Assembly (NCBI RefSeq): GCF_000814825.1
Contig: NZ_CP009302.1
Location: 1,674,001-1,738,000, forward strand
Length of the DNA: 64,000 bases
Reading direction: 5' to 3'
From: Berryella intestinalis
GTDB lineage: Bacteria; Actinomycetota; Coriobacteriia; Coriobacteriales; Eggerthellaceae
Within the stretch, counting starts at the first letter, position 1. Each line of letters starts with the position of its first letter. Positions 1-64,000 of this stretch are shown piece by piece. The translations under genes were made by a program, and so were the position numbers. Under the pieces are notes generated by a model that ran no database searches, had not been told where the DNA came from, and worked only from the letters and a program-made list of their open reading frames with translations.

Positions 1-605
1 TTGGTGGCAAGCGCGAGGTTGGACATGCGCGACGCGACGCTGCGCGTGAACCCGTCGGTGCCGAACAGGCACAGCGACCGGCTCTCCAGCACGTTGGCGG
101 CGCGGGCGAAGCCGAGGTTCACCGGCAGCTTGATGGTGCCCTTGCCCTCCCATGAATGATGGAGGTTCCTGATGCAGGCGTACGTGTACGCCCCGGCGAT
201 GCCGTCCGACGGCAGCCCCATGTTCAGCTGGAATCGGCGCAGCGCGTCTTCGGTATGGGCGCCGAAGATCCCGTCGTCGTTGCCGCACGAGAACCCCAAA
301 GCCCCCAGCGCCTGCTGAAGGTCGAGCACATCGCGGCCGTGGAAGTGAGGGAGCCGCAGGTAAAGCGTGCGGTCTCCCAGGCGATACGTCGCATCCACCA
401 AAGCGGCCCACACCTTATCGTCCACTTCGTCGCCAGAGGGAAGTCCCGATTGCGCGCAGAACGCGCGCACCGCCGAGGCCGTGGAGGGCCCGAAGACGCC
501 GTCGACGTCCGATTCATCCAGCAACCCGACTACCACCAGGCGCTGCTGAACGTCCTCGACCGCGCTTCCCGTATTGTTCAATCTAATCGTTTCCATATGC
601 GCCAT
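1..605 (-). CDS. Peptidoglycan-binding protein (possible CwlM-like amidase), C-terminus outside window
   Basis: The visible 201 residues carry two consecutive PG_binding_1-type repeats. The first covers about residues 10-70, with the GVFGPSTASAVRAF pattern. The second covers about 85-140, with DGIFGAHTEDALRRFQ. Each has the DG-x-FG-x-T-x-x-A-x-x-x-F signature of this fold. This tandem arrangement at the N-terminus is known from CwlM-type N-acetylmuramoyl-L-alanine amidases of actinobacteria, but the catalytic part would lie beyond position 1, so that activity is inferred only. The chosen ATG at 605 follows GGGGTG about eight bases upstream. A second in-frame ATG lies three codons on, at 596. 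There is no signal peptide, so the visible part would be cytoplasmic unless exported unconventionally. Confidence 0.75.
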   Translation of the reverse strand, partial: MAHMETIRLNNTGSAVEDVQQRLVVVGLLDESDVDGVFGPSTASAVRAFCAQSGLPSGDEVDDKVWAALVDATYRLGDRTLYLRLPHFHGRDVLDLQQALGALGFSCGNDDGIFGAHTEDALRRFQLNMGLPSDGIAGAYTYACIRNLHHSWEGKGTIKLPVNLGFARAANVLESRSLCLFGTDGFTRSVASRMSNLALAT

Positions 606-683
606 GGTATATCACCCCGACTTTTCATGCCGCGCTCGCACGGTGCGGCACACCAAAGCAACAATCGACGCGCGCTCGAACAA

Positions 684-730
684 GGCCCCGCGCCGGCGCG
701 CCGCGGCTCCGACGAACGGAGCGAGGGGCC
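684..730 (-). terminator. Terminator-like hairpin downstream of the polyprenyl synthetase
   Basis: GGCCCC and GGGGCC arms enclose an inner GCTCCG/CGGAGC hairpin. On the minus strand it is followed by a weak T-containing tail (CTTGTTCG). It lies just past the stop of the polyprenyl synthetase gene. The U-run is poor, so confidence is low. Confidence 0.35.
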
Positions 731-747
731 AAAACCCCGCCGCGCGC

Positions 748-1800
748 TTACTTCAAGCGGTGCACGAAGAAGTCCGCCATGGATATCAGCAGGTCCCGAT
801 AGACGGAGGGAGCAAGCGTGTCGGCGAGGCGGATCTTGGCCATGCTGGTGAGGCTCTCGGCGTAGTTGCGGGCGAAATCGATGCTGCCCGAAGCCTTCAG
901 CAGCTCCACCGCCTCGTCCAGAACAGCCGGGTCCTTCGTCTTGGACGAAAGGATGTCGATCAGACGGTCGCGAACCTCGGGTTGGGAGTTCTGAAGCGCG
1001 TGGACCACCACCAGCGTGCGCTTGCCCTCGGTGATGTCGTCGCGGAACCCCTTCTGCGTGCTTTCCGCCGCGCCCACCAGGTTCAGGATATCGTCCTGGA
1101 TCTGGAACGCCAAGCCGGTGTCCAGGCCGAAATTGCGCAGGCCCTCGACTTCGGCGTCGGTGCCGCCGCCCACGATCGCGCCCAGAGCAAGCGGAACGGC
1201 CCCCGAGTAGTGGGCGGTCTTGTGCGTCGCCATGACCAGATAGTCGTCCACCGTCAGATCGTAGCGGCCGTCGCGCGCCCACCCGATGTCGAGCGCTTGC
1301 CCCTCGATGGTGCGGCGGGTCATGTCGATGAGCTCGGAGATGACGCGCACCTTGGTCTCGGCGTCCAGCAGCGGATCCTTCACCACCGTGCCGTTCACCA
1401 GCGTGAGCCCCAGATCCCCCATGTTGATGGAAAGCCCCAGGCCCTCGGTGAGGTGGAGGCAGGGTTCGCCCCGACGCAGCTCGGCGTCGTCGGCGATGTC
1501 GTCATGGATGAGCGCCGCGGTGTGAAAGTGCTCGATGGCCGCGGCGGCGCTGAGCGCACGGTTGGCCTGCCCCCCCACCGCGCGGGCGGCTGCGAAGCAG
1601 ATGAGAGGCCGATGGCGCTTGCCGCCGTTCCTGCTGTACTCCGTGAGGGGACCGTACAGAAACGTATCCATATCGGGATGCGACGCCTGCGGGATGTAGG
1701 CGTTGATGGCCTCCCCCACCACATCGGCGTAACGGTCGAGATAGTCTTGGAAGCTGTCGGGAAGACCCTTCGAGCTGAGCGTGTTGTCGATGTCGATCAT
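748..1800 (-). CDS. Polyprenyl (isoprenoid) diphosphate synthase
   Basis: This is a trans-prenyltransferase of about 350 residues that condenses isopentenyl diphosphate with allylic diphosphates. The products serve quinone side chains or other isoprenoids. It shows the substrate-binding GGKRHRP motif, the first aspartate-rich motif (HDDIADD within ALIHDDIADDAELRRG) and the second (FQIQDDILN), which bind the magnesium-diphosphate. The KTA and GQALD motifs of the family are also present. The start is uncertain: ATG at 1800 gives a protein beginning MIDIDNTLSS, and an ATG at 1836 would add 12 residues. Neither has a clear ribosome-binding site. The reading frame stays open through the upstream tRNA-Leu, but that part is clearly not coding. 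Chain length of the product cannot be read from the sequence. Confidence 0.9.
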   Translation of the reverse strand: MIDIDNTLSSKGLPDSFQDYLDRYADVVGEAINAYIPQASHPDMDTFLYGPLTEYSRNGGKRHRPLICFAAARAVGGQANRALSAAAAIEHFHTAALIHDDIADDAELRRGEPCLHLTEGLGLSINMGDLGLTLVNGTVVKDPLLDAETKVRVISELIDMTRRTIEGQALDIGWARDGRYDLTVDDYLVMATHKTAHYSGAVPLALGAIVGGGTDAEVEGLRNFGLDTGLAFQIQDDILNLVGAAESTQKGFRDDITEGKRTLVVVHALQNSQPEVRDRLIDILSSKTKDPAVLDEAVELLKASGSIDFARNYAESLTSMAKIRLADTLAPSVYRDLLISMADFFVHRLK

Positions 1801-1915
1801 GTACTGCCCGCTGCCCCATTTCCTGATGGCTGACATGCGAGGGCCGATCCCGCGGCCTGCGCCGCATCCGACGGAGAAAACGCCGGTCGCCCTCCTGATT
1901 CCGAACCGTCTAGAC

Positions 1916-2000
1916 TGGTAGGAGCGGTGGGACTCGAACCCACATACCCGAAGATGGCGGATTTTAAGTCCGCTGCGTCTGCCAATTCCGCCACGCTCCC
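1916..2000 (-). tRNA. tRNA-Leu (anticodon UAA)
   Basis: Read on the minus strand, a seven-base acceptor stem GGGAGCG pairs with CGCTCCT (one G-U), followed by a discriminator A and an encoded CCA. The anticodon arm is GCGGA-CTTAAAA-TCCGC with anticodon TAA. The long variable arm (about 13 bases) and the T-arm GTGGG-TTCGAGT-CCCAC are as expected for a class II leucine tRNA. Confidence 0.96.
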
Positions 2001-2058
2001 GCAACCGTGCGTCCACACGATTGAGTAACTGTATCAAAATTCAAACGGGGCGAAGCCG

Positions 2059-3054
2059 TTAATCGAAGTCTACAGCCAAAATGACACCTTGCAGGATGTC
2101 GGATTCGCTGACGGTGAACTCCCCGATCCGGGCCATGTCCATGACCTCTTCCATGATGACGAGCCCCGACACGATCACCGCGGCGCGCTTCGGGTCGAGG
2201 CCCACCACGCGCTGGCGCTCTTCAAGCGGCATATCGGCGAGCATGAGGCGCTGGTCGCCCAGCTGCTCCCTCGTGACCACGGCCCCGTGCACCTTCGTGC
2301 AGTCGTAGCTTTCCATGCGGTCGCGCACCGACACGATCGTCGTCGCCGTCCCGGCCACCCCGACCAATCGTCCGTCCAGCAGCCCCGCTTCGCCCAGCTG
2401 CTTGAAATGGGGTTCCATCTCGCTGCGGATCCACTGGCGAAGCCGGGCCTCATCCGCAGGATCGATGCGGCCCTCGCCCAGCAGCTTCTCGGTCGCGCGA
2501 CGGCATCCGATGTCGAACGAGCGGGCGCGTGCGATCCCGCCGCCCGCACGGCCCGCCACCACCTCGGTGGAGCCGCCCCCGATGTCGATCACCGCGATGG
2601 ACTGTCCCGGAAATTCCCGCGACACCCCGGAAAACGAAAGGGACGCCTCGCGGTCGCCCGAGATGATGCGCAGGTCGACCCCCTCGCCTGCAAGGGCGCG
2701 CACCAGATCGGAGCCGTTGCGGGCATCCCGCGCCGCAGACGTGGCGACGGCCCGGATGTCGGCTTTGCAACCCAGGTCGCGCTCGTAGCGGGCGAGCTGG
2801 GACTTGAACGACGCGATCGCGCAGCGCACCCGCTCGATCGCCTCGGGCAGCAGGGCTTTGGACGTGTCGACGCCCTCTCCGAGGTTCGTGATGCGGTACA
2901 GGCGCTCGATCTCGTAGAGCGCCCCCCGATCGTCGACCAGCGCGACCAGCATGCGGCAGGTCACCGTGCCGATATCGATCGAAGCGCGCAGACGGGCGCC
3001 GTCAGGCGCGACGATACGGCCGTTCTCGTCGACCGGAGCGAGCATCAAAGCCAC
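2059..3054 (-). CDS. Ppx/GppA family exopolyphosphatase
   Basis: This 331-residue protein of the ASKHA fold hydrolyses the terminal phosphate of polyphosphate and/or pppGpp. The phosphate-1 loop is ASIDIGTVTCRML near residue 25. The phosphate-2 loop IDIGGGSTEVV lies near 150, and the adenosine-type loop GVAGTATTI near 230. Length matches the short single-domain Ppx/GppA proteins of actinobacteria, which lack the C-terminal HD domain of the E. coli enzymes. It precedes the tRNA-Leu and follows the FtsB-like gene with only about 30 bases between, so co-transcription with the division gene is likely. Ppx and GppA activities cannot be told apart by eye. Confidence 0.88.
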   Translation of the reverse strand: MALMLAPVDENGRIVAPDGARLRASIDIGTVTCRMLVALVDDRGALYEIERLYRITNLGEGVDTSKALLPEAIERVRCAIASFKSQLARYERDLGCKADIRAVATSAARDARNGSDLVRALAGEGVDLRIISGDREASLSFSGVSREFPGQSIAVIDIGGGSTEVVAGRAGGGIARARSFDIGCRRATEKLLGEGRIDPADEARLRQWIRSEMEPHFKQLGEAGLLDGRLVGVAGTATTIVSVRDRMESYDCTKVHGAVVTREQLGDQRLMLADMPLEERQRVVGLDPKRAAVIVSGLVIMEEVMDMARIGEFTVSESDILQGVILAVDFD

Positions 3055-3084
3055 GAGGCCTCCTTAGACGTTGGGAGAAAAGGG

Positions 3085-3576
3085 CTACGAGACGCCGAAG
3101 ACGACGTCGAGCAAAGGCGAGTACCAGGTCGTCGGCGGCGCGATGTCAGCCGATTTGACCTCGCTTTGGTAGGTGGTGAGCGAGCCGGCGGACTCCGACT
3201 CGGACGACAGGCCGGAAACGTTGGCGGTCTGCTCGCCCTTCTTCACCCAGCCGAATTCCTCATGGGCCGCCGTTTCCACGCCTGCTGCCGTGGAAAGCGA
3301 GTCGTTTTGGGCCTCGATCGCCGCATTGCGGCTCTGCAGGGCCGCGTACTCCATCTCAAGCCGCTGATTCTCGCGCATGGCCTGGTAGTAGCTCTGAGCG
3401 GGGGCGTACAGGAACGCCGCCACGAACACCGTCATGACGATGGAGGCGGCGGCCACGAAGGGGCCGCGCGGCAGCTCGAAGCGCCCCAGCACGTCCAGAG
3501 AGCGCAATCGGGCGAAAGCGGGCAGCGCCGAAGCGGCGGACTGCATATGCGACGTCCTGCGCGCCTGGCGGCCCAT
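3085..3576 (-). CDS. FtsB/DivIC-like septum formation initiator
   Basis: This is a bitopic membrane protein of the division machinery (FtsB/DivIC family). From the ATG at 3576 it has 163 residues: a single membrane span at about 40-62 (GPFVAAASIVMTVFVAAFLY), then a coiled-coil segment at about 63-100 rich in Glu, Gln and Asn (QAMRENQRLEMEYAALQSRN), then a low-complexity tail. This matches the family architecture. The same frame stays open and looks coding for about 130 further codons upstream, to a stop at 3979-3981. That part has a charged, Arg/Lys-rich sequence typical of cytoplasmic tails of actinobacterial homologues, but contains no ATG, GTG or TTG. A CTG at 3966 is preceded by AAAGAGG at good spacing. 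The true start is therefore probably upstream of the ATG given here. Confidence 0.8.
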   Translation of the reverse strand: MGRQARRTSHMQSAASALPAFARLRSLDVLGRFELPRGPFVAAASIVMTVFVAAFLYAPAQSYYQAMRENQRLEMEYAALQSRNAAIEAQNDSLSTAAGVETAAHEEFGWVKKGEQTANVSGLSSESESAGSLTTYQSEVKSADIAPPTTWYSPLLDVVFGVS

Positions 3577-4070
3577 CTTTCCCTCGTAGACCGCGGCGCG
3601 GGGGGCGTCGGCGGCACGGGACGAGGGGCGGTCCGCGTCGGATCCGAACTGGCGCTCGAAAAGCCGGGCAGCGCGCTTCTTCTCCCGCTGGCGACGGCGC
3701 GAAGCGCGAGAGGCCCCCTTATCGGGAGAATCGTCGGAATCCTCGTCGGGAAGCGCCGAGAGCGGCTCGTCGGAAGGCGTGCGGAAAGCGCCGTCGAGGC
3801 GGCGCCGGGACGATGCGAAGGCCCCGCGGGAAGACCGGGGTTCGGAGGGCGCGGGTGACGAGGGGCCGGTTCGCTGAGCGTGCCTGGGGAAACCCTGCGC
3901 GAGGGAAAGCGCGCGCGAAGAACGTTTCGCTTCATCGAACGAGACTATGTTGCTGTGCGCGGGCAGGAGCGGCCTCTTTCATGCATCGTTTGTCGTTTGA
4001 AGGTGGGTGTAATGCGTGAAACCGAGTAGAGAATAGCACAGGCGGGTGCTGGAAAACGGGTGCGTCCGGC

Positions 4071-4463
4071 CTAGATCTCCGCTTTGAGGCCATGCTCCTT
4101 GAAATAAGCACGCCACTTTTCGAAGGACTCGTCGGAGATCGCATGCTCCATCAAGCACGCCTCCGCATCGGCGCGCTCGTCGTCGATGCCGAGAACCTGG
4201 GTGAGGAAGGCGAACAGGAGGTGATGGCGCTCCAGCACGGACCGACCGTACTCGTACCCTTCGTGGGTGAGGGTCACGTCGCCGTAGTAGGGCTGGTCGG
4301 CCAGGCCCTTTTCCTTGAGCAGGGAGACGGCCTTGTTCACGGAGGCCTTCGACACCTCGAGCTTCTTGGCGATATCGACCGAACGAACGGACACCTCGTC
4401 GGTTCCGCCGAGCATGACGATCGCTTCGAGGTAGTCCTCGTGCGATTTGGACATCTTCTCCAT
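4071..4463 (-). CDS. DtxR/MntR-family metal-dependent transcriptional repressor
   Basis: This 130-residue regulator begins MEKMSKSHEDYLEAI, the classic start of the DtxR family. A winged helix-turn-helix follows at about residues 20-65 (VRSVDIAKKLEVSKASVNKAVSLLKEKGL). The metal-binding dimerisation region carries the expected Glu/His residues (LERHHLLFAFLTQVLGID and EACLMEHAIS). The C-terminal SH3-like domain of full-length DtxR is absent, as in MntR and short IdeR-like proteins. It sits next to the feo genes, so control of Fe(II) uptake is the simplest role, though Mn cannot be excluded. An extended -10 promoter (TGGTAGAAT) lies about 50 bases upstream. A TAGGT-N4-ACCTA palindrome lies about 350 bases upstream at another promoter. 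Confidence 0.88.
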   Translation of the reverse strand: MEKMSKSHEDYLEAIVMLGGTDEVSVRSVDIAKKLEVSKASVNKAVSLLKEKGLADQPYYGDVTLTHEGYEYGRSVLERHHLLFAFLTQVLGIDDERADAEACLMEHAISDESFEKWRAYFKEHGLKAEI

Positions 4464-4514
4464 GATGAGACCCCCGTTGCTGAAGATGGTTGCGAATCCT
4501 ATACGATCTGGATG

Positions 4515-4524
4515 AATTCTACCA
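4515..4524 (-). promoter_or_regulatory. Extended -10 promoter of the dtxR-family gene
   Basis: The minus strand reads TGGTAGAAT (-10 hexamer TAGAAT at 4521-4516, with the TGN extension). It is placed to give a short leader before the ATG at 4463. The same TGGTAGAAT sequence occurs upstream of the LuxR-type gene near 36.2 kb, which supports its use by the housekeeping sigma factor. Confidence 0.5.
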
Positions 4525-4604
4525 TCAAAAAGGGCCGCGCAACCGAAAGTACACCGCGGTCACCGATCTCCCGCATCGTTTCGAGCAGCCGATTTCACCA
4601 GGGA

Positions 4605-4628
4605 AAACAAAAAGACGGCCGAGCCGTC
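4605..4628 (-). terminator. Intrinsic terminator of the candidate small RNA
   Basis: On the minus strand GACGGC and GCCGTC form a 6-bp GC-rich stem with a 3-nt TCG loop, followed at once by TTTTTGTTTT. This is a textbook rho-independent terminator. It lies about 140 bases upstream of the dtxR-type start codon. Confidence 0.8.
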
Positions 4629-4806
4629 GAAGAAAAGTGGCTGGCGAGGGAAGAGAGAGGGGGGTGGGTCCCTCGCCAGCTCGTTGTGTGGTGGATGATC
4701 AGACGAGAGGAATCTCCACCACCGGGTCAGCTAATCAGGTCGTACCGTCGGCCGTTTCCGGCTGCGTCGCCGTTCGGATCTTCTCCGCCGTTCCGACTTC
4801 CGACAT
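4605..4806 (-). ncRNA. Candidate metal-regulated small RNA
   Basis: A promoter-to-terminator unit of about 200 nt contains no convincing reading frame. Reading the minus strand there are four elements. First, a GCCG-GAAA-CGGC hairpin (4762-4751). Second, an 8-bp stem (GTGGTGGA/TCCACCAC, arms at 4722-4715 and 4695-4688) with a 19-nt loop. Third, a perfect 12-bp stem (arms 4680-4669 and 4651-4640) with a C/U-rich 17-nt loop (CCCACCCCCCTCTCTCT). Fourth, an intrinsic terminator (4628-4605). C/U-rich loops complementary to Shine-Dalgarno sequences are known in Gram-positive iron-sparing sRNAs such as FsrA. Function by analogy is inference. The downstream dtxR-type gene has its own promoter, so this is not simply its leader. 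No match to 4.5S, 6S, tmRNA or RNase P RNA signatures was seen. Confidence 0.5.
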
Positions 4807-4811
4807 TTGTT

Positions 4812-4840
4812 AGTTTAGGTTTACACCTAGGAAGCGTCAA
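4812..4840 (-). promoter_or_regulatory. Strong promoter overlapped by a DtxR-like operator
   Basis: On the minus strand TTGACG (4840-4835) and TAAACT (4817-4812) are separated by exactly 17 bases, close to the sigma-A consensus. The spacer and -10 contain the palindrome TAGGT-N4-ACCTA (4816-4829). Its half-sites match those of the DtxR box (TTAGGT...ACCTAA), though the spacing is three bases shorter than the classic 19-bp site. The position would let a metal-loaded repressor block RNA polymerase. Confidence 0.6.
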
Positions 4841-5056
4841 CAAGTATTTTGTAGCTTACTTCCGTTTCACGGCTTCTCCATAACCGCGCAGCGATCGCTT
4901 GGACCGCAGCGGCCGAAAGGACGGCTCAAAAGATCCTCAATGACGAACCGCCAGGGCTTTCATCAGGCGGGACGATAGAACCGACGGGACGATCGAGCCG
5001 CTACCGATCGGGACATCGGGGCGCCGGTCGGGCAGGAAGGCTCGCGCACTCGTCGA

Positions 5057-5266
5057 TCAGCGCCCTTCCTTCGCAAGCGCGGCATCCACGTCCGCCATCA
5101 TCTTGTCGGCCGAAGAGCAACCTCCCCCGCAGCTGCACGAGCCATGCGAGCACGCTTTCCCGTCGCACGAGCCCTTCTTGAAAAGACGTCGCACCGCCAG
5201 ATAGAACCATCCCGCGAGAAGCGCCAGAACCAAAAGCGTTCCCGGCGTCAGAGAGAAGTCCGCCAT
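5057..5266 (-). CDS. FeoB-associated Cys-rich membrane protein
   Basis: This 69-residue protein has one N-terminal membrane span (about residues 8-26, GTLLVLALLAGWFYLAVRRL). A short cytoplasmic tail with five cysteines and a histidine follows (CDGKACSHGSCSCGGGC). This is the layout of the small FeoB-associated Cys-rich proteins (FeoC-like position) that follow feoB in many anaerobes, and a role in metal handling is presumed from context. The ATG at 5266 has GGAGG six bases upstream. An upstream in-frame ATG at 5284 would only add MKRRST. It is co-directional with feoB and lies about 170 bases downstream of it, after three tandem hairpins. Confidence 0.85.
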   Translation of the reverse strand: MADFSLTPGTLLVLALLAGWFYLAVRRLFKKGSCDGKACSHGSCSCGGGCSSADKMMADVDAALAKEGR

Positions 5267-5294
5267 CGTCGACCTCCGTTTCATCCCGAATGCA

Positions 5295-5402
5295 CCGCAG
5301 GGCAGGCACGGCCCGCCCTGCGGCAAAACTTACCTATAGCTAACTATGGCAGACGGCCCCGTCCTCGCACCCCGTTCGCACGGGGCGTTACGCGGCCGTA
5401 AC
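5295..5402 (-). other. Three tandem hairpins between feoB and the Cys-rich gene
   Basis: Reading downstream from feoB, three perfect stems follow one another. They are GTTACG-GCCG-CGTAAC (5402-5387), CCCCGT-GCGA-ACGGGG (5385-5370, a GNRA loop) and CCGCAGGGC-N11-GCCCTGCGG (5323-5295). None is followed by a good T-run, so they look more like RNA-processing or stability elements than terminators. Between the second and third lies TAGTTAGCTATAGGTAAG (near 5332-5350), which contains a TAGGT half-site like that at the 4.8-kb promoter. Confidence 0.5.
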
Positions 5403-5437
5403 CGCGCCTCCGGAACCGTCGCCACGCGCCTCCGAGG

Positions 5438-7954
5438 CTACTTCTCGCTATCGGCCTTCTTCGCATCGTAGCGCGGCATGGGGCGGAACACCTGGAAGAG
5501 GATCGCGCCCAGAAGCACGCACGCCGCCACGAACCCGACCACGTTCATCTCGCCGGACAGGGCGGAGCCGAACTGGAAGATGATGAGGCCGATCACCCAG
5601 GCGAACACGGTCATGTAGCCGATCGCGGCCCAGAACCACTTCGCGGACGCCATCTGGTTGCGGATCGCGCCGATGGCCGCGAAGCACGGGGCGCACAGCA
5701 GGTTGAAGGCGCAGAACGCGGCCATGGCGTTCACATTGCCGTTGAACAGCGCGGCGAACGCGGCCCACAGGCTGGGATCGGCGTCGGAGGCATCCGACCC
5801 GAGGGCCGTGATGATGCCGACGGTGGCCACGACGTTCTCCTTCGCCACCAAGCCCGTGATGGAGGTGACGGCGGTCTCCCAGCCGCCGAATCCCAGCGGG
5901 ATGAAGATCCAGCCGATGGCATTGCCCAGCGCGGCCATGAGCGAGTAGCGCATGTAGCCGTCCATCTCGGTGTCGAGCATGCCGAACGAGCCCTCGTAGA
6001 ACCCGAAGTTCAGCAGGAACCACACGACGACCGACGAGACGAAGATGATGGTGCCCGCCTTGATGATGAACGCCTTGCAGCGATCCCACACCGACATGAG
6101 GACGGTGCGCGCCGCGGGGATGTGGTACGCGGGAAGCTCCATGACGAACGGAGAGGCTTCGCCGGCAAACCAGCGGGTCTTGCGCAGCATGATGGCGGAC
6201 ACGATGATGGCGATGATGCCCATGAAGTAGAACAGGGGCGACACCCAGGTGGCGTTCTGGATCGACCCGCCGGCGATGGAGCCGAAGATCAGGGCGATGA
6301 TCGGGGTTTTCGCCGAGCAGGGGATCATGGTCGTGGTCATGATGGTCAGACGGCGGTCGCGCTCGTCCTCGATGGTCTTGGTCGCCATGACCGCGGGCAC
6401 GCCGCAGCCGGTGGCCACCAAGATGGGGATGAAGGACTTACCGGACAGGCCGAACTTGCGGAAGATGCGGTCCATCAAAAACGCGATGCGCGCCATGTAC
6501 CCGCAGCACTCGAGGATAGCCAGCTCGAGGAACAGAACGGCCATCTGGGGCAGGAAGCCCAAAACGCTGCCGACGCCGGTGACGACGCCGTCGATGACGA
6601 GGCCCTTCACCCAGTCGGACGCCCCGATGGACTCCAGCCACCCCGTCACGACGGACGGAATGGAGGGCATGTAGGCGCCGTAATCGGCCGGGTTGGGCTC
6701 TTCGACTTCGAGCGCTTCGGCGAACCCTTCGGCGGAAACGGGCGTCACCGTGGTTTCCCCGGTCTCCTCGTCCTTGGCCTCGTAGACCCCTTCCACCTGC
6801 GCTTCCTCGGCGCTTTCGAGGAAGGCGGCGATGGCCTGCGCATCCTGTTCGGTGGGCTCTTCGGCCTTGAGGGCGGCGCTGACGGCCTCGGTGTCGATAC
6901 CCGCTTCCTCGGCGGCTGCGATGTAGGCGTCGATCTGGCCCTTAGCCTCGTCGAAGGCGCCCTTGTCCTCTTCGAACTGCTCGGTTCCGGTTATCAGCCA
7001 ACCGTCGCTGAACAGGTTGTCGTTCACCCAGTCGGTAGCCGCGGTTCCCACGGTGGAGATCGCGATGTAGTACACGAGGTACATGATCGCGATAAAGATG
7101 GGAAGGCCCCAGATGCGGCTGGTGAGGATGCGGTCGGCCTTTTCAGACGTGGACATGCCCCGCATCGAGCGCGTATAGGCCTCCGACACCACGTCCCCGA
7201 TCATGTCGTAGCGCTCGGACGTGATGATCGACTCGGCATCGTCGTTCAGTGCGTTCTCGAGGCCCTCGCGGATCGCGTCGATCGCCTGGACGTCGGCTGC
7301 GGGAAGCTTCAGCGAGTCGAGCGTGCGCTCCTCGCCCTCCAGCAGCTTGATGGCATGCCAGCGCACGGTCTCGGCGGGAACGCGCGAGGCCAGGATCGCC
7401 CCGACCTTCTCGATGGCGTCCTCGGCGTCGTTGGTGAACCGCACCGTGGGCGCGGGCACGCGCTTGCTTCGGGCGGCGTCGATCGCCGCATCGAGGAGCT
7501 TGTCGAGGCCGTCGTTTTTCAGGGCCGACACCGGAACGACCGGGCAGCCGAACTTGCTCGAAAGCTTGTCCAGATCGATCTTGTCGCCGTTTTTCGCCAC
7601 CAGGTCCATCATGTTGACGGCGATGACCACGGGAAGCCCCAGGTCGATCACCTGCGTGGTGAGGTACAGGTTTCGCTCGAGGTTGGTTGCGTCGACCAGG
7701 CTGATCACCGCATCGGGGCGGCCGTCGAGCAGGTAGTCGCGCGTGACGATCTCCTCGGGCGAATAAGGGGAAAGCGAGTACACGCCGGGAAGGTCGGTGA
7801 TGGTCACGTCCTTGTTCGCCCGGTACTGACCCTCCTTCTTCTCGACGGTGACGCCGGGCCAGTTGCCCACGTACTGCCGCGCTCCGGTAAGCGCGTTGAA
7901 CAGCGTGGTCTTGCCGCAGTTCGGATTGCCGGCAAGCGCTATGCGAATCGACAT
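5438..7954 (-). CDS. feoB: Ferrous iron transport protein B
   Basis: FeoB is the GTPase-coupled Fe(II) permease of the cytoplasmic membrane. In this 838-residue protein the N-terminal G domain shows G1 (GNPNCGKTT, residues 9-17), G3 (DLPGVYSL, 54-61) and G4 (NMMD, 114-117). A helical spacer reaches about 275. The membrane domain has the conserved Gate segments, including GCGVPAVMATKTI and PCSAKTP. Unusually, the segment between the first membrane span and the next hydrophobic region (about 322-435) is a roughly 115-residue insertion very rich in Glu, Asp and Ala. The start at 7954 is supported by GAAAGGA and by the G1 motif beginning eight residues later. It is co-transcribed downstream of two feoA genes. 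Confidence 0.95.
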   Translation of the reverse strand: MSIRIALAGNPNCGKTTLFNALTGARQYVGNWPGVTVEKKEGQYRANKDVTITDLPGVYSLSPYSPEEIVTRDYLLDGRPDAVISLVDATNLERNLYLTTQVIDLGLPVVIAVNMMDLVAKNGDKIDLDKLSSKFGCPVVPVSALKNDGLDKLLDAAIDAARSKRVPAPTVRFTNDAEDAIEKVGAILASRVPAETVRWHAIKLLEGEERTLDSLKLPAADVQAIDAIREGLENALNDDAESIITSERYDMIGDVVSEAYTRSMRGMSTSEKADRILTSRIWGLPIFIAIMYLVYYIAISTVGTAATDWVNDNLFSDGWLITGTEQFEEDKGAFDEAKGQIDAYIAAAEEAGIDTEAVSAALKAEEPTEQDAQAIAAFLESAEEAQVEGVYEAKDEETGETTVTPVSAEGFAEALEVEEPNPADYGAYMPSIPSVVTGWLESIGASDWVKGLVIDGVVTGVGSVLGFLPQMAVLFLELAILECCGYMARIAFLMDRIFRKFGLSGKSFIPILVATGCGVPAVMATKTIEDERDRRLTIMTTTMIPCSAKTPIIALIFGSIAGGSIQNATWVSPLFYFMGIIAIIVSAIMLRKTRWFAGEASPFVMELPAYHIPAARTVLMSVWDRCKAFIIKAGTIIFVSSVVVWFLLNFGFYEGSFGMLDTEMDGYMRYSLMAALGNAIGWIFIPLGFGGWETAVTSITGLVAKENVVATVGIITALGSDASDADPSLWAAFAALFNGNVNAMAAFCAFNLLCAPCFAAIGAIRNQMASAKWFWAAIGYMTVFAWVIGLIIFQFGSALSGEMNVVGFVAACVLLGAILFQVFRPMPRYDAKKADSEK

Positions 7955-8095
7955 CGAAGTCCTTTCACACGTTTTCGGATAGAAGACAGGCGCAGCTGGC
8001 GCAAAGTTCTGACCACATTGAGAAACTACCTGATGAAGGTACCTTTTCAACAACGCCGGACACATGCCGCGCGAACGCTGCGCAGAAGGTTTGCG

Positions 8096-8335
8096 CTAAT
8101 CGACCAGCACGCACTCGGCTTCGCTTTTGCGCAGCGACAGCTCGTAACCGCGAACCGTCAGCTCCAGGGGATCGCCCAGGGGAGCCACCTTGCGCACGAA
8201 CACCTCGGTCCCCTTGGTGATGCCCATATCCATGATGTGGCGCTTGATCGCGCCCGAACCCACAAGTCGCTTCACAACCGCCTTGTCCCCGATTGCGACA
8301 TCGCGAAGGGTTCTCTCCCGAACTTCTTCGGCCAT
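8096..8335 (-). CDS. feoA: FeoA-domain protein (second copy)
   Basis: This 79-residue SH3-like FeoA domain protein is a cytoplasmic partner thought to modulate FeoB. It shows the typical pattern of L-x-D-x-x-x-G followed by G-x-x-x-R-H-I-M-D-M-G-I-T-x-G (GSGAIKRHIMDMGITKG, about residues 27-43) and V-R-G-Y-E-L-S-L-R near the C-terminus. It lies 141 bases upstream of feoB on the same strand. An AAAGGAG sequence precedes the ATG at 8335. It is distinct in sequence from the upstream FeoA, so the two are not a recent duplication. Confidence 0.9.
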   Translation of the reverse strand: MAEEVRERTLRDVAIGDKAVVKRLVGSGAIKRHIMDMGITKGTEVFVRKVAPLGDPLELTVRGYELSLRKSEAECVLVD

Positions 8336-8435
8336 GTCCTCGTTTCTCCTTTCGTTGATGCGTGAACGATGCAGACCTATTCCCCACGGGGAGCCCCGAC
8401 ATAGGCGCTCCCTCCATTGAAGACGAGCGGAATCG

Positions 8436-8669
8436 CTAGCTGACCATGACCTTCATGGCCGTCGCGCGGTTGATGGCGACACGCGATCCTTTGATCTCGA
8501 CGATAAGGTTCCCAAGCTGGTCGGCCACAACGCGAACCTCCCCGCCCTCGACGAAGCCGAGGTTCTCGAGGTGGTGGACCGTGTCCTGCCTCTTCAGCTT
8601 GATTCCCGATATGCGCACCGTCGATCCCTGATCGGCGAATGCAAGCGGCCGCTCCATCGTCTCGCTCAT
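8436..8669 (-). CDS. feoA: FeoA-domain protein (first copy)
   Basis: This 77-residue FeoA-type SH3-like protein has the central motif LKRQDTVHHLENLGFVEGGEV (about residues 24-44). Its C-terminus is ...VEIKGSRVAINRATAMKVMV, as in the family. It is the first gene of the feoA-feoA-feoB operon. An AAGGAGG sequence lies ten bases before the ATG at 8669. Two FeoA proteins per operon is a known arrangement in Firmicutes and other anaerobes. The separate roles of the copies are not known from sequence. Confidence 0.9.
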   Translation of the reverse strand: MSETMERPLAFADQGSTVRISGIKLKRQDTVHHLENLGFVEGGEVRVVADQLGNLIVEIKGSRVAINRATAMKVMVS

Positions 8670-9151
8670 GGGCCGATCGCCTCCTTCCCCCTTCCGCCCG
8701 GCAAGCAGGCGGCCTCGTTGCCCGAAAGATCGTCGGGGGCGGCTCGGCTTGGCTGCAAGGCGAATCGTTCCCGGCGTTTTCGGACGGTTCCGCGCGACCG
8801 GACAGGGCGCGCGTCAAGAAACCGTTAGATGTTAAATCAATCGAACACCATTGAGTATTCTACGGCAAACAAATTGGGAAATAAATACAGAACTTGCGCT
8901 TTCCTCAACATAAAGCCAGATAGATGAGAGAGTTAGATAGAGATTCCATCACATCTCCCCATCGGCGGAACCCGCATCGGACCGACCCTCGGATTCGCCT
9001 GCACACATGATCGGGAAGCGCCGTTGATAGAAGATTTGTCCGATTCCGCCGCCGACACCCAGCAGCGAGTTCGTTTTTCCTGATAGTCGGGTAAAGTAGG
9101 GGTTACGTTCTCCACCGCCCTGACCGATGGCCCGAAACGAGAGGGACGAAC
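8670..9151. promoter_or_regulatory. Divergent intergenic region between feo operon and thrC
   Basis: This AT-richer stretch of about 480 bases has no convincing gene and must hold the divergent feoA and thrC promoters. An 18-bp interrupted palindrome TCAAT-N8-ATTGA lies at 8837-8854, followed by the minus-strand -10-like TAGAAT. It could be the operator controlling feo. Nearer thrC, TAAAGT at about 9094 resembles a plus-strand -10. No riboswitch was recognised. Confidence 0.45.
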
Positions 9152-10702
9152 ATGGCCGAAAACCTTTTCATCGACACGCGAGGAGCCTGCGCCGAAGGCG
9201 TTGCGTTCACCGAAGCCGTTGTGAACGGCCTTGCACAGGGCGGAGGACTGTACGTCCCCACCGCCATTCCCAAGATGGAAATCGATGAGATCTGCGACCT
9301 GGCGCACGTGCCCTACGCGCAGCGCGCAAGCCGGGTCTACCGCGCGTTCGGCATCGACCTTCCCGAAGCCGAGATCGATGCGCTGTGCGAACGAGCCTAC
9401 GGGGACAACTTCGACGACGAAAGGGTCGCGCCGGTGATCTCCCTCGACGACTCGACGCACATCCTCGAGCTTTGGCACGGTCCCACCAGCGCGTTCAAGG
9501 ATATGGCGCTCCAGTGCCTTCCGCTGTTCTTCAGCGCCAGCGCCCGAAAGCTGCGCGCGGAGGGCAAGCTGGGCGTCGAGCACATGATCCTGGTCGCGAC
9601 GTCGGGAGACACCGGGAAAGCCGCGCTCGCGGGATTCAGCGGAGTGGAAGGCGTGAGCATCGGGGTCATGTACCCCGACGGGGGCGTGAGCGACATCCAG
9701 TTCAAGCAGATGGCGACGCAGCGCGGAGACAACGTCGTCGTCTGGGGCGTCGCGGGGAACTTCGACGACTGCCAAACCGGGGCCAAGAACGTCTTCAAAG
9801 ACGGTGCGTTCGCCGATCGGCTGGAGGCCGACTACGGCATCGCCCTGTCAAGCGCCAACTCCATCAACTGGGGACGACTGATGCCCCAGATCGTCTATTA
9901 CGTTTCGGCCTACGCCGAGCTCGTGGCGAAAGGGGCGCTGCGCGCCGGCGACGAGGTCGACGTCTGCGTGCCCACCGGAAACTTCGGGAACATCCTCGCG
10001 GCGTACTACGCCAAGCGCATGGGCTGCCCCATCCGGATGCTCCTGTGCGCCAGCAACGAGAACCGCGTGCTCACCGATTTCATCAACACGGGCACCTACG
10101 ACATCTCGGAGCGGCCCTTCGTCAAGACCCCGACGCCGTCGATGGACATCCTGGTGTCGTCGAACCTGGAGCGGCAGCTGTTCGAGCTGACCGGGCGCGA
10201 CAGCGATGCGATACGCGGCTGGATGGAAGACCTCGCGACCGAGAAGCGCTTCCGCATCGACCGCGACACCTTCCAAGCGGTGCGCGCGCACCTCGTTGCC
10301 GACTCGGTCGACAACGAAACCTGCCTTGACGCCATCCGAGACGCCTACGAGCGCTACGACTACCTGATGGACCCCCATACGGCGGTTGCCTACAAAGCGG
10401 CCTGCAACCTGCGCAGCGACGATGTTCCCGTGATCATCGCCAGCACCGCCCACTGGGCCAAGTTCGGCGACAACGTGTACCGGGCGCTTCACGGGCTCAA
10501 GCCGACCGATCCGCTGCCCGCCGACGTCGCGGCGCTCACAGGGTGCCAGCTGAACGCCCTCATCGCAAGCGAAACCGGCGGCTCGGACGTCCCGATGGGC
10601 CTCGCCGAGCTGGACGGGCTGCCCATCCGCTTCACCGAGGTGATCGAGGGCGGCGCCGAACGCATCGAGGAAGCGCTGGTCGAATACCTTTCGAAGCGCT
10701 GA
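9152..10702 (+). CDS. thrC: Threonine synthase
   Basis: This pyridoxal-phosphate enzyme converts O-phosphohomoserine to threonine, the last step of threonine synthesis. The protein has 516 residues, the size of the long ThrC class (E. coli/yeast type). The PLP lysine lies in HGPTSAFKDMALQ (Lys116). The N-terminal GGLYVP motif and the phosphate-cup sequences ATSGDTGKAA and CVPTGNFGNILAAYYAK are intact. The start at 9152 follows GAGAGGGACG. It is transcribed alone, divergent from feo. A hairpin follows the stop. Confidence 0.96.
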   Translation: MAENLFIDTRGACAEGVAFTEAVVNGLAQGGGLYVPTAIPKMEIDEICDLAHVPYAQRASRVYRAFGIDLPEAEIDALCERAYGDNFDDERVAPVISLDDSTHILELWHGPTSAFKDMALQCLPLFFSASARKLRAEGKLGVEHMILVATSGDTGKAALAGFSGVEGVSIGVMYPDGGVSDIQFKQMATQRGDNVVVWGVAGNFDDCQTGAKNVFKDGAFADRLEADYGIALSSANSINWGRLMPQIVYYVSAYAELVAKGALRAGDEVDVCVPTGNFGNILAAYYAKRMGCPIRMLLCASNENRVLTDFINTGTYDISERPFVKTPTPSMDILVSSNLERQLFELTGRDSDAIRGWMEDLATEKRFRIDRDTFQAVRAHLVADSVDNETCLDAIRDAYERYDYLMDPHTAVAYKAACNLRSDDVPVIIASTAHWAKFGDNVYRALHGLKPTDPLPADVAALTGCQLNALIASETGGSDVPMGLAELDGLPIRFTEVIEGGAERIEEALVEYLSKR

Positions 10703-10708
10703 TCGCAA

Positions 10709-10732
10709 ACGACCCGAACGGACCCGGGTCGT
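10709..10732 (+). terminator. Hairpin after thrC
   Basis: ACGACCCG and CGGGTCGT form a perfect 8-bp stem with an 8-base loop, seven bases after the thrC stop. There is no T-run behind it, so it is a 3'-end stabiliser or weak terminator at best. Confidence 0.4.
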
Positions 10733-10948
10733 CACGGCGAAGCACGGGACGACCGGTCCGCGCCTCCATGCACGGCGGCTCCCGCCGTTCGAAACCGTTC
10801 GAATCGGTACGAACCGAAACGCACTGTTAGAATCGGGGTGTTCGTTTCGCACGTGCATAACAGAGGATCTGTCCGATCGGCGCGATAAGCTATATGCTGG
10901 TCTGACGCATCGAATTCGAGCCGACGCAACCGAAGAATCGAGGGGAAA

Positions 10949-11296
10949 ATGTTCGAGAACACCAACCTGTCTCCGCTTGTGCGCATCGCCATCTCCGTGG
11001 AAGGCGGTTCCCGCGGATCGATGTTCGGCCGCGGCGTCGCCGACCTCTGCCTGGGCGTGAGGGAGAAGGGCTCCCTGAACGCCGCCGCGAAAGACATGCA
11101 CATGGCCTACAGCAAGGCGTGGCGCATCATGAAGGATACCGAGAGCACCCTCGGCATCCGCCTGCTCGACCGAGACGGAGCCCACGGCTCGACGCTCACC
11201 CCCGAAGGCGACGCCCTGCTCGATTCGTACCTCGAAATCGACCGCGATCTGAACGAATACGCCCTGAAGCTGTTCGCTCAGAAGTTCAAGGCGTAA
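10949..11296 (+). CDS. ModE-type winged-helix regulator (LysR-like HTH, no effector domain)
   Basis: This 115-residue protein consists almost wholly of the ModE N-terminal DNA-binding domain. The helix-turn-helix is VREKGSLNAAAKDMHMAYSK (about residues 42-61) followed by the wing GIRLLDRDGAHGSTLTPEG. There is no C-terminal molybdate-binding Di-Mop domain. A stand-alone molbindin with two Mop repeats is encoded 28 kb away at 39.6 kb. An AGGGG sequence precedes the ATG. The last 19 bases overlap the 3' end of the prepilin peptidase gene on the opposite strand. Whether it senses molybdate is unknown. Eggerthellaceae carry many molybdoenzymes, which makes a related role plausible. Confidence 0.8.
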   Translation: MFENTNLSPLVRIAISVEGGSRGSMFGRGVADLCLGVREKGSLNAAAKDMHMAYSKAWRIMKDTESTLGIRLLDRDGAHGSTLTPEGDALLDSYLEIDRDLNEYALKLFAQKFKA

Positions 11297-11760
11297 AGCG
11301 GGCAGAACAACCCGCAGACCAGCCATAACGAAAGAGGCGGTGCCAGAGGTATCGTCTCTTTTCTCGTCCCGCGACCGCGCCTCCCCGCTATCAGTCCGAA
11401 TGCCGCCGCGCACAGAAAGCAAGCCGCAAATCCAACCGGGGCGCACGACCCCGTGGCAAGGCTCAGGGCGAACATGCAGCGGATATCCCCGCCCCCGATG
11501 GCATCGACGGAACCCTCGCGTGACAGCAGACGGTTCAGGACCAGGGCCGACAGAACCGAAAACGCACCGAAAACCGCCCCATCGACAAGACTGCGCATCC
11601 CAAGCGACACAAGCTGCAGGATCGATCCGAAAAACGCGATCGCGTAGCAATACAGGCGGGGAATGCGCCGTTCCCTCAGGTCGATCGCAACGCAGCGGGC
11701 CATCGAGAAAGCGACGACGGCCGCGCAGGCGAGGACGGCGATCGACCGGAACTCAGGCAT
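11278..11760 (-). CDS. Prepilin peptidase, A24 family (TadV/CpaA-like)
   Basis: This 160-residue polytopic membrane aspartyl protease would cleave the Flp and TadE-type prepilins encoded upstream. The two catalytic aspartates of the family are visible. The first is in CVAIDLRERRIP (Asp27) and the second in GGGDIRCMFAL near residue 93. About five hydrophobic segments are present, and no N-methylation domain, as in the short TadV/CpaA group. It is the last gene of the Tad operon. Its ATG overlaps the stop of the zinc-ribbon gene by eight bases, implying translational coupling. Confidence 0.85.
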   Translation of the reverse strand: MPEFRSIAVLACAAVVAFSMARCVAIDLRERRIPRLYCYAIAFFGSILQLVSLGMRSLVDGAVFGAFSVLSALVLNRLLSREGSVDAIGGGDIRCMFALSLATGSCAPVGFAACFLCAAAFGLIAGRRGRGTRKETIPLAPPLSLWLVCGLFCPLYALNF

Positions 11761-12079
11761 GCGCCCCCTCCATCACCGAGCACGACCATCCCGGCGAAAA
11801 CGTGAGGCGGAGAGAGCCGTCGGGGCAGGCTTCGACGGTGTACGGGCGCGGAGCGGACGCGCTCATGCGCAACACGAGGTTCTCGCCCCGCACATGCCGT
11901 TCTTCCGCGAAAGAGCCTCCCTCCTCCGAAACCGCAGGCGACGGAGCCTCGGCGGCTCCTGTGCCCGCATCCCCGCCTTCCGGGGTCTTTGGGTCCCGTT
12001 TCGAGTAATCGTGCAAGCATCCGTAGCACAGAGGGGCGTCGTCGAACGACATCGCCCCGCAAACCGGACATTTCTTCAT
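11753..12079 (-). CDS. Zinc-ribbon protein of the Tad operon, unknown function
   Basis: This 108-residue protein begins with a CxxC...CxxC zinc ribbon (MKKCPVCGAMSFDDAPLCYGCL). A low-complexity linker and a short C-terminal region of predicted beta strands follow. It has no membrane span or signal peptide. The ATG at 12079 is preceded by GGAAAGGAAG. It overlaps the prepilin peptidase start. A double-zinc-ribbon protein in a pilus operon is unexpected, and a role in assembly or regulation of the cluster can only be guessed from position. Confidence 0.7.
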   Translation of the reverse strand: MKKCPVCGAMSFDDAPLCYGCLHDYSKRDPKTPEGGDAGTGAAEAPSPAVSEEGGSFAEERHVRGENLVLRMSASAPRPYTVEACPDGSLRLTFSPGWSCSVMEGAHA

Positions 12080-12140
12080 CCCGCTTCCTTTCCGTCGTGC
12101 GCCATCCCCGTAGACGGCGCGATCGATCCCATCCGGGCCG

Positions 12141-12524
12141 CTACCGCGCGGCCCCATCGGGCAGCCGTTCGCCAGAACTTCTGCCGACAAAGGCGTTTCC
12201 GCAGGTGATGCACAGTTCATCACCTTCCGAGAACCAAGGCCTCCTTCTGTCCGAGAACCGTTCTAGAACTGCTCGGGCGCCGCGGCACCTGATCCTCGTC
12301 CGGGGCTTCACCGATCGGCGGGATTCGATGATCACCCCGCTTTTCGACACGAACGCCACGTCCAGATCGGCGCGCATCCCGAACGTATGGATATCGCAGC
12401 AGGGGCTCAGCATCACCACCCCTCCTTTTTCAGACTGGCCTATCAGCCCCCTCATGCGCTCGGCAAACCCTCCGGCAACCGAAACCGTCTCGACGGGAAA
12501 CCCCTGCCCCGTGTTGTCACCCAT
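12141..12524 (-). CDS. DUF192-family protein
   Basis: This 127-residue protein has the DUF192 signature. It shows A-x-x-F-x-x-R-x-x-G-L-x-G (VAGGFAERMRGLIGQ), a middle C-C-D-I-H-T-F-G-M segment and the following D-V-A-F-V-S-K-S-G-V-I strand. No signal peptide is seen, whereas many DUF192 proteins are exported. The family is of unknown biochemical function but recurs near TadE/TadG pilus genes in Gram-positive bacteria, so the linkage here is not unique. A CxxC pair near the end (ELCITCG) could bind metal. It begins one base after the stop of the gene upstream. Confidence 0.75.
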   Translation of the reverse strand: MGDNTGQGFPVETVSVAGGFAERMRGLIGQSEKGGVVMLSPCCDIHTFGMRADLDVAFVSKSGVIIESRRSVKPRTRIRCRGARAVLERFSDRRRPWFSEGDELCITCGNAFVGRSSGERLPDGAAR

Positions 12525-12525
12525 A

Positions 12526-12990
12526 TCAACCTCCTGTCTGATAGCTCACTACCACGCTCGTCTCTTCCCCTATCGAGGTGAACGCGGCGTACGCCCACCG
12601 CGTTTCTCCGCAGCCCCTCTCGCACGCCAGGCCCGCCGGCTCGCACGGATAGCATTTCCAGCCCGAGCGCTCCGCCTTCCAGGCAAACGAGCTCCGCGCG
12701 TCTTCGACCGGAAGATCGACGCTGTACCCGACGACCCCGTCTGCGCTCATCACGTTTCGCTCGCCTTCGATGAACCCGAGGCCGTCGGGAAGCGGACCTT
12801 CGAATCGATCGCCGACGCCCGAAGGATCCTCGCCCGACATCACCCGCCCAACAGCCGCACAGCTGCCCCGCACCGCCTCGAGAGACGGTGCGGCGACCCT
12901 TTCCGCCCATCTCCCGATCCAGCCCGAAGCGGCTATTGCGAATAGGAAAAGCGCGACGCATACGCCCGCTTTGAGACAGCGATCCCTCAC
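12526..12990 (-). CDS. Tad-operon membrane-anchored protein of unknown function
   Basis: From a GTG at 12990, overlapping the preceding TGA as GTGA, this gene encodes 154 residues. An N-terminal hydrophobic helix (about 7-27, AGVCVALFLFAIAASGWIG) acts as a signal anchor. The rest is a soluble extracellular domain with four or five cysteines (CYPCEPAGLACERGC) likely to be disulfide bonded. It lacks the G-xxxx-E prepilin motif of its neighbours. I do not recognise the family. Its place within the pilin block suggests a pilus-associated surface component. Confidence 0.65.
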   Translation of the reverse strand: MRDRCLKAGVCVALFLFAIAASGWIGRWAERVAAPSLEAVRGSCAAVGRVMSGEDPSGVGDRFEGPLPDGLGFIEGERNVMSADGVVGYSVDLPVEDARSSFAWKAERSGWKCYPCEPAGLACERGCGETRWAYAAFTSIGEETSVVVSYQTGG

Positions 12991-13436
12991 AGAACCACCC
13001 CCGGTTTGTACGGATCGACGGAAAACTCGACTTCGTGAACCGCAGGCTGGAAGTCGATTCCGAGAAACCCCGAGCGCATCGAAAGCCCGAAGAGTGAGGG
13101 TGTGAACTCCATGTGTCCGCGGAACCGAACGAAGCCCCACTCGTCGCGCTCGGCCGTGACGGAGCACTCCTCCCCGTCGCCGCACTGCCGCCTGAGCGCA
13201 TCCTCCACGAGCAGGCACCCGTCCTCCATGGTCTGACCATAGGCGGGGGCAGCCGCTGCCACGCGAACCTCCTGATGGAAAGCCCGATCGAACGACGCGC
13301 AATCCCCCAGGTACCTCACCGCGTTGAAAACCACGAGGGAAACGGCCAGCATGGCGGGAAACACCACCGCCAGCTCCACGGTCATCTGGCCCCTCTGGTT
13401 GACGATGCTCGGAAAGCCCCTTCCGATCAATCCCAT
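12987..13436 (-). CDS. TadE-like pseudopilin
   Basis: This 149-residue protein has a prepilin-type N-terminus. NQRGQMTVELAVVFPAMLAV places a Gly followed by Glu at +5, then a long hydrophobic helix (about 20-42) ending NAVRYLGD. This is the TadE pattern processed by an A24 peptidase. The C-terminal part is a soluble domain with paired cysteines (DGCLLVEDALRRQCGDGEEC). Its ATG overlaps the end of the TadG-like gene by ten bases. Confidence 0.78.
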   Translation of the reverse strand: MGLIGRGFPSIVNQRGQMTVELAVVFPAMLAVSLVVFNAVRYLGDCASFDRAFHQEVRVAAAAPAYGQTMEDGCLLVEDALRRQCGDGEECSVTAERDEWGFVRFRGHMEFTPSLFGLSMRSGFLGIDFQPAVHEVEFSVDPYKPGVVL

Positions 13437-15559
13437 ACGCCGCCCCCGTACTCGCTTGGTTCGAGTCCCCTCAGGCGATCGAGGGCCTCCCGAAACACCT
13501 CCGAGGCAGAATCGCGCACCGAATCGGGAACGGGTATCTCTATAGGGACGTCGGTTCCAGCCACCTCTATGGAAGCGACCTCGATCGTTTCGGGAACGCC
13601 CTCCAAACGGTCGTTCATCTCGCCTTGAATGGCCGAGATCAGCGAAGGGAAAGGCCGCGAACCCGCAAGCGGATGCTCGACCACCGCCTTTTTTATCGAA
13701 AGGTAGTTCGCGGCGGCCGGATCGTCCGACGAAGCGGCCACCGACCCCGAGTTGACGAGGACCGGCTTGACCGCAGCGAGCTTGGGAGGATCGAGCCCCA
13801 CCGACTCGATGCAGGACGAAAGCCCGTCTGCCGCCCAATCGCCCAAGCCGCTCGCACTGCCCAAGGGAAGGGAGTCGAGCAGGTCCTTTACAGCGGAGAC
13901 CACGCCCTCCTTCCCGCGCGCGTACCCGCGCAGGATATCCGACCAACATGCAAGCGCTTCGGACGAAAGGAGCGAGGACCCGAACCGCTCCGCGACTCCG
14001 TCGAGAAGCGAGCTGAGAGCCGTGCTCCCCTCATCCGACGCCTCTTCGAGAAGCGTGGCCCCCGCCACGGCCGTGCGGTTTCCCAAAAACGCGTCGGAAT
14101 CCACGAACGGCGCGGGAGCCAGGCGGGATACCGAAGCTCCCTCTACGTCCGTCACGATTGCGATCGCGCCGTTCCTTCCAGGGGGAAGCGGCGTTATGCG
14201 AGCCGCCACGGCTTCTTCCAACACGCTGCGAATCCTCGAAAACAGCCCGTCCGCCGTCTGCTTCACCTCCTTTTCCAAAGGAGCGAGCTGCTTTCTCGCC
14301 CGCTCATAGTCTTCGGCGGCTTCGACGAACTCCCTGAAATAGTGCTCGAACCCGTTATCGATCGAGGTCGATGCCGCCGCCACGCGACCCATATCCGACG
14401 CCGAAAACAGGCCGTCCGGATACGAGGGGATGCCCTCGGCCTCCATGCGCTGCAAAGAGATCGGAACCGTGGGAGATCCGGCGGCGGCTTCGGGATAGGC
14501 GAACACGACGCGGCGCCCTTCGGGAGACGTTCCCTCGCAGAAAAGCTCGTCGGTGTACAGCGACGTCGCGCGCATCTCGGCGGTGTTGCGCGGGAAATGC
14601 GGAAGCGACGCCTCGAAACCGTCCTCGGCATCCCTCACGAACGCCGAGGCCAGCTCGCGAATCGCATAGCGGTAGAAGCACGAGCGCAGATACGACTTCA
14701 TACGCTCCTCGTCGCTCGATCCCAGGGGGCGCTCGCTTGCCAGGCGCTGGCGATAGTATGCCCGGGCGCGAGAGAGCCCCACCCCGAAGTTCCACGCATC
14801 GATGCTGCTGTAGCGGGGGTTCTCCCGCCCGTTCAGACCGGCGAGGGCAGAAGCGCGCTCGAACATGCTCGAGGACCCCTCCGATCCGCAGTCCGCGGCA
14901 AACCCCCTCTCCTTCGCATCGTTTACCTTGCGGGCCTCCTCGTCCGCACGCGTTGCGGCCTGCTCCAGCTCATCGGAGTCCCGATCGATATCTTCGGACA
15001 ACTCGGACGATCCGATATCGTCGTCACATTCAATCGGTTCTCCGGAAAACGGGACCAGAACGGCGATCGCCAGATAGCGGTGCCGACCTTCCCGGTTGTT
15101 CGACGACGCAACCGCCGTCGCCCGCAGCGCCGCAAGGAAGGGAAGCGCCTTCTGGTACGATTCCAACCCCTCTTTCGCACTGCGGCAGAACCTCGCACGA
15201 CTTTCGAACAGAGACTTGCTGGCCCCGATCAGGGGGTCCCCGATCGCAGCGCCTCCGGGAACGCACAGGCACGCAACGCCCGCACCGGCACATGCCAGCC
15301 CCCCGACCGAAAGGGAGAACAAGACGGCGTCGCAGACGCGAGCTGCCAAAACGTATTCCGCCACCTGCCCCTGAGCGGCAAGCGCCGCAGAGTCGGCAAC
15401 GTCTTGCACCCGAGCCGAGACCGCATTCACCTGATAGACCTGGCTCGCCGTGAAAACCAGCGAGAGGGAAAGGAGAAGCGCGACCGCCATCCCGGAGGTC
15501 GTGAACCCCCGTTCATCGAAGAACGCCGTTTCGCGCGCGCTCAGAGGAAGGATCCTCAT
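13427..15559 (-). CDS. TadG-like pilus-assembly surface protein
   Basis: This is a large (710-residue) protein with one N-terminal membrane helix (about 20-45, SGMAVALLLSLSLVFTASQV). The motif VSARVQDVADSAALAAQGQVAEY follows directly, the recognisable TadG/'putative Flp pilus-assembly' N-terminus. The remainder is a long extracellular region, mostly predicted alpha-helical, with scattered Cys pairs and no von Willebrand domain that I can see. It starts at ATG 15559 in an ATGA overlap with the gene before. A GTG two codons upstream is an alternative. It probably anchors or tethers the pilus. Confidence 0.75.
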   Translation of the reverse strand: MRILPLSARETAFFDERGFTTSGMAVALLLSLSLVFTASQVYQVNAVSARVQDVADSAALAAQGQVAEYVLAARVCDAVLFSLSVGGLACAGAGVACLCVPGGAAIGDPLIGASKSLFESRARFCRSAKEGLESYQKALPFLAALRATAVASSNNREGRHRYLAIAVLVPFSGEPIECDDDIGSSELSEDIDRDSDELEQAATRADEEARKVNDAKERGFAADCGSEGSSSMFERASALAGLNGRENPRYSSIDAWNFGVGLSRARAYYRQRLASERPLGSSDEERMKSYLRSCFYRYAIRELASAFVRDAEDGFEASLPHFPRNTAEMRATSLYTDELFCEGTSPEGRRVVFAYPEAAAGSPTVPISLQRMEAEGIPSYPDGLFSASDMGRVAAASTSIDNGFEHYFREFVEAAEDYERARKQLAPLEKEVKQTADGLFSRIRSVLEEAVAARITPLPPGRNGAIAIVTDVEGASVSRLAPAPFVDSDAFLGNRTAVAGATLLEEASDEGSTALSSLLDGVAERFGSSLLSSEALACWSDILRGYARGKEGVVSAVKDLLDSLPLGSASGLGDWAADGLSSCIESVGLDPPKLAAVKPVLVNSGSVAASSDDPAAANYLSIKKAVVEHPLAGSRPFPSLISAIQGEMNDRLEGVPETIEVASIEVAGTDVPIEIPVPDSVRDSASEVFREALDRLRGLEPSEYGGGVWD

Positions 15560-16104
15560 CGGCACCACGCTCCCACCCACGATCGGGGATCGGTTCCCAC
15601 AGGCGAAGCCGCCGCCCATGAAGGCTGCGTCGGCCGGCTCGCCCGAACCGTTATCGTCATATACCCGTCGCCGTCGAGCGCTCCTAGGGCGCGACCTCCC
15701 AGGTCGATCAGCGGAAGCGGCCTCACCTTCGTGGAGATCTCCATTCCCACCTCGGAAGAGGCGGCCGAGCCCTCGACCGCGACGTCCCATCCCCCGTCGG
15801 CTTCGCGCACATGGAAGTGCTCTTCGCTGGGAATGGCGAGGAGCCGATGAGTCACGCTCGACCGAACCGACGCCTCGTCGCATCCCTGCCCGTCGCTCGT
15901 GGCGAGCAATCTGCAGCCCTCCTCCACCGCGCTTTGCATCACCATGCGGTCGTAAAGGTATATGCCCGGCTGAACCGCCAGAACCATCAAGGCGAGCAGC
16001 ACGGGCAGGGCGAATGCGGCCTCGACCGTACCCTGCCCGCCGCAGCCGCCCCTCAACCGGGCGGATCCATGCGCAAACATCGCTTCTCCCCTTCGCACTC
16101 GCAT
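15556..16104 (-). CDS. TadE-like pseudopilin
   Basis: This 182-residue protein has the prepilin sequence GCGGQGTVEAAFALPVLLAL (cleavage after Gly, Glu at +5). A hydrophobic helix follows, then PGIYLYDRMVMQSAVEEGCRLLA, the highly characteristic TadE continuation. A soluble C-terminal domain completes it. It lies between the small pseudopilin gene and the TadG-like gene, joined to the latter by ATGA. Confidence 0.82.
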   Translation of the reverse strand: MRVRRGEAMFAHGSARLRGGCGGQGTVEAAFALPVLLALMVLAVQPGIYLYDRMVMQSAVEEGCRLLATSDGQGCDEASVRSSVTHRLLAIPSEEHFHVREADGGWDVAVEGSAASSEVGMEISTKVRPLPLIDLGGRALGALDGDGYMTITVRASRPTQPSWAAASPVGTDPRSWVGAWCR

Positions 16105-16108
16105 ACCG

Positions 16109-16324
16109 TCAATACAAGAAGATGTCGGCGATAAGACCGGGGGCTACCCCCTGCACGTGATGGGAGGCCACCGTCACGGCATGCTCGACGAACACGCCCG
16201 ACGACAGCGCCCTCCAAAGCAAGGCAATCCCCGACACGATACAGAACAGAACCGCCGAGACCAGGCAGAATTCGACGCTTGACTGGCCCGATTCCGACAA
16301 AAGCGATCGGAGGCCCGGGCTCAT
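16109..16324 (-). CDS. Small pseudopilin-like protein
   Basis: This 71-residue protein has SESGQSSVEFCLVSAVLFCIV near the N-terminus, again a Gly with Glu at +5 and Phe at +6 before a hydrophobic helix (about 17-38). Only about 30 residues follow the helix, so it is Flp-sized but distinct from the neighbouring Flp. It starts at ATG 16324 in an ATGA overlap with the Flp stop. It could be a minor pilin. Confidence 0.72.
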   Translation of the reverse strand: MSPGLRSLLSESGQSSVEFCLVSAVLFCIVSGIALLWRALSSGVFVEHAVTVASHHVQGVAPGLIADIFLY

Positions 16325-16581
16325 AGCTGCCCCATCCCTTCGGCGATGGCGTTCCAGAGCTCTTGGAGCTTCGGGCGGAAAGCGACGATCGCCACGATCG
16401 CGATCACCACCAGCACTCCCACCAGAATCGCGTATTCCGTCGTTCCCTGACCGGTGTCGTTTTTCCCGGCCGTCACCGCCTTCGCATGCAAACGCCCGAT
16501 CAGCTCCCTCGAGAGCCGCTCCGCATGCCGAACCCTCGAAGCGCACGTTGCACCCGCGTTTTTCCCCATAACCTTCTCCAT
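16321..16581 (-). CDS. flp: Flp-family pilin
   Basis: This is an 86-residue type IVb prepilin. The class III signal DTGQGTTEYAILVGVLVVIA has the Flp-diagnostic G|xxxxEY with Glu at +5 and Tyr at +6. A 20-residue hydrophobic helix and a very short tail (FRPKLQELWNAIAEGMGQL) follow. The leader before the cleavage site is long (about 45 residues) for an Flp pilin. GGGGAGG precedes the ATG at 16581. It is the presumed major pilin of the operon. Confidence 0.85.
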   Translation of the reverse strand: MEKVMGKNAGATCASRVRHAERLSRELIGRLHAKAVTAGKNDTGQGTTEYAILVGVLVVIAIVAIVAFRPKLQELWNAIAEGMGQL

Positions 16582-16607
16582 GTGCCTCCCCTTGTCTCGT
16601 AGAACCA

Positions 16608-17537
16608 TCAGAACCTGACATCATGGGCCAGTTCCAGCAGAACAGGCCCCATAACCAGCAGCAACATAGCCGGCAAGATAAGCGTCCCCGTGGGGATCAT
16701 CATCTTCACCGGAGCTTTCGACACCTCCTCTTCCAACTCGGCCTTTCGTTTCTCGCGCGCAACGGCAGCGATGTCGGCAAGGCGCGCCGACAGCTCGGTT
16801 CCGAGGGAAAGCGATCGGTTGATGCTCTCTATCGTTCGGGCCAGCTGATCGCTGTCGTAGTAGTCGGCCAGATCAACCAGGGCGTCGCTTCTCGTCGCCA
16901 GGCCGGAGATCCACCGTCTGTGCGCCGCGCGGCAATCCCGGGCGAAAGAAGAGTCGAAATGCTCGGTGTAGAGGGCGAAGCTGAGATCGAACGTCAGCCC
17001 GCTCCTCATCCCCAGCGAAACAACCTCCAACATCTCCGAAAGATGGCTTTCCGCTTCGCGCTGGCGCTGCCTGCGCTTTCGTACCATTTCTCCGTATATG
17101 AGGCGCGATCCCCCCGCGCCCGAGAGAGCGCCCAGAACGACACCCAGATCGGTCGAGAAAACCAGACCGAACAGCAGCCCCGCCGCAGCCGCGCCCAACG
17201 TGAGCCGGATGCGCGCTTCGCGATACCCCGCAAACGTCACGCGGTCCGAATACCCCGTCCTCCTGATGCTCTCGCGAAACCTCCGCTCCGAACCCGCCGA
17301 GATAGGGGGAAGCGCTTTGTGCAGCGCGAGATCGCCGAAAGGAAGGGAGCTCAGGCGCGCAGCGTATTCCAATCCGGGGCAAAGCCGCGCGCGCCTGCGG
17401 ACCGCGACGTTCGGCCCCCACACGATCCTCCTCACCCGCTTCCTTCTCAGGCGCTCGAGCATCCCATGAACCCCTATGCCGGCCGACACCGACAGAAGCG
17501 CCGACGCGATCGCGGGGAGCACCGCCAGGGCGCTCAT
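16608..17537 (-). CDS. tadC: Type II secretion F-domain protein TadC
   Basis: This 309-residue inner-membrane platform protein of the Tad machine has a T2SSF domain in the C-terminal half (SHLSEMLEVVSLGMRSGLTFDLSF ... LADYYDSDQLARTIESINRSLSLGTELS). Three to four membrane helices are present, the last being the C-terminal ILPAMLLLVMGPVLLEL. It starts at ATG 17537 in an ATGA overlap with tadB. Confidence 0.85.
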   Translation of the reverse strand: MSALAVLPAIASALLSVSAGIGVHGMLERLRRKRVRRIVWGPNVAVRRRARLCPGLEYAARLSSLPFGDLALHKALPPISAGSERRFRESIRRTGYSDRVTFAGYREARIRLTLGAAAAGLLFGLVFSTDLGVVLGALSGAGGSRLIYGEMVRKRRQRQREAESHLSEMLEVVSLGMRSGLTFDLSFALYTEHFDSSFARDCRAAHRRWISGLATRSDALVDLADYYDSDQLARTIESINRSLSLGTELSARLADIAAVAREKRKAELEEEVSKAPVKMMIPTGTLILPAMLLLVMGPVLLELAHDVRF

Positions 17538-18484
17538 AGGCCATCCCCTACGCGCAGCGAGCGTCTGACGAGGAAGATCCCCCCTGCCTGCATGGAAACG
17601 GCCAAGACGAACAGGGCCCATCCCAGAGGGCTCGAGACGAACGGCATCAGAAAGCCGGGGCTCGCGAACGAAAAGGCCGACACCAACACAAGCGGCATAA
17701 TCGAAACGATGCGCGCCGACAAGCGGGCTTGGGCCGTCTGGGAACGCAGCGAGCGCTTCAACGCCAGCTCGCTTTTGGCCGAATCCGCCGCCGTCTTCAG
17801 CGTCGCCTGGATAGAGCCGCCCGATCGATGGTGCACGGCGAGGGCCACCGACACGAAGCCGAGATCCGCTGAATCGGACAGGTTCTTAAGGCACAGAAGC
17901 GCCCTTTCCGCCGTCCCTCCCGTCCTCAAGATCCCATACCCTTCCCTGAACGCCGGGGAAACCGCGTCGTCTGACCGTTCGGCCAGATAGCCGAACACCT
18001 GCATGAGGCTGTACCCCGAACCGAAGCAGTCGGCCATCGACTCGAGCACCTCCGGAACCGCCTCCCGAACCCGCTGCCTCTCGCGATCTTCCTCGGTCCT
18101 TGCATGGATGAGCCCGACCGCCGAAACCAAGACGGGAGCGAGGCATCCGAACAATGCAGAGCCGGAGACGAGCAAGCCCACCGCGCACGACGAGATCAGC
18201 GCAAGCATCGCCGCGCTTGCCGCACCCTGGGGGGACGCCGCGACGCCCTTCCGCTCCAAAAAGCGGCACTCGACGTCGATCAAGCGTTTTACCTGCGAAA
18301 ACCCGAGGATGGTGCGAGACGGCCCTTTCAAGCCCCGCACGCCTTCGACCAGGATTCCCCCAGCGCGGACGCCGCCCTTCGGCCCGCGTCGGGGCAAACC
18401 GCAGAAAAGGGCGCGGGCAGCGAAGAGAGCGGATAGGAAGCTGCAGGCGACCGCTAGGGCGCCCACAAGAACCGAAAAGCCCAT
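17534..18484 (-). CDS. tadB: Type II secretion F-domain protein TadB
   Basis: This is a 316-residue membrane platform protein with an N-terminal helix, a middle hydrophobic pair and the T2SSF domain (VREAVPEVLESMADCFGSGYSLMQVFGYLAE). The following helical bundle ends in a C-terminal span. It pairs with TadC to form the platform driven by TadA. Its ATG shares one base with the tadA stop (TGATG). Confidence 0.85.
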   Translation of the reverse strand: MGFSVLVGALAVACSFLSALFAARALFCGLPRRGPKGGVRAGGILVEGVRGLKGPSRTILGFSQVKRLIDVECRFLERKGVAASPQGAASAAMLALISSCAVGLLVSGSALFGCLAPVLVSAVGLIHARTEEDRERQRVREAVPEVLESMADCFGSGYSLMQVFGYLAERSDDAVSPAFREGYGILRTGGTAERALLCLKNLSDSADLGFVSVALAVHHRSGGSIQATLKTAADSAKSELALKRSLRSQTAQARLSARIVSIMPLVLVSAFSFASPGFLMPFVSSPLGWALFVLAVSMQAGGIFLVRRSLRVGDGL

Positions 18485-19779
18485 CAGGCCTCCTCCCATG
18501 CAGCGGCAAGCGGATCCCCGCAGGCCCCCGCGATATCGGATGCCGCTGCGCCCCACACTCCGTCCTGCTCAAACGACGGCCTCTCGTACAAGCGCCCGAC
18601 GCAGCAACGTCGCTGATCGGGATCGAACGTAAGCGCGGCGGCGTCGGATACGAAGCGCCTCCCATCGGACGAGCGCTTCACATGGACGATGAGATCGAGG
18701 GCCGTTGCGATGCTCGATTCGATCACGTCGACGGGAAGGTCGATCCCGAACCTCACCATCATGGTCAGGCGCGAGATAGAATCCTCCGGCGAATTGGCGT
18801 GAAGGGTGGTGAGGGATCCCTCGTGACCCGTGTTCATCGCTTGGAGCATGTCGAGTGCCTCGGGTCCGCGGCATTCGCCGACTATGATCCGATCGGGCCT
18901 CATCCTCAAAGCATTAGCCACCAAATCCCGGATGGTCACCAATCCGGCCCCCTCGGTGTTTCGCGGCCGGGCCTCCAAGCCGACGACGTGAGGATGGTCT
19001 AAGAACCGCAGCTCCGCCGAGTCCTCCACCGTCACGATCCTCTCGCGAGGCGATATGCAGCAAGAAAGGGCGTTTAACAGCGTGGTTTTGCCCGAACCGG
19101 TTCCCCCGGTAACCGCAATGCTCCTTCTGGCCTCGATCGCTCGCCGCAAGAAGCGCTCGAGCTGCGGCTCAACGCTGCCGCGCTCGACCATGTCCTCGAG
19201 CGTCATCACCTTCTCGGGGAACTTCCTCACGGTGACCGACGGACCGCGCAAGGCGATGGGCGGCATGGCGACGTTCACCCGATAACCCTGGGGAAGACGC
19301 GCATCCACCAGCGGAGACGATTCGTCGACCCGTCTTCCCAAAGGGCCGAGCACGCGATCGATCAGAGCCCGTATGTCGGCCTCATCGGCATAACGCACCG
19401 GAGCGGCGAACAGAACCCCCTCGCGTTCGTAGAACAACCCATCGGTGCCGTTGATCATGATTTCGGTGATGGAGGGATCGGCAAGGTAGCCTTCGATCAA
19501 GCCGAATCCGAATATCTGATCGATCAGGGAGTTTTCAAGCCCGACCCGGTCCTCGGCTTCGACGTCTACCCACCTCGGCCACGAAAAAACCTGTCGACAT
19601 GCGCTTTTCACCTCGGCACGGGCGCGCACGGGATCCTGGGCCGCCAAAGCGGCTATCCTCTCGGCGGAGATGACGCGCTCGACATCCGCTCGAAATCCCG
19701 CCGTCGAAACGGCGGCGCTGGAAACCCGATCCCGACCCCTTCCCCGCTCGCACGCCCGGCTTCTCTCGAGAAGACTCAT
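18484..19779 (-). CDS. tadA: Tad pilus assembly ATPase TadA
   Basis: This 431-residue secretion ATPase of the VirB11/GspE superfamily (CpaF/TadA clade) powers pilus assembly. The motifs are Walker [10 protein letters not shown] (225-233), Asp box VEDSAELRF (251-259), Walker [10 protein letters not shown] (297-305) and His box [14 protein letters not shown] (317-330). The N-terminal domain carries the [12 protein letters not shown] signature of TadA proteins. It starts at ATG 19779 in an ATGA overlap with tadZ. Confidence 0.93.
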
Positions 19780-21107
19780 GCCCTCCTCCTCGATCCCCAG
19801 CAGAACAGCGCGGGGCGCTTCTCCCTGTCGGGCCCGCCATCTGCGATGCTCGCAAAGGGAAGAACCCCGTCGAGCAGATGCGCAAGCGACGAGCACAGCT
19901 CGTTGCGCGACGACAGAAGCTCGTCTGACATCCCCGCCGACAGCATCTCCTCGACATCCGACCCCCCATCGCGCAAAAAAGCGGTCGGGGCGTCGTCGAA
20001 GAAACCGGAGGCGTCCTCCAGCGAGATCCTGCAGTTGCGGGAGACCTTGTTCACAACCAAGACGAACGGGACCGTCGGGATGCCGCAGCGTGCGCACAGA
20101 TCGAGGCAGCGCCTCGCCGCCTTGAGGGAGGAGAACCGCTGGTCGATGAGGAGCAGCACCTTTTCGGACCGCTCGAGGACCACCGCATGGGACTCGTCCC
20201 AAAACGACCCCGTGTTCACTACCACGACGTCGAAGCAGCCCGCCAAAGCGTCGATGGCCGCGGGAAGCAGCCCCGCGATCTCCTCCGCGCATTCGGGCCG
20301 ATCGCCTGCCGACACCAGCGTAACCGCCTTGCCGTCGGCGTTTTTCCCGAGCACCTCGGGATGCCGGGCGACCTCTTCGACCGATAGCGGATCGCAAGAT
20401 CCCAGCAAACCCGAGGCATCGCCGAACTGGAGGTCCGCATCGAGCAGGGCCACGCTCAGGCCCCGAGCGCTCAGTTGAAGGGCGCTGAGCGCCGCCACCG
20501 TGCTTTTCCCCGCGCCTCCGCTGCCGCTGACGACGGACATCACGAAGCCGCGACCCGCAGAGCTTTGCGGCAACCGCGTCGAAACCTCCCTCTCGCGCCG
20601 GCGGTCGGTCGCCGGGCCGACCCCATCCGATCCCGTCTCCACCGAAAGGGAAGCGCCCGATCCAGCGGCTTTTTCGGGTACGGGCGAGGAAGCGGGCACG
20701 GGCTGTGCCTTCGTCGGCTCGGGTTGATGCAAAGACCGATTCGCGTCGGCGGCCGCGCACTTCGCCTGCATGTAGCGCTTCACGAACAGGGCGCGGTTGT
20801 AGAGCGCATCGATGTTCGCAGCGCGGGCGCGGCTTCTGAGCGAACCGCTGTCCGAAAAGGAAACCAGGCATATGCGGGCGTCGGGACGATCCACCTTCAG
20901 CGAAGCAGCGAGGTTGATCGGCTCGATGTCGGACGGATCGACCACCCACGCCTCGCGTATCCCCGGCCCCCTCATCAAGGACCGTGCCTCCTCCCCGCTC
21001 TCCGCACTGGACAGCCAGGGGACGCAAAGCAACTCTTCTCCCGACAGCCCCAGCTCACCAGGGTTTGAAAGCGATTCTCGACACGCGCACAGCAGGATTT
21101 CGCTCAT
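19776..21107 (-). CDS. tadZ: TadZ/CpaE-like ParA-family localisation ATPase
   Basis: This 443-residue protein has an N-terminal receiver-like domain without an obvious phosphorylation site. A variable linker (about 125-185) and a C-terminal MinD/ParA ATPase domain follow. The Walker A is SGSGGAGKST (about residue 197), with the deviant lysine position replaced by Ser/Gly. The Walker B region is VALLDADLQFGD, and NTGSFWDES and LVVNKVSRNC follow. TadZ/CpaE proteins place the Tad machine at the pole. An ATGA overlap joins it to both cpaB and tadA. Confidence 0.83.
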   Translation of the reverse strand: MSEILLCACRESLSNPGELGLSGEELLCVPWLSSAESGEEARSLMRGPGIREAWVVDPSDIEPINLAASLKVDRPDARICLVSFSDSGSLRSRARAANIDALYNRALFVKRYMQAKCAAADANRSLHQPEPTKAQPVPASSPVPEKAAGSGASLSVETGSDGVGPATDRRREREVSTRLPQSSAGRGFVMSVVSGSGGAGKSTVAALSALQLSARGLSVALLDADLQFGDASGLLGSCDPLSVEEVARHPEVLGKNADGKAVTLVSAGDRPECAEEIAGLLPAAIDALAGCFDVVVVNTGSFWDESHAVVLERSEKVLLLIDQRFSSLKAARRCLDLCARCGIPTVPFVLVVNKVSRNCRISLEDASGFFDDAPTAFLRDGGSDVEEMLSAGMSDELLSSRNELCSSLAHLLDGVLPFASIADGGPDREKRPALFCWGSRRRA

Positions 21108-21847
21108 GCGACGCTCCTTTCTCCCGAAACGGAAGGCGCGGCATCCGACAAGCGCGATGCGGCCCCCTCTTTCCCGACATCCGATCGGTCATCCCGTGAA
21201 GCGCCTTCGGCGTCAGACGGGAGGACGAAGCAGAGCTTGGTCTTTTCCGAGGCCGCCACCAGCTCTTGAACCACTTCGGGGCGCACAGCGAGCGTGACCC
21301 ATTCCAGCCGCTCCGCGCCCTTGCCCTCCCCCTCGCCTCCCGCAGATGTGGCGAGCACCAGAACATCGCGCGCGATGGCCGCCGTGGACGACCCGCCGGA
21401 TGCGTACACATCGACCCTCATCCCCTCTTTCAGGGCGCCGCCGAGCGCCTGCACCGTTTTCGCCGGCAGGCTGAGGGCTGCGGTTCCCGCAGGCACTTCG
21501 AGCGCAGACGAACCCTCTTCGAACCGCCGCTCGACGCACACCTCCCCTTTGCATATGACGCTCGTGGGCTTGCGGCCCACCACGCGATCGAGCTCGATGA
21601 TCGCCCCGTCGGGAAGCAGATGGGCGGCGCTGGTCTTCGGCTCGAGATCCGATGCGGATATGACGTGGCCCGGTTCGATGTCGGTGCGGGCCACGTACAC
21701 ATCGACGAGCTGCCCGCCGTACTTCTCCAACGCCTCGTCCTGGGCGGCCTTCGCCTCCCCCCGCAAACCCGAAAGGTAGACAAACATGCAAAGCGCCGCA
21801 GCAACAGCGCAGGCAACCGCCACCACCGTATTCGCCTTCTTCGACAT
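21104..21847 (-). CDS. CpaB/RcpC-like SAF-domain pilus protein
   Basis: This is the first gene of the Tad operon. From ATG 21847 it encodes 247 residues: a signal anchor (about 5-25, TVVAVACAVAAALCMFVYLSG), then an SAF domain (VYVARTDIEPGHVISASDLEPK) and a beta-rich RcpC region (TAALSLPAKTVQALGGALKEGMRVDVYA). The GGGAGG just upstream is a Shine-Dalgarno that would itself be coding if the in-frame ATG at 21859 were used, so 21847 is preferred. In diderms CpaB works with the secretin CpaC. No secretin gene is present, as expected for a monoderm. Confidence 0.8.
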   Translation of the reverse strand: MSKKANTVVAVACAVAAALCMFVYLSGLRGEAKAAQDEALEKYGGQLVDVYVARTDIEPGHVISASDLEPKTSAAHLLPDGAIIELDRVVGRKPTSVICKGEVCVERRFEEGSSALEVPAGTAALSLPAKTVQALGGALKEGMRVDVYASGGSSTAAIARDVLVLATSAGGEGEGKGAERLEWVTLAVRPEVVQELVAASEKTKLCFVLPSDAEGASRDDRSDVGKEGAASRLSDAAPSVSGERSVA

Positions 21848-22151
21848 GAACCCTCCCATCGCGCATCGTGCGTGAGGCAGAGTATGATCGCGAAACCAGA
21901 CCGCGAACCATCCCGAAAGCCGCCGCGGCGCATCGGATCCGCCGTCGAAGTTCCCTGCGCTTTCCCGGAAAGCAAACGAATAGCCGCCGAAACGACCCGA
22001 AAACCCAACGACAATCCATCAGATAACGAACAGCCTGGTGAAACGCCACCGCGAACCGCCCCGAAGAAGCTCGGAGCGCAATAGAGGCGCGCCCGATCGT
22101 TGCGCGGGCGGGCTTTGTGTGAGAGAATCAACCTCCGCCGAAAGGCGATTC
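21848..22151 (-). promoter_or_regulatory. Leader region of the Tad operon
   Basis: About 300 bases separate the operon's first gene from the divergent tRNA-Val. I see no gene here. A minus-strand CATACT about 35 bases before the start is a possible weak -10, with no good -35. Neither a terminator nor a known riboswitch was recognised. Confidence 0.35.
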
Positions 22152-22226
22152 GGTCGATTGGCGCAGCGGGAGCGCAGGTGCCTTACAAGCACAAGGTCGC
22201 AGGTTCAAATCCTGCATCGACCACCA
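22152..22226 (+). tRNA. tRNA-Val (anticodon UAC)
   Basis: The acceptor stem GGTCGAT pairs with ATCGACC, followed by A and an encoded CCA. The anticodon loop CTTACAA gives anticodon TAC. The T-arm GCAGG-TTCAAAT-CCTGC is complete. The outermost pair of the anticodon stem is a G-A mismatch. Confidence 0.95.
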
Positions 22227-22234
22227 CAAGCGAC

Positions 22235-22268
22235 AAGGCCATCTATCACCGATGGCCTTTCTCTTTTC
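22235..22268 (+). terminator. Intrinsic terminator of tRNA-Val
   Basis: AAGGCCATC and GATGGCCTT form a 9-bp stem with a 7-base loop, followed by TCTCTTTT. It lies nine bases after the tRNA. Confidence 0.8.
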
Positions 22269-22302
22269 AGTCGAAACGTAGCAGAAAACCAGGTGATAAC
22301 GC

Positions 22303-22944
22303 GTGGCTCGATCGAACATCGGCGGCTTTTTCGCCTTTTGCGCAAAGGCCGTATGCGCATGCCTGCTCGGCGCCGTCCTCGTCGTCGGGGGGACCAATGC
22401 CTATGTCGTGACCTCGGCGACACCGTCCATCACGTCAGCCGAGCAGGCCCGGCTCCGGGGGACGTGCGATGCCGTCGTGGTCTTGGGGGCGTCGGTGTTC
22501 ACCGACGGCACCCCCTCCGACATCCTGCGCGATCGCCTGGAGACGGCGGCCGGCCTGTACGCGTCGGGCATCGCGCCGACGATCATCGTGTCCGGGGACG
22601 GCAGCACCGTGTACAACAACGAACCCGAGACCATGAAGAACTACCTGGTGAACCTCGGGGTTCCCGAGTCGGCCATCGTCCGTGACGACGCCGGCCTCTC
22701 GACCTATGAGAGCATGTACCGCGCGCGCTACGTCTACGGCGTCCAGTCCGTCGCCGTCGTCACCCAGAACTACCACCTTCCGCGCGCGATCGCTTCCGCA
22801 AGGCTGCTGGGATGCGACGTCGTCGGCGTCCCCGCCGATCGGGGATCCTACGAGAACCAGATGAGCTACGAGATACGCGAGATCCCCGCCCGCACCAAGG
22901 ACCTCGTGCAGGCCGCGCTGCATATGGACCCGAGCCGCCTGTAG
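22303..22944 (+). CDS. SanA/YdcF-like DUF218 membrane protein
   Basis: This 213-residue protein has one N-terminal membrane span (about 8-30). The extracytoplasmic DUF218 domain starts CDAVVVLGASVFTDGTPSDILRDRLETAAGLY, followed by IIVSGDG and VTQNYHLPRAIASARLLG. This matches the SanA subgroup linked in E. coli to envelope permeability and vancomycin exclusion. The biochemical function is unresolved. The start is a GTG at 22303 with AGGTG at correct spacing. Confidence 0.85.
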   Translation: MARSNIGGFFAFCAKAVCACLLGAVLVVGGTNAYVVTSATPSITSAEQARLRGTCDAVVVLGASVFTDGTPSDILRDRLETAAGLYASGIAPTIIVSGDGSTVYNNEPETMKNYLVNLGVPESAIVRDDAGLSTYESMYRARYVYGVQSVAVVTQNYHLPRAIASARLLGCDVVGVPADRGSYENQMSYEIREIPARTKDLVQAALHMDPSRL

Positions 22945-22963
22945 CGCACCGCGGCGGTTCGGC

Positions 22964-24418
22964 TCACAGGGCCTTGCCCATCGACTCGGCCACATCGAGC
23001 AGCTCCTGGCGGCTGTGAACGCCCGTCTTCGCGTATATCCGGCGAAGGTGCGTGTCGACCGTCGACTTGCTGACCGTCAGCTCCTGGGCGATGCGCTCGC
23101 TGGTGCGCCCGTGCAGGGCGAACGCCAGTATCTCGGACTCGCGGTGGGACAGTTCGAAGCGGGAGGAGATGGCCTCGCACGTCCGCTCGAACGCGTCTTC
23201 TTTCGTAACGATCTCCGACAGGCTGTCGAAATCGCGCTCGGTGAACAGGAACACATAAGCGACCAGCACCAACCCTCCCGCAAGGACCACGGAAAGGTAC
23301 GAAGCCGAATCGATCGCGCCCGCGGCAACCGGCATGTCGCGCACCAGAGACGCCAGGACCAGATCGTTCACGTTGCCCAGAAGCAAGCCCGCCAGCTCGC
23401 CGGCGAACAGGGCCGCGAACCCCTGCGAGAACGCCAGGCTGGAATCAACCTCGAGGATCTCGGCGAGCACAAGGAACAGCGAGATCAGAACGGCCTCCAA
23501 GCCCAGATACCCCGCCAAAACGTACGCTTTGCCGGGCGTAGGCGAAAGGTCGGCCACGGGCCACCCGACCACCAGAATGCCCACCATGACCACGAGGATC
23601 GCCAGGCGGTACGACTTGTTCAGCGCCGCCCCTCGGCCGAACCCGTGCGACAGCAGCAACGAGAGGCTCCCTATGAGAAACGCGCAGAACACCACGAACG
23701 ACGCCGTATGAAACGGCATCGTCGCCGATCCGGGATCGGTCCCGTACGTTTCCATCAGCCCCGCCGCAGAGCCGAACAGAAACGTCCCCGCCATGATCTT
23801 GGCGGACAGCCTGCCCTTCTCGTCGGCGCCCTCCGCCAGATCTGACGGGATCGCGAACGCACCGCCCTCCCAGGCGGGAACGTCGATATTGAACACGCTG
23901 GCCAAGGGAAGCAGCGCGAAAGCGGCTGAGAGCATCGAAGACGATCCGACGAGCGAGAACAGAAGGCACACGGCGCCGCCGATGAGCGAAGCGAGGAAAA
24001 CCTCGGACACCGTTACGGCCGTCCGCTCGCGCCCGAACGTTAGACCCCAGGCGATCAGGAGAAACGAGATGGGCATCCCCACAAGCAGGCCTTCGGGGAC
24101 AACCCACGCGACCGAGTGCTCGGGAAGCAGAGACGACGCGAGCGAAGCCGCCGAGGCGACGAACGCGCAGACGTAGAGAGCCGGTTTGGCCAAAGCGACC
24201 CGGCGAAACCCCGCGCCGGCGCGGCGGAACAGCGAGAAGCCGACGACCAGGGCCGCCAGCATGAAGAACAGCTCGGCCCGCTCGAACGACAGCCCGCCGA
24301 CCTCGAACGACCGGTTGAAGCCCATGTACAGCACGTAGAACATGAAGGCCTGGTTGCAGGCGAACCCCACCGTACGGCGCGGGGACAGCGCTTCGAACAC
24401 GCCCGCCTGCTGTGCCAT
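22964..24418 (-). CDS. LuxR-family regulator with 12-segment membrane N-terminus
   Basis: This protein of about 484 residues has a first ~400 residues made of roughly twelve hydrophobic segments, resembling a major-facilitator-like fold. A cytoplasmic LuxR/NarL helix-turn-helix closes it (FELSHRESEILAFALHGRTS ... VSKSTVDTHLRRIYAKTGVHSRQELLD). There is no receiver domain. Such membrane-embedded one-component regulators are greatly expanded in Eggerthellaceae, commonly beside reductase genes, but ligands are mostly unknown. The ATG at 24418 is preceded by AGAGGAG at seven bases, and a TTG directly before it is less likely. Its target is not evident from the neighbours (SanA-like gene and tatA). 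Confidence 0.85.
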   Translation of the reverse strand: MAQQAGVFEALSPRRTVGFACNQAFMFYVLYMGFNRSFEVGGLSFERAELFFMLAALVVGFSLFRRAGAGFRRVALAKPALYVCAFVASAASLASSLLPEHSVAWVVPEGLLVGMPISFLLIAWGLTFGRERTAVTVSEVFLASLIGGAVCLLFSLVGSSSMLSAAFALLPLASVFNIDVPAWEGGAFAIPSDLAEGADEKGRLSAKIMAGTFLFGSAAGLMETYGTDPGSATMPFHTASFVVFCAFLIGSLSLLLSHGFGRGAALNKSYRLAILVVMVGILVVGWPVADLSPTPGKAYVLAGYLGLEAVLISLFLVLAEILEVDSSLAFSQGFAALFAGELAGLLLGNVNDLVLASLVRDMPVAAGAIDSASYLSVVLAGGLVLVAYVFLFTERDFDSLSEIVTKEDAFERTCEAISSRFELSHRESEILAFALHGRTSERIAQELTVSKSTVDTHLRRIYAKTGVHSRQELLDVAESMGKAL

Positions 24419-24470
24419 CAACGCGCTCCTCTTCGAGAACGAAAGCCGAAACCTACGCCTTCATGGTAGC

Positions 24471-24505
24471 AAAAAAAGGGCGCGGGACCTTCCGATCCCG
24501 CGCCC
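24471..24505 (-). terminator. Intrinsic terminator of tatA
   Basis: On the minus strand GGGCGCGGGA and TCCCGCGCCC form a 10-bp stem with an 8-base loop, followed by TTTTTTT. It lies 33 bases after the tatA stop and before the LuxR-type gene. Confidence 0.9.
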
Positions 24506-24538
24506 CGAGCGCATCATATACATGCCTCGACGAGAACC

Positions 24539-24796
24539 CTATTCGTCGTCCCGGGCAGCCTCGACCTTCTTCACGACCTTGCGGGGCTTCTCCTCGACGG
24601 CTTCCTCGACGACCTCTTCGACCTCGCCCTCGATCGCCTCGTCGGCCGTATCGGCCTCTTTCATCCCCGAGCGCAGGTTCTTCACCGTTTTGCCCACGGC
24701 GCTTCCGAGCTTTGGAAGGTTCTTGGGGCCGAAGATCAGCAAGATGACGACCAGGATGATAACGAGTTCGGGAACGCCGAGACCGAGAAACTTCAT
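24539..24796 (-). CDS. tatA: Twin-arginine translocase subunit TatA
   Basis: This 85-residue protein has the canonical TatA start. A short N-terminal membrane helix with the polar residue near its start (LGVPELVIILVVILLIFGP) leads to the FGPKNLPKLG hinge. An amphipathic helix (SAVGKTVKNLRSGMKEAD) and an acidic/basic tail follow. It forms the pore of the Tat pathway, which the window's Tat-signal proteins (36.3 and 56.7 kb) would use. No tatC lies nearby. Confidence 0.92.
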   Translation of the reverse strand: MKFLGLGVPELVIILVVILLIFGPKNLPKLGSAVGKTVKNLRSGMKEADTADEAIEGEVEEVVEEAVEEKPRKVVKKVEAARDDE

Positions 24797-24964
24797 ACAG
24801 GACTCCTCTTCGTGGTATCGCGGATAGCGCTTGACGTGAAACGTCGCTGCGGGAAAAGGATCGAAGGGGCCTCTCTCCCCCTGCGATTCGAGCCGATGCG
24901 CGGCGACGCGTTGCAGTGGGAACTATGCGCTCAAACGGGGGCTTTGGCTATCGTGCAAAATGAT

Positions 24965-24994
24965 GAAAAAGGGGATCTCCGAAGAAATCCCCTT
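24965..24994 (-). terminator. Intrinsic terminator of leuS
   Basis: On the minus strand AAGGGGAT and ATCCCCTT form an 8-bp stem followed by a T-run (TTTTTC overlapping the stem end), about 115 bases after the leuS stop. The remaining bases between tatA and leuS (24797-25108) hold no gene that I can support. Confidence 0.75.
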
Positions 24995-25108
24995 GTCATG
25001 CAAACTAGGTACAGCGCTTGACCTGCGATTATCAAACACCGCATGAAGCGACGCCCGAAACGCAGGCCCCGAAAGCCCGCCGGCAGGTGCGGCGCGGAAG
25101 AAGTCCGT

Positions 25109-27685
25109 TTAGCCCGCCACGATGCTGACGAGGCGTCCCTTGACCACGATGACCTTCCTCACGGTCTTGCCGGCGACGGCCGCGGCGGCAGCCTCCAGGG
25201 CGGCAGCCTTCACATCTTCCTCTGCGGCGTCGGCGGCGACGGTCACCTTGGCTTTGACTTTGCCGTTCACCTGGACGGCAAGCTCCACCTCGTCGCGCGC
25301 GGCCTGGGCCGGATCGAACGTCGGCCAGGGCTGCTGATGGATGGACCCGCTCCCGCACAGAGCCGACGCCCACAGCTCTTCGCACATATGGGGGGCGATG
25401 GGAGCGAGCAGCTTCACGAGGGTCTCGGCGATGTCGTGGTCGAACGCGCGGGTCTCCTCGCTTGCGACGCGCGCCTCGGGCGAAGCGGCGCGCAGGTAAT
25501 CGCCCGTCGCGTTCACCAGTTCCATGATGGCGGCGATCGCCGTGTTGAAATTGTTGCGGTCGAAGTCGTCGACCACCTTTCCAACCACGCGATGGCGTTC
25601 GCGGTTCAGCTGCGCGCGCAAGTCGGACACGCGCGACTCATCGGAGTCGCCCCCTGCGAACAGGGTGTCCTCACCGGCCGACCCGACAAGGTCGAACACC
25701 TGGCGCCACGCGCGGTTCAGGAACTTGAACAGGCCGGCCAGGCCGTCCTCGTTCCACAGCAGCTCTTTGTCGGGCGGCGCCATGAACAGGATGTAGGCGC
25801 GCACCGCATCCGCGCCGTACGATGCGATCATATCCTCCGGCGCGATGACGTTGCCCTTCGACTTGGACATGACCTCGCCCTTGCCGTCCAGCACCATCCC
25901 CTGCGTCAGCAGGTTGGTGAACGGCTCGTCGAAATCGAGCATCCCCATGTCGCGCAGCACTTTCGTGAAGAAGCGGCTGTACAGCAGGTGAAGGATGGCG
26001 TGCTCGATGCCGCCGATGTACTGGTCGACCGGAAGCCAGCCGTTCGCAACGGCCGGATCGAACGGGGCCTTTTCGTTGTGCGGATCGGCATAGCGCAGGT
26101 AATACCAGCTCGAGCACGTGAACGTGTCCATGGTGTCCGTCTCGCGGCGGGCGGGCCCCCCGCATTTCGGGCAAGTGCAGTTCACGAAGCCCTCGTGCTG
26201 GGCAAGCGTCTCCCCTGCCGCCAGATCGATGTCTTCGGGAAGACGGACCGGCAGATCCTCCTCCGGAACGGGCACGACGCCGCAATCGGGGCAATGGATC
26301 GCGGGGATGGGGTTGCCCCAATAGCGCTGGCGGCTGATCAGCCAATCGCGCAGGCGGAACTCGACCTTGCGGCGACCGCGCCCCGCAGCCTCGAGCCGCT
26401 TCACCACGGCTTCCTCGCCCTCGGAATGCTTTCCGCCCACCATTCCGGTGAACTCGCCCGACTGGACCAGCACGCCTTCCGCTGCGTACGGCTCGTCCCA
26501 GTCAACCTGCTCGACGACGCGTTCGCGCTGGTCTTTCAGCTGCGCGTACAGCGGATCGTCCTGCCCGAGGATGATGGGGACGATGGGAAGGTCGTACTTG
26601 CGCGCGAACTCGAAATCGCGGCGGTCGCCGCAGGGGACGGCCATGACCGCGCCCGTGCCGTAGTCGGCCACCACGTAGTCGGCCACCCACACCGGCACCT
26701 TCTCGCCGTTGACCGGGTTCACCACGTAGCGGCCGGTGAAAGCGCCGTGCTTCTCGCGGTTTCCCTGGGCGCGCTCGACTGCGGACACCTTCTTGGCCTC
26801 TTCGACCAGATCGAGAACCGCCTGCTCCTGCTCCATACCGGCCACAAGGTCGCGCAGTCCGGCATATTCGGGCGCGAGCACGAAGAAGCTGCATCCGAAC
26901 AGCGTGTCCGCACGCGTGGTGAACACCGTGACGATGTCGTCTTCGGAGGGCTGATCGGGGACGTTGCCCTCGCGATCGCACAGAATGAAGTCGACCTCGG
27001 CTCCCTCGGAACGGCCGATCCAGTTGGCCTGCTGCTGCTTGACGCGCTCGGGCCAGCCGGGAAGCTTGTCCAGGTCGTCGAGCAGCTCTTGAGCGTAATC
27101 GGTGATCTTGAAGTACCACTGGGTGAGGTTGCGCTTCTCGACCTCGCTGCTGCAGCGCCAGCACTTACCGTCGATGACCTGCTCGTTTGCGAGCACCGTC
27201 TTGCAGCTCGGGCACCAGTTGACCGGAGACTCGCGACGTTCGACCAGGCCGCGCTCCCAGAACTTCTGGAAGATCCACTGTCCCCAGCGATAGTACTCGG
27301 GGTCGCACGCCACCACCGTGCGGTTCCAGTCATAAGAGAAGCCCATGCGCTTGAAGCTGGCCTTCTGCGTGTCGATATTCGCGTACGTCCACGTCGCAGG
27401 GTGGCTGTTGCGCTTGATGGCGGCGTTTTCGGCAGGGAGGCCGAACGCGTCCCACCCCATCGGATGGAGCACGTCGAACCCACGCATGCGGGCGTAGCGC
27501 GCGGCCACGTCGCCGATGGTGTAGTTGCGCACGTGGCCCATATGGATGTCGCCCGAAGGATACGGGAACATCTCCAAAACGTACTTCTTCGGCTTGTCGG
27601 TGCGTTCGCCCACCGAGTCGAGACCGGTCTCGTCCCAGGTCTTCTGCCAGCGCGGTTCGAGTTCATGCGGGTTGTAAGGCTTCAT
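25109..27685 (-). CDS. leuS: Leucyl-tRNA synthetase
   Basis: This 858-residue class I synthetase charges tRNA-Leu (one such tRNA is at 1.9 kb). It shows the HIGH-type motif HMGH ([16 protein letters not shown], about residues 38-53), the KMSKS-type motif MSKSKGN near 585, a CP1 editing domain and a zinc-type CPSCKTV...CWRCSSEV motif. A second CxxC pair (CPKCGG) occurs within the central region. The start at 27685 follows GAGGAAAGACGG. No T-box leader was seen in the 296 bases upstream. Confidence 0.97.
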
Positions 27686-27980
27686 GGTCCGTCTTTCCTC
27701 GCTCGATCGGGGCGCAAGGTGGGGCCCGTCTCGTCATGCAACAAATGCGTCCATTATAGAAGCTTTGCCCGACCTTGGGCGCACATTGTCCAGCGCATCA
27801 TAAGAACAGCGGCTGAGCAGCAGCAACGCTTCCCGAGGCCGGTTTTGAGGGAGCCGTCCGCACCGGTCGGCGCCGCAGCCGCAAGCCCGGGTGCCGCAGC
27901 AGCAGGCCCGGGCGCCGCATGCCGAAGGCGGGCTCGGCTCCGACAAGCGGGGCGGACCCGCACAGCCCGCGCCCCAGCCC
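27686..27980. other. Intergenic region between leuS and the sensor kinase gene
   Basis: This very GC-rich stretch has short repeated GCCGCAGC and GCCCGGGCGCCGC motifs. Open frames exist only as by-products of base composition, so I see no gene. It must hold the leuS promoter. No clear terminator for the upstream kinase gene was found. Confidence 0.4.
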
Positions 27981-29291
27981 CTACAGAACCGCCTCGATCT
28001 CGAACGAGCGGCTATCGGGGCTGTTCGCAGACAGATAGCCACCGTGGGATTCGACGATGGCGCGGGCAACCGCCAGCCCGATGCCGTGCCCGCCCGTCGA
28101 GCTGCGGGCCCCGTCCGCCCGGTAGAACCGGCGGAAGAACTCGTCGTGGGGCCCGGGCTCGATGCAGTCGACCTGGTTGGAAACGCGCAGCGAAACCGAT
28201 CCCCCCTCGGGCTTGAACAGCGACACCCGCACGTCGGAACCGGGCGTGGAGTACTTCAGCGCATTGTCCAGCAAGATGCCCAGGAGCTGATCGATCCGGT
28301 TGCGATCGCCCTCGTACTCGAGCGTCGGAGGAGCGCTGAGGACGATGCCGCGATCCTGGGCGAGGGCCACCGCCTTGAACTCATCCACCTTGTCGCTCAA
28401 AAGCTTCGCGAGATCGAACGGAGCCTTGGCCAGATCGCCGCGCCCTTCGTCGACCAGGGAGAGCAGCACCAGCTTCCCCGCAAGGCTGTCGAGACGGCCC
28501 ACCTGCTTCCTGATCGAATCGATCCATGCGCTTTCCCCGTGCTCGATCTCCAAGATGTCGGCCGACGAGAGGATGACCGCAAGCGGCGTCTTGATCTCGT
28601 GGCTCGCATCGGTGACGAACCTTTTCTGCGCCGCCTGGCTCTCGGCCACGGGCCTCACCGCGCGCGCCGAAAGCGGGATGGATATCAGGAGCACCATCAG
28701 CACGCCGGCGGCCCCCGCCATCATGCTCGACGAGAAGAACGACCAGAAAGACGCCAGCTCGGCGCGCACGTTGAGAAACACCGCCGTGCGCTCTCCCCCC
28801 AGCCGCGTGACCACGTAGCGGAAATCGCCCACGAAACCGCGCCGCGCCTTGCCCTGTGCGACCTCTTCGCCCATGGAAAGCGCCGTGGCCTCGTCGATGG
28901 TCACAACATGCGCGGTGTTGGCCGCAACGGCGTCGCCCGATTCGTCCAGCGTCACCGTGAAGTACCGCGTTTCGTAGGCAAGCTCTGAGGCTTCGGGGAA
29001 CAGGATATCGGTCACCGGGTCGGTTTCCTCTTCGGCGACCAGGGGGATCTCCTCGATCTGCACCGGCTCCTCGAGCTCGCCGCCCTCCGAGACGATATAG
29101 TCGACCAAACCGTCCAGACCGACGCACATGCTCTGCCAGTTCACCATGTTGGTGAAGGCGAGCACCATGGACAGCACCAGGACCGACGAAGCGAGCGCCA
29201 CCGCGATGTAGAGCCTGCGCAGTCGGCAGATCTCGGGCGGCATGGCGGGCTTCGCCTTGCCGCGCTCTTCCTTATTTTCGGGGATGTTCAT
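27981..29291 (-). CDS. Two-component sensor histidine kinase (likely controls dlt)
   Basis: This 436-residue membrane kinase has a first span at about 27-48 and an extracytoplasmic sensor domain of roughly 120 residues. A second span follows near 175-195, then HisKA with the H-box ASHEIKTPLAVI and a HATPase with N and G boxes (LDNALKYSTPG, GGHGIGLAVARAIVESHGG). The sensor segment right after the first span is strongly acidic (EGGELEEPVQIEEIPLVAEE continuing into ETDPVTD). This recalls acidic patches of PhoQ- and ApsS-type sensors that bind cations or cationic peptides. It overlaps the regulator gene by 20 bases and is divergent from the dlt operon. Confidence 0.88.
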   Translation of the reverse strand: MNIPENKEERGKAKPAMPPEICRLRRLYIAVALASSVLVLSMVLAFTNMVNWQSMCVGLDGLVDYIVSEGGELEEPVQIEEIPLVAEEETDPVTDILFPEASELAYETRYFTVTLDESGDAVAANTAHVVTIDEATALSMGEEVAQGKARRGFVGDFRYVVTRLGGERTAVFLNVRAELASFWSFFSSSMMAGAAGVLMVLLISIPLSARAVRPVAESQAAQKRFVTDASHEIKTPLAVILSSADILEIEHGESAWIDSIRKQVGRLDSLAGKLVLLSLVDEGRGDLAKAPFDLAKLLSDKVDEFKAVALAQDRGIVLSAPPTLEYEGDRNRIDQLLGILLDNALKYSTPGSDVRVSLFKPEGGSVSLRVSNQVDCIEPGPHDEFFRRFYRADGARSSTGGHGIGLAVARAIVESHGGYLSANSPDSRSFEIEAVL

Positions 29292-29961
29292 GAGAAGACT
29301 CCAGATAGTAACCGACTCCGCGCACCGTGGAGATCACCATATGCGACCCCGCTTCGCGCAGCTTCCTACGCAGATTCGACACGTTGACCCATACGCTCCC
29401 CATATCGGAAAGGGAATCGCCGCCCCATATCTTCAGCTTCAGCTCTTCGCCCGAAACCTTCCGATGCGAGTTTTCGACCAGGAAGGTGAGCAGCTTGCAT
29501 TCGAGAGCCGTGAGGTCGATCGAGCGCTCGCCGCACTTCAGGCGAAACGCCTCGCGATCGACGGAGAAGTCGCCGAAGGACGCCGAGGCAGACGCCGTCT
29601 TGGCCCGATCGCGGGTCACGGCGCGGATGCGCGCGAGCAGCTCCTTTGCGGCGAAGGGCTTGACCAGGTAGTCGTTGGCGCCCGTGTCGAGCCCCTCCAC
29701 CCGGTCGTCCACCGTCGAGCGAGCCGTGAGCAGGATGACGGGCGTGTCGTCGCCCGCAGCGCGCATCTTCGACACCACTTTAAGGCCGGACACCTCGGGC
29801 ATCATCACATCGAGGACCACGGCGTCGTATCCGCCCGAATCGAGCCGCCTCAGCGCCTGGGCTCCATCGTGCGCCGTATCGACCTCGTAGCCCGCATGGG
29901 TCAGGATGGCCCTGAGGGAAAGCGCGAGGTCCCGCTCGTCATCAACAACCAGCAGCTTCAC
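29272..29961 (-). CDS. OmpR-family response regulator (likely controls dlt)
   Basis: This 229-residue regulator has a receiver domain (LLVVDDERDLALSL, phospho-acceptor Asp in DAVVLDVMMPEVSG near residue 52, KPFAAKELLARI with the conserved Lys). A C-terminal winged helix follows (SIDLTALECKLLTFLVENSH ... VWVNVSNLRRKLREAGS ... TVRGVGYYLE). It begins with GTG at 29961, with AAGGAGG eight bases before. It is transcribed away from dltA. Tandem CTTAAAGT repeats at the dlt promoter are its probable binding site. Confidence 0.92.
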   Translation of the reverse strand: MKLLVVDDERDLALSLRAILTHAGYEVDTAHDGAQALRRLDSGGYDAVVLDVMMPEVSGLKVVSKMRAAGDDTPVILLTARSTVDDRVEGLDTGANDYLVKPFAAKELLARIRAVTRDRAKTASASASFGDFSVDREAFRLKCGERSIDLTALECKLLTFLVENSHRKVSGEELKLKIWGGDSLSDMGSVWVNVSNLRRKLREAGSHMVISTVRGVGYYLESSHEHPRK

Positions 29962-30061
29962 GAGGAAGCCCTCCTTTCGACAAAGCGGATGCCAAAACGC
30001 GAGCCCGCCTTTCCCCCATTCTAACAGCCGGGTATGTCGAGAATCCTTGAAGGCGGTCCAT

Positions 30062-30094
30062 CTTAAAGTCCGCTTAAAGTTCCGGTCCTAGAAT
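30062..30094 (+). promoter_or_regulatory. dlt promoter with tandem OmpR-type repeats
   Basis: CTTAAAGT occurs at 30062-30069 and again at 30073-30080, an 11-bp period (one helical turn) typical of OmpR/PhoP-family binding sites. The -10 hexamer TAGAAT lies at 30089-30094, and the repeats cover the position of the -35. This is the geometry of an activator-dependent promoter. Confidence 0.65.
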
Positions 30095-30151
30095 GCCGAA
30101 CCGATCCCGTAAGCAATGCTGATGATTCAGCGCGAAGCCCAGGACGAACCG

Positions 30152-31699
30152 ATGACCAACGTGATTCTGAACAGCGTTCGAAAGACAGCGCTCGAAAACC
30201 CGGGCGCGCCGATCCATCGCATGGCCGGTGCACGGGAGGTCACATACGGGCAAGCGTGGGATATGGCGGGGCGGATCGCCGGGAAGCTGCGCGAAAAGAC
30301 GTCCGGCCGCGAGCCCGTCATGGTGTACGGCCACAAGTCGTCGCTGATGGTCGTATCGTTTCTCGCCTGCCTGCGCGCGGGCCACGCATTCGTCCCCATC
30401 GACTCGGAGCTTCCCAGCTCGCGCGTCGTCGACATAGCCCGTCAGCTTGATTTCCCCCCTATCATCTGCGCTGAACAGGCGCCCTGCGATCTTTTAGAAG
30501 CCATGCCCGCGAACCGCTTCCTGAGCGCTGCGGACGCGGCGAACGGAGACGGCTCCGTCGAAGACGAGCCTGAGGACCTCTGGGTTTCCGGGGAGGAGAC
30601 CCACTACATCATCTTCACCTCGGGCTCGACCGGCGTACCCAAGGGCATCGAGATCACCGCGAACAACATCGAGCGGTTCGCCGCCTGGATGAAGACCTTC
30701 CCCGTCGTGCGCGAAGGGGGCGCCGTCTTCCTCGACCAGGCCCCCTACTCGTTCGATCTTTCCGAGTACCAGGTGGTGGGCGCGCTTGTCACCGGGGGGT
30801 GCCTGCACGCCGTTTCGGCCGAAACTACCCACGACTACGGGCTGCTGTTCTCCGACCTGCGGGGATCGCAGGTCGACGTGTGGATCTCAACTCCGTCGTT
30901 TGCCGATATGTGCCTGGTCGATCCCTCGTTTTCCCAAGATATCCTGCCGCACGCGCGGCTGTTCCTGTTCTGCGGGGAGACCCTGCACCATCGAACGGCG
31001 CGCGCTTTGAGGCAGCGCTTCGACCGGGCGCTCGTCGTCAACACGTACGGCCCCACCGAATCGACGGTGGCCGTTACCTACGCAGAGATCGGCGAGGCCG
31101 ATCTGAACAGCGAAGACCCCCTTACCGTGGGCTCCGCCCGGCCCGGAACCGAACTGCGCATCATCGACCCCGAAACGGGCGAGCGGAAGCCGGCGGGAGA
31201 ATCGGGCGAGATCGTCATCGTGGGCGACACGGTGGCCAAGGGGTACTACCGCAGCCCCGACAAAACCGCGGCGGCCTTCTTCGCCGCGCACCTGTCCAAC
31301 GAAACGCCTGTGCGCGGGTACCGCACCGGCGACCAGGGCTCCCTCGACGAGCGGGGAAACCTGCGCTTCGAGGGAAGGCTCGACCATCTCGTGAAGATGA
31401 ACGGCTTCCGCATCGAGCTGGGCGACATCGAATGCAACCTGACGTCCCTCGAAGGCGTCGAGCAGGCAGCCGTCATCCCCGTCATCAGGAACGACCAGAT
31501 CAGAAGCTTGAAGGCGTTCGTCGTCATGAACAGTGCCTGCGAGCTCGACGGACTCGAGCTCGCCCAGGACCTCAAGGCCCGGCTGGCAGGGCGCATCCCC
31601 GCCTACATGGTTCCCCGCGCCTTTTGCCGCCTGCAGTCCATGCCCCTCACTCCCAACGCCAAGATCGACCGCCGCGCGTTGGCCGCCATGGGACGATAA
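30152..31699 (+). CDS. dltA: D-alanine--(poly)carrier protein ligase DltA
   Basis: This adenylate-forming enzyme activates D-alanine and loads it on DltC for D-alanylation of teichoic acids. From ATG 30152 (AGGACG upstream) it has 515 residues. The signature motifs are HYIIFTSGSTGVPKGIE, NTYGPTEST, YRTGDQGSL and the C-terminal catalytic lysine in TPNAKIDRRAL. An upstream in-frame ATG at 30116 or 30122 would add 10-12 residues. It is the first gene of dltABCD-dltX. Confidence 0.92.
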   Translation: MTNVILNSVRKTALENPGAPIHRMAGAREVTYGQAWDMAGRIAGKLREKTSGREPVMVYGHKSSLMVVSFLACLRAGHAFVPIDSELPSSRVVDIARQLDFPPIICAEQAPCDLLEAMPANRFLSAADAANGDGSVEDEPEDLWVSGEETHYIIFTSGSTGVPKGIEITANNIERFAAWMKTFPVVREGGAVFLDQAPYSFDLSEYQVVGALVTGGCLHAVSAETTHDYGLLFSDLRGSQVDVWISTPSFADMCLVDPSFSQDILPHARLFLFCGETLHHRTARALRQRFDRALVVNTYGPTESTVAVTYAEIGEADLNSEDPLTVGSARPGTELRIIDPETGERKPAGESGEIVIVGDTVAKGYYRSPDKTAAAFFAAHLSNETPVRGYRTGDQGSLDERGNLRFEGRLDHLVKMNGFRIELGDIECNLTSLEGVEQAAVIPVIRNDQIRSLKAFVVMNSACELDGLELAQDLKARLAGRIPAYMVPRAFCRLQSMPLTPNAKIDRRALAAMGR

Positions 31700-31708
31700 G
31701 GCGCGCGC

Positions 31709-32872
31709 ATGTCGTTTTATGCGGACCCCAGCTTCTTCATCCTGCTGGTAGCAGCCATAATCCCGGCCGCCATCCTGGGGTTGGCCGAAAAGCCGCTCGG
31801 GCGCTACGGCGCCGTCGCCTCGGTTGCGCTCATCGCCTGCCTGTTCTGCAAGACCCCCCTCGAAGGGCTCTATGCTGCCGGCTACCTGGCCTTATCGTGC
31901 GCAAGCATCCAATGGCTCGTACGCAGGCCCGCATCGAGGAAGCGCTTCTGGGTCGCGCTGGCCCTTGCGCTGGCGCCGCTGGTCGTGTACAAGGTGAGCG
32001 CCGTATTCGACCAGAGCCTCCTGGGTTTTTTGGGCATCTCGTACCTGACGTTCAAATCCGTCCAGATGGTGCTCGAAATCCACGACGGCATCATCGACCG
32101 GATGAAGCCGCTCGACACGTTTTCCTTCCTCGTGTTCTTCCCCACGTTCACCTCGGGCCCCATCGACCGCAGCCGGCGGTTCCTCGAAGACGCCTATGCG
32201 GTGCGCCCGCGGGACGAATACGCCGGCATGCTTGCCCGCGGCATCCTGCTGATCGTCGCGGGGCTGGTGTACAAGCTGTTCATCGCGGGGCTGCTGTACA
32301 AGGCCTACTCGTTTGCGCCCTGGGGTTCCGGCCCGTTTTTCTGGGAGCTGCTCCTGCAGGTGAAAACGGCTTACTCGTACGGCCTCTACCTGTTTTTCGA
32401 TTTCGCCGGATACAGCCTCATGGCCATCGGCGCCAGTTGGTGCCTGGGTGTCAGGACCCCCCGCAACTTCCGCGCGCCCTTCATCGCCGTGGACATCAAG
32501 GACTTCTGGAACCGCTGGCACATGACGCTTTCCTTCTGGCTGCGCGACTTCGTGTTCATGCGGTTCGCCCGAGCGGCCATGAAGCATAAGCTGTTCAAGA
32601 AGCGGCTGCACACCTCTTTGTGCGGCTACCTGGTGAACATGACGCTCATGGGCGCCTGGCACGGATTGACACCGAATTACCTCGCGTACGGCGTGTACCA
32701 CGGTGCGCTTCTGGCGCTGTGCGAGCTGTACCAGAAAAAATCGTCGTTTTATAAGAAGAACAAGGATAGGACCTGGTACAAGATCCTTTCCTGGATCGTC
32801 ACCATCCAGCTGGTGATGCTCGGGTTCGCCCTGTTCTCCGGACAGATATCGCTGCTTTTGAAAGGACGGTAG
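31709..32872 (+). CDS. dltB: D-alanyl transfer membrane protein DltB (MBOAT)
   Basis: This 387-residue polytopic membrane-bound O-acyltransferase passes D-Ala across the membrane. The conserved FWNRWHMTLSFWLRDFVFMRF segment and the catalytic His in LMGAWHGLTPNYLAYGVYHG are intact. About ten to eleven hydrophobic segments are visible. It lies nine bases after dltA. Confidence 0.93.
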   Translation: MSFYADPSFFILLVAAIIPAAILGLAEKPLGRYGAVASVALIACLFCKTPLEGLYAAGYLALSCASIQWLVRRPASRKRFWVALALALAPLVVYKVSAVFDQSLLGFLGISYLTFKSVQMVLEIHDGIIDRMKPLDTFSFLVFFPTFTSGPIDRSRRFLEDAYAVRPRDEYAGMLARGILLIVAGLVYKLFIAGLLYKAYSFAPWGSGPFFWELLLQVKTAYSYGLYLFFDFAGYSLMAIGASWCLGVRTPRNFRAPFIAVDIKDFWNRWHMTLSFWLRDFVFMRFARAAMKHKLFKKRLHTSLCGYLVNMTLMGAWHGLTPNYLAYGVYHGALLALCELYQKKSSFYKKNKDRTWYKILSWIVTIQLVMLGFALFSGQISLLLKGR

Positions 32873-32874
32873 CC

Positions 32875-33129
32875 ATGGCTAGCATCTCCCACGAAGAACT
32901 CGAATTCCGCATGCTCGGACTGCTCGAAGAGGTGTGCGAGAGCAACGCGGTGCTCTCGCATCGCGACGAGGACCTGTTCGCGCTCGGCCTGCTCGACTCG
33001 ATGGCCGCAGTGGAGCTTTTGGTGTGCATCGAAGACGACTTCGGCGTATCCATCGCCCCCACCGAGGTGGCGCGCGAGGAGATGAACACGGTTAACCTGA
33101 TCATCTCCCAGGTGGAAGCGCGGCTGTAA
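32875..33129 (+). CDS. dltC: D-alanyl carrier protein DltC
   Basis: This 84-residue acyl-carrier protein has the 4'-phosphopantetheine serine in LGLLDSMAAVELLV (Ser42). The helix II recognition region (DSM-x-x-V-E-L) is standard for DltC. AAAGGACGG precedes the ATG, which lies two bases after the dltB stop. Confidence 0.93.
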   Translation: MASISHEELEFRMLGLLEEVCESNAVLSHRDEDLFALGLLDSMAAVELLVCIEDDFGVSIAPTEVAREEMNTVNLIISQVEARL

Positions 33130-33131
33130 CG

Positions 33132-34415
33132 ATGCGGACGCACACCGACCCCGTCAACGAGGCCGCATGCGGTAAGAAGAAGGCCGGCAGCGGCATGAGG
33201 CTTTTGCGCGCGGTGCTCGCCGGGCTTCTCGCGGCCGCATTGGCGGTCGGGGGGCTGTGCGCGATCCTGCCCGGCCTGGGCAAGGCCGACGACCGGAAGC
33301 TATACGACTACATCTATTCGGACACCCGGTCGCGCTACCCTTCCTTCGTCACGCAGAACATGTCGCCGAACTCCTACCTGGCCTTCGGGTCGTCCGAGTT
33401 CGCCACCCCGAAAAGCCTGGTGCCCACCGTTCCGGCCGCCGTGTTCGGCGAGCACAACACCGGCGTGGATATGACCGTGGTAGGAACCGCCTTCGACCAG
33501 AGCCTCTGGCAGGCGATCGCCGCGGGCGCCTACGACGGCACCACCCCGAAGAAGAAGATCGCGCTGATCCTGTCGCCCCAGTGGTTCTTCAAGGGCAACG
33601 GCGCCCAATGGGCGTTCAAGCGCAGCTTCTCCTACGAGCTGTACCGCCAATTCTGCGACAACCCCAACGTCTCGGACGAGACGAAGGCCTACGTGCGCAA
33701 GCGCCTGAAAGAGCTGAAGATCGACGACACCTCGCTGGCGGCGGCGAACAAAGACACGTTCATCGACGCGCTGAACGACCAGATCTTCACCTTCGGAAAC
33801 CAGCTGAACGCGCGGAGACAGGTGAGGTGGCTGAACGCCGAGGCCCCCTACAAGACGGCCGAGCGCCGCGATTCCACGACCCCGGTCGAGCCCGACTGGA
33901 ACGCCCTGATAGAGCAGGGTCGCGCCGTCGGGAAAGCGAAGTGCACCAACAACGAATACGGCATATACAACAGCTACTACAATCAGAAAGCGCCGCTGAA
34001 CAGCGAGAAAGATGAGACGTTCAGCCAGGCCGACCTCGAATACGAAGACCTGCGCTGCTTCATGCGCGTCTGCAGGGAATGCGGATGGGAACCGCTTATC
34101 GTGATGCTTCCCGTGCACGGGTCGTGGTACGACCGCCAAAACGTCACGGTCGAGGAGCGCCAGGGCTACTACGCGCGCATCCGCTCCATCTGCGACGAGG
34201 CCGGGTACCCCTACGCCGACTTCTCGAGCTGCGAATACGAGAAGTACTTCCTATGCGACATGACCCATCCGGGCTGGGTGGGCTGGGTCCGCATCGAGAA
34301 GGCCTTCTACGATTACGTCAACGACCGCGACGACGAGTTCCTTGGCGGAGGCTCCTTCGGAGAGGCCGAAGGGCTTTCCGAAGCCGATCTGAAAGCGAGC
34401 AACGGAGATGATTAG
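33132..34415 (+). CDS. dltD: D-alanyl-lipoteichoic acid biosynthesis protein DltD
   Basis: This 427-residue protein has an N-terminal membrane anchor (about 22-45, LRAVLAGLLAAALAVGGLCAIL) and an extracellular SGNH-like DltD domain. LAFGSSEFA provides the Ser block and MTHPGWVGW the His near the C-terminus. QWFFKGNGAQWAF is a typical DltD segment. It transfers D-Ala to the polymer outside the cell. The start at 33132 lies two bases after dltC. Confidence 0.92.
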   Translation: MRTHTDPVNEAACGKKKAGSGMRLLRAVLAGLLAAALAVGGLCAILPGLGKADDRKLYDYIYSDTRSRYPSFVTQNMSPNSYLAFGSSEFATPKSLVPTVPAAVFGEHNTGVDMTVVGTAFDQSLWQAIAAGAYDGTTPKKKIALILSPQWFFKGNGAQWAFKRSFSYELYRQFCDNPNVSDETKAYVRKRLKELKIDDTSLAAANKDTFIDALNDQIFTFGNQLNARRQVRWLNAEAPYKTAERRDSTTPVEPDWNALIEQGRAVGKAKCTNNEYGIYNSYYNQKAPLNSEKDETFSQADLEYEDLRCFMRVCRECGWEPLIVMLPVHGSWYDRQNVTVEERQGYYARIRSICDEAGYPYADFSSCEYEKYFLCDMTHPGWVGWVRIEKAFYDYVNDRDDEFLGGGSFGEAEGLSEADLKASNGDD

Positions 34416-34596
34416 GAAACCCGCCCGCCCCATCGCACAGGCCCGCCAGGTCATCGAGGGTTTCGCTCAGACGCACCCCCTGATCGTGGCGATCGGCGCC
34501 GGGGCGTTCGTCGCGGCCGGCACCCTCCTCATCGTGTGGCTGCTGGTGTTCTCGGGGCTCAACGCCCCGGTGCAGTTCGTCTACGACAACTTCTAG
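34408..34596 (+). CDS. dltX: DltX-like small membrane protein
   Basis: This 62-residue protein overlaps the dltD stop by eight bases. It has one membrane helix (about 24-50) and ends SGLNAPVQFVYDNF. The C-terminal pattern S-G-[IL]-N-x-P-x-x-F-[IV]-Y-[ND]-x-F closely matches the known end of DltX, the small protein required for D-alanylation in Bacillus and Lactobacillus. In Firmicutes dltX usually precedes dltA, whereas here it is the last gene. The call rests on the C-terminal motif, size, topology and operon context. Confidence 0.75.
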   Translation: MIRKPARPIAQARQVIEGFAQTHPLIVAIGAGAFVAAGTLLIVWLLVFSGLNAPVQFVYDNF

Positions 34597-34647
34597 GCGA
34601 AAGCGCAACCGACCCGCCTGGGCCCGAAACCTTCGCATGCCGCGCGA

Positions 34648-34681
34648 GCGCCGCCTGCACGGCCCCGTGCCCAGGCGGCGC
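34648..34681. terminator. Bidirectional hairpin between dltX and the LuxR-type gene
   Basis: GCGCCGCCTG and CAGGCGGCGC form a 10-bp stem, extended inside by GCACGG/CCGTGC around a 2-base loop. It lies between convergent genes. Neither side has a good T-run, so termination is inferred from position and stem strength. Confidence 0.5.
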
Positions 34682-34699
34682 ATCCCGCGCCAAGGCGCG

Positions 34700-36145
34700 T
34701 CATGCGCCGCGCGCCTCGATCAGATCGATCAGCTCCTGCTGGCTGTGGATTCCGAGTTTGGAATATATATGCTTGACATGGGCTTTCACCGTATTGCGCG
34801 ATATCACCAGCTGCTCTTCGATATGCTCGCGGTTGCGTCCGCGGGCAAGCAGAAGGAACACCTCCGACTCGCGCGGTGACAGCTCGCCTTCCTGCGCGAT
34901 GGCGCGGCACCGTTCCTCGAAATCCTCCGCAGTCGAAACGAGCCGTTCGGGGCTTTCCTCCACCGCCTGGACCACCGAGTCGATGAGCTTCCTGAAACTG
35001 AAATCGACCAGGTGCAGCAGGGTGTAGCCCACGAGGATAACGATGAGGGCACCGCAGATGAGCGTTAGCGACTCGGGGTTCTGGCGCGTCGTGCGGTTGA
35101 TGAAGGCGCCCAGAAACGACCCCAGGGCCGTGCCGACGGATATGAGCCCGATGCCCCAGGCCATAACCGATACCGCGTTATGCCGGTTGCGGTTCGCCAT
35201 GGTGAGCAGCAGGTAGTAGATCACCAAGTCGAGAATGCCGCTCCCTGCCGAGACAAGCGCGGCGCACAGGTAGCGCACCGAGGGCTGGGCGATGGGCAGC
35301 AGCACCAAACCCGACACCATCACCACAACGGCTATGCGGATGAGCTGGTCGGTCTTCGCTTTGCGCGGGCCCAAAAGCCCGTACACGGCCAAAAACACCA
35401 CGACCGGGATGGAGATCGCCGCCGTGAACGGAGCGCCCCCGTCGCCGTTTCCCAGGCGCAGCGAGGCCCCGAACATGAACTTGAACAGGAACAGCGCCAC
35501 GAACACCTGACTGACCAGGGGAATGAACGTACTGGGCTGGGTGATGGCAAGGTCTGCCGGAGCTTCGCCCGCACGGGCCTCTTCGAACATCGAGATGGCC
35601 TCGGCGCGGATCAGCGAGAAGCACACCGCCGGGGATATCAGGCACAGGAATATCGCCACCGCCACCGGGGATATCCAGCAGAGGAACGACACGGAAAACG
35701 ACGCGACCAGCGAAACGGTCACGCAGGCCGCAAGCTGGTCCTCCCTCATCCGCGACACCACGACGCCGCACGACACCGCTATCCACCCCACGCCCAGCGA
35801 GAACAACGTCATGGCAACCAGCACGAGCGTTGCATCGTAAGTCCAGATCGCAAGGGGAAACAAGATCGCCGCGAGGACCCCGATGGCAACGAACAGCTTC
35901 TCCAGCGTATACATGCGCAGCATGCGGGGGCGAAACGTCGCCAGGACCCCGAACGCCAGAAGGCCCAGTCCTTCGGTGCCGCGCGACACCGCATGAACCA
36001 GGCCTTTGTCGAGAAACGCCGCCTGGGATAAAACGAAGGTGTCCAGCAGCAGGAAGCACAGCTGGATGCAGGCGAACGCCACGGTGTTGCGCCAGAACAA
36101 CGGCAAGAAAAGGGATCTATCCCCCTCTGCGCGAGCCATCGCCAA
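34700..36145 (-). CDS. LuxR-family regulator with multi-span membrane N-terminus
   Basis: This 481-residue protein has the same design as the regulator at 23-24.4 kb. Some twelve hydrophobic segments over about 400 residues are followed by a C-terminal LuxR helix-turn-helix (GELSPRESEVFLLLARGRNR ... VISRNTVKAHVKHIYSKLGIHSQQELIDL). The two proteins are clearly paralogous in the DNA-binding half. A TTG at 36145 has AAGGGGG at six bases, and an ATG at 36139 is the alternative. It lies just downstream of, and co-directional with, the cytochrome/flavoprotein operon. In Eggerthellaceae such regulators often control an adjacent reductase operon. Confidence 0.85.
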   Translation of the reverse strand: MAMARAEGDRSLFLPLFWRNTVAFACIQLCFLLLDTFVLSQAAFLDKGLVHAVSRGTEGLGLLAFGVLATFRPRMLRMYTLEKLFVAIGVLAAILFPLAIWTYDATLVLVAMTLFSLGVGWIAVSCGVVVSRMREDQLAACVTVSLVASFSVSFLCWISPVAVAIFLCLISPAVCFSLIRAEAISMFEEARAGEAPADLAITQPSTFIPLVSQVFVALFLFKFMFGASLRLGNGDGGAPFTAAISIPVVVFLAVYGLLGPRKAKTDQLIRIAVVVMVSGLVLLPIAQPSVRYLCAALVSAGSGILDLVIYYLLLTMANRNRHNAVSVMAWGIGLISVGTALGSFLGAFINRTTRQNPESLTLICGALIVILVGYTLLHLVDFSFRKLIDSVVQAVEESPERLVSTAEDFEERCRAIAQEGELSPRESEVFLLLARGRNREHIEEQLVISRNTVKAHVKHIYSKLGIHSQQELIDLIEARGA

Positions 36146-36166
36146 CCGGCACCCCCTTCACACGGC

Positions 36167-36202
36167 AAAGCCGCCCTGGAAACCCAGGGCGGCCCAATTC
36201 TA
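36167..36202 (-). promoter_or_regulatory. Terminator hairpin of the reductase operon abutting the luxR promoter
   Basis: GCCGCCCTGG and CCAGGGCGGC (36170-36193) form a 10-bp stem with a 4-base loop and a short TTT on the minus strand, downstream of the flavoprotein gene. Right beside it TGGTAGAAT (-10 hexamer at 36202-36197) is an extended -10 for the LuxR-type gene. Its RNA would therefore begin inside or just before the hairpin. Confidence 0.5.
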
Positions 36203-36313
36203 CCAAACCGTCGAGCATCGACCGCTCTCCGAGTGTCGCCGCACGCGTCGAAACAGGGCGACCGAAAGCGCCTTCGGTGCAACGCGGCGCGGTTCGCGCT
36301 CGGTAGCGCCCGC

Positions 36314-38053
36314 TTACGCCTGCCCGGTTGCGGCCAGCATGCCGGCACGGCGGCCGAAGGTCATCGTGCGTCCGCAGGCCAGGCCCGTGAACAGGTTGGG
36401 GTAGCTCACCGCGAACATGCCGCCGGACGCATCGCCGGTCATGTACAGGCCCTCGATGGGGCTTTCATCCTCGCGGACGGGGTGCATGTTCGTGTCGATG
36501 ATGACGCCGTCCAGCGTCGCCAGGAACCACGACCCCGTGCGCACGCCGTAATAGGGAGGCTGGTCGAGGGCGATCATACGCGCCTTCTCCTTGTTGTAGT
36601 CCTCGTCCTTGCCGTTGTTCGCCATCTCATTGTAGCGCTTCCAGGTGGCGACGGTCTGCTCGACGGGGAGGTTCAGCTTCTCGGCGAGCTCTTCCATCGT
36701 GTCGGCGCGCTGGAGGTACCCGTCGTTGATCAGCTGCTCGAAGTTGTCGGGCATGGACGTGATCGGGCGGTTGGAGGGCGCCCCGTTGTCGAAGGGGTAC
36801 AGGCGGCAGCAGCCGACCTCGCCCATCTGCTTCACCTTGGCGGCGTAGTCCGAGTCGAAGATGTCCACGTAGGTGTGGTACGGCTGCTGCCAGGCCGAAT
36901 GCAGCATGTAGTCGTACGGACCGGACTCGTTGCAGAAGCGCTTGCCCAGCAGGTTGATCTTCAGGAAGGGCTGTTCGCCGAACCAGAACCAGTTCTGGGC
37001 CTTGGGGTCGTCGCTAGGATCGGACTTTCCCATACCGGCCGTCTCGTCGGGCTTGCAGCACGCGCGGTTGAACGTAACCGCCGCGCCCATGGCGTCCATG
37101 CGCCCGCCGGCCCACAGCGCCGCCTTGATGCCCTGGCCGGTGGGGTTGCCGCCGCGAGCGGGCACGGGGATGCGCAGCTCCTGGTTGTACTGCTGACGCG
37201 CGGCCATCATCTCCATGTTGTTGCCGTAGCCGCCGGTCGAGATGATCACGCCCTTCGATGCCTTGATGCGCAGGTAGTGGCCGTCGGCGACGTCGGTGGC
37301 GATGATGCCGGTCACGCGCCCGGTTTCGTCCTGCTCGAGCTTCACCAGCTCGGTCTGCCAGCGGAACTGGGCGCCCTTCTCTTCGGCGTACTCTTTGAGC
37401 GACACGCCGAACGAGAACGACTTATCCTCTTTGCCCAGCTCGGTTTTGTTGGGGCTGTGCCCGGTCACCCAGGCCTTGAACGGGGATCCCTCCGGGGGCA
37501 GGCCGCCCTCGAGGTCCATGCGCAGGCGGCCGTCGCGCTCGACGATCTCGGTCATCCAGTCGAGCATGGCTCCGGATTCGTCGGCCCACAGCTTTACCAG
37601 GTCGAAGCGGGCGAACCCGTTCGAATAGCGGATGATGTCCTCGATGGCTTCGAACTTGTCGATCTCGAACTCGGGGAACTGGGCGAACGAATCCTTCTGG
37701 AGCTTCGAATCGATCGCGCCGATGTCCTCGCGCGGGTTGGGCACGCTCGCGGCGCGGTCGATGCCCAGCACCTTGGCTCCGTGCTCGGCCGCCGAGATGA
37801 TGGCGGGCAGGCCGCCCGTGCGGCAACCGCAGACCAGAACCTCGGTCTCGATGGTCTCGGTGATGTCGCGCTCGGCGATTTCAGGCGCGGCGCCCAGCCA
37901 CGAGGGGACGCCCACCTCCCCGACCGAAGCGTTGGCCGGAGTCTCGGCCTTCACCCCGTTGCCGCATGCGGACAGCGAACCGGCCGCGACCGCGCCCAGC
38001 GCGCCGATGCCGGCGCTTTTAAGAAACGTGCGTCGAGAAAACTGAGCGGTCAT
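36314..38053 (-). CDS. Tat-exported FAD-dependent fumarate-reductase-like flavoprotein
   Basis: This 579-residue FAD_binding_2 flavoprotein has an N-terminal Tat signal (SRRTFLKSAGIGALGAVAAG) ending at a lipobox-like SACG. The dinucleotide-binding segment is VCGCRTGGLPAIISAAEHGA, with CGCRTGG in place of the usual GGGxAG. The C-terminal FAD segment is LYMTGDASGGMFAVSYPNLF. Such enzymes reduce C=C bonds of organic electron acceptors (fumarate, urocanate, cinnamates, steroids, cardiac glycosides) using electrons from a membrane cytochrome. The substrate cannot be read here. GGGGGAAG precedes the ATG, two bases after the cytochrome gene. Confidence 0.88.
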   Translation of the reverse strand: MTAQFSRRTFLKSAGIGALGAVAAGSLSACGNGVKAETPANASVGEVGVPSWLGAAPEIAERDITETIETEVLVCGCRTGGLPAIISAAEHGAKVLGIDRAASVPNPREDIGAIDSKLQKDSFAQFPEFEIDKFEAIEDIIRYSNGFARFDLVKLWADESGAMLDWMTEIVERDGRLRMDLEGGLPPEGSPFKAWVTGHSPNKTELGKEDKSFSFGVSLKEYAEEKGAQFRWQTELVKLEQDETGRVTGIIATDVADGHYLRIKASKGVIISTGGYGNNMEMMAARQQYNQELRIPVPARGGNPTGQGIKAALWAGGRMDAMGAAVTFNRACCKPDETAGMGKSDPSDDPKAQNWFWFGEQPFLKINLLGKRFCNESGPYDYMLHSAWQQPYHTYVDIFDSDYAAKVKQMGEVGCCRLYPFDNGAPSNRPITSMPDNFEQLINDGYLQRADTMEELAEKLNLPVEQTVATWKRYNEMANNGKDEDYNKEKARMIALDQPPYYGVRTGSWFLATLDGVIIDTNMHPVREDESPIEGLYMTGDASGGMFAVSYPNLFTGLACGRTMTFGRRAGMLAATGQA

Positions 38054-38055
38054 GG

Positions 38056-38673
38056 TTACTTCCCCCATCCTTCAGGAGCGTTCAGAGCATGGCACTCGTT
38101 GCACTCGAGCGCGCTTTGACGGTGCATCTTGTGGCAGTCGCTGCACTCCAGCACGCCGTCCTGGTGGCTGGCATGCGGATTGTACTTGGCGTCGTTCCCC
38201 TCGAAACCGGCGGTGGATGCGACCACGTCGTTCCAGTCGTGGCATCCCGACCGCAGGCAGAAGTCGCCGTCGGCCTTGACGTTCTCGGGAACCAGGTACC
38301 CGTGGGCGTCGGTCGCGAAGTCGTCGGATACGAACGACATAACCTCGGTCACCTGCTGGGTGAGCTCTGCCTCGTGGCAATCGAGGCACGACTTGCCCGC
38401 CGCGGCATGAGCCGCCACCCCCATGCCGGGTGCGGGGTCGTTGTACGTCTCGACGTACGTGTCCATCGGCGCATGGCAGATGGCGTTGCAGAACCCGGGC
38501 GTGTTGTGCCACACGAAGAACGCGGCTCCCAACACGACGATCACGCCCAGCGTGACTCCCGGGATCATGAACTTGTTCCTCTTCGACGCGCGCGGAGCGT
38601 TCGCATCCTGCGATGCGGGCGCATCCTGCTCGACGCCGATGTCGGTGCTGTCGGTCATTGCCTCCCCTTTCAT
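38056..38673 (-). CDS. Membrane-anchored multiheme cytochrome c (NapC/NirT/NrfH-like)
   Basis: This protein of about 205 residues has one N-terminal membrane helix (about 35-55, FMIPGVTLGVIVVLGAAFFVW). Five possible heme sites follow: CNAICH, CLDCH, CLRSGCH, CSDCH and CNECH. Three are canonical CXXCH, one has CX3CH and one CX4CH spacing. A Met three residues after the first (CHAPM) recalls the quinol-site heme of NrfH. It would pass electrons from menaquinol to the flavoprotein encoded directly downstream. The ATG at 38673 has AGAGGA at good spacing, and an ATG at 38658 is the alternative. Confidence 0.85.
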   Translation of the reverse strand: MKGEAMTDSTDIGVEQDAPASQDANAPRASKRNKFMIPGVTLGVIVVLGAAFFVWHNTPGFCNAICHAPMDTYVETYNDPAPGMGVAAHAAAGKSCLDCHEAELTQQVTEVMSFVSDDFATDAHGYLVPENVKADGDFCLRSGCHDWNDVVASTAGFEGNDAKYNPHASHQDGVLECSDCHKMHRQSALECNECHALNAPEGWGK

Positions 38674-38695
38674 TCTTCCTCTCGAAGACCGTGGG

Positions 38696-38745
38696 GATAT
38701 AGTGGCCCCGCAAGGGCCGCCTGACCATTACCCCGGTGGGGTAAT
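38696..38745 (-). promoter_or_regulatory. Palindromic operator and promoter of the cytochrome/flavoprotein operon
   Basis: ATTACCCC-N3-GGGGTAAT is a perfect 19-bp interrupted palindrome at 38727-38745. A minus-strand -10-like TATATC lies at 38701-38696. The palindrome centre would be near -47, next to the -35 position, where LuxR/NarL-type activators bind. The half-site TTACCCC resembles the TACYNMT heptamer of NarL-family proteins. Confidence 0.6.
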
Positions 38746-38803
38746 CTTTCCAAAGCACCAGGTAAAAGGCATTTATCGCCAAAAGGGCCCGAAAGGGCGA
38801 ACG

Positions 38804-39352
38804 CTATAATCCGAGGTCGGAGCTTTCGACCACTTCGAAGCGCGTGGGCCTTTCGCACGAGCGGACGGGAGCCTCTCGAACGGGCATATCATCGAACGCC
38901 GGCCCCGACGCCGACATACGGACGTCGAGATAGGAGATCATCAGCAGCACGATGCCCACTTGCAGCGCCGCGCACGCCAGCAAGGCCGCCGCGAACGCGG
39001 CCTTGCTGGAGGGCGTGCGATCCGCATACCGCTTCGGGTGCGAGAGGAAGATAACGAACAGGCACATGCCCGCAACGACCAGCTGGGCGACGATGAGCGC
39101 GATGCGCATGTGGGTGATCAGCCAAACCGTGTGAAGAGCCGCCCAGGCAAGCGAGAACGCGACGATCTCGTTGCGCTGCGGGAGCCCGACCTTGAAATTC
39201 ACCGCGGACAGGGCTGCTACGAGGACCAGCTGCACGACGGTCGGGACGACGGCATCACCCGTCAGGATAAACGGGAGCGCCGAAGCCGCCCAGAGCGCCG
39301 CCGCGATCGCAGACGAAACCCTGTGGGACAGCGTGTCCATCCGATCGACCAC
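38804..39352 (-). CDS. Unknown integral membrane protein
   Basis: This 182-residue protein has five or six hydrophobic segments (about 15-145) and a charged cytoplasmic C-terminal tail. I do not recognise the family. A GTG at 39352 has AAAGGGGG eight bases before it, and an ATG at 39340 is the alternative. It lies upstream of the cytochrome/flavoprotein operon in the same orientation. The 19-bp palindrome and a promoter intervene, so it is probably a separate unit. Confidence 0.7.
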   Translation of the reverse strand: MVDRMDTLSHRVSSAIAAALWAASALPFILTGDAVVPTVVQLVLVAALSAVNFKVGLPQRNEIVAFSLAWAALHTVWLITHMRIALIVAQLVVAGMCLFVIFLSHPKRYADRTPSSKAAFAAALLACAALQVGIVLLMISYLDVRMSASGPAFDDMPVREAPVRSCERPTRFEVVESSDLGL

Positions 39353-39613
39353 GTTCGGCGCCCCCTTTCAAAAGATAAGTAATTCCTAATGATTATAGAT
39401 CCTTCCGCCTCTCTTCTCGCCCATAAAATGAGCCGATGAGCCGACTTCCCAACGGTCGGATAAAACGAACCATGATGAATCGTGACACGAACGCTGACAA
39501 ACCCGTTCCCCGCATCGACGAGACCGCGTTCGGGCGCATACTGAACCCAACAGGTCGGGAAACGAACCCGCCCAACCATTAAACGAAAACCGTCTCAGAA
39601 AGGTCGAGAAGCC
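39353..39613. promoter_or_regulatory. Divergent region between the membrane protein and molbindin genes
   Basis: This AT-rich region of about 260 bases has no gene. Near 39377-39400 the sequence AAGTAATTCCTAATGATTATAG includes a -10-like TATAGA stretch. AAAGGTCGAG precedes the molbindin start. No specific operator is assigned. Confidence 0.35.
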
Positions 39614-40039
39614 ATGAAACTCTCCGCGCGCAACCAGCTGAAGGGAACCGTCGAATCCGTCACCGAGGGCGCTGTCAACAGCATCGTCGCCATCAAGGTC
39701 GGAAACGACATGGTCAAGGCGAACATCACCTCCGAGGCCGTCAGGGACCTCGCCCTCGAGGCCGGCAAAGAGGCCATGGCCATCGTGAAGGCAACCAATG
39801 TCATGTTCGCCGCCGGATCCGAGAAGATCGCCGGGATCTCTACCCGCAATCAGATCTGCGGCAAGGTCGTCGCCGTCTCCGAGGGAGCCGTCAACGGGCA
39901 CATCACCGTCGAAACCGCCGAAGGGGTTCGCATCTCGGGCTCCATCACCAACGAAGCCATCGAATCGCTGGGCCTGACCGTCGGCTCCGACGCAGTTGCG
40001 CTGGTCAAATCCACCGACGTCATCGTCGGCGTCGAATAG
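39614..40039 (+). CDS. Molbindin (two Mop/TOBE domains)
   Basis: This 141-residue cytoplasmic protein is built of two Mop repeats. The first begins KLSARNQLKGTVESVTEGAV (about 2-66) and the second begins ISTRNQICGKVVAVSEGAVN (about 74-140). Each includes the ITxEAVRxLxL-type segment and a terminal AxVKxTxVM/I strand. Such proteins store or buffer molybdate or tungstate. The gene stands alone, with a hairpin after it. It may act together with the ModE-type regulator at 10.9 kb, which lacks its own Mop domains. Confidence 0.9.
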   Translation: MKLSARNQLKGTVESVTEGAVNSIVAIKVGNDMVKANITSEAVRDLALEAGKEAMAIVKATNVMFAAGSEKIAGISTRNQICGKVVAVSEGAVNGHITVETAEGVRISGSITNEAIESLGLTVGSDAVALVKSTDVIVGVE

Positions 40040-40097
40040 CCCCGCACCGGGACCGAACCACAGCCCTCCCCCGAAAACCCGGGAGGACGCACCTCCG

Positions 40098-40121
40098 AAG
40101 GGCCGCATACGTGCGGCCCTT
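40098..40121 (+). terminator. Terminator-like hairpin after molbindin
   Basis: AAGGGCCGCA and TGCGGCCCTT form a 10-bp stem with a TACG tetraloop, about 60 bases after the stop. The T-content after it is modest (TTCGTCGTATT). Confidence 0.65.
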
Positions 40122-40149
40122 CGTCGTATTCCGGCCTCGAAAACGCGGT

Positions 40150-40205
40150 GGTTCGCCGTCGGCATCACCCCCTCTGCGGCGGTTCGCCGTCGGCATCGCC
40201 CCCTC
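40150..40205. repeat. Short direct repeat in an intergenic region
   Basis: GGTTCGCCGTCGGCATC followed by (A/G)CCCCCTC occurs at 40150-40174 and again at 40181-40205, a 31-bp period with one mismatch. It has no obvious function. Confidence 0.6.
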
Positions 40206-40342
40206 CCTGCGCCGAAGCCCCGTGTTCCCCCGGCGCTTTTATGCGTACCCGATGCACGTTTTTCTGAGCCGCAGGCAACCGCGTTATACTGGTTTTCGAT
40301 ACCGACGGAACCGCTGGACCCAACCCCCGAAGAGGATCGATC

Positions 40343-41983
40343 ATGCCCATCACCCAGTACCTCATCGACAACGCGCGCACGAAACCGAGCGATATCGCGC
40401 TGGTCGAAGTGAACCCCGAAAGGCGCGAGAGCCGGGGCGTGACGTGGCGCGAGTACGAGCTGGTCGAGCCGAACCCTTCGAAGCGCTATCGGCGCGAGAT
40501 CTCATGGCGCGAGTTCGACGAGAACGCGAACCGCTTTGCGAACCTGCTGATAAGCTCGGGGGTGAAGCGCGGCGACAAAGTGGGCATCCTCCTGATGAAC
40601 TGCCTGGAATGGCTGCCCATATACTTCGGCATCCTGAAAGCCGGGGCCATCGTGGTTCCCATGAACTTCCGCTACACCGCCGATGAGATCAAGTACTGCC
40701 TGGACCTGGCCGATGTTTCGACCCTCGTCCTCGGGCCCGAATTCCTCGAGCGCGTCGAAGAGGTCGTGGGCGACGTTCCGCGCATCGAGCGCTTCTTCTA
40801 CGTAGGAGAAGCATGCCCCTCGTGGGCGGAGAGCTATTTCAGCTGCATATGGAACCAACCAGCCGTCGAGCCGGGCGTGAGCCTCTCAGACGACGACGAG
40901 GCGGCCATCTACTTCTCAAGCGGAACCACCGGGTTCCCCAAGGCGATCCTCCACCTCCATCGGGGACTCGTCCACGCCGCCGAGGTCGAGCGGCGCCATC
41001 ACGGGCAGACGGCCGACGACGTGTTCCTGTGCATCCCGCCGCTGTACCACACGGGCGCCAAAATGCACTGGTTCGGAAGCCTGGCCTCGGGTTCGCGCGC
41101 GGTGCTTTTGCGCGGGGTGCGCCCCGACTGGATCCTGCAGACCGCCTCGGAGGAGCGCTGCACCATCGTGTGGCTGCTGGTTCCCTGGGCCCAGGACATA
41201 CTCGATGCCCTGGACTGCGGCGATATCGACATCGACGCGCTTTCCCTCGACCAGTGGCGCCTCATGCACATCGGAGCCCAGCCCGTTCCCCGCAGCCTCA
41301 TCCGCCGCTGGACCGAGTACTTCCCCGCCCATCAGTACGACACCAACTACGGCCTGTCCGAGGGCATGGGACCGGGAAGCGTTCACCTGGGCGTCGACAA
41401 CCTCGATCACCTGGGCGCCATCGGCGTGCCCGGATACGGCTGGGAGGCCGAGGTGCGCCGCGAGGACGGGACGCCCGTGACCGCCGGAACCCATGAAGCG
41501 GGCGAGCTGTGCCTGCGCGGCGACGGCGTGATGGTGTGCTACTACAAAAACCCCGAGGCGACCGCCGAAACGCTGCGCGGCGGATGGCTCTACACCGGAG
41601 ATATGGCCGAGGTCGACGAAGACGGGTTCATCTACCTGGTCGATCGGAAGAAAGACGTCATCATCTCGGGCGGCGAGAACATCTATCCCGTTCAGATCGA
41701 GGACTTCCTGCGCGGGCATGCCGCCGTCAAGGACGTCGCCGTCATCGGGCTTCCCGATGCGCGCCTGGGAGAGATCTCGTGCGCCGTGGTCGAGGCGAAG
41801 CCCGGCGCCGACCTGACCGAAGACGACCTGAGGAAGTTCTGCATCAGGCTGCCCCGGTACAAGCGCCCGCGTACCTATATATTCGCCGACGTGCCGCGCA
41901 ATCCCACGGGAAAGATCGAAAAACCCGTGCTGCGCGAACGCTACGGGGCCGCGCGCCTCGTCGCACGTGAAAACGAGTCGTAG
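40343..41983 (+). CDS. AMP-dependent acyl-CoA synthetase/ligase
   Basis: This 546-residue class I adenylate-forming enzyme has the motifs YFSSGTTGFPKAI (about 192-204), NYGLSEGMGPGS, YTGDMAEVDEDGF and VDRKKDVIISGGENIYPVQIE. The C-terminal lysine lies in NPTGKIEKPVL. It should ligate a carboxylic acid to CoA. The substrate (fatty, aromatic or bile acid) is not evident. A nearly repeated TWREYE...SWREFDENANR segment near residues 32-57 suggests a small internal duplication. It is transcribed singly, about 50 bases before the antiporter gene. Confidence 0.9.
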   Translation: MPITQYLIDNARTKPSDIALVEVNPERRESRGVTWREYELVEPNPSKRYRREISWREFDENANRFANLLISSGVKRGDKVGILLMNCLEWLPIYFGILKAGAIVVPMNFRYTADEIKYCLDLADVSTLVLGPEFLERVEEVVGDVPRIERFFYVGEACPSWAESYFSCIWNQPAVEPGVSLSDDDEAAIYFSSGTTGFPKAILHLHRGLVHAAEVERRHHGQTADDVFLCIPPLYHTGAKMHWFGSLASGSRAVLLRGVRPDWILQTASEERCTIVWLLVPWAQDILDALDCGDIDIDALSLDQWRLMHIGAQPVPRSLIRRWTEYFPAHQYDTNYGLSEGMGPGSVHLGVDNLDHLGAIGVPGYGWEAEVRREDGTPVTAGTHEAGELCLRGDGVMVCYYKNPEATAETLRGGWLYTGDMAEVDEDGFIYLVDRKKDVIISGGENIYPVQIEDFLRGHAAVKDVAVIGLPDARLGEISCAVVEAKPGADLTEDDLRKFCIRLPRYKRPRTYIFADVPRNPTGKIEKPVLRERYGAARLVARENES

Positions 41984-42034
41984 CGCAGCGCTTCATCCGC
42001 ACCCGACGCAAAACAAGGCAACCGAGGACCCCTC

Positions 42035-43603
42035 ATGGAATTCGACTTCGTATCGCTGTTCGTCATCGTGACCATCGGGGCGCTCTGTCCCGTGTTCGCC
42101 GACCGCATCCCGGGAAAGATCATCCCCGAAACGGTGTTCCTCCTGGTGATAGGCGCAGTTCTGGGACCTTACGGCCTGGATCTGTTCGCCGTCGACGAAT
42201 CGGTGTCGCTCTTGTCCGAACTGGGCATGGCGTTTCTGTTCCTTCTGGCCGGGTACGAGATCAACCCCGACTCCCTGACCGGCTCGCAGGGGCGCGCCGG
42301 GCTTGCCACCTGGGCAGCGAGCTTCGCCCTCGCGCTGGTGTTCGGGGCCGCCCTTCCCGACGTCGGGTTCGGGTCGCTGGCCAACTTCGCCCTCGCGATC
42401 GCGCTCACCACCACCGCGATCGGCACGCTCATGCCCATCCTCAAAGAGCGCGGGGTTCTGGGAACCGCGGTGGGAGACAGCATCATCAGCTACGGGACCT
42501 GGGGAGAAGTGGCTCCCATCATCGCCATCGTCATGCTTCTGTCGGCCCGCAGCGCTTGGAAGAGCGCGGTCATCCTGCTGGGCCTGGCCGTCTTGTGCGT
42601 GCTCATCGCACGGCGGGCCACCGTCGTGCGCGAGCGCGGAAGCCGCTTCTACCGATCCATCGAGGCGAAGGCCGACACCACGTCCCAAACGTTCGTCCGC
42701 CTCACCATCTGGCTGCTGATACTGCTGGTCACCGTCTCGGCCATCTTCGACCTCGATATCGTCTTAGGTGCATTCGCGGCCGGATTCACCCTGCGCTCGA
42801 TCATGCCCGACGGCGACCATGCGCTCGAACACAAGCTCGACGCGATCGGATTCGGCTTCTTCATCCCGGTGTTCTTCGTGGTATCGGGCGCGAAGATCAA
42901 CCTCGCAGGCGTGTTCGCCCAGCCTATCCTGCTCGTTGCCCTCATCGTGGCCCTCGTCGTGATCAGGACGATCCCCATCTTCGTCGCAACCAGCATCCAT
43001 CGGGAAACGCGCGGCATGCCCGCGCAGAACCGCGCATCGGTCGCCATCTACTGCACGACGGCGCTGCCCCTCATCGTGGCCGTGACCTCGATCGCCGTGC
43101 GGGCCGACGCGATGCCCCAGGAATTCGCCTCCACCTTCGTCGCCGCAGGCGCCATCACCGTATTCCTCATGCCGCTCGTCGGCCAGCTGGCCTACCAGGT
43201 GGTCGACGCCCAAACCGTCCACAAGATCGGCCTCGAGGCGGCCGGGGACCAGCAGGATCGCAGCGCGGGCGGAAAGCGCCGGCTCGTCGACCTCGGAACG
43301 CGCTTCGAAGTCGAGCGGATGGTGTACTCGGACGCCCCCGCTCGCGACGTCGCGATCATCATGGCGGAATCCCTCGGGTTCGCGGAGGACGACCCGCGCA
43401 TCGACGCGATAGCCGAGCGCATCGAGAGCATCCGCCGCCTGCGCGGCGACGAAGTGCGCGGCCTGAGCTTCACCGACCGCAGGCGCCTCCATCACGAAGA
43501 GATCCTCCGTATCCGCGAGGCCCGCATGAAGGCGCACCGCAAGTACCTCAAACACAAGGAAAAGCAGCGCGCCCGTGAGGAAAAGCAGCGGAATCGAGCG
43601 TAG
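42035..43603 (+). CDS. CPA2-type cation/proton antiporter (KefB-like)
   Basis: This 522-residue protein has about twelve membrane segments of the Na_H_Exchanger domain up to about residue 385, starting IGALCPVFADRIPGKIIPETV. A charged cytoplasmic tail of about 130 residues follows, ending in a Lys/Arg-rich helix. The TrkA_N domain common in KefB/KefC is absent. The ion cannot be told from sequence. GAGGACCCC precedes the ATG. It ends six bases before the convergent TlpA-like gene. Confidence 0.88.
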   Translation: MEFDFVSLFVIVTIGALCPVFADRIPGKIIPETVFLLVIGAVLGPYGLDLFAVDESVSLLSELGMAFLFLLAGYEINPDSLTGSQGRAGLATWAASFALALVFGAALPDVGFGSLANFALAIALTTTAIGTLMPILKERGVLGTAVGDSIISYGTWGEVAPIIAIVMLLSARSAWKSAVILLGLAVLCVLIARRATVVRERGSRFYRSIEAKADTTSQTFVRLTIWLLILLVTVSAIFDLDIVLGAFAAGFTLRSIMPDGDHALEHKLDAIGFGFFIPVFFVVSGAKINLAGVFAQPILLVALIVALVVIRTIPIFVATSIHRETRGMPAQNRASVAIYCTTALPLIVAVTSIAVRADAMPQEFASTFVAAGAITVFLMPLVGQLAYQVVDAQTVHKIGLEAAGDQQDRSAGGKRRLVDLGTRFEVERMVYSDAPARDVAIIMAESLGFAEDDPRIDAIAERIESIRRLRGDEVRGLSFTDRRRLHHEEILRIREARMKAHRKYLKHKEKQRAREEKQRNRA

Positions 43604-43609
43604 CTGCGG

Positions 43610-44257
43610 CTACAGCGCCGCCTCGATCTTCTTGGCGAAATCGTCCTCGCTGATCGCCCCGGCACCGTTGTACAGAAGGGTCCCATCGGCCCCGATGATC
43701 AGCGTCGTGGGAAGGCCGCTTACGTTGTAGGCCCTGCTCCCCGCGTGCTCGAGGTCGTAATACGCCGGAAACGAAAGCCCCTTGTCCTTCACGTAGGCCT
43801 TCCCCGCCGTCGCCTCGCCCGAGGTGTCGGCCACGTTCAGCATGACGAAGTTCACCCTATCGCCGTAGCGCTCGTACAGGGACTGGAACGCGCCCATCTC
43901 CTTGATGCAATACGGACACCACGTGGCCCAGAAGTTCACGACCGTCGGCTTCCCGTCGCGAATGGCCGACAGGCTGGTCTTGTTCCCGTCGGCATCCGAG
44001 AACGAGAAGTCCGCCGCCTTTCCGCCTACCTTGGTTCCCCCCGAAGATTCGGCCGATCCCGAAGAGGGTCCGCTGCCCGGCTGCGCACTCGAGGAAGCGG
44101 AGCTTTCGTTACCGGACGCACTGCGGGCGGTTTCCGCCCCTCCCATCTTCGACGGGGCGAACACGGTGTTGTAGGCGAAGGCGGCCCCGCCGATCACGGC
44201 GACCAGCGCAACCGCGATCGCAGCGGTCCTCAAGCGGCGGTTCGTCTGTTTTTCCAT
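43610..44257 (-). CDS. TlpA/ResA-like thiol-disulfide oxidoreductase
   Basis: This 215-residue protein has an N-terminal membrane anchor (about 8-28), a Ser/Gly-rich linker and an extracytoplasmic thioredoxin fold. The active site is FWATWCPYCIKEMG and the cis-Pro is in VSGLPTTLIIG. AAAGGAG lies eight bases before the ATG at 44257. It is co-directional with the CcdA gene, which would supply its electrons. Cytochrome c maturation (heme-site Cys reduction) is a reasonable role given the multiheme cytochrome at 38 kb. Confidence 0.9.
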   Translation of the reverse strand: MEKQTNRRLRTAAIAVALVAVIGGAAFAYNTVFAPSKMGGAETARSASGNESSASSSAQPGSGPSSGSAESSGGTKVGGKAADFSFSDADGNKTSLSAIRDGKPTVVNFWATWCPYCIKEMGAFQSLYERYGDRVNFVMLNVADTSGEATAGKAYVKDKGLSFPAYYDLEHAGSRAYNVSGLPTTLIIGADGTLLYNGAGAISEDDFAKKIEAAL

Positions 44258-44307
44258 AAAGCGCACTCCTTTCATGCGGCGGATACCCACCGCAGGTCAA
44301 ACGAGGA

Positions 44308-45018
44308 TTAGGGATTCAGGATCGACATAAGCGCCGTCAGCTGTCCGGTTATCATAAGCACGCCCATCACGATGAGGAACACGCCGCACACCAGGTTGAT
44401 GATGCGGTAGTTCCTTTTGATGAAAGAGAACGCCCCCGACAGCTTGTCGATGGCAAGCGCGCTGATGAGGAACGGAACGCCCAGGCCGGCCGAATACGCC
44501 AGAAGCAGCGTGATCCCCTGCATGACCGAACCCTGGGTCGAAGCGAGCGCAAGGGCGGAACCCAGATACGCACCCACGCACGGCGTCCATCCAAGCGAGA
44601 ACACGATGCCGAACAGAATCGCCGAGGGAAACGACACCAGCGTCACCTTGGTCGAGAGCCGATGCGTCCCTTCCAGGAAGGGAATGCGGATAACGCCGGC
44701 GAAGTTGAGCCCGAACAGGATGACGATCAGGCCGCATATCACGTTGACCCAGGTCGCATGCCTGATAAGCACGCCCCCGAGGCCGCCGGCCAGCGCGCCG
44801 AGCGCCACGAAGACCAAGGTGAAGCCCAAAATGAAACCGAGCGCGTTCACCACCGTGGTCTTAGTCGCACGCGAGGCCCCTGAAGAAGCCGCGCTCCCCG
44901 TTTCGGACGATTCGGCCGAGGAACCGGCGAAATACGCGAGGTACAGGGGAAGCATGGGCAGCAGGCAGGGCGAGACGAAAGTCAGGATTCCCTCAAGAAA
45001 CGTAGCGATGTAATCCAA
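44308..45018 (-). CDS. ccdA: CcdA-family thiol-electron transporter
   Basis: This 236-residue, six-span protein carries reducing power across the membrane. The two redox cysteines are in SPCLLPMLPLYLAYF near the N-terminus and GWTPCVGAYLGSALA in the middle. It starts with TTG at 45018, well supported by AAAGGAGG at five bases. The gap to the TlpA-like gene is 50 bases, so the pair forms an operon. Confidence 0.9.
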   Translation of the reverse strand: MDYIATFLEGILTFVSPCLLPMLPLYLAYFAGSSAESSETGSAASSGASRATKTTVVNALGFILGFTLVFVALGALAGGLGGVLIRHATWVNVICGLIVILFGLNFAGVIRIPFLEGTHRLSTKVTLVSFPSAILFGIVFSLGWTPCVGAYLGSALALASTQGSVMQGITLLLAYSAGLGVPFLISALAIDKLSGAFSFIKRNYRIINLVCGVFLIVMGVLMITGQLTALMSILNP

Positions 45019-45387
45019 TACGGCCTCCTTTCGAAGTTTGCGACATTATCACATAGCTAAAGATGACCTTTATACTTTGTAAACTGAGCGTGACCGTGGG
45101 ATTATCGCACCAGATCATAAAGGTGGCAGTCTGTGCAGCACTTGAGAGGAACACCCGACCGGCTCGACGCGGTGGAGGCGGGGTTGCGGCCTTCTCGGTT
45201 CTCCGTCGCGCTGAGCGAGGGGACATCCCTTATGGTAATTATGAGCAGCGGGCACCGCTAACCGTTTTCGGCGCGCATCAGCGGTAAAAGCGGCACGGGA
45301 GCAGTGTTAGTATGTTCTCCCGTCATCACATTCAATCGCCGTGCCGGCACCGCGAGTCGGGCGCAGCGGGAACACGAAAGAGCCCGT
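45019..45387. promoter_or_regulatory. Divergent intergenic region between ccdA and the symporter gene
   Basis: About 370 bases have an AT-rich left part (near 45040-45120) and a GC-rich right part. The minus strand shows GATAAT about 35 bases before the ccdA start as a possible -10. A GGGAG...CTCCC inverted repeat near 45297-45321 precedes the symporter gene. Short open frames on both strands here have neither homology nor ribosome-binding sites. No known riboswitch was recognised. Confidence 0.35.
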
Positions 45388-46800
45388 ATGGAAATTCTGG
45401 AGTCGATCGACGCCCTCGTATGGGGGCCTGCCATGATCCTTCTGCTTTTGGGATCGCATCTCTTCCTCACCGTGCGCACCGGCTTCATCCAGCGCAAGCT
45501 CCCCTTGGCCGTGAAGATGTCGCTTAACAGCCAGGGCGACGGCGAGGGCGACATCAGCCACTTCGGCGCGCTGGCCACGGCGCTTGCGGCCACCGTCGGC
45601 ACCGGTTCCATCGTCGGCGTCGCAACCGCCATCCTCGCCGGCGGCCCGGGCGCCATCTTCTGGATGTGGATCACGGGCATCTTCGGAATCGCCACGAAGT
45701 ACTCCGAGGTGTTCATCTCCATCAAGTACCGCGTGAAAGACGCCAACGGCAGCATGCTGGGCGGCGCCATGTACGCTTGGGAGCGGGCGTTCCGCAAAAA
45801 CGGGAAGACACCCCTGTTCGCACGCGTATTCGCCGTGCTGTTCGCCGTGTTCGCCGCCATCGCCGCGCTGGGTATCGGCAACGCGGTCCAGTCCAATGCC
45901 ATGACCGGCATCATCACCTCCCATACCGCGGCGCCGGCCTTCGCCGTGGGCATCGTCATCGCCGCGCTCGCCGCCATCGTCATCATCGGCGGCGTGCAGT
46001 CCATCGCGCGGGTCTGCGAGTTCCTCGTACCCGTCATGGCCGTCGGATACGCGGGCGGATGCATCGCCATCCTGGTTATGAACAGCGCCTTCATCGTCCC
46101 CGCGCTCCAGGAGATCGTGCTGTGCGCCTTCACGCCCCGCGCCGCGTTCGGAGGCGCCGTCGGCAGCGGCGTCATGGTCGCCCTCCAGTACGGCTGCGCG
46201 CGCGGCCTGTTCTCGAACGAAAGCGGCCTCGGCTCGGCTCCCATCATCGCCGCGGCGGCCCAGAGCAAGAACCCCGCACAGCAATCGCTGGTGGCCATGA
46301 CCGGCGCGTTTTGGAGCACCGTGGTCATCTGCGCCCTCACGGGCATCGTCATCGTATCCACCCTGCTGGCCAACCCCGAGCTGGTCGGCACGGTCGCCTC
46401 CATCGAGCACATCACCGGCACCCAGCTCGCCAGCCTCGTGTTCGAGAAGATCCCCTATATCGGCGCCCCCATTCTGGCGCTGGGCATCATCGCGTTCTCG
46501 TTTTCCACCATCATCGGCTGGTACTACTACGGGAACCGCGCCGTCGCCTATCTGTTCGGCCAGAAGGGCATCAAGGTTTACCAGATCATGTACGTCGTCG
46601 CGACGTTTTTGGGCGCCGTCGGCCTCGGAAACGTCGTTTGGACCGTCTCCGACATCACCAACGCGCTGATGGCGGTTCCCAACATCCTCATCACGCTGGC
46701 CCTGTCCGGTATCGTCGCACGCGAAACCAAGCATTACGTGTTCGACGGGAACCTGGACGAAGAATCCAACGAGGCGATTCCCTTTGCCGAGCGCCGATAG
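45388..46800 (+). CDS. Alanine/glycine:sodium symporter (AGCS family)
   Basis: This 470-residue membrane transporter has the AGCS signature. ALATALAATVGTGSIVGVATAI and GGPGAIFWMWITGIFGIATKY sit near the N-terminus, and GLFSNESGLGSAPIIAAAAQ in the middle. About eleven spans are visible. The ATG at 45388 is the first start that gives the normal N-terminus (MEILESIDALVWGPAM). Only a weak GAAAGAG precedes it. Its last 17 bases overlap the acetyltransferase gene. Confidence 0.92.
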   Translation: MEILESIDALVWGPAMILLLLGSHLFLTVRTGFIQRKLPLAVKMSLNSQGDGEGDISHFGALATALAATVGTGSIVGVATAILAGGPGAIFWMWITGIFGIATKYSEVFISIKYRVKDANGSMLGGAMYAWERAFRKNGKTPLFARVFAVLFAVFAAIAALGIGNAVQSNAMTGIITSHTAAPAFAVGIVIAALAAIVIIGGVQSIARVCEFLVPVMAVGYAGGCIAILVMNSAFIVPALQEIVLCAFTPRAAFGGAVGSGVMVALQYGCARGLFSNESGLGSAPIIAAAAQSKNPAQQSLVAMTGAFWSTVVICALTGIVIVSTLLANPELVGTVASIEHITGTQLASLVFEKIPYIGAPILALGIIAFSFSTIIGWYYYGNRAVAYLFGQKGIKVYQIMYVVATFLGAVGLGNVVWTVSDITNALMAVPNILITLALSGIVARETKHYVFDGNLDEESNEAIPFAERR

Positions 46801-47377
46801 CCCGCATACCGCCGATCCCGCGGCCGACGGGGCGAACCGCCCCGCCTCGGATGACCGTGCCGCCAACAGCCTGGTCATCCGCCCTCTATCGCCCGATTCC
46901 CCCTCCGACCTGGAATCGACGCGGGCCATCTACAACCACGAAGTCGAGCACGGCGTGGCCACCTTCGATATCGAGCCCGTCGGCGCAGATGCATGGCGCG
47001 CTTTCGCCCTGCGACACAACCGCGCCAACCACCCCCTCGTCGTCGCCGAATGCGACGGGGTCGTCCGCGGGTACGCCTGCCTGTCGCCCTACCGGGACAA
47101 AGACGCCTTCGACCCCACCGTCGAACTGTCGGTGTACGTCCATCCCGACGGGCGCGGCCGCGGGATCGGAGCGGCGCTCATGGACCACCTGATACGAACC
47201 GCGCGGTCCGATGAGCGCACCCACCGCATCGTATCGGTGATAACCGGCGGAAACGACGCGAGCGAGCGGCTTCACGAGCGGTTCGGGTTCGAATACTGCG
47301 GAACCCTGCGCGAAGTCGGCTTCAAATTCGGACGATGGCTGGACATCCGCCACTGGGAACTGGACGTTTGCGAATAG
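46784..47377 (+). CDS. GNAT-family N-acetyltransferase (phosphinothricin acetyltransferase-like)
   Basis: This 197-residue protein has a GNAT fold of the PAT/MddA type. Its elements are IRPLSPDSPSDLESTRAIYN, the ELSVYVHPDGRGRGIGAALM acetyl-CoA loop (Q/R-x-x-G-x-G/A) and GFEYCGTLREVGFKFGRWLD near the end. A Ser/Ala-rich extension of about 30 residues comes first. The likely start is TTG at 46784 inside the symporter gene, with GAGG eight bases before, implying coupling. The natural substrate is unknown; family members acetylate amino acid analogues such as methionine sulfoximine. Confidence 0.85.
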   Translation: MPSADSPHTADPAADGANRPASDDRAANSLVIRPLSPDSPSDLESTRAIYNHEVEHGVATFDIEPVGADAWRAFALRHNRANHPLVVAECDGVVRGYACLSPYRDKDAFDPTVELSVYVHPDGRGRGIGAALMDHLIRTARSDERTHRIVSVITGGNDASERLHERFGFEYCGTLREVGFKFGRWLDIRHWELDVCE

Positions 47378-47405
47378 CCGCACGCCTTCGCGGAGTAAAG
47401 GCGCC

Positions 47406-48293
47406 CTAGCCGACCCTCGACATCTCGATGTTCAAGTCCACCGAACCGGGGATCCCCTTGACGCTCCCCTTGCTGGTATACTGCCAAACCTTGAAATCCA
47501 GGATGGTGGTGGGGACCGTAGCGTCGTATTCGGCCCACCACAACGGGTACTTCATGACCCGGAACAGGTCGTAGCGCTGCAGGTCGGAAGCGTTTCCGTA
47601 CACCATGGGCTTGTATCCCGCAGCCTCGATGCTCTCGCAGAACGTCAGGGCGATATCGCTCATCTGCTCGTTATCCAGATCGGCCGTACGCGACGTTCCC
47701 GTGCCCGCCGCGTTCGTTTCCGAGTCGAACACCACGGGAAGCTGGAGCGATCGGCCCTTCAGCTGGTCGACAACCGCCTGGGCCTCCTCGCGCGACTCTT
47801 CCACGCTGATCGCCTGGGAGAAGTAGTACACGCCGCAGTCCAAGCCGGCTGCCTGCGCGCCTTGCAGGTTCGCCTCGAAATCCTCGTCGATCATCATGGT
47901 GCCCGTCGCGGTTCCGCGATACCCTAGGCGAACGTAGGCGAACTCGATGCCGTCGTTTGCCACCGCGTTCCAGTCCACAGCGCCCTGGTTGCTGGAAACG
48001 TCCACCCCCATGCGGGAGAGCACCTGACCGTCCACCGCATAGGCCAGCCGATCCCCGCTGCGCTCGAGGTTGGTCCAGCGGTACTGGTTGCGGGGAAGCG
48101 ACGGGAGCGCCTTTGCGCCCTCCCCTTCCACAACCGACGCGCCCTGCGGGGCGACCTGGCTCGACGATAGGCAACTTGTGATGTTGAACAGCGCGAATAC
48201 AACCGCGAGCACCGCCAGGGCCGCGATCGCGAATCGGACGCGGGCCTCCCTACGGGGCCTTGGTCGCACAGGGCGGAGATCGTGTGCCGGCAT
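47406..48293 (-). CDS. GH25 family lysozyme (membrane-anchored or secreted)
   Basis: This 295-residue protein has an N-terminal hydrophobic segment (about 20-40, [21 protein letters not shown]) that could serve as anchor or lipoprotein signal. A GH25 muramidase domain fills the C-terminal two thirds. Family landmarks are [47 protein letters not shown] and [10 protein letters not shown], covering the catalytic Asp/Glu set. AAAGGAG precedes the ATG at 48293. Confidence 0.9.
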
Positions 48294-48346
48294 CCGGCTC
48301 CTTTCGGTCGGCACGGCCGGCGTCGGACGCCGCTTGCAAAGAGTCC

Positions 48347-48433
48347 ATTATAGGGATGGGGGACCTCGTCCACCGAGAGCCCACACAGTATTGCTATAGT
48401 CGTAGCGCAAAACACCCGAGAGAGAGGCGTCAC
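48347..48433. promoter_or_regulatory. Divergent promoter region of the lysozyme and queF genes
   Basis: A minus-strand TATAAT lies at 48352-48347 for the lysozyme gene. A plus-strand TATAGT (about 48395) lies some 38 bases before the queF start. Neither has a strong -35. Confidence 0.45.
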
Positions 48434-48931
48434 GTGGCTTCAGAAAACCGAGAGAGCGAAGGTCTGACCCTTCTGGGCAACCAGGGCACCGTCTATTCGT
48501 CCGACTACGATCCCACCGTTTTGGAAACGTTCGAGAACAAGCACGCCGAGCGTGATTACATGGTGACGTTTCGCTGCCCCGAATTCACAACGCTGTGCCC
48601 CATCACCGGGCAGCCCGACTTCGCCACCCTCTACATCAACTACATCCCCCATATCAAAATGGTCGAGAGCAAGTCGCTGAAGCTGTACCTGTTCTCGTTC
48701 CGAAACCACGGTGACTTCCACGAAGACGTCACGAACGTGATCCTGAACGACCTGGTGAAGCTTATGGAGCCCAAGTACATCGAGGTGCGCGGCATGTTCT
48801 ATCCGCGCGGAGGGATTTCGATCTATCCCTTTGCCAACTGGGCAAACCCCGATTTCGGCTACGAGGGGATGGCGAAGGGCCGCATGTTCGAGCAGCTTTC
48901 CGACCTCGATACGGGAGACGGTGCTCGCTGA
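48434..48931 (+). CDS. queF: NADPH-dependent 7-cyano-7-deazaguanine reductase QueF
   Basis: This 165-residue unimodular (Bacillus-type) QueF reduces preQ0 to preQ1 in queuosine synthesis. The catalytic Cys55 is in [12 protein letters not shown]. The QueF motif with [20 protein letters not shown] is intact. The start is GTG at 48434 with AGAGG at six bases. The stop overlaps the queC start as TGATG. Confidence 0.94.
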
Positions 48932-49647
48932 TGGACGGCTCTGTTTCCGCCGCCTCGTGCGCCGTCGTGCTTTCGAGCGGAGGCATCGATTCCACCACCT
49001 GCCTTGCGTTGGCCGTCGATCGGTTCGGCGCCGAGAACGTGACGGCGCTGGGCGTGAGCTACGGCCAAAAGCATGTCCGAGAGCTGCAAAGCGCTCGCGC
49101 CGTTGCCAAATACTACCAGGTGGCTCAGCGCACGCTCGATCTTTCGAACGTGCTTGCGGCGTCGACCAACGCGCTTATGGCCCACAGCTCCCGCGCCATC
49201 GAACATGAAAGCTACGGCCGGCAGATCGAAGAGCGCGGAGAAGGTCCCGTCAGCACGTACGTCCCATTCCGCAACGGGCTCATGCTCTCCGCCGCCGCCG
49301 CATTCGCCCTATCCGTCTATCCCGATCGCCCTGTGCTTCTCTACCTGGGGGCCCATGCCGACGATGCGGCGGGAAGCGCCTACCCGGACTGCTCGCCCGA
49401 ATTCGTCGCCGCCATGGGGCGCGCCGTCGAGCTGGGAACCTACGGGCTCGTCTCGCTGGAAGCCCCGTTCGCAAACGTGAACAAGGCAGCCGTGGTCAAA
49501 TGCGGCCTAGACATGGCGGTGCCCTACCATCTCACCTGGTCATGCTACGAAGGGAACGAGAAACCCTGCGGAACATGCGGGACCTGCATCGACCGCATCG
49601 CGGCTTTTCGGGCAAACGGTATGGACGATCCGCTGGAATACGCCTAG
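48931..49647 (+). CDS. queC: 7-cyano-7-deazaguanine synthase QueC
   Basis: This 238-residue PP-loop ATPase converts 7-carboxy-7-deazaguanine to preQ0. The PP-loop is LSSGGIDSTTCLA (about 14-26). The zinc site is CYEGNEKPCGTCGTC (C-x7-C-x2-C-x2-C) near the C-terminus. It is co-translated with queF. The earlier pathway genes queD and queE are not in this window. Confidence 0.95.
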   Translation: MDGSVSAASCAVVLSSGGIDSTTCLALAVDRFGAENVTALGVSYGQKHVRELQSARAVAKYYQVAQRTLDLSNVLAASTNALMAHSSRAIEHESYGRQIEERGEGPVSTYVPFRNGLMLSAAAAFALSVYPDRPVLLYLGAHADDAAGSAYPDCSPEFVAAMGRAVELGTYGLVSLEAPFANVNKAAVVKCGLDMAVPYHLTWSCYEGNEKPCGTCGTCIDRIAAFRANGMDDPLEYA

Positions 49648-49688
49648 AATAGGCACCCGCGCCAAACGGCGCGTTCCCGCTCCGGCGG

Positions 49689-49726
49689 GGGTTGTTCGCG
49701 AAATCCAACCATAAAAAACTAAGGAT
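49689..49726 (+). promoter_or_regulatory. preQ1 riboswitch (class I)
   Basis: Stem GGTTG/CAACC (49690-49694 with 49706-49710) encloses an 11-base loop. ATAAAAAACTAAGGA follows at once, the hallmark A-rich tail of preQ1-I aptamers that folds back as a pseudoknot. The AAGGA at the end of the tail is also the ribosome-binding site of the transporter gene. Ligand binding should therefore hide it and block translation. Confidence 0.85.
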
Positions 49727-49731
49727 GACAA

Positions 49732-50445
49732 ATGAAGAGAACGAACCGCAACCTTATGCTGTGCGCCATGGTGTTCGCCGTGTCGCTGGTGGTCTCGAAC
49801 ATGGTGACCGCCAAAACCGTCCAAACCGGAATCCCCCTGTTCGGAAGCACTATCGCCGTTCCCGGCGCCGCGCTGTGCTACGCCATCACCTATCTTATGA
49901 CCGACGTGATCGGCGAGATCTGGGGACGCAAAGAGGCTCAGACCATCGTATGGGGCGGCTTCGCCTGCCAGCTTATCGCCCTCGTTCTCATAATCATCAC
50001 GCAGGCCCTCCCCGCCGTGAATCCCGACATGCAATCGGCCTACGATATCCTGCTGGGCCAAAACGCCGTGTTCGTCGTCGGCAGCATGACCGCGTACCTG
50101 CTGTCACAATCGTGGGATGTCCAGGTGTTTCACCGGTTGCGCAACCGCTTCATGGCCAAAGACGAGGCGACCGCCCCGAAGAAGCGCTGGATCTGGAACA
50201 ACGCCTCCACTATGACCTCCCAGATAATCGACACCGTGGTGTTCATCGGCATCAGCTTCGGGTTCGGCTTCGGGTGGCTGTTCGATCCCGCCATGCTTCC
50301 CACGCTCGGGGCTATGATGGTGGGCCAGTACATCCTCAAGTTCGCGATGGCCGCGCTTGACACCCCCATCTTCTACTTCCTCACGCGCAAAACCCATGCA
50401 AAAGCCCAGACCGGAAACGAGGCATCGGCCTTCGACGCCGCCTAA
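49732..50445 (+). CDS. Queuosine precursor transporter (YhhQ/VUT family)
   Basis: This 237-residue membrane protein has six or so spans. The VUT/YhhQ signature runs from VFAVSLVVSNMVTAKTVQTG through PGAALCYAITYLMTDVIGEIWG to NNASTMTSQIIDTVVFIGISF. E. coli YhhQ imports preQ0/preQ1. The preQ1 riboswitch directly upstream and queFC next to it support the same role. Translation is expected to fall when preQ1 is plentiful. Confidence 0.92.
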   Translation: MKRTNRNLMLCAMVFAVSLVVSNMVTAKTVQTGIPLFGSTIAVPGAALCYAITYLMTDVIGEIWGRKEAQTIVWGGFACQLIALVLIIITQALPAVNPDMQSAYDILLGQNAVFVVGSMTAYLLSQSWDVQVFHRLRNRFMAKDEATAPKKRWIWNNASTMTSQIIDTVVFIGISFGFGFGWLFDPAMLPTLGAMMVGQYILKFAMAALDTPIFYFLTRKTHAKAQTGNEASAFDAA

Positions 50446-50487
50446 GGGATACCTAAGGGTGTTCGATTAAGAACTCTTCCTCAATAC

Positions 50488-50517
50488 AAAAAGGGAGGAC
50501 AGGATACCTGCCCTCCC
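50488..50517 (-). terminator. Intrinsic terminator of the LPATG surface protein gene
   Basis: On the minus strand GGGAGGGCAGG and CCTGTCCTCCC form an 11-bp stem with one mismatch and a 3-base loop, followed by TTTTTG. On the plus strand it may also stop the transporter transcript. Confidence 0.85.
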
Positions 50518-50542
50518 TCGACAAACCTATGCCGCTAGAAAA

Positions 50543-52306
50543 CTAACGATCTTCTTTCCCTCTTCTTAAAAGAAGAACCAGACCAAGACCAAGCATAGAA
50601 AGAAGTGCAGAGGTCGAAGCGATAACGCCGGTACGATCCCCGGTTGCGGGAAGCACGCGCACGCTCTTACCAACAATCTTTTCATCCATAGAATTCTGAA
50701 CCTGTTTGTCGCTGACCGCGGCGAGCGACTGCTTGACGGTCTTCTCGGCCGGGATGGAGTCGGTCGTGCCGTCGGGGTAGGTCACGGTCACCGCGCCGTC
50801 GGCGGCCACGGAGAACTGGGTGCCCTCGGGCAGGCGGCCCTTGTTGGCGTCCTCGACGGCCTTCCTGACGGCGTCGCGCTCGTCCTGGGTCAGGGCCGAG
50901 GGGTCGGCGACGGGCAGGGGCTGGGCCGGGGCCGCCGGGTCGCTGACCGCGGCGAGCGACTGCTTGACGGTCTTCTCGGCCGGGATGGTATTAACGGCTC
51001 CGTTCGGATACCTAACCGTCACGGTTCCATCGGAACCGACCTCGATCTGAGTGCCAGAAGGAAAATTCCCCTTATTTGCATCTTCAACGGCTTTTCTAAC
51101 CGCATCTTTCTCGGGCTGAGTAAGAGAGGACGGATCGGCTACGGGAATCGTGATAGCAGGGGCCTTGGTCGCTGTTGCGTTGCCTTCGGCTGGTTCGGAC
51201 TCAAGCCCGGCCGCATCGATCGCGGTAGCGGTAACGCGACCCTCGGGAACAGGATAGGTAGGCGTGATCTTTGCGACACCGTCCTGATTGGCTGTAGCCT
51301 GACCCAAGAGTTTACCGTCCTTATCGTACAAACGCACAATGGTTCCGGCTTCGGCGGCTACCGAGATCTCGTCGGTAGTGTTAGCGCGCCCGGAAAGATC
51401 GGGCAATACGGGGGGTTCAGGCTTAGTGGTATCAGCAAAAACGACCCTCACCAGGTTATACACAGATTGGCCGTGGGGGTTTGTGGTCATTACCTCGATA
51501 TCGTACGTACCAACCTTGGGAAACTTCGAAACATCGGTTCCCGCAACGAAGTCCGCACCGTCTACCTGCTGGTAACCCACTATGCTGCGAACGCCGTATT
51601 TGGCTGCAAGGTTATCCTGGAAGTACTTCTTGAAATCAGCGGGCTGATCGAAGGAGTTGCCCTTGGAAGGGGTGCTGGTCGATAGCCTCATCTTGGCAAA
51701 CACCTCGTCATTCACGAAGGTGTCCGTGTCTTTTTTCTGAATCGGATCCTTATCCACAACCTCATCGGTGTAGGCGATATAGCGGAAACCCTGGGCCGTT
51801 TCATTGTTATCGTTGTCTATGGCCCGAGCAAAACGCGTATACAATCCGCCAGGCTCCCAGTTGTACTGACCTGAAATGTACAGTGCATTCGAACCGGAGC
51901 GGGTTACCGTAAGCGGGTTGGAATGAGCTTCCGCTTCCTTATTGTTCGAATCGAAGATATAGAACCTGTTCAGCGTTCCATCAGTGTCGCTTGCGGTAAT
52001 CTTCATTGTATCGTGCAGCCCTACGATCGCAGGAGCCGTCTTGCTCCCATCGACATTGAAACCGGTCGTGGGCTTGCCCATGATGAAGAACGTGGGATAT
52101 GGAGCTAGATCGTTACCGCTAATAACAGGTGTTACCGGTACATTTTCGGCAGCGAGCGTCACGGTCGGAGACGTACCCGCAGCAAATGCGACGTTGCTCG
52201 CAAACCCGAAAGTCTGCAACGCCAAGGCAAACGCAATGAAAAGAGCGGATGCTTTCTTCAATCTCGAGGACCCCGCGAAAAAACCCTTCCTTGTCTCACC
52301 CTGCAT
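50543..52306 (-). CDS. LPATG sortase-anchored surface protein with tandem repeats
   Basis: This 587-residue protein has a signal peptide (about 14-42, cleavage near VAFAAG) and a unique N-terminal region of about 240 residues. A Big-like module (about 310-385, RLYDKDGKLLGQATANQDGV) and two repeats of about 77 residues follow (about 390-465 and 467-542). Each repeat starts VADPSxLTQ and ends IPAEKTVKQSLAAVSD. The wall-sorting signal is LPATGD plus a hydrophobic helix and RRGKEDR. The 5' two thirds are distinctly less GC-rich than the genome around them, while the last repeat is very GC-rich. No sortase gene is in the window. Confidence 0.85.
   Translation of the reverse strand: MQGETRKGFFAGSSRLKKASALFIAFALALQTFGFASNVAFAAGTSPTVTLAAENVPVTPVISGNDLAPYPTFFIMGKPTTGFNVDGSKTAPAIVGLHDTMKITASDTDGTLNRFYIFDSNNKEAEAHSNPLTVTRSGSNALYISGQYNWEPGGLYTRFARAIDNDNNETAQGFRYIAYTDEVVDKDPIQKKDTDTFVNDEVFAKMRLSTSTPSKGNSFDQPADFKKYFQDNLAAKYGVRSIVGYQQVDGADFVAGTDVSKFPKVGTYDIEVMTTNPHGQSVYNLVRVVFADTTKPEPPVLPDLSGRANTTDEISVAAEAGTIVRLYDKDGKLLGQATANQDGVAKITPTYPVPEGRVTATAIDAAGLESEPAEGNATATKAPAITIPVADPSSLTQPEKDAVRKAVEDANKGNFPSGTQIEVGSDGTVTVRYPNGAVNTIPAEKTVKQSLAAVSDPAAPAQPLPVADPSALTQDERDAVRKAVEDANKGRLPEGTQFSVAADGAVTVTYPDGTTDSIPAEKTVKQSLAAVSDKQVQNSMDEKIVGKSVRVLPATGDRTGVIASTSALLSMLGLGLVLLLRRGKEDR
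50709..50988. repeat. Exact 49-bp direct repeat inside the LPATG gene
   Basis: Positions 50709-50757 and 50940-50988 are identical over 49 bases and 231 bases (77 codons) apart. They encode IPAEKTVKQSLAAVSD at the end of each protein repeat. Recombination between them would delete or add one repeat in frame. Confidence 0.85.
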
Positions 52307-52571
52307 GTTTCTCCCTACTATTGGTGTTACGTTAATGCAATCCTATTACTTAGAGTAATTCGCTGTTTTTTAAAAGTGAAGATTATTTTCTTAAAGAAAG
52401 TTGCTATTTTTTGACCGGTTACTGATAACCCGACAACCATATGCTGAGAACAGGCTGATCAAGCAATAAGAACTTGTCTAACGTAGACGAGGGAGAAAAC
52501 AGATGGCAGGCCTTTCGATCCCCTCCGTATCAGAGGTGAGCAGGTACGGAGAAACTCACACTTAACCCAAA
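52307..52571. other. AT-rich intergenic region upstream of the LPATG gene
   Basis: About 260 bases have much lower GC than average, with several A/T runs and a GGTTA-CTGA-TAACC palindrome near 52420. It probably holds the promoter of the surface-protein gene (minus strand), but no clear -35/-10 pair stands out. A 20-codon plus-strand frame at 52503-52565 is listed separately. Confidence 0.4.
52503..52565 (+). CDS. Possible 20-residue peptide or gene remnant
   Basis: A short frame beginning ATG at 52503 is preceded by GAGGGAG about seven bases upstream and encodes MAGLSIPSVSEVSRYGETHT. It could be a genuine micropeptide or the relic N-terminus of a lost gene. There is no conservation evidence available here. 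Confidence 0.2.
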   Translation: MAGLSIPSVSEVSRYGETHT

Positions 52572-52619
52572 CGAAAGCGGGACCCCGGACGCTTCTACTG
52601 GAAGCATCCGGGGTCCCGC
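52572..52619 (-). terminator. Intrinsic terminator of the two-span membrane protein gene
   Basis: On the minus strand GCGGGACCCCGGA and TCCGGGGTCCCGC form a 13-bp stem. An inner GCTTC/GAAGC extends it, and TTTCGTTT follows. It lies 60 bases after the stop at 52680. Confidence 0.85.
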
Positions 52620-52679
52620 TGAAATCAGGTGCGCTTTTCGGTCCCGAGAATCTCCCGAAGACCCTGCTCGCGCGCCTAC

Positions 52680-53267
52680 TTACCGCTTGAACAGCTTCGA
52701 GAACAGACCCTTCTTCTGAGGCTCCTCCCCTTCGGCATCCTGGGGGCTCTCCTTCGCCTCCGCCTCGAGGGCGCGCTGTTCGGCCCTGGCGCGCTTCTGT
52801 TCGGCGCGCGCCGCCTTCGACTTGTTGCCCGCGACCTGGGCGGCGTACTGCTTGCGCAGCTTGCGGGTCTTTCCGAAGTCGATGTAGAGAGCCAGCAGGA
52901 TCAGGGCGTACCCCACAACCAGAAACGCCGTCGAAACGGCTTCGAGCCCACTGATGGTGGAGAGGGCGAACGACAGAACCGTGCAGGCGATAGCGGCCAC
53001 CAGCACGATCCACCAAGTGCGGCGCAGCCGCTTGTATTCCTCGGTGGGCACGTTGTACAGGTCCTGCTGGGCACGATAGCGCTTCGCATCGGCCCTGCGC
53101 TCGCGTTCGCGCTGTTCGGCTCGGCGCTCCTTCTTCGACTTCTGAGGCGCCGAACGCACGGTTGCTGCGCGCTTGGCCGCCGGCTTGGCCGATGCGGCGC
53201 TCTTGCGCGTCTTGCCGATCTTGTCTTCGCTGGTGTATCGCTCGTTGAGGGGATTGCGCTGACTCAT
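52680..53267 (-). CDS. Two-span membrane protein with highly charged termini, unknown function
   Basis: This 195-residue protein has an N-terminal region very rich in Lys/Arg/Ala (about 1-85) and two adjacent membrane helices (about 88-105 and 112-132). A Lys/Arg/Glu-rich, probably coiled-coil C-terminus follows, ending GLFSKLFKR. I do not recognise a family. It lies about 30 bases after purC in the same orientation, so may share its transcript. A terminator follows. Confidence 0.7.
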   Translation of the reverse strand: MSQRNPLNERYTSEDKIGKTRKSAASAKPAAKRAATVRSAPQKSKKERRAEQRERERRADAKRYRAQQDLYNVPTEEYKRLRRTWWIVLVAAIACTVLSFALSTISGLEAVSTAFLVVGYALILLALYIDFGKTRKLRKQYAAQVAGNKSKAARAEQKRARAEQRALEAEAKESPQDAEGEEPQKKGLFSKLFKR

Positions 53268-53297
53268 GCTCGAATTGCTCCTTGGGTTGCTGCGTGC

Positions 53298-54170
53298 CTA
53301 GTACGAAAACGAACGGCCGGTGATCTTCTCGTAGGCCTGCACGTATTTCTCGGCGGTCTTTTCGATGACGTCCTGCGGAAGGTGGGGCGGGTTTCCCTGG
53401 CGATCCCAGTTGGCGCTCAGCCAGTCGCGCACGAACTGCTTGTCGAAGCTGGGCTGGTCTTTGCCCTCTTCGTAGGCGTCGCCGGGCCAGAAGCGCGAGG
53501 AATCGGGCGTAAGCACCTCGTCGGCAAGGACGATCTTACCGTCGACGCGGCCGAATTCGAACTTCGTATCCGCAATGATTATCCCGTTTTCGGCCGCGTG
53601 GTCGCGCGCGGCGGTGTACACCTTAAGCGACAGGTCGCGCAGCGCAGCCGCATCCTCCTCGCCCATGAGCTGGGCGCTGCGCTCGAAGCTGATGTTCTCG
53701 TCGTGGCCTCCCACCTCGGCCTTCGTCGAGGGCGTGTAGATGGGCTCGGCCAGCTTCGACGAGTTCACCAGACCCGCAGGCAGCGGTATCCCGCACACGG
53801 TTCCCTGGGCGCCGTATTCTTTCAAACCGCTGCCGGCAAGGTAGCCGCGCACGATGCACTCGACGGGGAACATCTCGGCCTTCTTCACCAGCATGAAGCG
53901 CCCGCGCAGGTAATCGGCGTAGGGCTTGAACTGGTCGGGCAGGTCGGCCACGTCGGACGACACCAGATGGTTTTCCACCACGCCGTCCAGCAGCTCGAAC
54001 CAGAAGCACGACAGCTGCGTGAGCACGATGCCCTTGCCGGGGATCTCGTCGGGAAGGATGTAGTCGAACGCCGATATGCGGTCGGTCGCCACCAGCAGCA
54101 GCTTGTCCCCCAGATCGTATAGATCCCTCACTTTGCCCTGAGCATCGGGCTTGATGTCGATTACGCTCAC
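53298..54170 (-). CDS. purC: SAICAR synthetase (phosphoribosylaminoimidazole-succinocarboxamide synthase)
   Basis: This is a purine-synthesis enzyme of 290 residues from a GTG at 54170, preceded by GAAGGGAAGCG. Motifs are GKVRDLYDLGDKLLLVATDRISAFD, ECIVRGYLAGSGLKEY and IADTKFEFG. Upstream in-frame starts (for example ATG 54227) would add residues not typical of the family. purB lies 5 kb away on the same strand. Confidence 0.94.
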   Translation of the reverse strand: MSVIDIKPDAQGKVRDLYDLGDKLLLVATDRISAFDYILPDEIPGKGIVLTQLSCFWFELLDGVVENHLVSSDVADLPDQFKPYADYLRGRFMLVKKAEMFPVECIVRGYLAGSGLKEYGAQGTVCGIPLPAGLVNSSKLAEPIYTPSTKAEVGGHDENISFERSAQLMGEEDAAALRDLSLKVYTAARDHAAENGIIIADTKFEFGRVDGKIVLADEVLTPDSSRFWPGDAYEEGKDQPSFDKQFVRDWLSANWDRQGNPPHLPQDVIEKTAEKYVQAYEKITGRSFSY

Positions 54171-54274
54171 AGTCGCTCGCTTCCCTTCGCGCTCGCCAAC
54201 CAACAGATAGGCGCCATTATCCCGCATGATCGGCTGCGCGACCACGTCATCGGCATGTTTTCTCGCTAAAAACG

Positions 54275-55762
54275 CTACGAGCGCTTGCGGGCCTGCTTCT
54301 GCTTGGACCGCTCGTCGTACAGCGGCAGGTAGAGGGTGAAGCGGGCTCCAACGCCCTTCTCCCCTTCGACGCCGACGCGCCCGTGATGCCGCTCGACGAT
54401 CTCCTTCACCACCGACAGCCCGATGCCCAAACCGCCGCTCTCGCGGTTTCGGTGCTCGTCGGCCCGCCAGAATCGATCGAACACCATCTTGGCTTCTTCG
54501 GGCGACAGGCCCACGCCCGTATCGGACACCGCGATAGCCGCCATGCTTCCCTCGCGCTTGACGCTGACGGTGATGGTGCCCTCCGGCGTATAGCGAACAG
54601 CGTTGGAGATGAGGTTCGCCGTTGCCTGGCGGATCATATCGGGGTCCCCCATGACGCACACGCCCGGATCGGCGTCGTAGACCAGCGTCAGCCCGGACTC
54701 GCGCACATACGAATCGTGCGTGGTCACGATGCCCGCGATAAGCTCGCCCACGTCCACCAGCTCCTCTTTCAGAGGCATGGAGCGGTTCTCGAGACGCGAG
54801 AGCTTCAGCAGGGAGTCGACCAGGCGGCTGAGGCGCTGGACTTCGGAGTTCACGATATCGAGATGCTCTTCGTCGGCGGGATACACGCCGTCGACCATCG
54901 CCTCGACCGTAGACTGGATGGCCATAAGCGGGGTGCGCAGCTCGTGGGCGACGTCGGTGGTGAGGCGGCGCTCGAGCTGCCGGTCGCGTTCGACGGATTC
55001 GGCCATCGCGTCAAAGGTTTTCGCAAGCTCGGCCACCTCGTCGTCGCCGGTCAGGCCGGTGCGGGCGGACAGGTTGCCCTCCTTCATGGCCATGGCGGTA
55101 TCGGTCATGCGCTTGATGGGGCGCACGAGGTTGCGCGCGAACAGGTACCCGATAAGCGACGCGAGGATGATGGCGATGACGGTCGCCCAGATCATAGCCT
55201 GGTACGAACGGTCGCGAAACTCTCGGTCCGCATCGCGCAGCAGCGTGTCCGAACCCTCCACCCACACGCGCACCGACCCGATGGCCTGGTTGGAGACGAC
55301 GATGGGGGAACGTGCGGTGTTGCCCGTGCCGTGCTTGGGGGCAAGCGAGGGCAGCTCGACGCTGCTGCCATCGCCGTCGACCGCCTCGATGATGGTGGAG
55401 TCGTACACCACCTTGCCGTCGGCATCGACCACCTGCACGCCCACGCCGCGGTACACGCTGACCGCATAGTCGGCCGGCGCCACCGACGAAGAATTGTAAG
55501 AGCCGTACTGAACGTAGCGCAGGGCGATCTGCTCGGCGGTCGAGTCGGCCAGCGCCTGCATGTTGTCGCGCGTGTACATCTGGAAGTACTGCTCCCACAC
55601 GAACGAAACGACGCCGATGGCGATAAGCGCCGTCATCGCCGCGATCAGGGCGAAGTACACCGTCATGCGCGTCGTGTACGTAAGGCGCGCCAGCACGGCG
55701 AAGCGCTTGGCCCGAGATGGCTCGTGCAAGGACGGTTCCTGTTGTTGGGTGAGATCGGACAC
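54275..55762 (-). CDS. Two-component sensor histidine kinase with HAMP domain
   Basis: This 495-residue kinase has a first span at about 33-55, an extracellular sensor of about 130 residues and a second span near 190-210. HAMP (NLVRPIKRMTDTAMAMKEGN), HisKA (DVAHELRTPLMAIQ) and HATPase (NLISNAVRYTPEG, DTGVGLSPEE, GGLGIGLSVVKEIVERHHG) follow. It starts with GTG at 55762, with AAGGA six bases before. It follows its regulator gene by about 60 bases. The signal is unknown. Confidence 0.93.
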   Translation of the reverse strand: MSDLTQQQEPSLHEPSRAKRFAVLARLTYTTRMTVYFALIAAMTALIAIGVVSFVWEQYFQMYTRDNMQALADSTAEQIALRYVQYGSYNSSSVAPADYAVSVYRGVGVQVVDADGKVVYDSTIIEAVDGDGSSVELPSLAPKHGTGNTARSPIVVSNQAIGSVRVWVEGSDTLLRDADREFRDRSYQAMIWATVIAIILASLIGYLFARNLVRPIKRMTDTAMAMKEGNLSARTGLTGDDEVAELAKTFDAMAESVERDRQLERRLTTDVAHELRTPLMAIQSTVEAMVDGVYPADEEHLDIVNSEVQRLSRLVDSLLKLSRLENRSMPLKEELVDVGELIAGIVTTHDSYVRESGLTLVYDADPGVCVMGDPDMIRQATANLISNAVRYTPEGTITVSVKREGSMAAIAVSDTGVGLSPEEAKMVFDRFWRADEHRNRESGGLGIGLSVVKEIVERHHGRVGVEGEKGVGARFTLYLPLYDERSKQKQARKRS

Positions 55763-55821
55763 GGCTGTTCCTTACGAGGCGTCCCGCACGCGGGATGCCT
55801 GCGAATCGCGCAACCGGGGCG

Positions 55822-56538
55822 CTATTCGTCGGAAGGGGTTGCCGTGGGATCCTCGAACCGGTAACCCACACCGTGAACGGTATGCAGCCACTTGGGATGG
55901 CGCGGGTTGTCGCCGATCTTGGCGCGCAGGTTCTTCACATGGCTGTCGATGGTGCGCTCGTATCCTTCGAAGTCGTAGCCCAGCACCTTCTCGACCAGCT
56001 CCATGCGCGAATAAACGCGTCCGGGATAGCGCGACAGCGTGGTGAGCAGCTTGAACTCGCTCGCCGTAAGATCGACCTCGCTGCCCAGGACCAACACCTT
56101 GTGACCGGAAACGTCGATGGTGAGGTCGCCGAACTCGAGAACCTCGCGCTGAGGCTCGGAATCGGCATGGACGCGGCGAAGCAGGGCGCGAGCGCGGGCA
56201 ACCAGCTCGCGGGGGCTGAAGGGCTTGATGAGGTAGTCGTCCGCACCCAGCTCGAGACCGATGATGCGATCCTCGACCTCGCCCTTGGCGGTCAGCATGA
56301 TGATGGGAACGTCGGAGTTGTCGCGAATGGCGCGGCATACACGCTCGCCCGGGACACGGGGGAGCATGAGGTCGAGGATAACCAGGTCGAAATGGTGTTT
56401 CCCGAACTCGTCGAGGGCTTCCTGGCCGTCGCCCACCGCGGTCACCCAGTAGTTCTCGCGCTCGAGATACGCGGTTACCGCATCGCGGATGGCCTTTTCA
56501 TCTTCAACCAGAAGAATGCGACGTGTTTCGTTGCTCAT
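55822..56538 (-). CDS. OmpR/PhoB-family response regulator
   Basis: This 238-residue regulator has a receiver domain (ILLVEDEKAIRDAV, phospho-Asp in DLVILDLMLPRVPG, Lys in DYLIKPFSPRELVARA). The winged helix follows (VDLTASEFKLLTTLSRYPGR ... ERTIDSHVKNLRAKIGDNPR ... TVHGVGYRFE). It is the first gene of the pair with the kinase downstream. It is divergent from the Tat-signal protein gene at 56.7 kb, which may be a target. Confidence 0.94.
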   Translation of the reverse strand: MSNETRRILLVEDEKAIRDAVTAYLERENYWVTAVGDGQEALDEFGKHHFDLVILDLMLPRVPGERVCRAIRDNSDVPIIMLTAKGEVEDRIIGLELGADDYLIKPFSPRELVARARALLRRVHADSEPQREVLEFGDLTIDVSGHKVLVLGSEVDLTASEFKLLTTLSRYPGRVYSRMELVEKVLGYDFEGYERTIDSHVKNLRAKIGDNPRHPKWLHTVHGVGYRFEDPTATPSDE

Positions 56539-56685
56539 AGCAAGATCACCTCATCCTCGTATAGGAAAAGAAGTCGACGCAGCGCATCCGGACGCATCGA
56601 GGTAGCGCGCTGCATTTGGGGTTATTGTAACAATTCCCAGCTAAACAGCGCAGAGAGTCCTTTAAATGACAAAATCAACAATACG

Positions 56686-58074
56686 ATGAGCAGTTCTAGA
56701 AGAAACAACGGAATGCGCGCGAGCCGCCCCTCCCGTTCGGCGGGGCGGCCCTCGTCGCGCGCCCGCACCCAACGCGTAAGCCACCTGAACTCGGCAAACC
56801 CCAAGCGCCGCCACAGGGGCGCAGCTCCCGACGGCGAACAGACGCTTATATCCCGCCGGAAGTTCCTCTACGGGGCGGCGGGCGTCGGCGCCATCGCCTT
56901 GGTGGCGGGCGGCGTCAAGATCGCCACGTCCAACTCCGAGGCGAAAAACCGCCAGGTCGCGTCGCTCGACGTGCCGGAAAGTTCCGTCAAAACGCTCGAC
57001 GATTTCGAGCTGATCGAGGATTACAGCTCGCACCTGCGCCAAACCGCCTCGTTCGACCTGCCTTTGGGATCGCTCGTATTCGCCAGCGACGACGCGGTGG
57101 CGGCCTGCCTCATCCCCACCGATACGGGAAGCCCCCTCGCCCGCGTGGGCGTCATCGAGATCGGCAAGGCGAACGATCCGGTCACCGTGATCGAAAACCC
57201 GGTGGGTCTCTCGGAGCACTTCGAGATATACGACGTGCGGGCCTGTTCTGCGGGGATAGTATGGACCGAAGCGAACATCCTCGACGGCACCTGGCGCATC
57301 TACACGGCTACGCTCAACGGAACCAAGGCGGGTCCTTCCGTCCTGGCGGCCTCGGGCGACGCATCCACCGACACCCCGACGCTCGCCGCATCCGGATCGT
57401 CCGCCTTTTGGCTGGTGAACCCGAAAGCGGTGGACGGGATCGTGAAGGGCTCCTGCGCGCTGTACGCTTGCGCGTTCGGGACGGACGACGCGCAAGAGAT
57501 CCATACCGCGAACAAGAACTCCCCCACGCCCCTGTACGCGGCGGCAAACGGCGTGTCGTTCGCCGCCCGATCGGCCGAAAGCTCTGCCAATTTCGAGCTG
57601 CTGTACTTCGGAGCCGCCTCGCGCGAACAGGAGGACTCCGTCGTGCTGCCCGCCGGCATGACGCCCCTTTCCGTAGCCTACGGGCCGCAGGGCTTCTCGT
57701 TCTCGCTGGAGCGCATCTACAATTCGGGTGGGGGGTTGTCCCAAATGGGAACCTACTGCCCCATAAACGATACCCGCGGGGGCGATTACGATACGGCCCC
57801 GTGGTTCCGGTTCGGACGCACCCCTTCCGCCCCTCCCTGCTGGTGCGGAGACTTCCTCGTCGTGAAATCGACCTATGCCGTTGCATTGGCGAACCTGAAA
57901 AGCGGGAAGTACTTCACCATCGACGTCGACGACGGTGCGGACACCTACGGCGAATACACCGCCACCACAGGGGCGCACACGAGACTCGTCACATTCACCA
58001 GCATCGACTACAAGCCGGTGAACGCCGAGAAAACGCAGGTCTGCCGCGTGAAGATATGGAGCCCGGCAAGCTAA
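56686..58074 (+). CDS. Tat-signal protein of unknown function
   Basis: From ATG 56686 this gene encodes 462 residues. About 55 basic, Ser/Arg-rich residues come first. A Tat-like signal follows (LISRRKFLYGAAGVGAIALV), which may act as a membrane anchor. A large extracytoplasmic domain comes next, rich in repeated short beta-strand segments (for example ACLIPTDTGSPLARVGVIEI and ALYACAFGTDDAQEI), resembling a beta-propeller. I recognise no family or active site. There is no good ribosome-binding site, and an ATG at 56713 is the alternative. It is divergent from the two-component regulator. Confidence 0.65.
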   Translation: MSSSRRNNGMRASRPSRSAGRPSSRARTQRVSHLNSANPKRRHRGAAPDGEQTLISRRKFLYGAAGVGAIALVAGGVKIATSNSEAKNRQVASLDVPESSVKTLDDFELIEDYSSHLRQTASFDLPLGSLVFASDDAVAACLIPTDTGSPLARVGVIEIGKANDPVTVIENPVGLSEHFEIYDVRACSAGIVWTEANILDGTWRIYTATLNGTKAGPSVLAASGDASTDTPTLAASGSSAFWLVNPKAVDGIVKGSCALYACAFGTDDAQEIHTANKNSPTPLYAAANGVSFAARSAESSANFELLYFGAASREQEDSVVLPAGMTPLSVAYGPQGFSFSLERIYNSGGGLSQMGTYCPINDTRGGDYDTAPWFRFGRTPSAPPCWCGDFLVVKSTYAVALANLKSGKYFTIDVDDGADTYGEYTATTGAHTRLVTFTSIDYKPVNAEKTQVCRVKIWSPAS

Positions 58075-58100
58075 CCCCGAAAAACCGACCTCGAACGCAA

Positions 58101-58134
58101 AGTCGCCCTCTCTGCCGAAGCAAAGAGGGCGACT
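58101..58134. terminator. Bidirectional hairpin between convergent genes
   Basis: AGTCGCCCTCT and AGAGGGCGACT form an 11-bp stem with a 12-base loop, midway between the stops at 58074 and 58167. The minus-strand tail (TTTGCGTT) is the better terminator. Confidence 0.6.
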
Positions 58135-58166
58135 GCGAGTGAAACCCTTGAGAGCCGGGCAAGGGG

Positions 58167-59312
58167 CTATCGGCGGCGCTTCAGAGCGAATCCGAAGGCG
58201 CCCGCGGCGGCAGCGCCGGCCACAGCAGCAGTGGCGGCGGCGAACAGGGACGCATCGCCGGTCTGCGGCATCACCGTTTTCTTAACGGCGCCGTTGGTTG
58301 CGCTCATGACGGGAGCCACGACCCTCTTGGACCCGACTTGGTTGTCGGAGGTCTTCTGAGCCTCATTGACCATAGACTCGGTCTTGGGTTCGGTCTTGGG
58401 TTCGGTCTTGGGTTCGGTCTTGGGTTCGGTCTTGGGTTCGGTCTTGGGTTCGGTCTTGGGTTCGGTCGGGGCAGCCGGGCCGTCAATGGGCTTGGAGGGA
58501 GCGCCGGGGTTGTCGATGGGCTTGGCCGGATCGGAGGGCTTCTCGGCGGCCTTCTCCTTCACCGTGATGGGCACCTCGACGACATCCATGGAATTGTCGG
58601 CGTAGCGAACGACCGCCTTTTTGGTGAAGCTGCCGGGCTTGGAGGTGTCGACGGCTTTACCGTCCTCCCAAGAAACGACAGCGCCCTCGTACTTGTCGAG
58701 GTCGACGATGCCCATCTCCGGTTTCACGTCACCGCCCTGCTCGACCTCGATCGGCTGGGGCTGCGGGTCGTAGATGCGGGTGTAGGCGGGAAGGAGGGTC
58801 AGCTTGAGGTTCGATATGCCGAATCCGAGATCGCCGGTGTTGTTCATGGTCACGGTATCGGTTCCCGTAAGCTGGGTGTCCGCGGAACCGGCCGCAAGCA
58901 TCGACCCGCGGTACTCGGTGGAGCCGATCTGCACAGTGATCTTGTAGCGGCCGGCGGGAACGTCCTGAACGCGCTGCGTCTTTGCATCCAGGGTAGCGAG
59001 TTTGTAGGTCTTACCGTCCTCGAGGTTCTTCAGCGTGATGCTCACCTTCTGGTTCACATCCATCGAAACGGGCTGGTTCGTCAGCCCATCATACAGGGTA
59101 ACCGCGAGCCACTGGGGCTGTTGAGCACCTGCGGGATTAGCCGAAGGCGCGGATGCGGCAGGGCTGGAAGCAGCCGGGGCGGGAGCCGTCTGGGCGAACG
59201 CGGGAAGGGGCGCCAACGCGGCGGTGACCGCAAGGCTGAGAGAGACGGCGCAGGCAGCGCGGGCACCGCGGCTCGCAGCAAGGTTCTTAAGATCGGGGCG
59301 GTTCAATGTCAT
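58167..59312 (-). CDS. Surface protein with Rib-like domain, EPKT repeats and MPQTG sorting signal
   Basis: This 381-residue protein has a signal peptide (about 15-40, cleavage near PAFAQ) and an Ala/Pro/Ser linker. A beta-rich region (about 67-190) and a Rib-type module (about 200-250, KYEGAVVSWEDGKAVDTSKP) follow. A Pro-rich stretch contains seven TEPK repeats. The C-terminus is MPQTGD, a hydrophobic helix and KRRR. MPxTG is an accepted variant of the LPxTG sortase motif. The 5' end fits an ATG at 59312 with AGGAAGGAG. Confidence 0.82.
   Translation of the reverse strand: MTLNRPDLKNLAASRGARAACAVSLSLAVTAALAPLPAFAQTAPAPAASSPAASAPSANPAGAQQPQWLAVTLYDGLTNQPVSMDVNQKVSITLKNLEDGKTYKLATLDAKTQRVQDVPAGRYKITVQIGSTEYRGSMLAAGSADTQLTGTDTVTMNNTGDLGFGISNLKLTLLPAYTRIYDPQPQPIEVEQGGDVKPEMGIVDLDKYEGAVVSWEDGKAVDTSKPGSFTKKAVVRYADNSMDVVEVPITVKEKAAEKPSDPAKPIDNPGAPSKPIDGPAAPTEPKTEPKTEPKTEPKTEPKTEPKTEPKTESMVNEAQKTSDNQVGSKRVVAPVMSATNGAVKKTVMPQTGDASLFAAATAAVAGAAAAGAFGFALKRRR
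58381..58464. repeat. 12-bp tandem repeat (7 copies)
   Basis: GTCTTGGGTTCG is repeated seven times without a mismatch, encoding TEPK units on the minus strand. Copy-number changes keep the frame, so length variation between strains is expected. Confidence 0.95.
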
Positions 59313-59456
59313 CTCCTTCCTGGGAATGGAAGGCCACAGTTTATCAAATTAATACGACGCAGATGATCAACGTAGACTGTTTTACTGATCATCACATCGG
59401 ATTGCCAAAAACCTTAAGCGAACCTTTTTTCGACGTACCAGCCAAAACAGTCAACG

Positions 59457-59489
59457 AAAAGGCCCGACCGCCTATCGGGCGATCGGGCC
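59457..59489 (-). terminator. Intrinsic terminator of purB
   Basis: On the minus strand GGCCCGA and TCGGGCC form a 7-bp stem, with GC pairing possible inside the 15-base loop. TTTTCGTT follows. It lies 35 bases after the purB stop. Confidence 0.75.
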
Positions 59490-59523
59490 GTGCATCCCAT
59501 CCTATGCCGCGCCTCGCGCTCCG

Positions 59524-60873
59524 CTACGCCTCGAAGCTCAGTTCGCGCAAGCGGGCGAATATCACATCCTTGCGCATGAGGAACGCCCGGGGATCGAAGA
59601 TGGCGTCGAGCTGCTCGGCCGTGAGGCGCGCATCGGGATCGGCCTCGAGGCGCTCGCGATACGTAGGACCGTCCACCGCGTTTTGGATGTCCTCCCACAC
59701 CGCCATGGCGTTGCGCTGGACGATAACGTAGGCGTCCTCGCGCGTGATGCCCGTCTGCACCAGGGCCAACAGCACCTTCGACGAGAATATCAGCCCGCGG
59801 GTGCGCCATAGGTTGTGCTCCATCTTGGCGGGATACGTGAACAGGCCGTCCAAAAGGGGCTGCATCTTGCCGAACATGTAGTCGAGTGCGATGAAGCTGT
59901 CGGCCAGCGCCACGCGCTCGGCGCCCGAATGGCTGATGTCGCGTTCGTACCACAAGGCGACGTTGTCGAGAGCAACCTGGGCGTTCGCCTTCACGATGCG
60001 CGAAAGGCCGCACACGCGCTCGACCGTGATGGGGTTTCGCTTGTGCGGCATGGCAGACGAGCCTTTCTGGCCCTTCTTGAACGGCTCCTCGGCCTCGATC
60101 ACGTCGGACTGCTGCAGAAGGCGGATCTGCGTGGCTATCGCCTCCAGCTCGGAGGCCACCACGGCCAGGGAGCACATCGTCTGCGCATGACGGTCACGTG
60201 CGATGACCTGGGTTGACAGGGGGTCGGGGGTCAACCCCAGCTTTTCGCACACGTAGTGCTCGACGAACGGATCGATGTTTGAATACGATCCCACCGCGCC
60301 CGAAATGGCGCCGGAGGCCACCATCGCGCGGGCCTGCAGCATGCGCTCTTCGGCGCGCTTGAGCATCCACGCCCAGCTTCCGAACTTCATGCCGAAGGTC
60401 ATCGGCTCCGCATGGATGCCGTGGGTGCGCCCGACGCACAACGTGTCCTCGAATTCGAACGCCCGACGGCGGCAGGTCTCGCCCAGCTGGCGGATGTCGG
60501 CGAGGATGATGTCGCACGCCTGCACGATCTGGTAGCACAGAGCGGTGTCCCCCAGATCCGACGAGGTCATGCCGTAGTGCACCCAGCGGCTGGGCGGCTC
60601 GGAGCCCTCGGGGATGTCCGCATCGATGTATTCGGCCATGTTGGTGAGAAACGCGATGACGTCGTGGTTCGTGGTTTTCTCGATCTCGTCGACGCGCTCG
60701 ACCGTGAAATCGGCGTGCTCGCGGATCCAAGCGGCCTCTTCCTTCGTGATCCCCGCCGCTCCCAGCTCGGCCTGCGCTTCGCACGCCAGGATCTCGATCT
60801 CCTTCCAGATCTCGAACTTGTTCTGGGTTTCCCAGATGGCCCCCATCTCGGGGCGGGTGTAACGGCCGATCAT
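59524..60873 (-). CDS. purB: Adenylosuccinate lyase
   Basis: This 449-residue enzyme of the fumarase/aspartase superfamily catalyses two steps of purine synthesis: SAICAR to AICAR, and adenylosuccinate to AMP. The superfamily signature is GSSAMPHKRNPI. GRTHGIHAEPMTFG and MTSSDLGDTALCYQ are also conserved. The ATG at 60873 (MIGRYTRPEM) is preceded by AGGAAGGA and matches the usual N-terminus. Confidence 0.96.
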   Translation of the reverse strand: MIGRYTRPEMGAIWETQNKFEIWKEIEILACEAQAELGAAGITKEEAAWIREHADFTVERVDEIEKTTNHDVIAFLTNMAEYIDADIPEGSEPPSRWVHYGMTSSDLGDTALCYQIVQACDIILADIRQLGETCRRRAFEFEDTLCVGRTHGIHAEPMTFGMKFGSWAWMLKRAEERMLQARAMVASGAISGAVGSYSNIDPFVEHYVCEKLGLTPDPLSTQVIARDRHAQTMCSLAVVASELEAIATQIRLLQQSDVIEAEEPFKKGQKGSSAMPHKRNPITVERVCGLSRIVKANAQVALDNVALWYERDISHSGAERVALADSFIALDYMFGKMQPLLDGLFTYPAKMEHNLWRTRGLIFSSKVLLALVQTGITREDAYVIVQRNAMAVWEDIQNAVDGPTYRERLEADPDARLTAEQLDAIFDPRAFLMRKDVIFARLRELSFEA

Positions 60874-60990
60874 GCTGTTCCTTCCTATCGAATCCGCCTC
60901 GGCGGCTTGAAAACACGGTTTCTTAAGGTGCGGGGCGCCGGGACCCCGAAGCGCCCGCAAAGGCGCTCGGACCTGGGCGCATCCGGGGGG

Positions 60991-61662
60991 CTACAAGCTT
61001 CTCAGCATATCGCGAACATCGTCGACGGCCTCCTGATCGGCTATGACGATCGCCCGATCGCCGGGATGCACCACCGTCTCGGGGCCGACCACCTCGATGC
61101 GGTCGGACAGCGCGACGGCCGCGATGATGCTTCCCTCCGGCATGTCCAGATCGGCCACCAGCACGCCTTCTTCCTCGGCGTGGTTACGGAAGCGCGGGAC
61201 GACGATCTCGGTGAGCAGCACGTTGCTGTGCGTAAGCGACGTGATGGTGCTCATCGAACCCAGCAGGGTTTCCTCTTCGATGAGGTTCGCGATGAGCTGG
61301 GTGGACGATACGCTCTCTATCCCCAGCGTGCGGAAGATGCGCTGGTTTTTCGGGGCGTTCACGCGTGCGACGGCGCGCGGCACGTTGAACACGCGCTGGG
61401 CGATCTCGCACGCGACCAGGTTGTTGTCATCTTGGCCGGTGGTGGCGACGAACACGTCGGCGCGGCGGATACCCGCGTCCTCCTGGCTTTTCGAGTCGCA
61501 CCCGTCGCCGACGATGACGAGGTAGCGACCCGAAAGCAGCATGGACAGACGGTCGGCCACATCGGCGTCGCGCTCGATGATGGTGACCTCGTTGCCGCTG
61601 GCAAGCAGCACGGTGGCGAGGTATTCGCCCACCTTGCCGCCGCCCGAGATTACTACGCGCAT
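60991..61662 (-). CDS. TrkA-family potassium uptake regulator (second of pair)
   Basis: This 223-residue cytoplasmic protein has an RCK N domain with the nucleotide-binding motif VVISGGGKVGEYLA and the following acidic IIERDAD. A TrkA_C domain ends the protein (VVPRFRNHAEEEGVLVADLD ... AIVIADQEAVDDVRDML). It lies nine bases after the other TrkA gene. Such pairs gate a Trk/Ktr membrane subunit that is not in the window. Confidence 0.9.
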   Translation of the reverse strand: MRVVISGGGKVGEYLATVLLASGNEVTIIERDADVADRLSMLLSGRYLVIVGDGCDSKSQEDAGIRRADVFVATTGQDDNNLVACEIAQRVFNVPRAVARVNAPKNQRIFRTLGIESVSSTQLIANLIEEETLLGSMSTITSLTHSNVLLTEIVVPRFRNHAEEEGVLVADLDMPEGSIIAAVALSDRIEVVGPETVVHPGDRAIVIADQEAVDDVRDMLRSL

Positions 61663-61671
61663 GGCCTCCCC

Positions 61672-62331
61672 CTACCCCTGTATGTACACGGAGAACTGAT
61701 CGATGAGCTCGTGGCGAACGCATGCCAGCACGGTATCGCCGTGGTAGAGCACCGAATCGCCCGTCGGGATAGACGAGGCCGACCCGTCGGCGCGCTCGAA
61801 GGCCACGATGCGGATATCGTGCACGCGTTCCATCTCGGAAACGCGGATGGTCTTGCGGTCGAGGTGCTTGAGGTTCAGCGAGAAGCGCAGAACCTCGTAT
61901 TCCCCGAACGTGTCGAGGTGGGCGCCGTGTCCCGATACGGTTTTGCCGAACACTTCCTCGGCCACCAGCGACGTGCCGCACACGTAGTCGATTCCCAGCT
62001 GCATGTAGGCTCGCTCGTGGTCGGAGTTGTACAGGCGCGCGATGACGTGGGGCACTCCGTACAGGTGGGTGGCCACCTCGGTGACCATGAGGTTGGCGGT
62101 GTCTGACTGGGTGACCGCCGCAAGGACGTCGCAGTCCTCGATTCCTGCTTTCACCAGGGTGTCCTCGTCGAAGCCGATACCTTGGACGGTCGACCCGTTG
62201 AAGTTACGCCCCAGGTTGGCGAACGCCTCGGCGTTCTTGTCGATGACGCACACGTTGCTCCCGTTGTCGGAAAGCATGTTGGCGAGCTGCGAGCCCACGC
62301 GTCCGCAGCCGACCACGATGATGTTGCTCAT
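61672..62331 (-). CDS. TrkA-family potassium uptake regulator (first of pair)
   Basis: This 219-residue RCK protein has IIVVGCGRVGSQLANMLSDN at the N-terminus with VCVIDKN (NAD/ADP-binding Rossmann motif). GIGFDEDTLVKAGI follows, and a TrkA_C domain ends ...SVLYHGDTVLACVRHELIDQF. It is homologous to, but clearly diverged from, its partner gene, with which it forms an operon. Confidence 0.9.
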   Translation of the reverse strand: MSNIIVVGCGRVGSQLANMLSDNGSNVCVIDKNAEAFANLGRNFNGSTVQGIGFDEDTLVKAGIEDCDVLAAVTQSDTANLMVTEVATHLYGVPHVIARLYNSDHERAYMQLGIDYVCGTSLVAEEVFGKTVSGHGAHLDTFGEYEVLRFSLNLKHLDRKTIRVSEMERVHDIRIVAFERADGSASSIPTGDSVLYHGDTVLACVRHELIDQFSVYIQG

Positions 62332-62362
62332 GCGAGCCCTTTCGAGATGAGAGAACGAAACA

Positions 62363-62384
62363 GACCCGAGCGATCGCTCGGGTC
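62363..62384 (-). terminator. Perfect hairpin upstream of the trkA pair
   Basis: GACCCGAGC-GATC-GCTCGGGTC is a perfect 9-bp stem with a 4-base loop. It follows the stop of the wall-hydrolase-like gene by about 45 bases, with a weak TGTTTCG tail, so it is most likely that gene's terminator. Confidence 0.55.
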
Positions 62385-62429
62385 CATTGTCTCATATCGG
62401 ATTACCTTGTCGGCTGCGGTCTGAAAAGC

Positions 62430-63218
62430 CTAGATGCTCTTCATCGACGCCAGGGTGCTGGCATACCAGTGGTCGGTGTTAGGCGGGCAGTACTTGGCGG
62501 CGGCACCCTTGGAAAGCGTGTAGCCGTAGCCCTTGGCCAACCCGGCAACATGGGCCTTCACCGACTCGTCAAAGCTATCCCAGCTCGATGCGCCCCAGCC
62601 CCAGGCGTTGTAGGGCAGGAAGCAGATCGCGCCGCGCGAGCTCTCGGTTTTCGAGATGGCGGGCGACCAGCGCGGGTCGATCCCGTTGTCCCAGGCGGCC
62701 TCTGCGAAGTTCTCGCCCTGGCCGGCCAGCGGGGATCCCGCCAAGAAGGCGTCGATGCGCTCGGACCATTCCTCCACGAACGCGTCGTGGCCCACCGTCC
62801 AGTCCACCTCGGACAGACCGGCGGATGCCCCGGTGGATCCCTGGGCAGACATCGCGTTGCGCGCCCGGTTCAGCCCGGCGGCGTCCTCGGCGGCCTTCGC
62901 CTGGCGCTCGGCCTCGGCGGCGGCGTTCTCCTCTTCCTCGATGGCGGAAACGCCGGCGGCGATATTGCGCGGAGACGATTGGGAAAGCGTGGAGGCCCCG
63001 TACGAAGCGTCGGCGGCCTCTGCCGCGAAAGCGCCCGAAGGAGCGGGGGAAGCGGAGCTCAGCGCGGCCATCTCGATGCCGAACCGATCCGCTTGCGTAC
63101 TTCCGCTGTTAGCGGATGCAACGTTAAGGCCGATCACCCCTACAAGGGCGACGGCAGCGACTGCGCCGGCGATAGAGCCTGCCGCAACGCGCTTCCGTTG
63201 CTTGGTCGTTGAAGCCAT
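62430..63218 (-). CDS. Secreted lysozyme/transglycosylase-like protein
   Basis: From ATG 63218 (AGAGGA ten bases before) this gene encodes 262 residues. A signal anchor (about 14-35, SIAGAVAAVALVGVIGLNVA) and a low-complexity, partly coiled Ala/Glu/Gln linker (about 85-125) come first. The C-terminal domain holds GIDPRWSPAISKTESSRG, AWGWGASSWDSFDESV and LAKGYG, which resemble the lysozyme-like fold of glucosaminidase/transglycosylase-type wall hydrolases, with Glu in SKTESS as the likely catalytic acid. The exact family is uncertain. A long 5' leader precedes it. Confidence 0.7.
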   Translation of the reverse strand: MASTTKQRKRVAAGSIAGAVAAVALVGVIGLNVASANSGSTQADRFGIEMAALSSASPAPSGAFAAEAADASYGASTLSQSSPRNIAAGVSAIEEEENAAAEAERQAKAAEDAAGLNRARNAMSAQGSTGASAGLSEVDWTVGHDAFVEEWSERIDAFLAGSPLAGQGENFAEAAWDNGIDPRWSPAISKTESSRGAICFLPYNAWGWGASSWDSFDESVKAHVAGLAKGYGYTLSKGAAAKYCPPNTDHWYASTLASMKSI

Positions 63219-63356
63219 TAGGCGTTGTTCCTCTCTGTATGCAAACGCTCCAGCGCACAAAGCCATCCCGCCGCGAGTCGCGGAGTCAGCTGATGGTCTG
63301 TTTGGAGGATGATCCAGCTGAGTGCGCATCTGAAACGATTGCGTATGCAGAGCGGT

Positions 63357-63385
63357 ATTTTACCGTAGATGGGTTGCCCGGCCAA
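63357..63385 (-). promoter_or_regulatory. Promoter of the secreted wall-hydrolase-like gene
   Basis: On the minus strand TTGGCC (63385-63380) and TAAAAT (63362-63357) are separated by 17 bases, a good sigma-A-type promoter. It implies a 5' untranslated leader of about 130 bases. Within the leader, AGCTG inverted repeats (CAGCTGATGGT...CCAGCTG, near 63292-63320) may fold. Confidence 0.55.
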
Positions 63386-63432
63386 CAATCCGAGCGCCGC
63401 CTCTCCATAAACCCTGCGGATTCTGTTCGATG

Positions 63433-63990
63433 TTAGAAGAGCCACACCGAACCGTCGGAATTGACTGCGACCACGCCGCCGCCGATGTGCGAGAAGTCGA
63501 TGCATTCCAGGCTGCCCGGCACCGCGAAGAAGAGCACGCCGGCGATCACGAAGACACCGTGGAGGGCCACACCGGCCAGCATAAGCGGGGTCGACTGCCG
63601 CCGATATCCCAGTCCGAACAGGCAAAACGCCGCGATGACCACCGGCCAAAGCGCGATGATGTCGTTAAGCCACGTGATAAGCGACAGCATGCCCAGCGTC
63701 GTGGGCGTGAGGCCGCCGCCCAGCAGGACCATCGAAACGCCGAACAGATGCATTGCCGAGCGGTTCGCAAAGTCGCGCAGCGGCAAGATGATGAGCACCA
63801 CGCCGAACGCGATCAGCAGAAGGGGCCAGAACTGCCACCATTCGGCCCCCGGGAAAAACGGCATGCCCAAAGACACCACGACCGCGAACATGGCCAGAAG
63901 CCCGATCGCGATGCCCACGCGCGCCACCGTGGGCAGCGAGCGGCGGTCGCGACCGAACAGGTCGTCGTCGGGGGATCGCGGGCGAAACAC
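63433..63990 (-). CDS. Unknown membrane protein, possibly continuing past the window edge
   Basis: This is a 185-residue protein from ATG 63990. Five or six hydrophobic segments run from about residue 25 to 165, after a charged N-terminus (MFRPRSPDDDLFGRDRRS). I do not recognise a specific family. The frame is open to the window end and the bases before the ATG (GTGGGGGG) place a G-rich tract too close to be a normal ribosome-binding site. The gene may therefore start further upstream, outside the window. Confidence 0.65.
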   Translation of the reverse strand: MFRPRSPDDDLFGRDRRSLPTVARVGIAIGLLAMFAVVVSLGMPFFPGAEWWQFWPLLLIAFGVVLIILPLRDFANRSAMHLFGVSMVLLGGGLTPTTLGMLSLITWLNDIIALWPVVIAAFCLFGLGYRRQSTPLMLAGVALHGVFVIAGVLFFAVPGSLECIDFSHIGGGVVAVNSDGSVWLF

Positions 63991-64000
63991 ATCCCCCCAC

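Follow-up and report, generated by a model that had tools for sequence, protein, structure and literature searches.

The described RNAs nearest in logic to the one considered here are FsrA of Bacillus subtilis, IsrR of Staphylococcus, MrsI of Mycobacterium tuberculosis and RyhB of enterobacteria. FsrA is a metal-repressed sRNA whose C-rich region pairs with the Shine-Dalgarno sequences of iron-protein mRNAs; IsrR carries C-rich regions in its loops, targets Fe-S enzymes and acts on translation; and MrsI is an actinobacterial iron-sparing sRNA that is predicted to be repressed by IdeR (all PMC9410917). E. coli is known to use Mn2+ as a substitute for Fe2+ when iron runs short (PMC4361602). In the open-access literature, we found no paper that describes a metal-responsive sRNA in Coriobacteriia.

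The RNA described below, from Eggerthellaceae, resembles each of these systems in part. As in FsrA, a C-rich pairing region is proposed to be aimed at Shine-Dalgarno sequences, and as in IsrR there are C-rich loops and (predicted) Fe-S targets. However, FsrA and IsrR are Fur-controlled, as is RyhB, which is also Hfq-dependent, whereas the box and the neighboring gene of the Eggerthellaceae RNA point to a DtxR-type protein. In this respect it resembles MrsI, IdeR being a DtxR-family protein like the proposed regulator here. What it would have in common with RyhB is the logic by which iron proteins are silenced by an sRNA that is itself shut off by a metal-loaded repressor. The stems of IsrR show little covariation, whereas those of the Eggerthellaceae RNA vary widely. 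In contrast to MrsI, the new family was found in Eggerthellaceae alone, by searches with its own sequence and structure. RybA/MntS and MntP of E. coli provide another parallel, in that a metal-controlled short transcript is tied to manganese balance, but MntS works as a protein, whereas the Eggerthellaceae RNA has no conserved frame and the mntP mRNA is its proposed pairing partner. Rfam scans revealed no sequence relation to FsrA or IsrR, and no synteny with IsrR was seen. Because no relation to these two, to MrsI or to RyhB was found, we treat the RNA as a functional analogue rather than a homologue. Modeled on these four, it would be repressed by a metal-loaded DtxR-type protein and would block translation of iron-rich enzymes.

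The window (the whole stretch of 64,000 nucleotides of Berryella intestinalis DNA that was analyzed, with positions counted from its first letter) holds the RNA unit in an intergenic region of the minus strand. It lies between a Cys-rich gene, which itself comes after feoB, and a dtxR-type gene. The features are as follows.

4604-4806, minus strand: ncRNA gene of ~200 nt, its start placed from the -10 element and its end from the terminator
4835-4840, minus strand: -35 element TTGACG (promoter scan)
4812-4817, minus strand: -10 element TAAACT, within the operator-like box (promoter scan and box comparison)
4809-4824, minus strand: operator-like box GTAAACCTAAACTAAC, family consensus GTTA-N8-TAAC, a proposed DtxR-type site (conserved across copies)
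4688-4722, minus strand: hairpin 1, with a 12-nt loop UCCUCUCGUCUG at 4700-4711 (covariation, invariant loop, mntP complementarity)
4700-4707, minus strand: invariant loop-1 core CUCGUCUG, proposed seed for Shine-Dalgarno pairing
4640-4680, minus strand: hairpin 2, a perfect 12-bp stem with a C/U-rich 17-nt loop CCCACCCCCCUCUCUCU at 4652-4668
4604-4628, minus strand: intrinsic terminator GACGGCTCGGCCGTC-TTTTTGTTTT
4071-4463, minus strand: gene for a DtxR/MntR-family regulator, directly downstream of the RNA and its proposed regulator (PF02742, PF01325)
5057-5326, minus strand: small predicted membrane protein rich in Cys, encoded between feoB and the RNA
5329-5344, strand unassigned: weak box-like sequence CTTACCTATAGCTAAC, upstream of the Cys-rich gene after feoB (10.0 bits, pooled matrix)
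5438-8065, minus strand: feoB (Fe2+ transporter)
8096-8335, minus strand: feoA
8436-8669, minus strand: feoA (second copy)

Most of this architecture had been described in a sequence-only reading of the locus, and the promoter (TTGACG and TAAACT, 17 bp apart), the two hairpins, the second with its perfect stem and C/U-rich loop, and the strong terminator at 4628-4604 are all present as it described them. The promoter is the sole sigma-70-like site in 3500-6500 (one found vs. 0.3 expected by shuffling). The same reading gave the dtxR-type gene its own promoter beyond the RNA terminator, but the promoter scan of the window found none there; a TGTGGTACCAT motif precedes dtxR in several relatives. 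It also drew attention to a TAGGT-N4-ACCTA palindrome at 4816-4829, which does overlap the -10 element and the box but is not itself the conserved element, that being GTAAACCTAAACTAAC at 4809-4824. The Cys-rich protein has no match in Pfam or NCBIfam; related genes occupy the same place in many relatives.

Folded as a single sequence, the window RNA is modestly more stable than shuffles (z -1.9). Rfam release 15 at the gathering cut-off matches only tRNAs in the window and nothing at the RNA, for which the best match below threshold scores 18.3 bits against a cut-off of 60. Comparison across genomes removes the doubt left by the single-sequence fold and confirms that the RNA element is real. 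A first DNA search matched 12 of 60 relatives, all Eggerthellaceae. A covariance model of hairpin 1, the kind of search that had been suggested for this family, recovered the RNA from 63 of 138 Eggerthellaceae genomes in 21 of 48 genera, with one to three copies each, and gave no match outside Eggerthellaceae among 396 genomes of the phylum and 397 of the order. Carriers include Enteroscipio rubneri, Rubneribacter badeniensis, Ellagibacter isourolithinifaciens, Berryella wangjianweii and a Gordonibacter sp. A few genomes give weak matches of 28-29 bits, which probably represent diverged members of the family.

Compensatory stem changes between genera had been set as a test of the RNA, and they are present in nine of the 11 base pairs of hairpin 1 (63 distinct sequences). 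In this alignment, which was fitted to the covariance model and so leans towards it, 98.2% of cells are paired compared with 84.7% in shuffles, doubly changed cells number 141 vs. 46, and the covariation score is 0.581 vs. 0.304; sliding the partners destroys the signal. The first 12 sequences give the same picture. The loop-1 core CUCGUCUG is identical in 72/72 copies, an identity that is partly by construction because copies were gathered with a filter on CTCGTCTG or TTCGTCTG; model-based matches that fall outside this filter likewise retain CUCGUCU. Hairpin 2 was analyzed copy by copy, because its variable loop length caused automatic alignment to misplace the right arm. It was found in 71 copies with 46 distinct left arms, and its loops total 572 C, 197 T, 40 A and 2 G (811 bases), with CCCC in 70 of the 71. 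The earlier reading placed its emphasis on loop 2, but the part that is invariant in sequence is loop 1. Hairpin 1 thus displays a constant word, whereas what stays constant in hairpin 2 is the composition. On this comparative evidence, the structure of the RNA is under selection.

A precedent for a different kind of product is RybA of E. coli, a former sRNA that encodes the small protein MntS. A 23-codon frame does begin at 4806, beside the predicted start site, and many copies carry an AAATGTC motif after the box. However, an ATG occurs near +1 in only 31/69 copies, where it opens unrelated frames of 4-266 codons that differ even between the closely related L014 and L015. In many copies, moreover, stop codons interrupt each of the three frames across hairpin 1. 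The compensatory and length changes of the hairpins also speak against coding. We therefore rejected a conserved small protein, and a coding role of this kind seems scarcely credible; the sequence-only reading had named a homologous frame in relatives as evidence against an RNA, and no conserved frame is seen. With its own promoter and terminator, a conserved structure and no conserved frame, the RNA fits the class of trans-acting base-pairing sRNAs, as judged by sequence.

Most copies lie directly upstream of a co-oriented dtxR gene, including several paralogous dtxR genes, as would be expected of a cis-acting leader, that is, a 5' UTR that controls dtxR through attenuation or by hiding its ribosome-binding site, with any free RNA as a by-product. 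Many copies that precede dtxR also lack a T-tract after hairpin 2. Because a T-rich tail directly follows hairpin 2 in only 29/69 boxed copies, some copies may read through into dtxR. On the other hand, about one-third of copies have no downstream dtxR (several face a gene on the opposite strand there, and some lie next to a second feoA-feoB pair), so the RNA is not only a dtxR leader. Copies without a nearby dtxR mostly retain the promoter box, both hairpins, the invariant loop and the C-rich loop. In the window, a terminator stands between the RNA and dtxR, and the mntP complementarity described below requires a trans role. A pure leader is hence distinctly unlikely, and the trans-acting sRNA remains our preferred reading. 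The family is also associated with feoB. In L047, L049, L050 and L073, RNA paralogues lie upstream of a second feoA-feoB pair, and one copy in L084 is flanked downstream by a gene resembling a metal-transporting P-type ATPase and on the opposite flank by a dtxR gene.

The 16-bp GTTA-N8-TAAC box covers the -10 element in 68/72 copies, and 17 bp is the best -35 spacing in 61 of these 68. In the 350 bp upstream of feoA, the highest-scoring match to the box beats shuffles (p<0.05) in 18/20 genomes, several of which share one sequence, so that not all are independent. In L117 and L118, the closest relatives, this upstream match is weak, and a matrix of the -10 box found no site at feo within the window. 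Across the genome of the window, box matches are few, no more than with a reversed control and too few to define a regulon. One exact match, GTTANCNTANNNTAAC, lies just upstream of a predicted methyltransferase-like gene in that genome (L137:1501-1516; G000:C1:1242017-1242032). Many copies (L014-L096) carry a second related box of the GTAAACCATGGCAAAC type, which follows a conserved TGTGGAGGAATT stretch just upstream of the -35 element and sits ~35-47 bp upstream of the -10 box. Taken together, a box common to the RNA and feo and a dtxR neighbor make metal-repressor control a candidate, on the grounds of sequence.

The neighboring regulator has both iron-dependent-repressor domains (Fe_dep_repress and Fe_dep_repr_C). 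Its best NCBIfam models are MntR, at scores below cut-off. In alignment to MntR, it keeps the Glu and His ligands and the N-terminal Asp/Glu, with Asp at the Asp8 position, and its ligand region reads EACLMEH, with Cys aligned to Glu99 of B. subtilis MntR. The matching residue of DtxR is Cys102, and this equivalence makes an iron signal plausible. The alternative is a trans-acting sRNA of a manganese (MntR-like) regulon, derepressed at low Mn2+ to silence the Mn2+ exporter, for which mntP as the best target, the MntR models and the aspartate at Asp8 all argue. We consider this unlikely, because the box is common to the RNA and feoAB, the regulator has Cys rather than MntR Glu99, and the other predicted targets are Fe-S enzymes. 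From the feo link and this Cys we infer that iron, rather than manganese, is favored as the signal.

For the targets, mntP (Mn2+ exporter) carries most weight. The gene is present in 30/30 genomes examined. The loop-1 complement GACGAGAGGA lies at its Shine-Dalgarno region in G094, G093, G033, G006, G010, G104, G106, G026 and G117; the site has one G-U pair in G024 and is partial in G030, G123 and G103. Predicted duplexes with mntP have ~ -14 to -25 kcal/mol in these genomes, and -7 to -12 kcal/mol in genomes that lack the RNA (G025 gives -18.6 without the motif). All six RNA-lacking genomes examined lack the GACGAGAGGA site at the mntP Shine-Dalgarno sequence, as do the window's own genus and about half of the RNA-bearing genomes tested. 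Complementarity to an mRNA ribosome-binding site is thus conserved at mntP in several RNA-bearing genera, the window's genus not being one of them. Since that genus has the RNA without the mntP site, its targets are less certain.

That loop 1 is invariant even in genomes without an mntP site would suit a sponge or protein-binding RNA, whose conserved C/U loops do not pair with mRNAs but sequester another sRNA or an RNA-binding protein. Against this, the complementarity to mntP is long, is shared by several genera and falls on the Shine-Dalgarno region, and we regard such an RNA as improbable. With mRNA pairing as the preferred reading, further candidates in RNA-bearing genomes have the loop-1 complement 3-10 nt before an ATG. 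They include an aldo/keto reductase (five genomes, three genera), a 107-aa protein (MTATYMHIGIPITEKKPN...) without a Pfam match (four genomes, three genera), FMN reductases, molybdopterin Fe4S4 oxidoreductases, 4Fe-4S/ferredoxin-type proteins and a radical SAM protein. The 107-aa family has loci at L198, L275, L284 and L300, and in L041 a gene for a similar protein lies next to the RNA in convergent orientation. Fe-S proteins make up 14/57 predicted target frames vs. 0/15 at permuted-control sites, a small contrast in a small sample that contains orthologues (one-sided p ~0.03), with the control frames scanned with Pfam in part and otherwise judged by sequence.

Genome-wide enrichment of the loop-1 complement was considered and dropped. 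A 12-mer test gave 133 non-self matches vs. 93 for the permuted pattern in RNA-bearing genomes, and 68 vs. 84 in RNA-lacking ones, but the two groups could not be told apart by a stricter Shine-Dalgarno-ATG test that used a different permuted control. AGAGGA-ATG sites carry the motif in 74/2282 cases in RNA-bearing and 15/1651 in RNA-lacking genomes. Because the permuted control at such sites is likewise higher (24 vs. 7), this excess is mostly a matter of composition. As the global motif count does not clearly depend on the RNA, the identities of the genes, above all mntP, carry the target argument.

Computation has established a conserved gene with a conserved structure, an invariant loop, a box, a genomic association and mntP complementarity in several genera. 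The dtxR/feo link, the common operator-like box and the Shine-Dalgarno complementarity support the metal-responsive sRNA originally proposed, and we think it probable that this is the gene of a trans-acting, iron-sparing-like sRNA under repression by a DtxR-type protein. We infer that it is expressed, with transcription running from its own promoter to its own terminator. When metal is plentiful, a DtxR-type protein (probably the neighboring gene product with Fe2+) would repress both feo and the RNA, the latter at the GTTA-N8-TAAC box. Under metal shortage, the RNA would accumulate, and in vivo the hairpin-1 loop UCCUCUCGUCUG and the C-rich loop of hairpin 2 would pair with Shine-Dalgarno regions and block translation, as would a C/U stretch in the 5' part of about half of the copies. 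The best supported target is mntP, so that Mn2+ would be retained when Fe2+ is short; such silencing fits because Mn2+ replaces Fe2+ in iron-short E. coli (PMC4361602). Fe-S enzymes are likely to form a second target class, for iron sparing.

More tentatively, and with slightly less than even confidence, we propose that this is a new, Eggerthellaceae-restricted, multicopy sRNA family through which manganese retention is coupled to iron status: a DtxR-type protein would control feo and the RNA via the same box, and the RNA would shut off the Mn2+ exporter and Fe-S/molybdopterin reductases. If this is true, a RyhB-like regulator evolved separately in Eggerthella and its relatives, with mntP as a simple best target and a testable seed pairing. 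Many of the reductases with which these gut bacteria process drugs and plant compounds are molybdopterin Fe-S enzymes, the class behind much of the drug and polyphenol chemistry of Eggerthellaceae in the gut. Iron supply could thus, if the proposal holds, influence such chemistry via the RNA.
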